Source: Nitrospira sp. (lineage in GTDB: Bacteria; Nitrospirota; Nitrospiria; Nitrospirales; Nitrospiraceae). Taken from it: a stretch of DNA of 37,727 nt. The notes beneath the pieces are model-generated. The model searched no databases. It saw only the letters and a program-made list of their open reading frames with translations, and was not told where the DNA came from. This document shows, one piece after another, positions 1 through 37,727 of the stretch (the first letter of the stretch is position 1; the number at the start of each line of letters is the position of its first letter). The stretch spans positions 307 to 38,033 of the forward strand of contig PLBR01000157.1 in NCBI GenBank assembly GCA_003135435.1. The letters are read 5' to 3'. Both the position numbers and the translations under genes were made by a program.

Positions 1-1238
1 TCTTCGTTGGGCGTCACCATCATGCTACCGTCCGCGCTCATCCAATGCGCGTGAGGATGGACATCGCCCCCAATCGACATCGGTATGTCCCGAATGAAGC
101 CATTGCCTCCCGCCAGCGAGTTCAGCTCCCGTACATTATTGCCGGCGTTCTGTGACACATGCACTTGGTCGTTGGTGGTTCTCGTCATGACGTGTGCGGG
201 AGCGGGACCTACCGGAATATTATTCAGGTATGTTCCAGTCTTTCGATCAAACACCGCAAGCAAATTGTCGAACCATTGGGTCTGATAGATCACCGTCTGA
301 TTTTTATCCGTCCACATATTGTGCGGATTGTTCATGTTGATCGCTGGTAACCCGACCTTTCTTTCCACTTTGAACGTGGTCGCGTTCACGGCGGTCGCGG
401 TGCCGGGTTTGGTCTTTCCAGCAACCATTTCGAACTGGGTGTCCACCCAGACCTGTCCCACTCCTTTTGTTGACGGTGGTGCTAGGGCTGTTAGCGTCTT
501 GGGTTCGCCAAAGTGGGTATGCATGAAGGCGTTGAGGTCCGGTACAGATACATTCTCAGAGATGCCATCGGAGGAGGCCAAGACTGGAACGGGGGGATAC
601 GAGGGATTCCATGAGGCGGTTCCACTGAGTGGGTAGTGTTGCCAGTTATCGGGATTGGTTATGACGAAGAACGTGTGCACGAGTCGTAAGACCAAGTCCG
701 AAGCCGTTGGTAGGGTAAGTCCACCCGCCGTGACGTGGGGCAGATCGACCGTTGTCCCAAGATCAAGCCCTAGTACGCCTTTGGATGGCGTATTAGGGTC
801 GTCCACGATGACGGCCGCGAACATGTAGGGATGGATATCGCAGAAGAAGACGTACAGTCCTGGCTTTTTCAGCTGGACTGTGACTGGAAGGCCCGACCCT
901 CCCATCGACGGAGGAGTCAGGGGAGCCCCGACGTCGAATGGCATGTTTGCGGCTCCGGTGGGGAACATCAAGCTCACCGCCGTATGGAGCGTGTTGGCCT
1001 GTCCACTAGATACAAAACCCACGGTGTCTCCGGGTGCAATGACTGCAGTTGATTTCTGTCCTGCTGTGCCCGCAAGTGATGCAGGAACGCACCCTATTGA
1101 AGTCGTTGTGCCGGTGTCCGCACATTCGAACCAGCTCCCGGGCTGGTCTGTGGCTTGGAAGGTTACTCCACCAGCCTGGGCCATGCCCGCCATACCCCAC
1201 AACAGACACACGAGTACCCCTATCCGTCGCTTCGTCAT
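1..1238 (-). CDS. Exported cupredoxin / beta-propeller protein, C-terminus beyond window
   Basis: Read on the minus strand, an open frame runs 412 codons from ATG at 1238-1236 to the window edge without a stop. A perfect AGGAG (1245-1249) sits six bases before the ATG and fixes the start. Residues 1-22 form a signal peptide (basic start, hydrophobic core, AQA then GG), so the protein is exported. Residues about 25-145 look like a cupredoxin: His85 (NTLHTAV) and the loop CDIHPYM with Cys133, His136 and Met139 give all four type 1 copper ligands, with amicyanin/plastocyanin-like spacing. The rest (about 270 onward) resembles YVTN-type beta-propeller blades (LAVFDRKTGTYLNNIPVGPAPAH). A periplasmic copper electron carrier or copper-dependent enzyme is plausible. 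The substrate cannot be told, and the missing C-terminus may hold more domains. Confidence 0.75.
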   Translation of the reverse strand, partial: MTKRRIGVLVCLLWGMAGMAQAGGVTFQATDQPGSWFECADTGTTTSIGCVPASLAGTAGQKSTAVIAPGDTVGFVSSGQANTLHTAVSLMFPTGAANMPFDVGAPLTPPSMGGSGLPVTVQLKKPGLYVFFCDIHPYMFAAVIVDDPNTPSKGVLGLDLGTTVDLPHVTAGGLTLPTASDLVLRLVHTFFVITNPDNWQHYPLSGTASWNPSYPPVPVLASSDGISENVSVPDLNAFMHTHFGEPKTLTALAPPSTKGVGQVWVDTQFEMVAGKTKPGTATAVNATTFKVERKVGLPAINMNNPHNMWTDKNQTVIYQTQWFDNLLAVFDRKTGTYLNNIPVGPAPAHVMTRTTNDQVHVSQNAGNNVRELNSLAGGNGFIRDIPMSIGGDVHPHAHWMSADGSMMVTPNE

Positions 1239-1832
1239 AGCGTGCTCCTTTTTAAAGTTAACACAGCCTCGTGAACGTGAAGATAGCTCATCGAGGCCAC
1301 AGCGAGCTGTTCGTGACGGGCGAATGTATCAATCTGCTGAGCATGGTGTCAATCACATTCTTACTACGTAGTTGAACGGAGTATGCCACACTCCCGCCGT
1401 CCCATCATGCTGAAGCCACTCCGTCCACTGATCCCCGGCCTCACTTCCCACAGTGTTCCTGGTTGCTGACGAGAGGGAGGGGGGCAGAGGTGTACCTCCG
1501 TTCTCGCCATGGTTGTGCCCACCTCCGCTGCATCCTGCACGTGCGTACACCGTCCTGACGACGATCGCCTGCACCCGTCCCACTGTGGTCCTGATGCCGC
1601 GCCTCGGTGCACCGCGAGGGACTCACACCGTGCAGCAGGTGCTGCCGTGGCCGGGCGTCTCATGGATCCACGTGCCTCCCTCCCATCCGTTGCCCCGCGA
1701 GTGGTGGTGATGCTCTGCCTGTGGCATGCCATCGTAGAATCCCAGAACAGGCAGACGCCAAAGCGCGTACAATACCCGCTCCCACCCTGGTCCGTACGGT
1801 TTCCGAGAAGGGGACCCGTTGGCGTTCGAGTC

Positions 1833-2021
1833 TCACGCACGGTGATCCGGGTAGGGGCGAGTGTGGGCCAGGCGTCCGACCGCGGCCCTTCGACCCTTTA
1901 CCGCGAACGTGGCGTCGAGTCTCTGCCCAGGCAGTTGGACCGTCCGAGTCCTGATGCCGAGCCGATGGGCCATCTCTTTATGGGACCGGCCATCTGCAAG
2001 ATGCTCCAAGACGAATCGAGA
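1833..2021 (-). pseudogene. Remnant of a LuxR/GerE-type HTH regulator
   Basis: The minus-strand translation contains VLEHLADGRSHKEMAHRLGI followed by RTRTVQ and, after a degenerate stretch, VKGRRAAVGRLAHTR. This follows the GerE helix-turn-helix pattern (vLrlLaeGrsnkEIAerLgi, then TVe..., then rskaelvr.A) closely in the first two helices. The recognition-helix end is damaged (TVQLPGQRLDATFAVKG instead of a TVxxHxxxIxxKL-like run), and no receiver domain or start can be found upstream on this strand. The best reading is the C-terminal relic of a response regulator or LuxR-type activator. A short chance similarity is possible but less likely, because about 20 consecutive positions fit. Confidence 0.4.
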
Positions 2022-2386
2022 AGGACATACATGCCTCGCCGGGCGGCACAGTCTAGAAGGGGAGGGATCACACCGCAAGGCCGGGAGCGGAGCCACGCGT
2101 ATGTATAATGATTGGTGGGAGGGTTGTCGGCGCCGCGTGACTCTGCCCGGGGCTCACGGCGTCGTCGGCTTCTCCCCTCCGCCTAGCTATTGCGCCGCCA
2201 CGCTTACGCGACCGTGGGGAGGTGTCAAGACGCTCAGGCGCGTGTGGGATCATGAGAGTGACCCTTGGCTGTCACCGCTGTCCACCAAACCTTCACAGGG
2301 TGTACGAGACGTGCAGGGCGGTGGGAGGTGCGAGGAGTGGGTGGGAAATCATGTTCTCTGCGAGCCTACCGGTTCGAGTGTTTCTA

Positions 2387-2432
2387 CTCCCGGTTTCACT
2401 CCCGGTTCGCTCCCGGTTTCACTCCCGGTTCC
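2387..2432. repeat. Short tandem repeat (23-bp unit, two copies)
   Basis: Units CTCCCGGTTTCA and CTCCCGGTTCG/C alternate, giving two near-identical 23-bp copies. They are followed at 2433-2530 by looser ACTCCATC / CACTCAATC / CACTCAGTC echoes. No function is evident; the array lies just before the HAD hydrolase gene. Confidence 0.7.
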
Positions 2433-2595
2433 CTATCGCACTCCATCGTACTCCATCACAGGGTTTTGGTCATAAATAGCTGATTTTACAAATGAATATC
2501 GTACTCTGTCCCACTCAATCGCACTCAGTCACAGGGACCTTGAATCAGATTTTTGAACTGACTACAATTCGGCAGCAGTGGGACTTGTACGACCA

Positions 2596-3321
2596 ATGAA
2601 GACCCCAATCCACGTCATTTTTTTTGATGCAGCCGAGACGCTGTTTCATATTAATGGTTCGGTGGCGGACATCTACCTGACGCATGCAGTTCAGCACGGG
2701 TTTCGGCAGACTCCCGACTCGCAGGCATTGATCGCCCAAGCCTTTCAGCGTGCTTTTCGCGATGCTTCGCCGCCGGTCTTTGCCGTAACGGATCCTAAAG
2801 CGTTGAAACAATGTGAGCGGCTCTGGTGGTTCGACATCGTACACAACGTGTTTTATCGCGTCGGGATGTTCGAGCGGTTTGATGAATTCTTCGAGCAGGT
2901 CTTTCAGGTGTTTGAAGATCCTCGCTCCTGGGCGTTGTTTCCTGAAACCCATGCCGTGCTGACTAAGCTGCGTGAAGAGGGGTTCGAGCTGGGGATTGTG
3001 TCCAACTTCGACACCCGGCTCTTTTCTGTGATACGGGGACTCGGCATCGACCGGCTCTTCGATACCGTGACGATTGCAAGTCTCGCCAGGGCCGCCAAGC
3101 CGGCGCCGAAGATTTTCGAGATTGCCCTTGAGAAACATGCGATCGATCCTGACGAAGCGATGCATGTGGGTGACAGTGTCCTGGACGATGTGGAGGGTGC
3201 GACGAAGGCCGGGCTGACCGGGGTGTTGCTGGATCGAGCCGGCCGCTCTCAGGCGTCGGGTGGCTATGTGATTCGGACGTTGGAGGAACTTCTTCCGCTG
3301 GTGATGGCTTCAAAGGAGTAA
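2596..3321 (+). CDS. HAD superfamily (subfamily IA) hydrolase
   Basis: A 241-residue cytoplasmic phosphatase-like protein. Motif I is FFDAAETLF with nucleophile Asp11. The second motif-I acid is replaced by Ala, as in several dehalogenase/DREG-2-like HADs (FDAxGTL). Motif II is IVSNFD, motif III the Lys of AKPAPKIF, and motif IV HVGDSVLDDVEGA, so all catalytic blocks are present. The region between motifs I and II is a helical cap of the IA type. I chose ATG 2596 because it leaves the usual short lead before motif I; a GTG at 2578 in the same frame is possible, and neither has a strong ribosome-binding site. The gene ends 12 bases inside the end of the convergent sirtuin gene. The substrate is unknown; small phosphorylated metabolites are typical for the family. 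Confidence 0.85.
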   Translation: MKTPIHVIFFDAAETLFHINGSVADIYLTHAVQHGFRQTPDSQALIAQAFQRAFRDASPPVFAVTDPKALKQCERLWWFDIVHNVFYRVGMFERFDEFFEQVFQVFEDPRSWALFPETHAVLTKLREEGFELGIVSNFDTRLFSVIRGLGIDRLFDTVTIASLARAAKPAPKIFEIALEKHAIDPDEAMHVGDSVLDDVEGATKAGLTGVLLDRAGRSQASGGYVIRTLEELLPLVMASKE

Positions 3322-4038
3322 CGGAACCAGATCTTTCGCGCGGCCCTGTAACGAGAGGTCAACCAGGTCCGGTTGCGCGGTACTCGCAAGATTGATCTCA
3401 ATGACCAGCGCGCCGACCTCCTTCGCGACCGACGCAAATCCCGCTGCTGGATAGACGACTCCCGATGTGCCGATCACAAGGAGGAGGTCGCAGGCCCGCA
3501 GGGCCTCATCACAGCGGCGCAGGTCTTCCTCCCAGAGCGATTCCCCAAACCAGACGATATGAGGCCGGAGCAGTGCATGGCACAGCCGGCACGTCGGCAG
3601 GATGGGAAGAGGGATCTCCCGGTTTTCCGAGATGACGCCACAGCCCGTACAGCGAATCTTCCAGATGTTGCCGTGAATCTCGGAGAGGCGTTGTGATCCG
3701 GCGGCTCGATGGAGTCCATCGACATTTTGCGTGATCAGCCACATTCGATTGGTCCATCGCTGTTCAAGCTCCACAAGCGTGTCGTGGGCAGGATTTGGCG
3801 ATTTCGTAGCGATCAATTCGCGTCGCCAGTTGTACCATTCCCAGACCAGCCGCGGGTCTCGCTCAAACGCCTCCGGGGTCGCGAGATTTTCTGGGCGGTA
3901 GGTGCGCCACAAGCCCTCCGCTCCGCGAAAGGTCGGCACGCCACTATCCGCAGAAATTCCGGCTCCCGTAAGGACGGTCACGTTCCGAGCGGATGCGAGG
4001 TATGTGCGGGCGAGGAGGATCTGATCGTCGGTGGCCAT
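3310..4038 (-). CDS. cobB: NAD-dependent protein deacylase, sirtuin (Sir2/CobB family)
   Basis: Sirtuins remove acyl groups from lysines using NAD+. The 242-residue protein has the Rossmann signature TGAGISADSGVPTFRG, the QNVDGLH motif, the catalytic His in EIHGN, and a zinc ribbon with CTGC and CRLC. It closes with VIGTSGVVYPA and a typical C-terminal NAD-binding segment. After LATPEAF comes WYNWRREL. This places Tyr and Arg (Y-x-x-R) where class III sirtuins such as SIRT5 and CobB bind the carboxylate of succinyl- or malonyl-lysine, so desuccinylase activity is likely. The start is ATG 4038; a TTG 12 codons upstream lacks support. It converges on, and overlaps by 12 bp, the HAD hydrolase gene. 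cobB is used as the usual bacterial name. Confidence 0.9.
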   Translation of the reverse strand: MATDDQILLARTYLASARNVTVLTGAGISADSGVPTFRGAEGLWRTYRPENLATPEAFERDPRLVWEWYNWRRELIATKSPNPAHDTLVELEQRWTNRMWLITQNVDGLHRAAGSQRLSEIHGNIWKIRCTGCGVISENREIPLPILPTCRLCHALLRPHIVWFGESLWEEDLRRCDEALRACDLLLVIGTSGVVYPAAGFASVAKEVGALVIEINLASTAQPDLVDLSLQGRAKDLVPLLL

Positions 4039-4122
4039 GGTCGAATGTGCGAAGTGTACCGCATTTCGAGCCAACGAGTCTGCGTGGTATAGTACGCCTC
4101 CGTTATTTTTGTGAGGAGCATG

Positions 4123-5466
4123 ATGAAACAGATTCTCATGGTGGGAGCTGGATCAGTCGGTGGGTTCTTCGGCGCACATTTAGCGAAAGCGAATCCCGCT
4201 GTGTCTTTCCTGCTGCGGCCCAAGACGCTCGCAGCCGTGAAGCAGAATGGCCTCACGATCCGGAGTGCCCAGGGCTCCTTCACCGTGCATCCACCAGCCG
4301 CGTCCGATCCTCGAGATCTCCCGAAGCCTGACCTGATTATCCTCTCCGTGAAAGCCTACGATCTGGATGAGGTGATGAATCAAATAGAGCCGGTCCTGAC
4401 CGATCAAACTGTCATCTTGACCCTACAGAATGGGGTCGATACCGAAGACCGTATCGTGGCGCGGTTTCAACGGGATTGTGTCGTGGGTGGTATCGCCTTT
4501 ATCTATTCCAAAATCGCGGCACCCGGCGTCATCGACCATTACAAAAAGGGGGCTGTGGCGATCGGGGAGATGATGGGGCATCACAGCCCTCGTCTGCTGG
4601 CCATCGCGGATCTCTTCAAGCAGGCGGGGATTCCTTGTCAACTGACCGAGGATGTCCGGCGCAGCAAGTGGGAGAAGATGTGTTGGAATTGTGTCTTCAA
4701 TCCCTTGACCGTGATGATCGACGACAAAGTGGCCAAGGCGCTCGATCATCCCGAGATGCTGCGAGTGATTCATCAGATCGTAGGTGAAGTCGTGGCGGTG
4801 GCGGCTACCGTGAAGGTGCCGTTAGCCGCTGACATGGCAGAGAAGGTGGTCCGTTGGACGAGCGAGATTCGGGATATCCATACCTCGATGTATGATGATT
4901 GGAAGGCCGGTCGGCCGACCGAGATCGACTTTCTGAATGGGTATGTCGCGAAGGTCGGGCGGGAATTCGGCATTCCGACGCCGCTGAACGACATGCTGAC
5001 AGCCGTGATCAAGACCATCACTGGGTGGGATCGAACCGGTCCCGGCGTCGTGTGGATCGATGGGGCAGTGGTCCAGGCTGTCTCGTTTGATCGTGCTGCG
5101 ATCGCATCGTTGCCGGCAGAACATCAGCTCGATATTTCGACGGTGATGCCCGGCATGAAGGGTAAAGGGATTCGCGTGAAGGGTCTGCTCGATATTCCGG
5201 CGCTGGCCATCGGGGCGGATCATGTGACGATGCATTCGGGAGACGGCAACTATTCAGCTTGTCTCTCGTTGGAGCAAGCCAAGGCATTCGGGGTGTTGGT
5301 GTATGAGCTTGATGGAGAGCCGCTGCCGGAATCGAAAGGCGGGCCGTTTCGATTAGTCACCCCCGGGCTGGGAGATTTGTGCGCGAATGTGAAGGGGGTC
5401 GCGAGGATCGAGGTGACCATTGGAACCGGAACAGATACGCGCCTCTCGGTGAGGGCGAATTGCTAG
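4123..5466 (+). CDS. Ketopantoate reductase-like protein (ApbA/PanE) with an oxidoreductase-like C-terminal extension
   Basis: Residues 1-301 are a complete ApbA/PanE dehydrogenase: NADP-binding VGAGSVGGFFGAH, LSVKAYD, LTLQNGVD, the catalytic-Lys region SKWEKMCWNCVFNPLT, and the C-terminal EIDFLNGYVAKVGREFGIPTP-type helix. This family reduces 2-dehydropantoate in pantothenate synthesis. Residues about 303-447 are additional. The piece from 367 on (HSGDGNYSACLSLEQAKAF, then YELDGEPLP, GGPFRLVTPG and VARIEV) matches the second half of the sulfite-oxidase-type molybdopterin domain. The Mo-liganding Cys region is not visible. The ordinary enzyme is about 300 residues, so the 447-residue length reflects this fusion. 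GGAG at 4115-4118 selects ATG 4123 over ATG 4120 and GTG 4111. Whether it still makes pantoate is uncertain. Confidence 0.8.
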   Translation: MKQILMVGAGSVGGFFGAHLAKANPAVSFLLRPKTLAAVKQNGLTIRSAQGSFTVHPPAASDPRDLPKPDLIILSVKAYDLDEVMNQIEPVLTDQTVILTLQNGVDTEDRIVARFQRDCVVGGIAFIYSKIAAPGVIDHYKKGAVAIGEMMGHHSPRLLAIADLFKQAGIPCQLTEDVRRSKWEKMCWNCVFNPLTVMIDDKVAKALDHPEMLRVIHQIVGEVVAVAATVKVPLAADMAEKVVRWTSEIRDIHTSMYDDWKAGRPTEIDFLNGYVAKVGREFGIPTPLNDMLTAVIKTITGWDRTGPGVVWIDGAVVQAVSFDRAAIASLPAEHQLDISTVMPGMKGKGIRVKGLLDIPALAIGADHVTMHSGDGNYSACLSLEQAKAFGVLVYELDGEPLPESKGGPFRLVTPGLGDLCANVKGVARIEVTIGTGTDTRLSVRANC

Positions 5467-5672
5467 CCGCAATCGTTCGTGAAACGTTCGAATCTGGAAA
5501 CGAGCGACGCTTCACGCGCCACAGCCTGTGGCGCTGGCGCCGTATATCACGCCAATCCGGCTATGTGGATATCGTTGAGAAGTCTTTGAACCGACGCGAG
5601 AATCACAGAGGAATTAGCGGGCTGGTTTCGCGTAATATGCCGGTGAGTATGCTCAATAGTTAGCCAGAAGAG
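5467..5672. repeat. Gap with a degenerate copy of the dispersed repeat (palindrome at 5516-5534)
   Basis: The core at 5506-5540 contains GCGCCACAG C CTGTGGCGC, a perfect 9-bp stem, followed by TGGCGCC. It is a fragment of the same end sequence found near 8840, 33160 and 36045 (GCGCCACGG...CCGTGG.GCTGGCGGA). The only other notable sequence is GTTAGCC at 5659-5665, a near-match to the integron core site GTTRRRY just before the next gene. No RNA or protein gene is seen. Confidence 0.55.
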
Positions 5673-6365
5673 ATGACCGACACCTGTTTCGCGTGCCCGA
5701 GTCCTGCCACGACGCGTGAGCATGTTCCGCCTGCGTACCTCTTCCCCGAGCGCAAGGACACCGACGGTAGCCACGATTTTCGGCGAAACCTGATCACCGT
5801 GCCTGCCTGCGCGGATCACAACCTCGCTAAGTCCGGCGACGACGAGTACTTCTTCTGGGTCCTCAGCACCAATCTTCCGGCGAACGCCATTGCACGCATC
5901 CAAGTGTCCACGAAACTCGCACGCGCCCATCAGCGAAGACCCGCTCTTGGCCATTCGAGCCTCAGCAGCGGCGAGGAAGTCATCGTCATGGACAGCCAAG
6001 CGGGTACGAAACACGAAGTAGTCCAAGTGCCACTCGACGGCGCACGATTCCAGAAGGTGCTCGACCTGTTCGCGCTTGGACTATACCGGCACCACTTTGG
6101 CGAACGGTGGGTGGGCAGCATCCGTGTGCACCCAGACTTCATCGCTTTCGAGGGCGCCGAATCCCCAGCCGATATCGACGTCAACCGGCTCATCCTCCTT
6201 GATTGCGCAAAGAAGCTGTTCGCCAATGAACCGAAGCACGGCGAGAATCCTAGTGTGTTCTGGTATCAGGTACACGAGCCGAATGGCCCACTCCAATGTT
6301 TAATGAGATTTGTGTTCTATGATGGCTGCAGTGCGACCGCTTTCATCGGCGAGGGCTCTGGCTAA
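5673..6365 (+). CDS. HNH-like zinc-finger endonuclease-type protein (probable cassette gene)
   Basis: A 230-residue protein. The N-terminus has CFAC (CxxC), then TREHVPP and NLITVPACADHNLAKSGDDE. The EH-xPP and CxxHN-x2-K arrangement resembles the beta-beta-alpha metal fold of HNH nucleases, with cysteines for structural zinc. The remaining ~160 residues show no recognisable motif (VLDLFALGLYRHHFGERW, CLMRFVFYDGC). Such proteins are often found as accessory genes in defence or mobile regions; activity here is inference. The TAA stop at 6363-6365 lies in the left core site of an attC-like element, as in integron gene cassettes. There is no strong ribosome-binding site before ATG 5673. The gene is followed by a second small gene with the same kind of ending. 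Confidence 0.6.
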   Translation: MTDTCFACPSPATTREHVPPAYLFPERKDTDGSHDFRRNLITVPACADHNLAKSGDDEYFFWVLSTNLPANAIARIQVSTKLARAHQRRPALGHSSLSSGEEVIVMDSQAGTKHEVVQVPLDGARFQKVLDLFALGLYRHHFGERWVGSIRVHPDFIAFEGAESPADIDVNRLILLDCAKKLFANEPKHGENPSVFWYQVHEPNGPLQCLMRFVFYDGCSATAFIGEGSG

Positions 6366-6419
6366 CACACCGTTGCAACGGACGCCGATCGCGCGGCTCC
6401 GCTGAACGGCAGGTCGTGG
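6360..6419 (+). other. attC-like integron recombination site 1
   Basis: It starts with GGCTAAC, which contains the stop codon of the HNH-like gene. Two imperfectly complementary arms follow: 6370-6386 (CCGTTGCAACGGACGCC) and 6395-6409 (GGCTCCGCTGAACGG). They pair over 14 positions apart from one A.C mismatch, with extrahelical bases on one side only, the hallmark of folded attC bottom strands. The right core (GTCGTGG, 6413-6419) is a poor match to GTTRRRY, so the site may be degenerate. Confidence 0.6.
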
Positions 6420-6754
6420 ACCCCACGAGAGTTTATGACGCTCTACAAGAGGAAGAGTCGGTTCCAGCGGGCTCCCGACAGGCTTACTATTTGTCGATTG
6501 AAGAATGGCTCAAGTCGGTCGGGCATTACGAAAAAGTCTTGGAACTCCAGGGGACCGATAATCAGTTTTGCACAGAGTCGTTGATGTTATACAAGGCCGG
6601 ATGGGAGGCACGCGAGTCAGAGAAAGTTGTTGATGGTTTCGTGGCGGAGTGTGCACATAGATACAGGCAAAATCCGGAATATGGATTGATATTCATTCAA
6701 GTGCTGCGGGAAGGGCTATCTAAGCAGGCCAGATCAAGAGGTCAAAGTGGCTAG
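6416..6754 (+). CDS. Small protein of unknown function (probable cassette gene)
   Basis: A 112-residue frame from GTG 6416, which overlaps the right end of attC-like site 1, to TAG 6752-6754, which lies in the left core of site 2. The translation is acidic and helical (VYDALQEEESVP, SIEEWLKSVGHYEKVLEL, YRQNPEYGLIFIQVLREGLS), with no signal peptide, membrane segment or motif I recognise. No clear ribosome-binding site is present. In cassettes, translation often depends on the preceding context, and the true start could differ. The case for a gene rests on its length, sensible amino-acid composition and exact position between two attC-like sites. Confidence 0.45.
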   Translation: MDPTRVYDALQEEESVPAGSRQAYYLSIEEWLKSVGHYEKVLELQGTDNQFCTESLMLYKAGWEARESEKVVDGFVAECAHRYRQNPEYGLIFIQVLREGLSKQARSRGQSG

Positions 6755-6825
6755 CATCGCGCTTGAGTAGGCCGCGGCTTGCAAGGAGTTCCAATAACCA
6801 CGGCCACTCAGCGCCGGTGTTGGGC
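6749..6825 (+). other. attC-like integron recombination site 2
   Basis: The left core GGCTAGC contains the stop codon of the preceding small gene, and the right core GTTGGGC (6819-6825) matches GTTRRRY exactly. Arms 6759-6777 (GCGCTTGAGTAGGCCGCGG) and 6798-6814 (CCACGGCCACTCAGCGC) pair at 16 of 17 positions, with two unpaired bases on one side (T and A). The loop is about 20 bases. Overall length (77 bp), polarity and extrahelical bases fit an attC site well. Confidence 0.72.
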
Positions 6826-6828
6826 GGC

Positions 6829-6860
6829 AAAAAAAAGGGGCGTGCCGTCAGGCACGCCCC
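6829..6860 (-). terminator. Rho-independent terminator of the thioredoxin-fold gene
   Basis: Reading leftward there is GGGGCGTGCC, loop TGAC, GGCACGCCCC (perfect 10-bp stem), followed by eight T. It sits 32 bp past the stop of the leftward small redox gene and directly beside attC-like site 2. Confidence 0.92.
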
Positions 6861-6892
6861 CTGAGCTTGGGACTGTCAGTAGACTGAAACAG

Positions 6893-7132
6893 TTATTTCA
6901 ATGCGTCGATGCCGGCGCCAAAGTTAATATGAAACGCCGCTCCATTCATCACCAGCGCCGGAACCGACTTGACACCGGCTGCTTCCGCTTCTTTCACACG
7001 CGATTTGTTCGTGCCGAGATGGACGATTTCCACGGCATATTTTGACGGATCAAGGGCGTTGGCGACGCTGTGCTCGGCTGCGACGCACACTGGGCATCCC
7101 GCGTGGTAGAAAATCGCTTTGGTTTTCATCAT
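6893..7132 (-). CDS. Small thioredoxin/glutaredoxin-fold protein
   Basis: A 79-residue cytoplasmic protein with the redox motif CPVC after FYHAG, a charged middle segment, and the cis-proline motif SVPALVMNG, ending in FGAGIDALK. This is a minimal thioredoxin fold similar to glutaredoxin-like and NrdH-like proteins. The probable role is thiol-disulfide exchange or thiol sensing; the partner is unknown. GGGAG lies three bases before the first ATG (7132) and six before the second (7129), so translation may start at either. It is a single-gene unit with its own terminator, transcribed away from the repeat-rich gap at 7140-7460. Confidence 0.8.
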   Translation of the reverse strand: MMKTKAIFYHAGCPVCVAAEHSVANALDPSKYAVEIVHLGTNKSRVKEAEAAGVKSVPALVMNGAAFHINFGAGIDALK

Positions 7133-7249
7133 AGTCTCCCTTCAAATGGCACGTTTTGGGTAGCTGCTGCCGTATCCCAGACAGAATAGAAACCACGCCC
7201 TGCTCCGTATAGCAGGCACTTTTTGGTTCCCCGGCCATCTTGTGAGGTA

Positions 7250-7460
7250 ACTTACTGAAAATGAACACAATAAAAAAACGTCGCCCTGGTGTGAGACACG
7301 GTCGGCGCGCGAAGTGCGAGACCAGGCCGGTTTCTCTTGTTCATTTGATCTGTTTGGTTTGTTTGGTTGAATGAGACTAACCAGAAGAACAAAATAAACC
7401 AGATGAACCAGATCAACCCGTTTCGTCCGTCCCGCCAGTCTCGCTTGGCTATCCTGCAGG
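7250..7460. repeat. Dispersed repeat copy with 9-nt-periodic hairpin
   Basis: This fills the gap between the thioredoxin-fold gene and the MATE gene. The left part (about 7285-7325) resembles the GTCACAGGCCGTGGCGCGAGAAGCGCGAG segment of the copy at 8830, in degenerate form. The middle is a hairpin: arm 7338-7368, core GGTTGAATGAGACTAACC (7365-7382), and an arm to about 7410 made of 9-nt units (CCAGAAGAA, CAAAATAAA, CCAGATGAA, CCAGATCAA). The right end (CCCGCCAGTCTCGCTTGGCTATCCTGCAGG) matches the right end of the copy at 8957. It stops exactly where the MATE coding region ends. Confidence 0.8.
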
Positions 7461-8786
7461 TTAGCGGATGATCTGAATCGCTTTCCACCGTTCCGATCGG
7501 TAGCGCAACAAGAGCAAGACCATTCGGACCGTCCAATCCGCAATCATCGCGCTCCACACGAAGAGGACATCGAGTGTGAGCCAGGGGCCTGCGATGACCG
7601 CGAGGGGCACGCGGACTCCCCACATGCCGATCGTTGTCGCCAACATGATGAACCGGGTGTCGCCGGCTCCACGTAACGATCCGGCCAGGACCATGGTGAG
7701 GGCGAGCGGTACTTGGAGGATGGCGACGATACGCAGGAACACCGTCCCGAGTTCGATGACCGCCTCATCATTGGTAAAGGCACGGAGCAGCGCATAGGGA
7801 AAGAAAAAGAACAGCACACCCATTGCGGCCATCGTCACGGTGGCCAGCCGGTTCGCCTCCCAGTTTTCCAATTTGGCCCGGACATATTTCCCCGCGCCGA
7901 TACTCTGTCCCACCATCGTGGCTGCCGCAATCGCGAAGCCATAGCCCGGTAGGAAGGACAGGGATTCGATCGACAAGCCGACTTGATGCGCGGCGTAGGT
8001 TACGGTTCCGTACAGCAACACGATTTTGGTATAGAGGATAATCCCCGCCTGCTGAAACATCCGCTCGCCGGAGACCGGTGCGCCGATCTGCCAGGCGGAG
8101 CGCAAGAGATCCCGTCGTAGGTTGAGTGATGTCCTAAAGAGATTTCGGCAGGCCCAGAGGAGATAGACCACCCCCGTTCCTTCAGCGAGACCGGTGGCCA
8201 CGGCTGCTCCGGTGACACCCCAGGCAGGGAAGCCCCAGAGTCCGTAGACCAGCGGGTAGGCGATCGTCAGATAGAGTAGGTTCACCGCGACCAAGGCGTA
8301 CATCGGAGTTTTGGTGTCTCCGGTGCCTTGCAGAATCGACGAGAGAACCTGTAGGAAGATTGTGCAGGGAATGACCAGGAAGATGAGGTTCGAGTAGGGA
8401 AGGGCCAGTGCGATGACGTCGTGCTCCGCGCCCAACAGCTCCATGGTGACACGATTCAGGGACAGTCCGAGTGCCACGAGGGAGCAGGACACGATGGCTG
8501 CCAATCCAAGGAGATGCGTGGCGGCTTCCCCAACGTCTTTGGTGCGGCGAGCGCCCCACAGCTGGGCAATGAGGACGTTTGCACCCACCGATAATCCGGA
8601 GACGAGCGTGGTGGCCATGAAGGCTAGCAACTGGCCAAGTCCGACGGCCGCAATGGATGTGGCGCCGAGACCACCGACAAGGAAGACGGCGGCGATGCCC
8701 TCGGTGCGTTGGAGCAGGCTGCTGACCGTGACTGGTAAGGCAAGGGTCAGGACGGACTTTCTGATCTGTGCAATGCGGGACACCAT
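7461..8786 (-). CDS. MATE family multidrug/sodium-type efflux transporter
   Basis: A 441-residue polytopic inner-membrane protein with about 12 hydrophobic segments in two similar halves, which is the MATE/NorM layout. The first half has LALPVTVSSLLQRTEGIAAVFLVGGLG and GLGQLLAFMATTLVSGLSVGANVLIAQLWGARR. The second half repeats the pattern with QVGLSIESLSFLPGYGFAIAAATMVGQSIGAGK. MATE proteins export cationic drugs or metabolites against Na+ or H+. The start is ATG 8786, with AGGA nine bases upstream. The gene stands alone between two direct copies of the dispersed repeat (7250-7460 and 8798-8957), so it could be lost or duplicated by recombination. The substrate is unknown. Confidence 0.92.
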   Translation of the reverse strand: MVSRIAQIRKSVLTLALPVTVSSLLQRTEGIAAVFLVGGLGATSIAAVGLGQLLAFMATTLVSGLSVGANVLIAQLWGARRTKDVGEAATHLLGLAAIVSCSLVALGLSLNRVTMELLGAEHDVIALALPYSNLIFLVIPCTIFLQVLSSILQGTGDTKTPMYALVAVNLLYLTIAYPLVYGLWGFPAWGVTGAAVATGLAEGTGVVYLLWACRNLFRTSLNLRRDLLRSAWQIGAPVSGERMFQQAGIILYTKIVLLYGTVTYAAHQVGLSIESLSFLPGYGFAIAAATMVGQSIGAGKYVRAKLENWEANRLATVTMAAMGVLFFFFPYALLRAFTNDEAVIELGTVFLRIVAILQVPLALTMVLAGSLRGAGDTRFIMLATTIGMWGVRVPLAVIAGPWLTLDVLFVWSAMIADWTVRMVLLLLRYRSERWKAIQIIR

Positions 8787-8797
8787 GGCGGGCCATC

Positions 8798-8957
8798 CTA
8801 ACAGGATGCTGACCTAACAGGATGCTGAAAAAATCCGCCAGCGTCACAGGCCGTGGCGCGAGAAGCGCGAGACAGGCGAGAAAGGCGCGACGTGGACAGA
8901 TTGGATTCCCACCTCGTCTCGCCCGTCCCGCTAGTCTCGCTCGGCTATCCTGCGGGC
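8798..8957. repeat. Dispersed repeat copy
   Basis: It begins with a doubled CTAACAGGATGCTGA, continues as AAAAATCCGCCAGC and a palindromic GTCACAGGCCGTGGCGCGAGAAGCGCGAG segment, and ends CGCCCGTCCCGCTAGTCTCGCTCGGCTATCCTGCGGG. In place of the 9-nt-periodic hairpin it has a short unrelated middle. It is a direct repeat with respect to 7250-7460 and separates the divergent MATE and DUF2779 genes. Confidence 0.8.
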
Positions 8958-8996
8958 TGGACAAAGGTGTGTCTGTCCGATTAGGGTCGTCATACC

Positions 8997-10520
8997 ATGA
9001 CTGAACTCAATGATCTCTCACCGGTTCCTCTTCCGAAGGCCCCGCGATTGTCAAAATCTAAATTCCTGTCTGGGCTTCAATGTCACAAGCGCCTGTACCT
9101 CGATGTCTATCATCCTTTTCTCGCGACCAAGCCTGATGCGGCGACCCAGGCGATGTTTGAGATGGGAACAGAAGTCGGGGAATTGGCCAGGAGTCGCTTC
9201 CCAGGCGGTGTATTGGTGACAGCGGGCTATCGCCAGACAGAAGCCGCTCTTACCCAGACGGCTACCCTGATCCAGGACCTCACGGTGCCGGCGATTTTCG
9301 AAGCGGCGTTCTTGCACGGTGGGGTGCTGATTCGCGCGGATATTCTAGAGCGTGTTCCAGCCGCGGAGGGGCAGCCCTGTGCCTGGCGTCTGATTGAGGT
9401 CAAGTCTTCAACGAAGGTCAAAGACGTGCATCTCGAAGATCTCGCCGTTCAAAGCGAAGTGATACTGGGCGCAGGGCTGACGCTCGTCTCCGTCTGTCTC
9501 ATGCATATCAATACCGGGTATCTGTATCGAGATGGGGCAATCGATCTGACGGAGTTATTTGCGATTCAGGATCTGTCCGAGGCTGTGGCTCAACGACGGG
9601 TTGCTGTGCCCGAGCGGTTGGCCGAGATGAGCCGCATATTGTTGCAGCCGCAACCTCCTGTCATTGAGCCGGATCGGCATTGTCATACGCCCTACGATTG
9701 TCCCTTCTGGGAACATTGCACCAAAGACAAACCGGCGCGGTGGATTCATTATTTACCGGGATCGAAGCAGGTAGTCAGTCAGTTGACTCAACAGGGGGTG
9801 ACGACGATCGATGAGATTCCGGCCGGTACAAAACTGTCGCCAGTTCAGCGTCGTGTGAAGGAGAATGTCGAGTGGGTGTCTGCGAAGCTCGGCCCTGTGT
9901 TGAAGGCCGTGCAGTATCCGGTACATCACCTCGATTTTGAAACGGTCATGCTGGCGGTGCCTCGATTCTCGGAGACGAGACCCTATCAAGCTCTTCCGGT
10001 TCAGTGGTCGAATCATATTGAGCAGGCAACTGGTGAACTGCGTCACGAGGAGTTTCTGCACAAGGATGTGAGCGATCCCCGGAAGATTCTTGCCGAATCC
10101 TTGCTGGAATCTCTGGGGGACCGGGGGAGTATCTGTGTGTACTCGCCTTATGAAAAGTCTGTGATCGAGCAGTTGGCCGTGGTTCTTCCTTCGTTGCGAA
10201 CCGCTCTTCAGGCATTAGTGAAGCGCATCTGGGATCTGCATCCGATCGTGCGCGATCACTACTATCATCCACACTTTGACGGCTCCTACTCACTGAAAGA
10301 GGTCCTCCCTGCTCTCGTCCCATCGTTAGGGTATGACGACCTGGCGATCAAAGAGGGAGGGCATGCTGCCAGTCAGTACTACCGTATGGTCTTTGTCGAA
10401 ACGGATTGGGTCGAGCGGGCGACGATTGAAGAGTCCCTGCTGCGATACTGCGCGCGAGATACCTTGGCGATGGTCGAGCTCAGACGAGCGTTGAAGGAAA
10501 AGGCAGAGATGAAAGGCTAA
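8997..10520 (+). CDS. DUF2779 protein: RecB/Cas4-like nuclease fused to a DnaQ-like exonuclease
   Basis: A 507-residue protein with two nuclease-like halves. In the N-terminal half, Cys29 (LSGLQCHKRLY) and a cluster Cys229, Cys235, Cys241 suggest a Cas4/AddB-type iron-sulfur cluster. RADILE followed by LIEVKSST (Glu134, Lys136) gives the D-ExK core of a PD-(D/E)XK nuclease. The C-terminal half (DUF2779) starts with HHLDFETV (Asp313, Glu315) and has YSPYEKSVIEQL and a late RYCARDTLAMVE (Asp488), matching the DEDD exonuclease pattern of DnaQ-like RNase H folds. The family is widespread, and its function is not established to my knowledge. A DNA processing, repair or defence role is an inference from the domains. 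The gene is monocistronic; the start is ATG 8997. Confidence 0.8.
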   Translation: MTELNDLSPVPLPKAPRLSKSKFLSGLQCHKRLYLDVYHPFLATKPDAATQAMFEMGTEVGELARSRFPGGVLVTAGYRQTEAALTQTATLIQDLTVPAIFEAAFLHGGVLIRADILERVPAAEGQPCAWRLIEVKSSTKVKDVHLEDLAVQSEVILGAGLTLVSVCLMHINTGYLYRDGAIDLTELFAIQDLSEAVAQRRVAVPERLAEMSRILLQPQPPVIEPDRHCHTPYDCPFWEHCTKDKPARWIHYLPGSKQVVSQLTQQGVTTIDEIPAGTKLSPVQRRVKENVEWVSAKLGPVLKAVQYPVHHLDFETVMLAVPRFSETRPYQALPVQWSNHIEQATGELRHEEFLHKDVSDPRKILAESLLESLGDRGSICVYSPYEKSVIEQLAVVLPSLRTALQALVKRIWDLHPIVRDHYYHPHFDGSYSLKEVLPALVPSLGYDDLAIKEGGHAASQYYRMVFVETDWVERATIEESLLRYCARDTLAMVELRRALKEKAEMKG

Positions 10521-10651
10521 TGAGCTACTGATTCGTTGGCCGTACTATACTGTAAGGCCAATGGTGTGCTCGAGGGCAGATGGGTAAAGACTCGTATGCT
10601 GCGCATCCGACGGCCATGATGATGAAGCCGTCGGCACGAGCGAGCTTGGTT

Positions 10652-10741
10652 TGGCGGAGAGGGTGGGGATCGAACCCACGGTCCCGTTGCCAGGACAGCA
10701 GTTTTCGAGACTGCCCGATTCGGCCACTCTCGCACCTCTCC
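10652..10741 (-). tRNA. tRNA-Ser (anticodon CGA)
   Basis: On the minus strand, acceptor GGAGAGG pairs with CCTCTCC, followed by discriminator G and an encoded CCA. The anticodon arm is GCAGT-CTCGAAA-ACTGC, giving anticodon CGA (Ser, codon UCG). A long variable arm (GTCCTGGCAACGGGAC region) and the T arm GTGGGTTCGATCCCCAC fit a class II serine tRNA of about 90 nt. Confidence 0.95.
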
Positions 10742-11031
10742 GCGTGGTAGAACTCGCCTCACGCAAGGGTAGTGGTGGGGCGAATGTATCGTCGTTGCGA
10801 TCGGCTGGGGGGAGCTTACCTTGGGGAGTGTGATTTTTCAATCAGTTTTCTTCATTTTCTGCAAGCCTCAGTCCAGGCAATACAAGTTTATTATGGAAGA
10901 CTGTCGTCGTGGAAAAGTAAAACATTCTTTCGAATTTTCACCAGGTCTACTACTCTGTCCATAGGCGTGGGTGATGAGGCGAGAATCAGTCCTCACCGTG
11001 GCTGAACGCTGGTCTTATACCTTTGGGTTTC

Positions 11032-11059
11032 GATGATAGCCCTTCCGAGGGGTATCATC
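11032..11059. promoter_or_regulatory. Inverted repeat just upstream of the NRPS promoter
   Basis: GATGATAGCCC and GGGGTATCATC, separated by TTCCGA, are complementary at 10 of 11 positions counting wobble. It lies 12 bp before the putative -35 box of the synthetase operon, so it may be an operator or a terminator-like hairpin insulating the operon. The rest of the 10742-11121 gap is AT-richer than its surroundings and shows no gene. Confidence 0.45.
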
Positions 11060-11071
11060 CACAGCGCGTCC

Positions 11072-11106
11072 TTGACAGAATGCCTGGCGGTCTTCTACCT
11101 AGTAGA
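11072..11106 (+). promoter_or_regulatory. Putative promoter of the NRPS operon
   Basis: A perfect TTGACA at 11072-11077 lies about 45 bp before the start codon. The matching -10 region (11095-11106, CTACCTAGTAGA) is weak, which fits a promoter needing an activator. The start is close, so the leader would be very short. Confidence 0.4.
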
Positions 11107-11121
11107 TAGGTCTAACCATTG

Positions 11122-14100
11122 ATGCCAAAGCCTCTGCCTCCGGCTAGTCACAGTCTCGCTGACCTCTTCGAGTTTTGTTGCCATCGAAAGCCGCAAGAAC
11201 TCGCCTATGCCTGTGTTCGCGACAACCTCGAACTTGAGAGTCAGCTGACTTATGGCGAGCTGGAACACACGGTGCGCTCACTTGCCGGCCATCTAGCACG
11301 CAGGGCTCGACCTGGAACGAGAGCCCTTCTCCTCTACCCACAGGGGCTCGATGTCGTCTGCGCGTTCTGGGCCTGTATGTGTGCCGGACTGGTGCCGGTT
11401 CCTGCTCCCGCTCCGGATCCCGTCAGGCGGAAGCACAGTCTGCCAAGGCTCCGCGCCATTATCGAGGATGCTCAGGTGTCGCTGGTGCTCACAACCTCTG
11501 GTATCGATGCCGTTTCTTCGGACCTTTCGGTCGCCAAGGATGGGAACCAGATCGAATGGATGGCCACCGATCAACCCTACGATCAAGCCGATACGGTCGA
11601 GTTGCCACGTCTCAATGAAACTGCCCTTGCCTATTTGCAATATACCTCAGGATCGACGGCCACTCCTCGTGGCGTCATGGTCAGCCATGGGAATGTGGTG
11701 TCTCATTGCAAGGCCTTGAGTCTGGCCGGAGGAGTGTCGGACCGTAGCCGGTCGCTCTGCTGGCTGCCATATTTCCATGACTATGGATTACTGCATGGAA
11801 TCATCGCCCCCTTCTATGCTGGTATCCCTGCCTATCTGATGTCACCCATCACGTTTCTCAGGCGACCGCTACGTTGGCTTGAAGCGGTGTCTCGATTTTC
11901 CATCACGCACAGCGGGGGACCAAATTTTTCCTACGAGTCTTGTCTTCGGGCTGCCCGGCAACAGCGTGAGTGGCAGGCTGACTTGAGTACGTGGACAGTT
12001 GCAAGTTGCGGCGCAGAACCCATCCATGCGGATACGGTTCAGCAGTTTATCGAAACCTTTGGACCTCAGGGTTTCCGGCGAACGTCGTTTGCGCCGGCGT
12101 ATGGACTCGCCGAAGCCACGCTGTTGGTGACGATGAAGAGGGCTGAGGCTGAGCCGACGTTCTTGAAGGTAGAGGCAGAGGCATTGGCTGACTCGATTGT
12201 CAAAGAGTCTTCCTCGTTAGAAAGAGGGACTCGGACATTGGTCGGATGCGGGGAGCCCCTCGAAGAGACTCGTGTACTGATTGTGAATCCTACGACCCAG
12301 AGCTCATGCCAGGCCGGTGTAGTGGGAGAAGTGTGGCTGGCCGGGGCTGGGATCGCCACCGGATACTGGGGGCGACCGGAGGAAAGTGACGCTACGTTTA
12401 AGGCTACCCTCGCTGGGTCAGGAGAGGGCCCCTATTTACGGACTGGAGATCTTGGATTCATTCATCGGGGAGAGCTGTTTCTGACCGGCCGGCTCAAGGA
12501 GCTGATCATTGTGCGGGGGCGGAACTATTATCCCCATGATTTGGAGTGGACGGCAGAGCAAGCGCATCCGGGATTGCGTCGAGGATGTGGAGCGGCCTTC
12601 TCGATTGAGAGCGAGTCCGGAGAGCGCGTGGTGCTGGTCTATGAGATTGAGAAGAAGTTGCCTGAATCAGACATGTCGGAGGTGATGAGCTGTATCCGTC
12701 GCGCGCTTGCTGACGAGTATGAACTGGAAGTCCACAATGTGGTGCTGGTCAAATCCGGAACGATTCCAAGAACGTCCAGCGGAAAAATTCAGCGGCACGC
12801 CTGTAGGGCGGACTTTGAGTCCGGACAGCTCGCCGTGGTTGGGACGAGTACGCTGGGGACGACCGAGGAGAATCAGAATGTTGAGCCGCTGAACGAGATT
12901 CCACGAACTCCGGTCGAGAATAGACTGCTTGATATCTGGCAGGAGGTGCTGGGAGGACCTCAGCCACGACGCCATGCGAACTTTTTCGCGCTCGGGGGCA
13001 ATTCTCTGCTTGCTGCACAGGTTGTAGCACGAATATTCGATGTGTTCCACGTCGAACTCCCTCTCAGTATTGTCTTTGAATATCCGACATTTTCTGCGCT
13101 GGCCACTCGTGTCAGTGAACTCAGCACCAGTAAGAATAAGACGGAGACTGCCGTGGAGGGGCTTGGATTCTCAGCCGGCGGCGGCGGGCTGCAGATTCCT
13201 CTCGTACCGCTTTCCCCGGTATCAAGACAAGGCAGGATGTCTCTCAGTTTCTCTCAGCAGCGACTCTGGTTCTTGGAGCAGGTTCATCCTGGCAGCTCGA
13301 TTAATCATATTTCCATGGGTGTACGTATACGGGGTCCTCTCAATCCAAAGAAGTTGGAGCGGTCGGTGCAGGAAATCATCCGTCGACACGAGGTTCTTCG
13401 AACCCGTTTCGGATCGGAGAGGGGCGAGGGATTCGCGGAAATATCCGGTGAGTCGGTCTTCACGATGGGACAGCATGATCTCCAGGCACTGAACCAGAGA
13501 GAGCAAGAAACAGAGGTCCGGCAGCTCCTACGAACGGAGGCCAGCCAACCGTTTGATCTCGGAAGGGGGCCGTTGTTCAGGGTCGCGTTGATGGCACTCG
13601 ACCAGGATCAGCATGTCCTGGCGCTGACATTCCATCGCCTCATAGCCGATGGGTGGTCTCTGCGTGTTTTCTGTAAAGAATTGGCTCTCCTTTACGAAGC
13701 CGGCGCTGAGGTTCGAAGGGCTCGACTATCCAATCTGGGCGTTCAGTATGTGGACTATGCGAAGTGGCAACGAACCAGGCTCAGTCAAGGCCTTCGTGAG
13801 GTACATCGAGAATACTGGATCGGACAGTTGAGCGGTGCACGCCCTCCCGTCGAGCTACCGGCTGACCGGCCGCGGCCGCGTATACGGACGTTTGAGGGAG
13901 GTGTGCGCTCACGGGCTCTCTCTCCCGGACTTGCGGCTGCCTTGGATATGTTCTGCCAACAGCATGGTGTGACCACGTTCATGGTGCTGTATGCGGTCTT
14001 TGTGACATGGCTGCATCGCTACACACAAGAGTCTGATGTCGTGGTCGGATCGGTAGTGGCCTGCAGGCGGCGCGTGGAGCTCGAGGATGTGATCGGGTAC

Positions 14101-17100
14101 TGTGTGAATACGGTGGCGTTGCGGTCTGAACTCTCGGACGGACTCACTGGGCAAGACTTGTTGAAACAGGTACGCCGTGTGGTGATAGATGCCTATGATC
14201 ATCAAGAACTGCCGTTTGAAGAGGTGATCGAGGCGCTGTCATTACGACGTGAGGGGATGCTTTCCCCGCTCTTCAACGTGATGATTGTGTGTGAAGACGA
14301 CCCCTTGGCCGCGTTCAAAATCAGAGATCTTGAGGCGACCCATCTTCCATGGGAGCCGACCGTGTCGGAGTTCGACTTGGTCTTGATGGTCGTGAACAAG
14401 GTTCAGGGCTTGGAACTGGCATTGCTCTACGATTCCACGATTTTTGACGAGTCGACCGTCAGTCGCATGTTGGGACAGCTCGAGACGCTCCTTGGGGAAT
14501 TCATCAAGAAACCTGAGTCCCGTCTTTGTGGACTATCATTACTCACGTCGGAAGAGCGTCGGCACATTCTCCTGGAATGGAACCAAACCAAAGTTCCGGT
14601 TTCGCTTTCTGCCGGTGTCCACGCTCTCATCGAGGCGCAGGTTGAGCGGACTCCCGACGCGATCGCCGTCATCTGTGGAGACGAATCCCTCAGCTACCAG
14701 GAGTTGAACCGACGTGCGAACCGAGTTGCCCGTGCCTTGCAAAAGTTAGGGGTATGCGCCGATCTGCCGGTGGGTCTCTGCGTTGAGCGCTCGGTGGACG
14801 GTATCGTGGGTCTCTTGGGTATTCTCAAGGCGGGGGGGGGCTATGTTCCCTTGGATCCGTCCTTTCCCGATCACCGCCTCCGGCTCATGCTGGATGATGC
14901 GCAGGTTTCTATCGTAGTGACGCAGGGGCACCTCCGCGGTCTTTTACACAGCTATGGCGGCTGGGTATGTGATGTGGAGACACTTTGTGATCCCACGGTG
15001 AGCGGAGGGGGTGAGAATCTCGCGACCCCCGTTCTCCCTGATCAGCTTGCCTATATCATGTACACTTCGGGGTCGACCGGGAGGCCCAAAGGTGTGGCAG
15101 TGACACACCGCAATCTGGTGATCTCTCTTAGTGCCAGACTTCTGTATTATCCGGAACAGGTGTCCCGGTTATTGCTGACCTTCTCTCTGGGCTTTGATGG
15201 ATCCGTGACGGGTATTTTCTGGACGTTGTTGCAAGGAGGGCAATTAGTCATTCCCTCTGAGGCCGCCCATCGCGATCCCACAGCGCTTGCTGCGCTCGTC
15301 GAGTATCACCATATCTCCCATGTTGTGTGGGTACCCTCTTTATACAATGCCGTGCTCGGTGAGGCGTTGAATACCCAGTTGGAATCACTTCGCGTCGTCA
15401 TTACCGCTGCCGAGAGTCTTTCACTTGAACTCGTCCGACGGCACTATCAGCTATTGCCTAATGCCACGCTGTACAACGAATATGGGCCGACGGAAGCCAC
15501 GGTCTGGTGTAGCGTGTATCAAACGACCCGCGAGGAAGCAGGGGCTCGAGTGCCGATCGGAAAACCGATCAACAATATGCAACTCTATGTGCTGGATGCG
15601 GACCTTGAGCCGCTTCCCATTGGCGTACCGGGGGAGCTGTATGTGGCGGGGGATTGTCTGGCTCGCGGATATGTGAACCAGCCGCAGTTGACCAAAGAGC
15701 GGTTTCTTGCGCGCCCCCACGTGGCTGGTGCCAGGCTGTATCGGACCGGCGACCGGGCTCGGTACCGCAAGGACGGCAATGTGGAGTTTCTTGGGCGGGT
15801 GGATCAGCAGGTCAAGCTGCGTGGGTATCGGATCGAATTGGGTGAAGTCGAATATGTGCTGAGTAACGCTCCAGGCGTGTATCAAGCTGCGGTTCTGCTT
15901 CGACAGGATAAGCCGGAGCAGCAACGGCTGGTGGGCTATGTGACCGGCCAGCCAGAGCTCAAAGCGATGCTCGATCAGGTGCGGAGTTATGCCGCGGCCA
16001 GATTACCACAATATATGGTGCCGTCCGTCATCCTGTGGGTGGAAGTCATGCCACTCACTGCGACAGGAAAAATCAATCGAAGTGCGCTTCCTGTTCCGGA
16101 AGAGACAACAGGCCAGGCGGCAACAAAGACTGCTCCAAGGAATCAGGTAGAAGAGGCGTTGGCCGAGCTTTGGAAGTCTGTTCTTGGTGTGCCAGAGGCT
16201 GGCATCCATGACAATTTCTTTGAGCGAGGAGGCCACTCCATTTTGGCCACACAGCTTGTCTCCCGGATGCGCGAAGTCTTTGATGTTGAAGTCTCGCTAC
16301 GGGTACTTTTTGAGCGACCGACTATCATGGGTTTGGCCGAAGAAGTGACGCGTTTGCGCCGTGGGGAGCGGAAGGCTTCAGAGATTCCGCCGATCGTTCG
16401 GGTGCCCCGAGACAAGCCCCTGCCCCTTTCCTATTCTCAGCAACGCATGTGGCTCATGTATCGGCTGGCTCCTGAAGGCACGGCGTATAACATGCCGTTT
16501 GCCTCGCGACAGATGGGTCCACTCAACAAATCGGCCCTTCGGCGTACGATTGACGCCATCTGTAGCCGTCATGAGGCGTTCAGGACGACCTTTGCGATGA
16601 CGGGTGAGGGACCGGTCCAAATCGTCAGCCCCTTCCGGCCTCCTCATTGGGTTGAAGTTGATCTCTCACAGCTGCCGAGCGAACAGCGATGGCGGGAGGC
16701 GGCCCGGCTGGTGGGGTATGAAGCGAACCAGCCGTTCGATCTTGAGAAGGGCCCCTTGGCAAAGTTCTTATTGATTGAGGTCGAGCCCGAGGATCATGTG
16801 CTGGTGCTCACGATGCACCATATCATCGGAGACCAGTGGTCGTTCGGGGTGATCGGGAGTGAGTTTGCGTTCTTCTACAACGCGTTCTGCCAAGGGGAGA
16901 CTCCTTCTGCCAAGCCGCTGCTCCTCCAGTATGCCGACTATGCGGTTTGGGAGCGGCATTGTCTCACCGATGATCGGCTCAGCACACAGTCGGATTATTG
17001 GCAGAAGAGTCTGGCAGGACTTTCCAGGCTCTCGTTGCCGACTGATTATCCCCGGCCCGTAATGCAAACGTTTAACGGTTCGCATTGTATGCTGGAGTTG

Positions 17101-20100
17101 CCGGCCTCGTTGCTCGAACGACTGAAGCAGTTCAGCGCGGAGCGAAACACGACCGTGTTCATGACCCTATTGGCCTGTTTCCAGATCCTCTTGAGTCGAC
17201 ATTCAGGCCAAAGTGATGTCGCCGTGGGCTCTCCTATTGCGAACCGGACTCAATCCGCGGTCGAATCGATCATCGGTTCGTTTGTCAATACGTTGGTGTT
17301 ACGCACTGATCTTTCCGGCAATCCGACGTTCGAAGAGATGCTTGAGCGGGTCCGCGAAACGGCGTTAGGAGCCTATGCCAATCAGGATTTCCCGTTCGAT
17401 AAGCTGGTGGAAACGATGCACTCAAGTCGCGACCATAGCTCTGCCCCGCTGGTGCAAGTGCTCTTCAATTTAGCGAATGCTCCCATCGGGGAGATCAATG
17501 TCCAGGGTTTGAGTTGGGTGCCATTTGAGGTGGAGACGGGAGCTGCACAGTTTGACTTAAGCCTGACGATTGAAACAGAGATTGCCCGCAAAGCCTACTT
17601 GACGTTCAACACCGATCTCTTTGAGCGTCAGACAGCCGAACGGATGTTGGGACAGTACAAAGTCCTGCTCCATAGCGCGTTGGCAAATCCCACAGCCAGG
17701 CTTTCTGAACTCTCACTGCTCACAGCACCCGAGCGTACCCAGCTGTTGCAGGACTGGAATCGAACCCAAGAAGACTACCCGCAGTTCGAATGTTTTCCTC
17801 AGATGTTTGAAGGACAAGTCGAAAGGACGCCTGATGCCGTCGCCTTGTCGATGGGGCAGGAGGCGTTACGCTACGGGGCTCTCAATGCCAGGGCCAATCA
17901 GCTGGCACGCTATCTCCGAACGCTTGATGTCCGGCCTGGCGTGGCGGTGGGTATTTGCCTCGAACGGTCATTGGAGATGGTCATCGCTTTGATGGCCGTT
18001 CTCAAAGCCGGCGGGGCCTATGTCCCTCTCGATCCTGAATATCCCCGCGACCGGCTTCGGTTTATGGCAGAGGATGCAGCCGTCGTGATCGTGCTCACGT
18101 CTGAAGGTCTTTCCGATCGATTTGATTCTCAAGCCTGTCGAATACTGTGTCTTGAACGGGAGCAGAAGAGGATTGCACAGGAGGTCGGCCATAATCTTCC
18201 ACCGACCGCGACATCTCAAGACTTGGCGTACATCCTCTACACCTCGGGATCGACCGGACAGCCGAAAGGAGTAGAAATCCCTCACTGGGCGCTTGTGAAC
18301 TTCTTGTGCTCGATGCGGCAGGAGCCGGGATGTTCTGCTCAGGATGTGATGGTATCCGTGACGACGCTGTCTTTCGATATCGCCGGGTTGGAGTTGTACG
18401 TGCCGTTGCTGGTGGGGGCCCGTGTAGAGATCGTCAGTCGAGCCGTTGCGATGGATGGATGGAAATTAAGGACACTCTGTGAGGCAGTGCAGCCGACAAT
18501 CATGCAAGCGACCCCTGCGACATGGCGAATATTAATTGAGGCCGGATGGTTGGGCAGCGACAGGCTGACGGTGCTCTGCGGAGGGGAGGCCCTTCCGCCG
18601 GACCTTGCGGCGGCACTGCTGGATCGTAGTGCCGCCTTGTGGAATATGTATGGTCCGACTGAAACCACAATTTGGTCCGCGATTGAGAGAATCGAACGGA
18701 CAGATCAGGAGATTACCATTGGCCGTCCGATTGCCAATACGGAAATGTATATCTTGGATCAGTTCCTCCAGCCGGTTCCCATTGGCGTCTCCGGGGAACT
18801 ATATATTGGGGGCCATGGTTTAGCCCGAGGATATCGTAGGCGCCCTGAGTTAACGAAGGAACGGTTCGTTCCCCATCCATTCTCGACAGATCCTCACGCG
18901 AGACTGTATCGAACAGGAGATCTGGTTCGCTATCGCCCAGATGGACGCATCGTGCATCTCGGTCGGTTGGATCAACAGGTCAAAATCAGAGGATTCAGGA
19001 TCGAATTGGGTGAGATTGAGGCGGTGCTGGGCCGCCATCCCGCTGTCCGTCAGGCGGTGGTGGCAGCACGGGAAGATCAGCAAGGTCTCAAACAGCTGGC
19101 GGCCTATTTGGTGTGTCAGCAGGGGCAAGTACCAAGCCCGACAGAACTTCGCTCATTTGTGCGAACGGCGCTTCCCGAATACATGACCCCTTCCTTCTTT
19201 GTGTTTATGGAGGCGATGCCCCTGACGGCCAATAACAAGGTCGACGTGCGGGCATTACCTGCTCCAGCCCCCTATCTCTCAGACGAGCTGGTTTACGTTG
19301 GGCCGCGCGATCGAATGGAAGTCCAACTGACGGCCTTGTGGCAGCAGGTGCTGGAAGTCCCAAAGATCGGGATCCATGACAACTTCTTCGATCTCGGTGG
19401 CCATTCCCTCAAGGCGGCCCAACTCTTTTTTCTTCTCGAGCAGGTGTATGGAAGGCACCTGCCGCTCGCCACGTTGTTTCAAGCGCCGACCATTGCAGAG
19501 CTAGCGTCGGTTCTTTCACGCGAACAGTGGGTGCCGCCATGGCAATCGCTGGTGGCGATTCAGCCGAGCGGGTCGGCGATCCCGATTTTCATGGTATCGG
19601 GAGTGGGAGGCAATGTCTTAATTTTTGCCCAGTTGGCGAGGTTGCTAGGCCCGAATCAGCCGTTCTATGGATTGCAGGCGCGAGGATTGGATGGGAAACA
19701 GGCGCCGTTTATCTCGGTGCCGGAGATGGCGAGGCATTACATCGCTGAGATCCGCGCACTTCGCCCACAAGGGCCGTACGTGCTTGTGGGCATTTGTACT
19801 GGTGGGCTGATCGCATATGAGATGGCTCAGCAATTATTCGGGCAGGGGGAAGCCGTCACCTTGGTCATGATGGATACCTGGCATCCGACTTCGTATCGCC
19901 CTCATCGTCATAGGTGGCCGATGAGACTTTGGTTGCCGCTATTTATTTTGTGGAAGACAATGGGAAATATTCACGTGCTCCTCCGGATGCCCATGAAAGA
20001 CTGGAGGCCTTTCGTCCAGCGCAAACGCGAGAGGCTCTTGTCCTTTTTAGGAAATAGAACCACTGAAGATGAACTTTTTGTTGAGTTTCAGGTCGAAAGA

Positions 20101-20400
20101 GTAATGCAATCGACGCGCATAGCGGTGGCCCGCTATGCAGTGCGCAAATATCATGGGCGCATTCTCAATATCGTTGCTTCGAAACGGAACGTGGCTGAGG
20201 CAGTGATAGATACCAGACATGTCTGGGCAGAGCTTGGTGGCGGAGGGAGTCAGACTGTGCCTATCGCTTCCGCTGATTCAGGTCTCCTCCTTACCTCACC
20301 ACATGTCGGAGAAGTGTCCGGGCATCTCCAGGCCTTCCTTGCCGTTGATGATCAAGATGAGACAGCCCGCCATCGCCGCGCTCCTGATATGAGTGCGTGA
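11122..20400 (+). CDS. Lipopeptide NRPS: FAAL-ACP-C-A-PCP-C-A-PCP-TE
   Basis: A 3092-residue assembly line. The domains are:
- FAAL, about 1-570 (YTSGSTATPRG; LPYFHDYGLLHGIIAP; SGGPNFSYESC), loading a fatty acid as acyl-AMP.
- Carrier 1 (GGNSLL, Ser628).
- C1, with HRLIADG at 838-844 instead of HHxxxDG.
- A1 (YTSGSTGRPKG near 1314; code by eye DGTWIAEVWK, 7 of 10 shared with the Tyr code DGTITAEVAK, unassigned).
- Carrier 2 (Ser1706).
- C2 (HHIIGDQ, 1899-1905).
- A2 (near 2373; code DILQLGMIWK, glycine-like).
- Carrier 3 (Ser2762).
- Thioesterase with GICTGG (Cys2892 as nucleophile), Asp2918 and His3061.
By collinearity the product is fatty acyl-X-Gly, linear or cyclised. There is no epimerase. 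The start is ATG 11122 (TTG 11119 adjacent). A nine-G run at 14832-14840 lies in A1. The exporter and PPTase follow in the same operon. Confidence 0.95.
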   Translation: MPKPLPPASHSLADLFEFCCHRKPQELAYACVRDNLELESQLTYGELEHTVRSLAGHLARRARPGTRALLLYPQGLDVVCAFWACMCAGLVPVPAPAPDPVRRKHSLPRLRAIIEDAQVSLVLTTSGIDAVSSDLSVAKDGNQIEWMATDQPYDQADTVELPRLNETALAYLQYTSGSTATPRGVMVSHGNVVSHCKALSLAGGVSDRSRSLCWLPYFHDYGLLHGIIAPFYAGIPAYLMSPITFLRRPLRWLEAVSRFSITHSGGPNFSYESCLRAARQQREWQADLSTWTVASCGAEPIHADTVQQFIETFGPQGFRRTSFAPAYGLAEATLLVTMKRAEAEPTFLKVEAEALADSIVKESSSLERGTRTLVGCGEPLEETRVLIVNPTTQSSCQAGVVGEVWLAGAGIATGYWGRPEESDATFKATLAGSGEGPYLRTGDLGFIHRGELFLTGRLKELIIVRGRNYYPHDLEWTAEQAHPGLRRGCGAAFSIESESGERVVLVYEIEKKLPESDMSEVMSCIRRALADEYELEVHNVVLVKSGTIPRTSSGKIQRHACRADFESGQLAVVGTSTLGTTEENQNVEPLNEIPRTPVENRLLDIWQEVLGGPQPRRHANFFALGGNSLLAAQVVARIFDVFHVELPLSIVFEYPTFSALATRVSELSTSKNKTETAVEGLGFSAGGGGLQIPLVPLSPVSRQGRMSLSFSQQRLWFLEQVHPGSSINHISMGVRIRGPLNPKKLERSVQEIIRRHEVLRTRFGSERGEGFAEISGESVFTMGQHDLQALNQREQETEVRQLLRTEASQPFDLGRGPLFRVALMALDQDQHVLALTFHRLIADGWSLRVFCKELALLYEAGAEVRRARLSNLGVQYVDYAKWQRTRLSQGLREVHREYWIGQLSGARPPVELPADRPRPRIRTFEGGVRSRALSPGLAAALDMFCQQHGVTTFMVLYAVFVTWLHRYTQESDVVVGSVVACRRRVELEDVIGYCVNTVALRSELSDGLTGQDLLKQVRRVVIDAYDHQELPFEEVIEALSLRREGMLSPLFNVMIVCEDDPLAAFKIRDLEATHLPWEPTVSEFDLVLMVVNKVQGLELALLYDSTIFDESTVSRMLGQLETLLGEFIKKPESRLCGLSLLTSEERRHILLEWNQTKVPVSLSAGVHALIEAQVERTPDAIAVICGDESLSYQELNRRANRVARALQKLGVCADLPVGLCVERSVDGIVGLLGILKAGGGYVPLDPSFPDHRLRLMLDDAQVSIVVTQGHLRGLLHSYGGWVCDVETLCDPTVSGGGENLATPVLPDQLAYIMYTSGSTGRPKGVAVTHRNLVISLSARLLYYPEQVSRLLLTFSLGFDGSVTGIFWTLLQGGQLVIPSEAAHRDPTALAALVEYHHISHVVWVPSLYNAVLGEALNTQLESLRVVITAAESLSLELVRRHYQLLPNATLYNEYGPTEATVWCSVYQTTREEAGARVPIGKPINNMQLYVLDADLEPLPIGVPGELYVAGDCLARGYVNQPQLTKERFLARPHVAGARLYRTGDRARYRKDGNVEFLGRVDQQVKLRGYRIELGEVEYVLSNAPGVYQAAVLLRQDKPEQQRLVGYVTGQPELKAMLDQVRSYAAARLPQYMVPSVILWVEVMPLTATGKINRSALPVPEETTGQAATKTAPRNQVEEALAELWKSVLGVPEAGIHDNFFERGGHSILATQLVSRMREVFDVEVSLRVLFERPTIMGLAEEVTRLRRGERKASEIPPIVRVPRDKPLPLSYSQQRMWLMYRLAPEGTAYNMPFASRQMGPLNKSALRRTIDAICSRHEAFRTTFAMTGEGPVQIVSPFRPPHWVEVDLSQLPSEQRWREAARLVGYEANQPFDLEKGPLAKFLLIEVEPEDHVLVLTMHHIIGDQWSFGVIGSEFAFFYNAFCQGETPSAKPLLLQYADYAVWERHCLTDDRLSTQSDYWQKSLAGLSRLSLPTDYPRPVMQTFNGSHCMLELPASLLERLKQFSAERNTTVFMTLLACFQILLSRHSGQSDVAVGSPIANRTQSAVESIIGSFVNTLVLRTDLSGNPTFEEMLERVRETALGAYANQDFPFDKLVETMHSSRDHSSAPLVQVLFNLANAPIGEINVQGLSWVPFEVETGAAQFDLSLTIETEIARKAYLTFNTDLFERQTAERMLGQYKVLLHSALANPTARLSELSLLTAPERTQLLQDWNRTQEDYPQFECFPQMFEGQVERTPDAVALSMGQEALRYGALNARANQLARYLRTLDVRPGVAVGICLERSLEMVIALMAVLKAGGAYVPLDPEYPRDRLRFMAEDAAVVIVLTSEGLSDRFDSQACRILCLEREQKRIAQEVGHNLPPTATSQDLAYILYTSGSTGQPKGVEIPHWALVNFLCSMRQEPGCSAQDVMVSVTTLSFDIAGLELYVPLLVGARVEIVSRAVAMDGWKLRTLCEAVQPTIMQATPATWRILIEAGWLGSDRLTVLCGGEALPPDLAAALLDRSAALWNMYGPTETTIWSAIERIERTDQEITIGRPIANTEMYILDQFLQPVPIGVSGELYIGGHGLARGYRRRPELTKERFVPHPFSTDPHARLYRTGDLVRYRPDGRIVHLGRLDQQVKIRGFRIELGEIEAVLGRHPAVRQAVVAAREDQQGLKQLAAYLVCQQGQVPSPTELRSFVRTALPEYMTPSFFVFMEAMPLTANNKVDVRALPAPAPYLSDELVYVGPRDRMEVQLTALWQQVLEVPKIGIHDNFFDLGGHSLKAAQLFFLLEQVYGRHLPLATLFQAPTIAELASVLSREQWVPPWQSLVAIQPSGSAIPIFMVSGVGGNVLIFAQLARLLGPNQPFYGLQARGLDGKQAPFISVPEMARHYIAEIRALRPQGPYVLVGICTGGLIAYEMAQQLFGQGEAVTLVMMDTWHPTSYRPHRHRWPMRLWLPLFILWKTMGNIHVLLRMPMKDWRPFVQRKRERLLSFLGNRTTEDELFVEFQVERVMQSTRIAVARYAVRKYHGRILNIVASKRNVAEAVIDTRHVWAELGGGGSQTVPIASADSGLLLTSPHVGEVSGHLQAFLAVDDQDETARHRRAPDMSA

Positions 20401-20440
20401 TTTCCATCTCCTTCCTTCGTGAGCATGAGGCTGGTCGGTG

Positions 20441-22102
20441 ATGCCATTTAGACGATTTCTCCACTTTATTGTGCAGCGTTCGAGAACCATGGCCTGGCTC
20501 ATGGTCTGTGCCGGTGTTATGTCAGGTCTCTTGAGCGCCGGGGTTTTGGCTCTCATAAACCATGTGCTTCATCACCCCTCCGACCATTCCCTCTTCGTGA
20601 TGCTGGGGTTTGTCGTCCTCGTCGCCGGGAAGCTTCTGTCAAACCTATGGTCCCAGCTCCTGCTCGTCCGATTCTCACAAGACACGATTTTGGACCTCTC
20701 CTTGTCGCTCTGTGCAAAGATCGTGCGGGCCCCGTTGCGTGGTTCCGAGCAGCGAGGGGCGGCCAATATCCTCGTCACCCTGACAGATGACGTCAGTTGG
20801 GTGACCTGGGCAATCCAATGTTACCCCCAGTTGATCATGAATGTGGCAGTGGTGCTGGGTTGCGGGTTCTACCTTGCCTGGCTGTCGTGGGGGGCATTTC
20901 TGGGAGTGGTCGGAGTCACCGTGCTTGGTGCCTTGGGGTATCAGTGGCTGCACACCAGCTCGTTCAGCGTCATCTATGCAGCCCGCGAGGCCAGGGCCGA
21001 GCTGTTTCGACACTTTCGTTCCCTCACGGATGGGCTGAAGGAGTTGTTGATGCATCGGGCGCGTCGGCAGGAATTTGTGAATCAGGAAGTGCGAAAGGCG
21101 GCGGAATCCTATCGGCAAACGAATTTAATTGCCACGCGGAGGCAAGCTCTGGCAGAAGCCTGGACTCAGGTCTCGTTTTATTCCCTCATTGGCTTAATAG
21201 TCTTTCTGTCTCCATCTATGGTGGCAGTGTCCCCCGAGGCCCTGACCGGGTATGTGGTGGCCGTCCTCTATATGATGGGTCCTATCTGGGGCATTATCGG
21301 GGCGTTACCAACTGTTGAACGAGGCCAAGTGGCATTGGAGAACATTGAACGATTAGGCGTGTCTCTGGACACCGGCCACGAAGACGCCCAGACGTTAGAA
21401 TTGGCAGGCCTTGACGCTGGGATTTCTCCTATTGTGCAGTGGAACGAGGTCGTGTTTTCGTACGGCGAGGAGAAAGGGGTCGAAACGCCTTTCACGCTTG
21501 GCCCAATCAGTTTTGAGCTGCATCCTGGCGAACTGGTGTTTGTCATCGGAGGGAATGGAAGCGGGAAATCTACTTTTGTGAAAGTCCTCACGGGGCTCTA
21601 TCAGCCTTCACAGGGGAATGTAACGCTGGCTGGCACGATGATCACCGATGCAAACCGGGAGTGGTACCGTGAACACTTTTCGGTCGTATTTTCAGACTAT
21701 CATGTCTTCAATAAACTCCTGGGCCAGTCGGATTCTCAGGCCGAGAGGCTTGCGCCCCAATACTTACGATTGCTGCACATGGAGCAGAAAGTCACTGTGC
21801 ATGAACGCGTGTTCTCGACCCTCGACCTCTCACAGGGGCAGCGAAAGCGGTTGGCGCTTGTCACTGCCTACTTGGAGGATCGCCCTATTTATGTGTTTGA
21901 TGAATGGGCGGCGGACCAAGATCCGCAGTATAAGGAAATCTTTTACAAGACGTTGCTTCCGGACCTGCGTGAGCGAGGGAAATTGGTGGTTGTCATCACT
22001 CACGACGACCGGTATTTTCATCTCGGCGATCAGGTTATTAAATTAGAGGATGGTAAAGTTGTGGAATATTTGAAGACCGGGGTAGGCGGTCGTCGACCGT
22101 AA
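20441..22102 (+). CDS. Cyclic-peptide export ABC transporter (SyrD/PvdE type)
   Basis: A half-transporter of about 553 residues: six membrane segments in the first ~290 residues (AWLMVCAGVMSGLLSAGVLAL, VAVVLGCGFYLAWLSWGAFLGVVG, and so on) fused to an ATPase. Walker A is GGNGSGKST (370-378), the signature LDLSQGQRKR, Walker B IYVFDEW (Asp487, Glu488), and the H-loop ITHDD. The LSQGQ signature and the DEWAADQDP segment are typical of the SyrD/PvdE/PvdE-like group that exports non-ribosomal peptides or siderophore precursors across the inner membrane. It lies 40 bp after the synthetase and 10 bp before the PPTase, so it is the likely exporter of the lipopeptide. I chose ATG 20441 over the adjacent GTG 20438. 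Confidence 0.92.
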   Translation: MPFRRFLHFIVQRSRTMAWLMVCAGVMSGLLSAGVLALINHVLHHPSDHSLFVMLGFVVLVAGKLLSNLWSQLLLVRFSQDTILDLSLSLCAKIVRAPLRGSEQRGAANILVTLTDDVSWVTWAIQCYPQLIMNVAVVLGCGFYLAWLSWGAFLGVVGVTVLGALGYQWLHTSSFSVIYAAREARAELFRHFRSLTDGLKELLMHRARRQEFVNQEVRKAAESYRQTNLIATRRQALAEAWTQVSFYSLIGLIVFLSPSMVAVSPEALTGYVVAVLYMMGPIWGIIGALPTVERGQVALENIERLGVSLDTGHEDAQTLELAGLDAGISPIVQWNEVVFSYGEEKGVETPFTLGPISFELHPGELVFVIGGNGSGKSTFVKVLTGLYQPSQGNVTLAGTMITDANREWYREHFSVVFSDYHVFNKLLGQSDSQAERLAPQYLRLLHMEQKVTVHERVFSTLDLSQGQRKRLALVTAYLEDRPIYVFDEWAADQDPQYKEIFYKTLLPDLRERGKLVVVITHDDRYFHLGDQVIKLEDGKVVEYLKTGVGGRRP

Positions 22103-22112
22103 ATATCGCCCC

Positions 22113-22910
22113 ATGATGTCGAATGTCTGTATCCAGGATGGCGTTGTGCTGATTTCATTCCAGTCGATTGAGCATCTTACGGGTATTGAATGGCAGGGCC
22201 ACACCAGCCTCGAACTGATGGCTGTTCACCTCTGGGGGATTGAGCTCGACGGGTCGCAACGCTGTCTGGAGCGATGCGCGCAGTGGTTGGACAAAGAGGA
22301 ACAGCACAGGGCCGCGCGCCTGGTTCGAGAGGAGGACCGGCAGCGCTATGTGCTTGCGCACGGAGGTCTCAGAGCGGTGCTCAGCCGGTATCTTGGGATC
22401 GGGCCCGATGTGGTAGAGCTGTATCGTAGTGAGGCAGGTAAGCCCTCCTTGACGAGGGAGTTAGGAGGGCAGCCCACGATCACGTTCAATATGTCCCATG
22501 CGCATGGCCGTGCGCTCATAGCGGTCTCAAAGGGGCAAGAGGTCGGAGTTGATCTCGAACGAATTCGTTCGGACGTAGAGATTGCGAAACTTTCCGAACG
22601 TTACTTTACTCCCTTCGAACATGCCACGATCATGCAGTCGACTCAGGAACAGCGTGCAGCGAGGTTCTTCCGCTACTGGGTTGCGAAAGAGGCGGTCCTC
22701 AAGGCGCAAGGTATCGGCCTTCAGGCCTTGAGTCAGTGCGAGATTCTCATGGCAGCGGACGGAGTCGGCGCAGAGATTCGGGTTCCGGTGGGCTCTCCGC
22801 TCCAAGACGAATGGAGGATTCGTCTCCTCTTTTGTGGAGAGGGATGGGAAGCAGCGGTGGCGGCTCAGGGGGTAGACTGGGTCGCGCAGTGCGGTCTAGC
22901 AGGATGCTGA
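22113..22910 (+). CDS. Sfp-type 4'-phosphopantetheinyl transferase
   Basis: This enzyme transfers phosphopantetheine from CoA to the carrier serines of the synthetase, making it active. The 265-residue length and pseudo-dimer layout match the Sfp group. Visible motifs are EAGKPSL, FNMSHAHGRALIAVS, GVDLERIR (Asp147, Glu149 for Mg2+) and FRYWVAKEAVLKAQGIGL (Lys192, Glu193). The gene begins 10 bp after the ABC transporter, so it is the third gene of the operon. ATG 22113 and ATG 22116 are both possible starts, without a strong ribosome-binding site. The last codons and the TGA stop (AGGATGCTGA) belong to a dispersed repeat, so the repeat has rewritten the C-terminus. Confidence 0.92.
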   Translation: MMSNVCIQDGVVLISFQSIEHLTGIEWQGHTSLELMAVHLWGIELDGSQRCLERCAQWLDKEEQHRAARLVREEDRQRYVLAHGGLRAVLSRYLGIGPDVVELYRSEAGKPSLTRELGGQPTITFNMSHAHGRALIAVSKGQEVGVDLERIRSDVEIAKLSERYFTPFEHATIMQSTQEQRAARFFRYWVAKEAVLKAQGIGLQALSQCEILMAADGVGAEIRVPVGSPLQDEWRIRLLFCGEGWEAAVAAQGVDWVAQCGLAGC

Positions 22911-23032
22911 AAAAGTCCGCCAGTCTGTCTTGTTCATTTGGTCTGTCTGGTCGGTCTGATCTATTCGGTCTGTTCTGTCTGTCTCGTGTGATCGGTTGAA
23001 CGAAACTAACCAGATGAACCAGACAGACCGGG
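22899..23032. repeat. Dispersed repeat copy with hairpin core
   Basis: It starts GCAGGATGCTGAAAAAGTCCGCCAG inside the end of the PPTase gene. A T/G-rich run (TTTGGTCTGTCTGGTCGGTCTG) follows, then the core GGTTGAACGAAACTAACC (22994-23011) and an arm of 9-nt units CCAGATGAA, CCAGACAGA. It probably also forms the 3' hairpin of the operon transcript. Confidence 0.85.
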
Positions 23033-23043
23033 CTTGCCTGCCT

Positions 23044-23544
23044 CTATTGAGTTGAAAGCGGATTTGTCGCTGGTGGTACCTCGCGGAGCTCCTTGAAAAA
23101 CTTCTGAATGAGGGTCTGACTCTCCTGATCGAGGACCCCTCCGGTTACGGCAACCCGGTGGTTCAGCTTCGGCTCTGACGGCAGGTCGAACAGCGATCCG
23201 CAGGCCCCGGCTTTGGGATCCCATGCCCCAAAGACGACTCGGGGAATCCTTGCTAAGATAATCGCACCGATACACATCGCGCAGGGCTCCACGGTCACGT
23301 AGAGTGTCGTGTCGGTCAATCGCCACGTGCCCAGTGTGGTCGCTGCGGCGCGGATCGCAATGACCTCGGCATGGGCCGTGGGGTCCTGCCAGAGTTCGCG
23401 GTAATTGTGTGCCTGCGCCAGAATCTGGCTGTCTTGGACGATCAAGGCGGCGATCGGCACTTCGCCGACGGCTGGTGCCCGGGCCGCTTCTTCCAGGGCC
23501 ATCCGCATAAATGTGAGGTCCTGTGCGCGCTCGTTTCCTGGCAC
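23044..23544 (-). CDS. tadA: tRNA-specific adenosine-34 deaminase
   Basis: TadA converts the wobble adenosine of tRNA-Arg(ACG) to inosine. The 166-residue protein has the zinc-deaminase motifs HAEV (His58, catalytic Glu60) and EPCAMC (Cys88, Cys91). TadA-specific sequence follows: GAIILARIPRVVFGAWDPKAGACGSLFDL, LNHRV, and a C-terminal helix with FFKELR. The start is GTG 23544: GAGGAG (23551-23556) is placed six bases upstream, and the resulting length suits the family. An ATG further upstream (23580) would add 12 residues not expected for TadA. Dispersed repeats lie on both sides (22899-23032 and 23612-23732). Confidence 0.93.
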   Translation of the reverse strand: MPGNERAQDLTFMRMALEEAARAPAVGEVPIAALIVQDSQILAQAHNYRELWQDPTAHAEVIAIRAAATTLGTWRLTDTTLYVTVEPCAMCIGAIILARIPRVVFGAWDPKAGACGSLFDLPSEPKLNHRVAVTGGVLDQESQTLIQKFFKELREVPPATNPLSTQ

Positions 23545-23611
23545 TGTTGTCTCCTCAGCTCTGGGCGACCATCCTAGCATGGTGGTTTGACAGGAAAGAA
23601 GAGACGCGCGA

Positions 23612-23732
23612 GCAGGATGCTGAAAAAGTCTGCAGCAGCACCCGTTATTTAGTCTGTCTGGTTTCTCTGGTTTTTTGGTTGAACGAAACTCACCAGATGA
23701 ACCAGACAAACCAGATGGACCAGACAGACCGG
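23612..23732. repeat. Dispersed repeat copy with hairpin core
   Basis: It starts GCAGGATGCTGAAAAAGTCTGC. The left arm has GTCTGTCTGGTTTCTCTGG, the core is GGTTGAACGAAACTCACC (23678-23695), and the right arm is the clearest 9-nt array: CCAGATGAA, CCAGACAAA, CCAGATGGA, CCAGACAGA, CCGG. The array ends two bases before the stop codon of the anti-sigma gene. Confidence 0.88.
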
Positions 23733-23733
23733 A

Positions 23734-24750
23734 CTAGGACCGGCTCAAGAGATACATCGGTCCGGTTGGTTGCGGGCGGCCGCCTGAGGGCTCAAGGCTG
23801 ACGGCAAAGGTCTTCGCGTCCGTGAAGCTCGGCACTTTCTTGACCAGTAGGTGTGCGGTGTCTCCGCGATCCATCTGAAAGATCCCGATGCTCATGGGTT
23901 TGTCGTGAATGGCCCACAGTTGATAGGTCGTGCCAGCGGGACATTCCGGCAGGTTCACGGAGTAGAGCCAGACTTTTTGGGTTCGAGAATCGTACAGCAA
24001 GACTCCCGCAGCCCGTTTCGCCATGTCCGATCCGGTAAGGGACACGGCTTTGACGTTGGGGATTCGAAGGAGTGTAGCCAATTCGTCTTGCGGAGTTCCG
24101 ACGATGTGAGCGCCGCTTTGCTGGCTCAATTGAACACGAGTCTCTTCCAGCTCAGCGTCACGTTGGGCCAACTGTTCCTTGACTTCCGTGGCTTCGTTCA
24201 TTCGTTGCTGCATTTCGTTGCGTAATTCGGCGAGGATTTTGGCTTGCTCGCTGACCTCACGATGCACACCGGCAAGCTTCGTCGACTTTTCCTGAAGCGA
24301 TGCTTCGAGCTGCTGAATGTTCGATGTGTCGGCGGAACGTTGTGCCGCAAAATTCCACGCAACATATCCGCCGACCGCCACGATCAGGAGTGTGGCCAAG
24401 CCAAGGGCCCAGGGTAGTGTCAACGATCGGGCAGGGGCGACGGGAGGAAAGAGGTGGTTCATCCATTCGCCCGGTTCCAGACTCGGGCGGACCGGTTCTT
24501 TCGATGTCGCTTCAGCTGGGATCGGCGCGGGGTTTCGTCCGGCCATGATCGTGGCCTTGAGGGAGCGTGGAGGACTGGTCGGACTGAGACCGAGCGGGAG
24601 GAGCGCGGCGACGGATTGATAGTCCTTCAGCGCACTGTGACAGGAGGCGCAGCCGGAGAGTAAGTGGGCTTCCAGCGCCTGTCGCTCGGTCCGGTCCAGC
24701 GCGCCTGCGGCATACAAGGGAACCGACTCTTCGAGTTCATCATGCGTCAT
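23734..24750 (-). CDS. Anti-sigma factor, RskA-like, with N-terminal zinc-binding domain
   Basis: A 338-residue membrane protein that should hold the adjacent ECF sigma factor inactive. Residues 1-40 form an anti-sigma zinc-binding helix bundle (His29, Cys34, Cys37 in AHLLSGCASC). A single membrane helix (about 115-137, PWALGLATLLIVAVGGYVAW) is followed by a long periplasmic coiled coil (QLEASLQEKSTKLAGVHREV and on). The C-terminal RskA domain has VKAVSLTGSDMAKRAAGVLLYD, GTTYQLWAIHDKP and FAVSLEPSGGRPQPTGP. Its ATG overlaps the sigma gene's TAA by one base (TAATG), giving translational coupling. Release probably follows regulated proteolysis. The stop codon sits at the edge of a dispersed repeat. 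Confidence 0.92.
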   Translation of the reverse strand: MTHDELEESVPLYAAGALDRTERQALEAHLLSGCASCHSALKDYQSVAALLPLGLSPTSPPRSLKATIMAGRNPAPIPAEATSKEPVRPSLEPGEWMNHLFPPVAPARSLTLPWALGLATLLIVAVGGYVAWNFAAQRSADTSNIQQLEASLQEKSTKLAGVHREVSEQAKILAELRNEMQQRMNEATEVKEQLAQRDAELEETRVQLSQQSGAHIVGTPQDELATLLRIPNVKAVSLTGSDMAKRAAGVLLYDSRTQKVWLYSVNLPECPAGTTYQLWAIHDKPMSIGIFQMDRGDTAHLLVKKVPSFTDAKTFAVSLEPSGGRPQPTGPMYLLSRS

Positions 24751-25349
24751 TAGAGCTCACCATGGTTCCACCACTGTTGGAGGCCATCTCGGAGTTTAGA
24801 CATCCCAAGTTTGATCCTGGTCTTGACGGTCCCGAGCGGCTGGTTCAGCCGCGCGGCGATCTCGGTATGGGAGAGCCCTTCGTAGTAGGCGAGTTCAATC
24901 GCTTGTTGCTGCGCCTGGGGCAATCCAGCCACCGCTGCCCCGACCGCAATACGCAGTTCTTGATCGGCCTGCGTTTCAAACGGGCTCGGGCCCATATCGG
25001 CTACCTGCATAGCGGCTCCGGCTTCCAGCGAGTTCGTCGCCCGATAGCCTCGTGAGGCCCTGGCTCGTAGCCGGTCGATGGCCCGGCTTTTGGTGAGGGT
25101 GACCAACCATGCGACAGGGGTTCCACGCCCGACGTCATAGCGGGAGACCTTCCGCCAGACTTCCAAATAGACATCCTGCAAGAGCTCCGCTGCTTCTTCA
25201 TGATTCCCTAAGATCCTGACTGCCAACGTGAACAACAGCGTGCTCGAATGGTCATAGAGCTGGCTGAATGCCTGCTGATCGCCTTTGACCACGCGGGCCA
25301 GCAAGGTTGGATCGATCATCGAGGTGGTGTGTCGTGAGGGTTTGTCCAT
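24750..25349 (-). CDS. ECF RNA polymerase sigma factor (SigK/RpoE-like)
   Basis: A 199-residue sigma-70 family protein of the extracytoplasmic-function group. The sigma-2 region has FSQLYDHSSTLLFTLAVRILGN, EEAAELLQDVYLEVWRK and TPVAWLVTLTKSRAIDRLRAR. The sigma-4 region has AVAGLPQAQQQAIELAYYEGL, SHTEIAARLNQPLGTVKTRI and KLGMSKLRD, a helix-turn-helix reading the -35 box. Pairing with an RskA-type anti-sigma resembles the SigK-RskA systems that respond to envelope or redox stress; the actual signal is unknown. ATG 25349 is used; ATG 25319 (MIDPTLL) is also possible. It is the first gene of a two-gene operon with a sigma-70-like promoter at 25400-25429. Confidence 0.93.
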   Translation of the reverse strand: MDKPSRHTTSMIDPTLLARVVKGDQQAFSQLYDHSSTLLFTLAVRILGNHEEAAELLQDVYLEVWRKVSRYDVGRGTPVAWLVTLTKSRAIDRLRARASRGYRATNSLEAGAAMQVADMGPSPFETQADQELRIAVGAAVAGLPQAQQQAIELAYYEGLSHTEIAARLNQPLGTVKTRIKLGMSKLRDGLQQWWNHGEL

Positions 25350-25399
25350 AACGCGAGCGAGTCGTAAGGGAAAGCCGGGGTCACTTCATGTCCGCCACG

Positions 25400-25429
25400 A
25401 CTATAGCATCCTACGGAAGGAACGGGCAA
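25400..25429 (-). promoter_or_regulatory. Putative promoter of the ECF sigma / anti-sigma operon
   Basis: Reading leftward, TTGCCC (25429-25424), an 18-bp spacer and TATAGT (25405-25400) form a good vegetative promoter about 50 bp ahead of the sigma start codon. Confidence 0.5.
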
Positions 25430-25850
25430 AAGGATGTGTGATTCAGGTCGCAAAAGCAGGCGCAGATTTCGGCCGCGTCCAATTGCGAAGGATAGCGGAG
25501 TCTGGAAGGGAGCTGGAACGGCGCGGTACCGCATTCTGGAGTTGTTTTACGCGTACCGCAGAATTGCCGGACTATGGCTTCAGACTGGCGCCTCACAGCT
25601 GACTGGGCGGCGACAGTCCGAACGCGAACCTTGTGGTTGGTCAGTTATGCCACGGTGGTAGGCGAGTATGGAGTCGTTCCGGAATACCGCGATTCTACCT
25701 CTTGGAGAGTGGTTGGAGCGCTGAGCTCAAGTCTGTCGGCTCCTTGAATCGTCGACGTTGTGCTCGAAGACATAATACGGGGAGGCACGACAATGCTGTT
25801 CATGAAAGTCAGATGAAGCGCGTTCGGTAAATCCTGTGAAAAGTCGACCG
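25430..25850. other. Intergenic stretch without a recognised gene
   Basis: No open frame with coding character or homology I recognise. A 7-codon mini-frame with a good GGGGAGG site (25779-25785; ATG 25793) points toward the end of the glycosyltransferase gene, but nothing shows that it is used. Confidence 0.4.
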
Positions 25851-26936
25851 TTAGACTTGACAGTATCGAACGATTACTTCGGCTGCTTCCAGGGCACCGG
25901 TTGGTGGCGGCGGCAATAAGGGTAACGGTGCGGTCAAGGCTTGCTGTAATGCCGGTTCCCACCGGCCGTGCGTGAAGTTGTCGATCGACAATTCGACGCC
26001 GCGTCCGTAGCGATGAAGATAGTCGACCAGCGGCGGTTCATCGGCAAAATTATATCGGCGGACGTACACGACTGGCTGTTGAAGCGCGACCGCCTCAACA
26101 ATGGTGCCGTAACCAGGTTTGGTCATGATGATGTCCACAGAGGCAAGCAGGGTCTTAAAGGAAAAGGGGAGCGTCTCAGTAGAGTGAATACGGGAACATC
26201 CTGGTGGGACTGGGCCATCGAAGAGGAAGCGATAGTGGCGCAGCTGTTCGATCTGTTTAAGCGGGAGGGACGTCAGAGGAATACCGCCGAATCCCACCAA
26301 GACGGTTCGTTCGTTGGGCGCCAGGGCGAGGGCCGAGGCTAGTCGGTTTCGTTCAGGGGAGGCGGGGCTGGCTATCGCGCCAATATCGATGATGTGGGAG
26401 AAGACATCGATTCTTGGAGCAGGGGTGATGCGAAGGGCCATATCGGCTTTCGCATAAGAACCACGGATGCACTGAATTAGCTGCTGGTGTGAACTGTCTG
26501 TGGCGTGGCAGTACTCGTTGAGCACGAGGTCCCAGGTAAAGCTTGCCAAGGCGACGGTCGGTATCTGTGCGCGGGAACCCGCCTCGATGGCGAGGTATGG
26601 CGTGTCGGCGATAATCGACGCGGGTGATGCCGTTTGCATGGCGGTGACTTCTTTGGACAGGCGTGTTTCCCAGGTTTGATGAAAACGGTGATGAGAAGCC
26701 CAGGTCTTGTCGATGTCGACTTTGAGGGGGCCGTCTTGAATACAGCAGACATCTTGCTGCACCGGTTGAAGGTCCCAGGGAATAGTCAGGCGGTCGCGGA
26801 AAAACGAGGCTGGGACTGTAGTGCGGAGGATGGCAGTCACTCCGGGCACGAGGGAGCTTACTGCATTGAGTACGGGCACCACTTGCGCCGCGTGACCGTA
26901 GCCGTGTCCTGAGATCGCACACCAAATTAGCGGCAT
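25851..26936 (-). CDS. GT-B type glycosyltransferase (MurG/UGT-like)
   Basis: A 361-residue two-domain protein. The N-terminal domain begins with the glycine-rich GHGYGHAAQVVPV, as in MurG and related enzymes that bind an acceptor near the membrane. The C-terminal domain has VLVGFGGIP and the donor-binding TKPGYGTIVEAVALQQPVVYVRR followed by FADEPPLVDYL, the usual nucleotide-sugar site of GT28/GT1-like enzymes. Similar proteins are often annotated only as glycosyltransferases or as L-arabinokinase-like N-domains; the acceptor and sugar cannot be read. The glycine loop starts at residue 9, so ATG 26936 must be the start. The dispersed repeat begins two bases upstream, which leaves no Shine-Dalgarno sequence. 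Confidence 0.8.
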   Translation of the reverse strand: MPLIWCAISGHGYGHAAQVVPVLNAVSSLVPGVTAILRTTVPASFFRDRLTIPWDLQPVQQDVCCIQDGPLKVDIDKTWASHHRFHQTWETRLSKEVTAMQTASPASIIADTPYLAIEAGSRAQIPTVALASFTWDLVLNEYCHATDSSHQQLIQCIRGSYAKADMALRITPAPRIDVFSHIIDIGAIASPASPERNRLASALALAPNERTVLVGFGGIPLTSLPLKQIEQLRHYRFLFDGPVPPGCSRIHSTETLPFSFKTLLASVDIIMTKPGYGTIVEAVALQQPVVYVRRYNFADEPPLVDYLHRYGRGVELSIDNFTHGRWEPALQQALTAPLPLLPPPPTGALEAAEVIVRYCQV

Positions 26937-26937
26937 A

Positions 26938-27120
26938 GTAGGGTGCTGAAAAAGCTCCTCAACGTCGTTCTCGGCTCATCGAAATCCTCAACGTACCCCA
27001 GAGGGTACGCCTCCGGTTTCGATTCGCCTGCGGCCTTGCTGGCCAGCCTTTTTGAGCATCCTGCGGGACAAGCGAGACGAGGGTTGATCTGCAAGACAAA
27101 CCAAACAAACAAGGCCAACC
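26938..27120. repeat. Large palindromic dispersed repeat
   Basis: 26938-27064 is a long imperfect palindrome with arms of about 60 nt. It starts GGGTGCTGAAAAAG, and the inner arms CGAAATCCTCAACGTACCCC and GGGTACGCCTCCGGTTTCG surround an AGAG loop. It ends CTTTTTGAGCATCCTGC. 27065-27120 continues with an inverted fragment of the other repeat end (GGGACAAGCGAGACGAGGG) and a trace of the 9-nt array (CAAGACAAACCAAACAAAC). It separates the divergent glycosyltransferase and exported-protein genes. Confidence 0.85.
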
Positions 27121-27189
27121 AGCTAGCCCCCTGTTCCCTTGAGCAATCGCGTGTTAGGCTAACCTTGGTTGGTACCAGGAGGGAGACCT

Positions 27190-27663
27190 ATGAACGATCA
27201 CGCAATCCATCGGCCAGACTCCTCTCGGAAGACAGCAGAGTTGTGGCTACAGCTCCTCATCGGAGCGATCGGAATAGGGATGGTGTTGTCCGGGCTACCG
27301 GCCCATGCGAGCGAGGCGCAGACACCGTGGGAATGTTCCAGTTATACCGGCGACGCCCACACCCGTTGTCTGGAGGCCTTCGCCGAGTCGCAGCGCGACC
27401 AGATCGCAGCCGTCCAAGGAAAGTTGCAAGCCCAACAAGAGACCGTCAATCTCCTAAAGGATCAGCTCGACCGCCAGGCCTCCACGAATGCCGATCTGCA
27501 ACGCCAACTGGCGCAACCACCCGCCATCGTGCAAGCGGTCCCTCACCTCTACGCCTATCCCTCCGTGGGACTCGGCCTCTACTTGGGTCGCCCCTGGATC
27601 TACGGACAGCCATACTTTTACCGCCCGTACGTCTATGGACATCGCCACCGGAGCCACCGCTGA
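27190..27663 (+). CDS. Small exported coiled-coil protein of unknown function
   Basis: A 157-residue protein. AGGAGGG (27177-27183) lies seven bases before ATG 27190 and fixes the start. A positive N-terminus is followed by a hydrophobic stretch (about 18-38, LWLQLLIGAIGIGMVLSGLP) and AHA-SEA, a plausible signal-peptidase site. The mature part starts with WECSSYTGDAHTRCLEAFAE, whose two cysteines may form a disulfide. A heptad-like coiled coil (QRDQIAAVQGKLQAQQETV, then LKDQLDRQ) follows, and then a Pro/Tyr/Gly-rich tail ending HRHRSHR that might bind metal. I recognise no family. It is likely periplasmic or surface-associated. Confidence 0.65.
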   Translation: MNDHAIHRPDSSRKTAELWLQLLIGAIGIGMVLSGLPAHASEAQTPWECSSYTGDAHTRCLEAFAESQRDQIAAVQGKLQAQQETVNLLKDQLDRQASTNADLQRQLAQPPAIVQAVPHLYAYPSVGLGLYLGRPWIYGQPYFYRPYVYGHRHRSHR

Positions 27664-27732
27664 TAACCAAATCACGCTGACACCGGTTTATTTTCTTGCA
27701 TTTAGCAGGTTACGGGAAAACCAGTATGTTAC

Positions 27733-27965
27733 GCAGGATGCTCAAAAAGGCCAGACGTCTCACCCGCCCAACCCTGGCAGCTACTTCACCTGCCCGCCCT
27801 GAGTCTGCCAAGACAGCCTCTTCGCCCGTGACGCGCCGTCAGTTTCTCTTAAAGGGTGACTGGGGTGATCCCCACTGCGCGCATCGACCGAGCACATTCT
27901 GATCGTGCGCGGTCTGCGAGCACAGGGATCACCCCAGTTACCCTGCCCATTTTTCAGCATCCTGC
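27733..27965. repeat. MITE-like element with terminal inverted repeats and inner palindrome
   Basis: The ends GCAGGATGCTCAAAAAGG and ATTTTTCAGCATCCTGC are inverted repeats of about 16 bp. Inside, 27853-27872 and 27925-27944 are near-perfect 20-nt inverted arms (19 of 20). They enclose a core (ACTGCGCGCATCGACCGAG at 27874 and GTGCGCGGTCTGCGAGCAC near 27904) that recurs at 29937-30030. No transposase is encoded. The whole 27664-28071 gap holds only this element and the FKBP promoter. Confidence 0.8.
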
Positions 27966-27979
27966 TAGGCAAAATTATC

Positions 27980-28008
27980 TTGAGCCCTACCGCGACATCG
28001 CATATCCT
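27980..28008 (+). promoter_or_regulatory. Putative promoter of FKBP gene 1
   Basis: TTGAGC, 17-bp spacer, TATCCT. The same layout (TTGATC, 17 bp, TAACGT) precedes the second FKBP gene within otherwise conserved sequence (CGCGACATCGCAT), which supports it. Confidence 0.5.
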
Positions 28009-28071
28009 ATGCAATTCCAGGACTTGTAATATCAGGTCCGTCGCAGTCACACATAAAAGAAAGGACAGCTC

Positions 28072-28752
28072 ATGCGCTTCGTTGTCTCCTGTTTGGTGAC
28101 CGTGCTCTCCCTTGGGACCACTGCGGCATTCGCGGCGGCCCCAGAGCCCACAAACGATGAACAAAAAACCCTCTATGCCTTGGGATTAGCCATCAGCCAA
28201 TCGCTTGGCTCCTTCAGCCTGAGCGAGCCTGAACTCGATCTCGTGAAGTCCGGCATTACCGATGGGGTCTTCAAAAAGACTCCCAAAGTAGACCTCCAGA
28301 CGTTCGGCCCGAAGATTCAACAACTGCAACAGGCCCGCGCCTCAGTCGTCGCAGACGCGGAGAAGAAAGCAGGGACGGCGTTCCTCGCGAAAGCCGCAGC
28401 GGAATCCGGTGCCAAGAAAACCGAGTCCGGCGCAATCCTCACGACCATCAAGGAAGGGAACGGCGCGACCCCGAAAGCCACGGATACGGTGAAGGTGCAT
28501 TATCACGGGACTCTGACCGACGGGACGGTGTTCGATAGTTCCGTCAAGCGGGGCGAGCCGGCCACTTTCGGATTGAATCAAGTAATCAAGTGTTGGACCG
28601 AAGGTGTGCAACAGATGAAAGTCGGCGGCAAGAGCAAGTTGGTCTGCCCGTCCAATCTCGCCTATGGCGACAAAGGCGCGCCCCCCACAATTAAGCCCGG
28701 CGCGACGTTGGTCTTCGAAGTCGAACTCCTCGAGATCGTCGCGGCCAAGTAG
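28072..28752 (+). CDS. Exported FKBP-type peptidyl-prolyl isomerase (copy 1)
   Basis: A 226-residue periplasmic folding factor that catalyses proline cis-trans isomerisation. A signal peptide (1-22, ending AFA-AAP) leads to a helical N-domain that would dimerise ([20 protein letters not shown], then KSGITDGV and coiled-coil helices). The FKBP domain runs from about 118 to 226: [64 protein letters not shown]. The pocket residues of FKBP12 (Tyr26, Phe36, Asp37, Val55, Ile56, Trp59, Tyr82, Phe99) all have counterparts, so it should be active. It resembles FkpA/Mip proteins. AAGGA (28061-28065) precedes ATG 28072. A close tandem copy follows. Confidence 0.93.
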
Positions 28753-28773
28753 TTCCGCACTGTCGTCCTCACC

Positions 28774-28804
28774 AGGTCGAGCGGGACAGTCTCCCGCTCG
28801 ACCT
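28774..28804 (+). terminator. Hairpin after FKBP gene 1
   Basis: AGGTCGAGCGGGA (28774-28786) and TCCCGCTCGACCT (28792-28804) form a perfect 13-bp stem with a five-base loop, 22 bp past the stop. No T-run follows, so it is a strong mRNA-end hairpin but not a textbook intrinsic terminator. Confidence 0.65.
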
Positions 28805-28892
28805 CGTTGGCCACCCATTCGACGGGAAATTTGCCCGATAGCGCGATGAACGGGACTCTCCTGTGAGATAAGCCCAAGCAGGCAAATTTGTC

Positions 28893-28921
28893 TTGATCCC
28901 CATCGCGACATCGCATAACGT
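28893..28921 (+). promoter_or_regulatory. Putative promoter of FKBP gene 2
   Basis: TTGATC, 17-bp spacer, TAACGT; it is the duplicated counterpart of the promoter at 27980-28008. Confidence 0.45.
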
Positions 28922-28983
28922 ACACAACGTCAGACCTTGCGACGCCAGGTCCGTCACCGTCACACATAAAGAAAGGACAGCTC

Positions 28984-29664
28984 ATGCGCTTCGTTGTCTC
29001 CTGTTTGGTGGCCGTGCTCTGCTTTGGAACCACTGCGGCATTCGCCGCAGCCCCAGAGCCCACCACCGATGAACAAAAAACCCTCTATGCCTTGGGATTA
29101 GCCGTTAACCAATCACTCAGCAACTTCAACTTGAGCGAGCCTGAATTTGAGCTCGTGAAGTCCGGCATCACCGATGGGTTCTTGAAACGACCCCCCAAGG
29201 TGGACCTCCAGGCGTTTGGCCTGAAGATTTCTGAACTGCAACAGGCCCGCGCCGCGGTCGTCGCAGAAGCGGAGAAGAAAGTGGGGGCCGCATTCCTCGC
29301 AAAAGCTGCGACGGAATCCGGCGCCAAGAAAACCGAGTCCGGCGCAATCCTCACGACCATCAAGGAGGGGAACGGTGCCACACCGAAAGTCATGGATACA
29401 GTGAAGGTGTACTATCTCGGAACCCTGATCGACGGAACAGTGTTTGATCGTTCCGCCAAGCAGGGTGACCCGGCCACACTCCGATTGAATGATATGAGTA
29501 AGTGTTGGTTGGAAGGGGTACAGCAGATGAAAGTCGGCGGCAAGAGCAAGTTGGTCTGCCCGTCCAATCTCGCCTATAGAGACAAAGGCCTGCCCCCCCT
29601 GATCAAACCCGGCGCGACGTTAGTGTTCGAGATCGAACTCCTCGAGATCGTCGCGGCCAAGTAG
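28984..29664 (+). CDS. Exported FKBP-type isomerase, diverged tandem copy 2
   Basis: A 226-residue paralogue of the preceding gene, clearly from a tandem duplication that included about 110 bp upstream and the 3' hairpin. The signal peptide and N-domain are well conserved. In the FKBP domain several pocket positions have changed: VIKCW is MSKCW (FKBP12 Val55 and Ile56 counterparts become Met and Ser), AYGDKGAP is [18 protein letters not shown] is VYYLGTLIDG, and TFGLNQ is TLRLND. Tyr, Phe-Asp, Trp and the final FEIELL remain. The fold is intact, but isomerase activity or substrate choice is probably altered; a chaperone-only role is one possibility. GAAAGGA precedes ATG 28984. Confidence 0.9.
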   Translation: MRFVVSCLVAVLCFGTTAAFAAAPEPTTDEQKTLYALGLAVNQSLSNFNLSEPEFELVKSGITDGFLKRPPKVDLQAFGLKISELQQARAAVVAEAEKKVGAAFLAKAATESGAKKTESGAILTTIKEGNGATPKVMDTVKVYYLGTLIDGTVFDRSAKQGDPATLRLNDMSKCWLEGVQQMKVGGKSKLVCPSNLAYRDKGLPPLIKPGATLVFEIELLEIVAAK

Positions 29665-29681
29665 TTCCGCACTCTCGTCCT

Positions 29682-29720
29682 CACGAGGTCGAGCGGGGTA
29701 CTGTCCTGCTCGACCTCGTG
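29682..29720 (+). terminator. Hairpin after FKBP gene 2
   Basis: CACGAGGTCGAGC (29682-29694) pairs perfectly with GCTCGACCTCGTG (29708-29720) around a 13-base loop. It is homologous to the hairpin after copy 1, and there is no T-run. Confidence 0.65.
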
Positions 29721-30216
29721 CCTCCTCACCGCACGCGTCGAGCGACTCCCATCGATTTTCAACTTCTCCGAGGGAGTAGGCAAACCGTCCTTCACTACGC
29801 GCATCCTATCTTCACCCTTGAGGGCGGGCTATATGGTCTCCCACTGCGCGCAGCTTTCTCACCCCCACCCACTGGCACGCCGAGACGTGCCATTAGCCCA
29901 GGCGAGGGCCTTTCGATCCTCTTCACCTCTTGTTAAGGGAGTGGCCGAGGCTGTCCTTTACTGCGCGCATCGAACGAGCCCAGTTTCACCGTGCGCGTTC
30001 TGCGAGCAAGAAGGGCACCTGGCCGCTCCCTCCCCATCCTTCTGAGACCGCGCGTTGCACGAGCACAGGAGACCATCTAGTCTGCCATCCCATCCCCACT
30101 TGCAGTTTTGTCGTCCATCCCGTACACTGTTATCCTCGCGATCCAGCCTGGCCTGAACAGTCCTGCCCGATCGTCCATCAACTAATCAGTACATTATTCA
30201 TTCGGTCAATACAGCT
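29721..30216. repeat. Gene-free gap with a palindromic repeat at 29937-30030
   Basis: The clear element runs from GGGAGTGGCC (29937) to GGCCGCTCCC (30030). It shares the core of the MITE-like element (ACTGCGCGCATCGAACGAG at 29960 and GTGCGCGTTCTGCGAGCA near 29991). Its outer arms differ from that copy yet are still roughly complementary to each other. Degenerate half copies (ACTACGCGCATC near 29796, ACTGCGCGCAGC near 29841) lie upstream. No gene is seen. Confidence 0.7.
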
Positions 30217-32067
30217 ATGCCACCTACAATTCTCTTGAGCTGCGAGTCCATCAGCAAAAGCTACGGGGTGAAACCGTTGTTTGCTGATTTATCGATCGCG
30301 TTAGCCGAGGGCGATCATGTCGGGTTGGTCGGGCCTAACGGCTCCGGCAAATCAACCTTGCTGAAAATCATGGCAGGGCTCGAAGAACCGGATGAGGGTA
30401 CCAGATCGATGCGTCGGCAACTCCGCGTCGGCTACGTTCCACAAGAACCGTTATTTGACGGAGCCCATACGATCGAGGAAGTGCTTGCACAAGTTCTTAT
30501 CGACGAAGGTCATGACCCCCACGACCATAGCGGTCGCACGTCCGCGGCGCTCAGTCTCGGGGAGTTTCCCGCTGCCGACCAATCCACCGCCACGCTCTCC
30601 GGAGGATGGAAGAAACGCCTGGCCATTGTCCGGTCACTTATGCTGGAGCCGGACGTCCTGCTGATGGACGAACCGACCAACCATTTGGATGTCGAAGGCA
30701 TCCTGTGGCTGGAACGATTGTTACGGGCCGAAGCCCGCGCCTTTCTCGTCGTCAGCCACGATCGCCGTTTTCTGGAAGCAGTGACGTCTCGGATGATCGA
30801 GCTGAATCGCAGCTATCCTACCGGGGTATTCGAAGCCAAAGGCAACTACAGCGACTTTTTAGAACAGCGGGACGCCGCACTGCACGCACAAGCCAACTAT
30901 GAAGCGTCATTGGCCAACCGTGTCCGCCGCGAAGTGGAGTGGCTCCGGCGCGGGCCCAAAGCCCGCACGACGAAAGCCAAATCGCGGATCGACTCAGCCG
31001 GCCGCTTGATCGAGGAACTGAACAGCGCCGACGCCCGGAAAGACCAGGGCACGGCTGGTATCAATTTCACTGCATCGGGACGCAGGTCGAAACAGTTGGT
31101 CGAGGTTACGCAACTCTGCAAATCGCTCGGCGGACGGCCGATCGTCAAGAATCTCGACCTGCTGCTCGGACCGGGGCAGCGCATCGGGTTGCTGGGTCCG
31201 AACGGAAGCGGAAAGAGCACACTTCTCAAGCTCATCGCCGGAACCCTCAAGCCTGACGCAGGCACCATCACCCGCGCGGACAAACTGCGCGTGGTCACGT
31301 TCGAGCAGCACCGCGAATCACTGGACCAATCCTGCTCGCTCCGTCGAGCCCTCGCCCCGCACGGCGACTCGGTCGTCTATCAAGACCGCGAGGTGCATCT
31401 CGTCTCCTGGGCGAAACGGTTTCTCTTCCGAGCAGAACAGTTGGACCTCCCGGTCTCCCGCCTCTCCGGAGGCGAACAGGCGCGGCTGCTCATCGCCAGG
31501 CTGATGCTACAACCGACCGACCTCTTGATCCTCGACGAGCCGACGAACGACTTGGACATTCCAACGCTCGATGTGTTGGAAGACAGTCTGGTGGAATTCC
31601 CCGGCGCGTTGATGCTGGTGACGCACGACCGATGGCTCTTAGACCGCGTCTCCACCATGCTGCTCGCGCTGGACGGCACCGGCCAGACCGAATGGTTCGC
31701 CGACTATGCACAATGGGAGTCCGCGCAAGAACGCAAGGCGGAAGAACAGAGTCGCGCGTCGACCTCACGACCCTCCAAGACATCCCGCGCCGAGTCGGAA
31801 TCGACTCCGAAGGCCAAGAAGACGGGCCTGTCCTATCGTGAGCAAAAGGAGTGGGCGAAGATGGAGCAGAGAATCCTCCAGGCCGAGGAGACCATCGCCG
31901 CCTGTCAGGGCGCAGTGGAAGATCCCGCCATCGCCTCCAATGCGGCGGCACTACAAGAAAGATCTGAAGCGCTGGACGCAGCCCGTACCGCCGCGGAGCG
32001 GCTCTATAACCGCTGGACCGAACTCGAAGGGAAACAGACAGAGTCGGCCGGCCAGCCCCAGTCCTAA
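30217..32067 (+). CDS. ABC-F family ATPase, Uup-like
   Basis: A 616-residue soluble protein with two ABC ATPase domains and no membrane segments. Domain 1 has Walker A GPNGSGKST, signature LSGGWKKRL, Walker B LLMDEPTNHLD, and H-loop VSHD. Domain 2 repeats GPNGSGKST, LSGGEQARL, LLILDEPTNDLD and VTHD. A linker rich in charged residues joins them, and the C-terminus (SYREQKEWAKMEQRILQAEE and on) is the coiled-coil DNA-binding tail typical of Uup. ABC-F proteins act on ribosomes as translation factors; Uup is linked to tolerance of stalled ribosomes and to transposon precise excision. Resistance-type ABC-F is less likely given the Uup-like tail. The gene stands alone, with start ATG 30217. Confidence 0.92.
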   Translation: MPPTILLSCESISKSYGVKPLFADLSIALAEGDHVGLVGPNGSGKSTLLKIMAGLEEPDEGTRSMRRQLRVGYVPQEPLFDGAHTIEEVLAQVLIDEGHDPHDHSGRTSAALSLGEFPAADQSTATLSGGWKKRLAIVRSLMLEPDVLLMDEPTNHLDVEGILWLERLLRAEARAFLVVSHDRRFLEAVTSRMIELNRSYPTGVFEAKGNYSDFLEQRDAALHAQANYEASLANRVRREVEWLRRGPKARTTKAKSRIDSAGRLIEELNSADARKDQGTAGINFTASGRRSKQLVEVTQLCKSLGGRPIVKNLDLLLGPGQRIGLLGPNGSGKSTLLKLIAGTLKPDAGTITRADKLRVVTFEQHRESLDQSCSLRRALAPHGDSVVYQDREVHLVSWAKRFLFRAEQLDLPVSRLSGGEQARLLIARLMLQPTDLLILDEPTNDLDIPTLDVLEDSLVEFPGALMLVTHDRWLLDRVSTMLLALDGTGQTEWFADYAQWESAQERKAEEQSRASTSRPSKTSRAESESTPKAKKTGLSYREQKEWAKMEQRILQAEETIAACQGAVEDPAIASNAAALQERSEALDAARTAAERLYNRWTELEGKQTESAGQPQS

Positions 32068-32078
32068 TACCTGTGGAT

Positions 32079-32290
32079 CATCTGGTTTGTCTTGTTTATT
32101 TGGTCTGTTTGGTTTGTTTGGTTGAACGAGACTAACCAGATGAACAAAACAGACCAGATGAACCAGAGCAACCAGCCGGTTCTCACGCTTCACGGATGTC
32201 GAGAACGCTGCATGGGAAAAGGCGCGGCGGGGGTGGGCGGGTGAGAAGAGCGACTTTTTCAGCCTCCTGTTATCGCCTGCCCGTTATCGC
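32079..32290. repeat. Dispersed repeat copy with 9-nt-periodic hairpin
   Basis: The left arm 32079-32123 (CATCTGGTTTGTCTTG, TTTGGTCTGTTTGGTTTG), core GGTTGAACGAGACTAACC (32120-32137), and right arm to about 32175 (CCAGATGAA, CAAAACAGA, CCAGATGAA, CCAGAGCAA) form a long hairpin 12 bp after the ABC-F stop. A degenerate end (GACTTTTTCAGCCTCCTG near 32250) follows. Nothing else is seen in this gap. Confidence 0.85.
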
Positions 32291-32311
32291 GGTGTCGTCG
32301 AGCGAGACGTC

Positions 32312-32926
32312 TCATCTCCCACAGCGATTGCAGACCCCGGACGTAATCTTGGCATTGAGCTTTTCTTCCAGATAATCCTCAAGCCGTTGCCAGACCCCGC
32401 CGGTCGTCCGGACTCGCTTACATTTGGCGCAGAGACAGAGTGTGCCTCGAAGGGTTTTCAGTTCGTCCACCGTCCGACCCAATTCTTTGGTCTTGGCATC
32501 AAGCTCGCGCTCGCGCTCTTCCCGGTTATCGTATTCCTCCTTCACCGTCATCGCCATCGAGACACGAGCCACAAGTTCCGCAGGAATCACCGGTTTGCGG
32601 ATGTAATCCGTCGCACCGGCCGTATAGGCAGCCGTGAGATCAGGCGCGCCTATTCTTGCCGTCACGACGATCACGGGCAGATGCTCGAACCGCTCCTCTG
32701 ACCTGATGCGACGGCAGGCCTCCAGCCCATCCATATCAGGCATCAAGAGATCCATCAGCACGACGTCAATTCGTTCGGATGGACGGGAATCGGCACCGAC
32801 GCCCAAACGCTTCAACGCCTCGGCGGCCGACTCCGCAAACAGCAACGATCGATAACCAGCTGTCTTCAGGATCACGGCGAGCAGTTCACGCTCATCTTCA
32901 GAATCATCGACGATCAGGACACTCAT
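32312..32926 (-). CDS. Response regulator with coiled coil and cysteine-rich C-terminal tail
   Basis: A 204-residue protein. Residues 1-125 form a receiver domain: acidic pair Asp7/Asp8, phospho-acceptor Asp59 in VVLMDLLMPDMDG, the Thr/Ala of VIVVTARIG, and Lys in YIRKPVIPAEL. A coiled coil (EEYDNREERERELDAKTKEL, then LGRTVDELKTL) leads to a tail with CLCAKCKRVR, then WQRLEDYLEEKL, then GVCNRCGR. This small CxxC...CxxC module often ends stand-alone regulators of this kind and may bind zinc. There is no DNA-binding domain, so output is probably protein-protein. AAGGAGA (32934-32940) places the start at ATG 32926. No partner kinase is in the window. Confidence 0.9.
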   Translation of the reverse strand: MSVLIVDDSEDERELLAVILKTAGYRSLLFAESAAEALKRLGVGADSRPSERIDVVLMDLLMPDMDGLEACRRIRSEERFEHLPVIVVTARIGAPDLTAAYTAGATDYIRKPVIPAELVARVSMAMTVKEEYDNREERERELDAKTKELGRTVDELKTLRGTLCLCAKCKRVRTTGGVWQRLEDYLEEKLNAKITSGVCNRCGR

Positions 32927-33370
32927 AGTCGTGTCTCCTTGTGATCGCTCATTGCGAAAGGGATGAGTGGCCACGATCTCACGGGCAGTTCACCTCAGCC
33001 TCTCGGAGAGCCTCGACCAACCGCTGTACTTGCACGGTCACTCTCTCGAGGTTATGACCGAGCGCAGCCTGCTCAAAGGTGCCCCCCACCGCTTCTTCTC
33101 TCCTAAACCCGAACGTCAAACTTCATGTCGCGCCTTTCTCCCATGTCTCGCGCTTCACGCGGCACGGTCTGTGGCCGCTGGCGGGCTGTTTTAGCAAGCT
33201 GCTCGAGCAACGAGTGATGGAAGAAACGGAATCTTTAACCTCGATGGAAATATAACCTGAAAGAGAACGAAAACCTAATCATTATACGTAATCCACAGAC
33301 AGGAGGGGGCCGCCACGCCGTCGTGTATCGGACAGCGGGCATCAACGGGTACATCGAGAGGTGAGAGGTG
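32927..33370. other. Intergenic stretch with a repeat fragment (33129-33197)
   Basis: 33129-33197 carries the palindromic repeat end (TCGCGCTTCACGCGGCACGG and CTGTGGCCGCTGGCGGGCTG, then TTTTAGCA), in the same orientation as the copy near 36040. It is degenerate, and no other repeat end is visible. An AT-rich patch (33240-33300) could hold promoter elements, but I cannot assign one. No gene is seen. Confidence 0.5.
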
Positions 33371-34321
33371 TTACTCGAGCGGAATACGGTTCTTGTTCTG
33401 AGACAGCCACTGCTCGAACGTCTGTAATGCGGGGTTCAATGCGCGCGACACGTCGAGATTGCGCGCCCCACAGAAGACCGATTCGAAATCGCGGTTGAAT
33501 TGGAACATGTTGCCGAGATCCTCGGCGCCGGCGAATCCAAAGCCACGATACATCTCAGGCGTCACGGCCTTGTAGCGCACCGTTTGGCCCAGCGCCTTAG
33601 CCAGCGCGGCGGCCATCTGCGTCCCGGTCAGGTGCTCGCCTGCGATCCCGACCGTCTTGCCAATATACTCACGGCTCTTCTTGAAGATGCCGAGCGCACA
33701 CTTGCCTATATCTTCGGCTGCGATACAAGGGAGCTTCTTGTCATCTATCGGCAACGTGAATGCCAACACCCCATCCGGCCCTTTCTTCGGGCCCATGCCG
33801 AAGTGAATCAGATTGTCCCAGTAGAACGACGTGAGCAGATAGGTTGTGGGCACGCCAAGCTTCGTGAACTCACCGTCGGCCTCGCCCTTACTGTCGAAGT
33901 GCGGCACCTTATACTTCCCCATCAGGGTCGGCATGCGATTGTCGCTGAGCGGCACCCACTTGCGCGTGTCTTCCAGTGTAGACCAGATCACATGCTGAAC
34001 TCCGGTTGCCTTCGCTGCCAGCGCCTGACCTTTGGCCTGGGTCAATTCTTTCTCCGGTGAGAAGTGCTCCCAAAAGTTTGTCAGACAAAACACCCCGTAT
34101 GCTCCCGCGAAAGCCTTCTTCAGACTCTCCGGGCTATCCAAGTCTGCCGCCACGACCTCGGCCCCCAGCGCCGCCAGGCCCTTCGCCTTGGCAGATTGCA
34201 CATCTCGAGTAATCGCGCGCACGATGAAGCCGCCACGCTTGTCGTTCAGAATAGCGCGGACCAACCCACCGCCCTGAGCTCCTGTTGCCCCCACCACTGC
34301 AATGATGTTCTTCCCAGCCAT
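33371..34321 (-). CDS. NmrA-like NAD(P)-binding protein
   Basis: A 316-residue atypical short-chain dehydrogenase of the NmrA/HSCARG group. The Rossmann motif VVGATGAQGGGLVRAIL is at the N-terminus. AITRDVQSAKAKGLAALGAEVVAADLDSPESL, GVFCLTNFWEH and VQHVIWSTLED follow in family order. The Ser-Tyr-Lys catalytic triad of classical dehydrogenases is not evident, so a redox-sensing or regulatory role is as likely as catalysis, as known for NmrA and HSCARG, which sense NADPH/NADP+. GGGAGA lies shortly before ATG 34321. No neighbour on the same strand suggests a pathway. Confidence 0.9.
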   Translation of the reverse strand: MAGKNIIAVVGATGAQGGGLVRAILNDKRGGFIVRAITRDVQSAKAKGLAALGAEVVAADLDSPESLKKAFAGAYGVFCLTNFWEHFSPEKELTQAKGQALAAKATGVQHVIWSTLEDTRKWVPLSDNRMPTLMGKYKVPHFDSKGEADGEFTKLGVPTTYLLTSFYWDNLIHFGMGPKKGPDGVLAFTLPIDDKKLPCIAAEDIGKCALGIFKKSREYIGKTVGIAGEHLTGTQMAAALAKALGQTVRYKAVTPEMYRGFGFAGAEDLGNMFQFNRDFESVFCGARNLDVSRALNPALQTFEQWLSQNKNRIPLE

Positions 34322-34379
34322 GATGCTCTCCCTTCCACAAGTGGACGATCACTAGGGTCATAATTTAGCATATCAACGG

Positions 34380-34562
34380 CCAGTGAGGCAGGAGCGCCCA
34401 GCAGGCTGCGGGAGTACCATTCCGGTACAGCAGAGCTTCGATAACCTGCACGGTTGAGACAAGCCCGGTCTGTCTGGTCCATCTGGTTAGTCTAGTACAA
34501 CCAAACAAACCAGACAGACCAAATGAACAAGACAGGCTGACGAACCTTTTCAGCATCCTGCC
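34380..34562. repeat. Dispersed repeat copy with hairpin, inverted orientation
   Basis: The left arm GGTCTGTCTGGTCCATCTGG (34468-34487), core GGTTAGTCTAGTACAACC (34485-34502; its complement matches the core of the other copies), and an arm of units CCAAACAAA, CCAGACAGA, CCAAATGAA, CAAGACAGG are followed by the element end CTTTTCAGCATCCTGC (34546-34561). The copy is inverted relative to those at 22899 and 23612. Confidence 0.85.
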
Positions 34563-34587
34563 AAGCAGAAACGGTGGACATGTACCC

Positions 34588-34615
34588 TTGTAGACCGCAG
34601 CAAAATCTGTACAAT
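34588..34615 (+). promoter_or_regulatory. Putative promoter of the lytic transglycosylase gene
   Basis: TTGTAG (34588-34593), 16-bp spacer, TACAAT (34610-34615). Transcription would start about seven bases later, at or next to ATG 34622, which would make the mRNA leaderless. No Shine-Dalgarno sequence precedes the ATG. Confidence 0.5.
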
Positions 34616-34621
34616 GCACCC

Positions 34622-35872
34622 ATGCGTTCATCGGCCTCGCTTTCCTCGCTGTTGATCCTCACCTTCGTCTTGATCACATCCGGCTGTGAAACGACCGACC
34701 GGGCTCTCACGGCGGCTGAGCGAGTCGTGAAGAGCCGGACCGGCCAGACCGTCATTGATCTCGCCGGGGGAAAAGATCCGGCTCAGATCGCCAAGAAGCG
34801 TCTCGACCAATACGCACGTGATCCCAATGCACTGCTCAAGGATCTGCGCGACGCACAGAAGGACTTTGAGACCATCCTCGCCGCCCTCGGGGTAAACATC
34901 GGGAAGACCTGGGGAAAGGACGAAGTCAAACTGCCCGAACGCAAGAAGTATGTGAAGTACACCCAGAACTACAAGAGCCGGGCCATCGTCGACTTTGATG
35001 CGGGCGATATCCTGGTCGAGACGCTGGACGATCAAGACCCCCAGCATAGTCTCAAGAATGCTGTGATCACGACGATCCTGACCCCGCAGGATCCCCGAGC
35101 AGTCGATTTATTTTCCGACAAAGAAATCGTCCTCACCGGCGACAAGGAGCCTTACCTGTTCGGCCTCGTCCTCGATCAGCAACGCAAACCAGTGCGCACG
35201 CCGGCAGAAGCCGAGCCGTTTGCCGCCTATCTCCTCGAGAAGAAATCTGCCACGCGCGCGGTCGACCAGGATGGAACCAAAAAGACGGCCCACTACGTCA
35301 AGATCCCGATGGTATCCAATCTCGCGGTGAAGCAAGCGGACAAATACCGAACGCTGGTTCACCAGTTTGCGGAACAATATCGCATCAGCCCCAGCCTGGT
35401 CTTCGCCGTCATCCGCACAGAGAGCAACTTCAACCCCTATGCTGTCAGCTCAGCCCCGGCCTACGGGCTCATGCAACTGGTCCCCACCAGCGGCGGGCGG
35501 GAGGCCTACCGGAAGGCAAAAGGCCAGGACGTGGCCCCCTCACGGGATTACCTCTTCGATCCCGCCAACAACGTCGAATTGGGCACCGCCTATTTGAATG
35601 TGTTGATGTTCAATCAGCTGGAAAGCGTGGCGCACAATGTGTCACGCGAATACTGCGTGATTGCGGCCTACAATACCGGCCCGAGCAACGTGTTCCGTAC
35701 GTTTTCGCGCGACCGTACAGCTGCCGTCAACCAGATCAACAGCCTCCAACCAGCTGGTGTCTATGACCAATTGCACCAACATCTGCCCTACGAGGAGACC
35801 CGCCACTACTTGGAAAAAGTGACCGGCTACCGCAAGGCCTTCGTCAGTTCGTCGGAGAACTCCAACCAATGA
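34622..35872 (+). CDS. Membrane-bound lytic murein transglycosylase, MltC-like lipoprotein
   Basis: A 416-residue envelope enzyme that cuts the glycan strands of peptidoglycan. A lipoprotein-type signal (1-21, LILTFVLITSG) ends at Cys22. Residues about 60-230 resemble the MltC N-terminal domain, including KYVKYTQNYKSRAIVDFDAGDILVETLD. The SLT domain (about 240-400) has catalytic Glu267 in VIRTESNFNPYAVSSAPAYGLMQLVP, and GTAYLNVL and CVIAAYNTGPSNVFRTF. MltC family length is about 360-420, so it is complete. ATG 34622 is placed at the predicted transcription start. The stop is five bases before a dispersed repeat copy. Confidence 0.92.
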   Translation: MRSSASLSSLLILTFVLITSGCETTDRALTAAERVVKSRTGQTVIDLAGGKDPAQIAKKRLDQYARDPNALLKDLRDAQKDFETILAALGVNIGKTWGKDEVKLPERKKYVKYTQNYKSRAIVDFDAGDILVETLDDQDPQHSLKNAVITTILTPQDPRAVDLFSDKEIVLTGDKEPYLFGLVLDQQRKPVRTPAEAEPFAAYLLEKKSATRAVDQDGTKKTAHYVKIPMVSNLAVKQADKYRTLVHQFAEQYRISPSLVFAVIRTESNFNPYAVSSAPAYGLMQLVPTSGGREAYRKAKGQDVAPSRDYLFDPANNVELGTAYLNVLMFNQLESVAHNVSREYCVIAAYNTGPSNVFRTFSRDRTAAVNQINSLQPAGVYDQLHQHLPYEETRHYLEKVTGYRKAFVSSSENSNQ

Positions 35873-35876
35873 AGCT

Positions 35877-36070
35877 CCCCGCAGGGTCACCGCGCGAGAC
35901 AGGCGGGACGGGCAAGAGTTCGAGGTCCGAAGTTCGAGGTTTTCTGAACTTCGAACCCCGAACGCCATACGTTGGCCCAAGTCTGACACAATGCTCCTAC
36001 CCATCCCACTCGTCGCGCATCGCTCGCACATCACGCGCCACGGTCCGTGGTGCTGGCGGACTTTCCCAAT
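35877..36070. repeat. Dispersed repeat copy, inverted, with its own hairpin
   Basis: It starts CCCCGCAGGGTCACCGCGCGAGACAGGCGGGACGGG, the complement of the right end at 8957, and ends GCGCCACGGTCCGTGGTGCTGGCGGACTTT, the complement of the left end at 8825. The middle holds a different hairpin: GTTCGAGGTCCGAAGTTC pairs with GAACTTCGAACCCCGAAC at 16 of 18 positions. No gene is seen up to 36157. Confidence 0.8.
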
Positions 36071-36157
36071 AACCTACTAGACCATACACGACTGATCTCC
36101 CACGCGCGTTCCACTCCAAATCTCTGGCTTGATTGAACATGCCTCTATGCCCAACCG

Positions 36158-36748
36158 CTAGCGACGAGCACGTGTAAAGCAATCAATCGTATGATCGTTC
36201 ACCAATCCTGCAGCTTGCATGTAGGCATAGAGAATCGTGCTGCCGACAAACCGGAAACCACGCTTTTTCAGATCCTTCGAAAGCGCCTCGCTCTCAGGGC
36301 TCGTCGCCGGCACCTGCGCCATCTTGGCCCAGCGATTCACTTTCGGTTTTCCTCCCACAAATTGCCAGATGTAGCGATCGAACGAACCGAACTCCTCCTG
36401 TACAGCGAGAAATGCCTGCGCGTTGGTCACCGCCGAGTCAATTTTGAGCCGGTTGCGAATGATGCCGGGATTCTTGAGCAGCACGACTTTTTTCTTTGCC
36501 GTGAATCGTGCCACCTTCTTCGGATCGAACTCCTCGAACGCTCGACGATAGCCATCCCGCCGCAGCAAGATCGTTTCCCACGTAAGACCCGCCTGCGCAC
36601 CTTCCAACAGCAACATCTCGAAATGCTTCCGGTCATCATGAATCGGCACCCCCCACTCACGGTCGTGATAGGTGATGAAATGTGGCTTACCACCGACCCA
36701 GCCGCAGCGGGTCTTACCATCGTCGATCGGAAAGAGATGCTTGGTCAT
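36158..36748 (-). CDS. tag: DNA-3-methyladenine glycosylase I
   Basis: Tag removes 3-methyladenine from alkylated DNA to start base excision repair. The 196-residue protein has the N-terminal zinc motif TRCGWVGG and YHDREWGVP, then HFEMLLLEGAQAGLTWETIL and YRRAFEEFDPKKVA. A helix-hairpin-helix-like middle follows (LLKNPGIIRNRLKI, then NAQAFLAVQEEFGSFDRYIW), then GFRFVGSTILYAYMQAAGLVNDHTIDCF. The last stretch carries the catalytic and zinc residues. All family blocks are present and the length is normal. The start is ATG 36748. It is probably co-directional with the C39-like gene 35 bp upstream. Confidence 0.95.
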   Translation of the reverse strand: MTKHLFPIDDGKTRCGWVGGKPHFITYHDREWGVPIHDDRKHFEMLLLEGAQAGLTWETILLRRDGYRRAFEEFDPKKVARFTAKKKVVLLKNPGIIRNRLKIDSAVTNAQAFLAVQEEFGSFDRYIWQFVGGKPKVNRWAKMAQVPATSPESEALSKDLKKRGFRFVGSTILYAYMQAAGLVNDHTIDCFTRARR

Positions 36749-36783
36749 CAGCAGAGTAATCGGCTCAAAGATGCAGCCGCTTC

Positions 36784-37197
36784 CTACATCGAACTAACAG
36801 GAATTAACCATTTCGGCTTCATGCGACCGAAGTCGGTCCGCAGATGGCGACGAAGTCCGCGCTTCGAGTCGAGCACGACCGGCCCGTAAGGCCCTCGCCA
36901 AAACACCACCCAATGCCAGAACGCGTGATCCCGTGCTTTGTGCCATTTGACGGCAAGCAGCGCAAGATCCGGCAAAGCCTCCCATGAGGTGAAGGGCACT
37001 TCCGTTCTTGCTGAACGAATTCGATACTCCTTGAGTAGCCTGCGGACGTAGCCGGTCTCGGACCACAACCTGGGATCGTCGGCGAAAATGCCGAGTCGAT
37101 TCGCCACGCCCTGCATCTCCCGATAGCCCACGCCAGCCAATGTAGCCACGGCAGCGATCCCGCAACCGGTCCCTTCAAGCTGAACGACTGGTTTCAT
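36784..37197 (-). CDS. Peptidase C39-like protein (stand-alone)
   Basis: A 137-residue protein that looks like an isolated C39 papain-like domain. EGTGCGIAAVATLAGV supplies a Cys in the usual Q-x5-C context (Gln6, Cys12). LALLAVKWHKARDHAFWHWVVFWRG supplies the His, and VVLDSKRGLRR the Asp. In bacteriocin exporters this domain cuts double-glycine leaders, but here it is not fused to an ABC transporter and no leader peptide is seen. Stand-alone members have unclear roles. No signal peptide is present. The start is ATG 37197 with GGCGAGA just upstream. The tag gene follows in the same direction and could be co-transcribed. Confidence 0.7.
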   Translation of the reverse strand: MKPVVQLEGTGCGIAAVATLAGVGYREMQGVANRLGIFADDPRLWSETGYVRRLLKEYRIRSARTEVPFTSWEALPDLALLAVKWHKARDHAFWHWVVFWRGPYGPVVLDSKRGLRRHLRTDFGRMKPKWLIPVSSM

Positions 37198-37452
37198 TCT
37201 CGCCTCAATACACTCTGAGATCCATGTTGAACTCCATCCGCCTAGATACTGAATCCCTGAGTCAACCCTTCGCGAAAATACGACAGACCTGTCCTCAACA
37301 ACCCTCGCGCATCTTTGCCATATCGCGACGCCTCGTCAAGAAACTGCCCATAGCTGGTTCAGGGTATCACGCGTGCGCTCGCCTGTGTTACGTTCGGGGG
37401 CGTCGCAACCGTGCTCGCTCCAACCTGACAGCTTGAGCATATACCGGCACAT
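37198..37452. other. Intergenic stretch between divergent genes
   Basis: It should hold the promoters of the leftward C39-like gene and the rightward nitrilase-family gene. I see no repeat copy, no RNA and no clear promoter. Confidence 0.3.
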
Positions 37453-37727
37453 ACATTACGCATCGCGTTACTCCATCTCGCGCCTATCCCGGGCGACCTC
37501 ACGCGGAACCGGCGGCTTGTCGAAACGGTAGTCACCACCGCCGCACGACTCGGCGCGACCTGGATCATCACGCCCGAACTCATTGTCACCGGCTATACTT
37601 TTGTTGACAGCATCGGGACGGAGTGGATACTGCCGCAGCCCGACTCGTGGATGACGCACATGTCACAACTCGTCGCCCGACTGCGGGTGACATTGTTCCT
37701 ATCCTGTCCCGAGCAGGATCGAAAATT
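37453..37727 (+). CDS. Carbon-nitrogen hydrolase (nitrilase family), N-terminal part
   Basis: The frame runs off the right edge. Its translation LRIALLHLAPIPGDLTRN, then TAARLGATWIITPELIVTGYTFVDSIG, matches the N-terminus of nitrilase-superfamily amidases, including the catalytic Glu of TPELxxTGY. The Lys and Cys of the triad would lie beyond the window. After an in-frame stop at 37426-37428 there is no ATG, GTG or TTG before the conserved strand; only ATA (37441) or ATC (37462) are near-starts. Either a rare start codon, an upstream frameshift or a sequence error is involved, or the gene is broken. The start given here is the approximate beginning of homology. Confidence 0.65.

Follow-up and report, generated by a model that had tools for sequence, protein, structure and literature searches.

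Gene organisation of the locus

The window, by which we mean the whole 37,727 bp stretch of Nitrospira DNA analysed here, contains two small genes on the plus strand that lie between a pair of flanking genes outside the integron. The left anchor (4111–5466, plus strand) encodes a PanE/ApbA ketopantoate reductase-like protein fused to a molybdopterin-oxidoreductase-like domain (Pfam ApbA, 6e-39; ApbA_C, 2e-34; Oxidored_molyb, 4e-12), an orthologue of which anchors this position in the majority of the genus's species, and the right anchor (7461–8786, minus strand) encodes a MATE efflux protein (Pfam MatE, 6.5e-59). Between these anchors, an attI-type site of ~95 bp (5567–5665, plus strand) is followed on the same strand by the coding sequence of a 230-residue HNH-like protein (5673–6365), the site attC1 (6360–6422), the coding sequence of a 112-residue orphan with no recognisable family (6416–6754) and the site attC2 (6749–6825). 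The first gene cassette occupies 5660–6416 (plus strand), from the G/TT of attI (the slash marks the crossover) to the point within the R′ of attC1 where the crossover is presumed, as placed by the core sites and the covariance-model alignment. To the right of attC2, a 3′ junction and terminator (6826–6864, minus strand; stem at 6835–6862, located by terminator scan) belong to a flanking gene for a thioredoxin-like protein (6893–7129, minus strand; 78 residues with a CPVC motif), which occurs only where this chromosomal spot is occupied now or was formerly.

Two other features of the window were noted. A short sequence rich in TGGTT/CCAGA at 7304–7430 is matched at many places in the genomes of the genus and is apparently a dispersed intergenic repeat, and an open reading frame of 3093 codons (11119–20400) possibly encodes a very large surface or repeat protein.

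Two attC sites coincide with the stop codons of the small genes

The first-pass annotation, which was made from the sequence alone, stated that both genes end inside a GGCTARC core and that the second site closes with a perfect GTTGGGC core. The sequence reads as claimed: the TAA of the first ORF sits within GGCTAAC (6360–6366), the TAG of the second within GGCTAGC (6749–6755), GTTGGGC occupies 6819–6825, and a further core, GTTAGCC, is present at 5659–5665. In attC2, the R″ GGCTAGC and the R′ GTTGGGC enclose paired arms with extrahelical bases on one side, and the bottom strand (6749–6825) is predicted to fold in the manner of attC sites, into one extended hairpin whose bulges are all on one side (−20.2 kcal/mol, z −3.3, equalled by 2 of 200 shuffled sequences). 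The site attC1 combines an R″ GGCTAAC and a stem with one-sided bulges with a degenerate R′, GTGGACC, that does not conform to GTTRRRY, and its fold is weaker (−15.6, z −1.9, equalled by 9 of 200 shuffles). The foldable arms with one-sided extrahelical bases described in the annotation were recovered at both sites, less strongly at the first.

A strict search for RYYYAAC...GTTRRRY pairs returned nothing near 5659–6825, because both R″ sites are off consensus, and covariance models were therefore used. An Rfam search of the window and the region found no attC family at the gathering score and nothing useful at a relaxed threshold. Our models were built from attC sites of intI-bearing Nitrospirota integrons, leaving plasmid class 1 attC sites out of the training: R1 was trained on 23 such sites, R2 is the realigned version of R1, and the final training rows of R3 contain no sequence from the genus of the window. 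Since R1, which served as the seed alignment of R3, did include some sites from the genus, and since the E-values are rough owing to a shortened calibration, rank and position were weighed above E-values. Before realignment the model was too rigid, and R1 placed both sites near background (attC2 at merely 12.3 bits, with an E-value of 8 over 446 kb, and attC1 at 6.9 bits). R2, run over 6 kb, scored attC2 at 23.8 bits (E 2e-4) and attC1 at 19.2 bits (E 0.0023), with the next match at 6.6 bits. When the whole 37.7 kb was searched with R3 and the filters off, the same sites were the top two matches (attC2, 21.3 bits, E 0.007; attC1, 15.1 bits, E 0.16), followed by a third at 10.1 bits. The two best matches in the window thus fall exactly on the stop codons that end the small ORFs. 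Both R2 and R3 ranked first and second precisely the attC sites proposed behind these genes, and neither site was rejected by this search, which had been set beforehand as a possible refutation.

The best control is provided by the orthologous attC sites of two relatives, which lie against the same terminator at the same place and are unmistakable (L146, 6353–6424, 42.7 bits; L153, 2920–2979, 44.9 bits; both with R3). In the window, attC2 is convincing as an attC site. attC1 is a degenerate attC that has the right 5′ arm and spacing and a damaged R′; alone it is non-significant with R3, so it is borderline and would fail if judged by itself. It is probably dead, because its R′ has GTG in place of GTT; the G/TT is lost there and intact at attI and attC2. 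The two units have the make-up of gene cassettes, with one small ORF and one attC each, the same orientation and ends at G/TT. Clusters of at least two attC sites define a CALIN, and such a cluster is formed here by 6360–6422, the borderline site, and 6749–6825.

The 5′ boundary belongs to a family of attI-type sites

Integrons are best known from proteobacteria and, to our knowledge, attI has hardly been described outside class 1. The GTTAGCC boundary at 5659 had at first been taken for an attC; it proved to be the end of an attI-type site that belongs to a 95-bp family (nhmmer, 95 bits), with the G/TT crossover falling at 5659/5660. A profile grown from 5561–5665 of the window detected 29 copies of this ~95-bp element among the loci examined (nhmmer). 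Its terminal motif, CTCAATA/GTTAGCC (5652–5665), recurs with variants between intI and the first cassette in four genomes (G190, G416, G377 and G020), and also adjoins a cassette in G285. Relatives have homologues of the site on the 3′ side of intI, whether this is intact, broken or residual, and at loci L018, L167 and L096 homologues follow intI or its remnants. On contig C59 of the genome from which the window derives, an IntI C-terminal fragment (L018, 5481–5591), 84% identical to the IntI tail of G285, precedes a copy of the element at 5628–5717, and the same order of IntI C-terminal coding remnant and attI copy is seen in G023 (L167). In G202, an attI core lies 147 bp 3′ of an IntI half-gene, while the copy in G285 is 1.5 kb from an intact intI, with an apparent transposase gene between them. 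The core pattern occurs 8 times in the window's own genome, 50 times in the genus (21 of 32 genomes) and in 58 of the 147 genomes of the family, whereas a reversed-pattern control gave 0 in every genome. Some copies have no attC nearby, and several cores are degraded.

The attI of the window is 91% identical to that of G014, compared with 71% at fourfold sites of the neighbouring gene. Constraint, gene conversion and recent dispersal are all possible reasons, and conserved copies are in addition favoured by detection bias. A search for a Pc promoter gave one promoter-like match (5575–5603) against 0.9 expected by chance. It is by homology and position that 5567–5665 qualifies as the attI of a complete integron, and these suggest that it functions as one. 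Because the 5′ boundary is an attI-type site, the locus reads attI-cassette-attC-cassette-attC without intI, and points to an integron that lost intI and not just to a stray attC cluster.

Copies of the element are also found in tandem. On the minus strand of a G014 contig (C255; L168, 2536–3341), three attI-like copies ~356 bp apart are separated by an identical ORF for an 81-residue putative lipoprotein, a relative of which follows an attI copy in the window's own genome (L018, 5749–5981). The latter locus (C59, 4000–15000) contains five attI-like copies along with a TIR-domain-like ORF and three pieces of coding sequence for the IntI C-terminus.

Empty and filled states of the chromosomal spot

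The orthologous spot was located in the genus via its flanking genes. The interval between the ApbA-like and MATE genes is a hotspot, being empty in five relatives and filled with other cargo in at least nine. In the empty state, the ApbA-like and MATE matches are separated by 12 bp in G008 and G018 and by ~25 bp in G012, G016 and G021, and these five relatives have neither the thioredoxin-like gene nor a cassette. The filled spot of G014 contains an attI homologue, three attC sites and other genes, among which a HicB-like gene was recognised by reading of the sequence (no Pfam match). Other cargo accompanied by attI homologues includes a Crp-like regulator (G020), Mrr (G009), GmrSD with HNH (G001) and a Gp49/HTH toxin-antitoxin pair (G004). 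Neither cassette protein of the window is present at the orthologous locus in 60 relatives, in which the spot is empty or holds other genes; the comparison with relatives proposed in the first-pass annotation therefore shows that these genes are not conserved vertically.

The 3′ junction is especially informative. Its series of GTTGGGC (or a close variant), a stretch of A, the terminator and the gene for the thioredoxin-like protein stays constant, and the sequence joined to it on the left differs. In the window, G014, G020, G029 and others this left partner is of attC type; in C59 and G023 it is attI itself, and the site there reads CTCAATA/GTTGGRC and is empty. When the left part of the window through CTCAATA is joined to its right part from GTTGGGC, the result is the empty site seen in C59 and G023. 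Judged from sequence, these filled and empty junctions carry the signature that recombination by IntI predicts for exchange at G/TT. In C59 (L018), the empty attI adjoins another copy of the thioredoxin-like gene, likewise equipped with this terminator. The thioredoxin-like gene is duplicated together with the integron 3′ junction, with two copies in G020 and two, in the window and C59, in the window's own genome; it may represent the ancestral 3′ end of the integron.

Integrase remnants and further integron pieces

The earlier description of a cassette array without an integrase holds for the whole genome, since no protein exceeded the TIGR02249 integron-integrase cut-off anywhere in the assembly. 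No IntI fragment was found within the window, and the intI traces of this genome are C-terminal fragments on C126, C59 and C242. As the assembly comprises 254 contigs, an intI could lie on an unassembled contig. The locus is without the intI gene of a complete integron and, like a CALIN, has no adjoining integrase. Across the genus, a full IntI is kept in 2 of 32 species (G017 and G020), and in the Nitrospirota loci inspected transcription of intI runs in the direction of attI and the cassettes, so that the arrays lie 3′ of intI.

Besides the two in the window, at least 14 attC sites are present in its genome, each of at least 29 bits (best E-value 1.6e-7), which were strong again with R3. Units of attI, ORF and attC in a single orientation are present on C247, C15 and C104 (two cassettes), and on C184 with a weaker attC. 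A decayed integron was also observed at C126, 32921–35688 (L017, 5922–8689), where two pseudogene pieces of the IntI C-terminus are accompanied by three attC sites.

Cassette cargo

The product of the first cassette contains the motif CxxC...EHVPP...C..HN, and had been described as an HNH-like protein that fits a defence-type cargo. The first part of this description found support in its relatives. The protein itself has no Pfam match, while 7 of 27 relatives match Pfam HNH_5 (best 4e-6). In an alignment of seven sequences, C5, C8, H17, P19, P20, C46, N50 and D57 are invariant, and among the 27 relatives no substitution occurs at C8, H17 or C46, while C5 and N50 are conserved in at least 90%, so the conserved cysteines and histidine of an HNH/treble-clef motif are in place. 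A search with the fold, which is predicted with confidence (pLDDT 87), returned no PDB match at E ≤ 0.001. Coiled-coil proteins were the sole matches of the profile search and were judged spurious. We regard the protein as a probable HNH-like nuclease, with nuclease activity predicted from these motifs. Several relatives match the PADLOC candidate-defence model PDC-M01B and the window protein matches PDC-M03A at 0.007; the designation defence-type is thus a tentative one given by profile similarity.

A copy 50% identical to the first cassette protein is encoded on C36 of the same genome, and by eye an attC-like sequence (GGGTAACC...GTTAGGC) can be recognised behind it. This protein family travels as a cassette, since attC-flanked relatives are found in Nitrospira sp. 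RCB (L179), a deltaproteobacterium (L207), Hydrogenophilus (L202) and Oceanimonas (L213). The second cassette protein has no Pfam or PADLOC match, and no relative across 60 related genomes, plasmids and viral contigs. Together with the Mrr, GmrSD and toxin-antitoxin genes of other species, the HNH-like cargo suggests that spots of this type store defence-type genes.

History of the locus

We consider it highly probable that the locus is a decayed sedentary chromosomal integron, which has kept attI (5567–5665) and two cassettes (5660–6819), has lost its integrase gene and is now frozen. According to this model, a recombinase of the IntI family would have docked single-stranded attC cassettes into the double-stranded attI at G/TT, and the integrase would have been lost afterwards, leaving the C-terminal scraps of intI that persist elsewhere in the genome. 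Past catalysis by IntI, this order of events and the present inactivity of the array are what we infer from the homology of the sites, the hotspot, its filled and empty junctions and the lack of a full IntI. The cassettes would now be static, and their genes, if expressed at all, would depend on promoters located upstream or internally. Because attI and attC2 alone keep intact GTT cores, only the two-cassette block as a whole (attI x attC2) could be mobilised by an IntI acting in trans.

Other origins of the array were weighed against this model. Inheritance of two ordinary genes with chance palindromes behind them could appeal to attC1, which alone is non-significant, but the top two covariance-model matches in the window fall on the two stop codons; this origin, to which we give virtually no weight, was rejected on the absence of both genes at the locus in 60 relatives and the conservation of the 3′ junction with strong attC sites. 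An integrase encoded elsewhere might have put the cassettes into a non-integron secondary site of the attG type, the 5′ sequence being a target that merely resembles attI. The window indeed lacks intI and its remnants, and in Xanthomonas CALINs far from the integron platform are common (PMC12444791). Against this, homology between the 5′ sequence and the site next to intI spans 95 bp, far more than a GTT target, and both this site and the 3′ junction are common to many species, so that insertion at a secondary site has scant probability. We hold it to be very unlikely that the 95-bp element is a dispersed repeat, MITE- or REP-like, that is independent of IntI and near intI by chance, with the attC sites forming a simple CALIN alongside. 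It is numerous (8 copies in the genome, 50 matches in the genus), some copies have no attC nearby, and L168 has three tandem copies with a duplicated 81-residue ORF; yet the copies end at GTT, precisely where cassettes begin, several are followed by an ORF on the same strand and an attC, IntI C-terminal coding remnants precede them in L018 and L167, and inverted ends were not noticed on an unsystematic look.

The array might instead belong to a distributed integron that is still active, in which the many scattered attI sites depend in trans on a single IntI that is present in certain strains or brought in by mobile DNA. The retention of a full IntI in 2 of 32 species, the higher identity of attI to that of G014 (91%) than of fourfold sites in the neighbouring gene (71%) and the many attI-ORF-attC units per genome speak for such a system, but gene conversion among copies could also account for the identity, no full IntI was found in the window's own genome, and the R′ of attC1 and several attI cores are degraded. 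Moreover, IntI1 assays have shown that a gene between two attI sites (attI1-aadB-attI1) is excised at ~100% (PMC12901181). Tandem attI-ORF units such as those of G014 C255 are therefore expected only where no integrase is active, and argue for frozen relics. Continued activity is accordingly unlikely in our assessment. More broadly, and as a doubtful proposal, Nitrospira of this family may have multiplied attI sites at several chromosomal positions, each with a short cassette set of its own and served now or until recently by one trans-acting integrase, some of the units having attI and not attC at both ends. If the distributed reading were true, the locus in the window would be a single platform among several, rather than what is left of one lone integron.

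Relation to known integrons

The frozen integron proposed here has counterparts in the literature. CALINs as defined by IntegronFinder share with the window at least two attC sites, small genes on one strand and no nearby integrase, but the window keeps an attI-type site at its 5′ end and has one degenerate attC, and IntegronFinder seeks attI in class 1 only (PMC9024848). Two CALINs have already been reported in Candidatus Nitrospira inopinata (PMC9024848). The first-pass reading of the locus as a CALIN was therefore apt as to an attC cluster without an integrase, and overlooked that the 5′ site is of attI type, that the spot is a hotspot and that the genome has many other copies. The ancestral integron at ilvD in Xanthomonas likewise has a site fixed in the genus, a decayed or lost integrase, variable cassettes and additional CALINs; here, in contrast, intI has gone from almost all species, there are several attI loci per genome, and arrays are mostly short (PMC12444791). 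In the Treponema integron, as in the Nitrospirota integrons we inspected, intI points towards attI and the cassettes, and attC sites persist after the loss of intI, but Treponema belongs to another phylum and is described as having one attI per integron, whereas attI copies are multiplied here (PMC3607928). Genes bounded by attI-like sites and not by attC, which we observed in C59, L146 and L168, recall the Delta-attI-type cassettes of class 1 and 2 mobile integrons, although those are clinical, mobile and associated with an active integrase, while the present ones are chromosomal, in tandem and without integrase (PMC12901181).

CALINs in Nitrospira and ancestral integrons with a decayed intI are thus already known, and it is the multiplied attI sites that are unusual in this system. 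Our search of the openly accessible literature found no paper on integrons of comammox Nitrospira beyond the two N. inopinata CALINs, and no record of a recognisable attI family that is multicopy in genomes throughout a bacterial family and has matched empty and filled sites. The attI family described here is recognisable by homology, and its matched empty and filled sites in species of a single genus define the crossover with single-base precision. A chromosomal integron can thereby be traced from its active state to its death in a nitrifier lineage of environmental importance, and the multiplication of attI and the turnover of cassettes at sites lacking an integrase become testable. In the wider phylum, IntI was matched at 1e-60 in 92 of 396 Nitrospirota genomes (loci L036–L065), a frequency far above what the literature consulted suggests.
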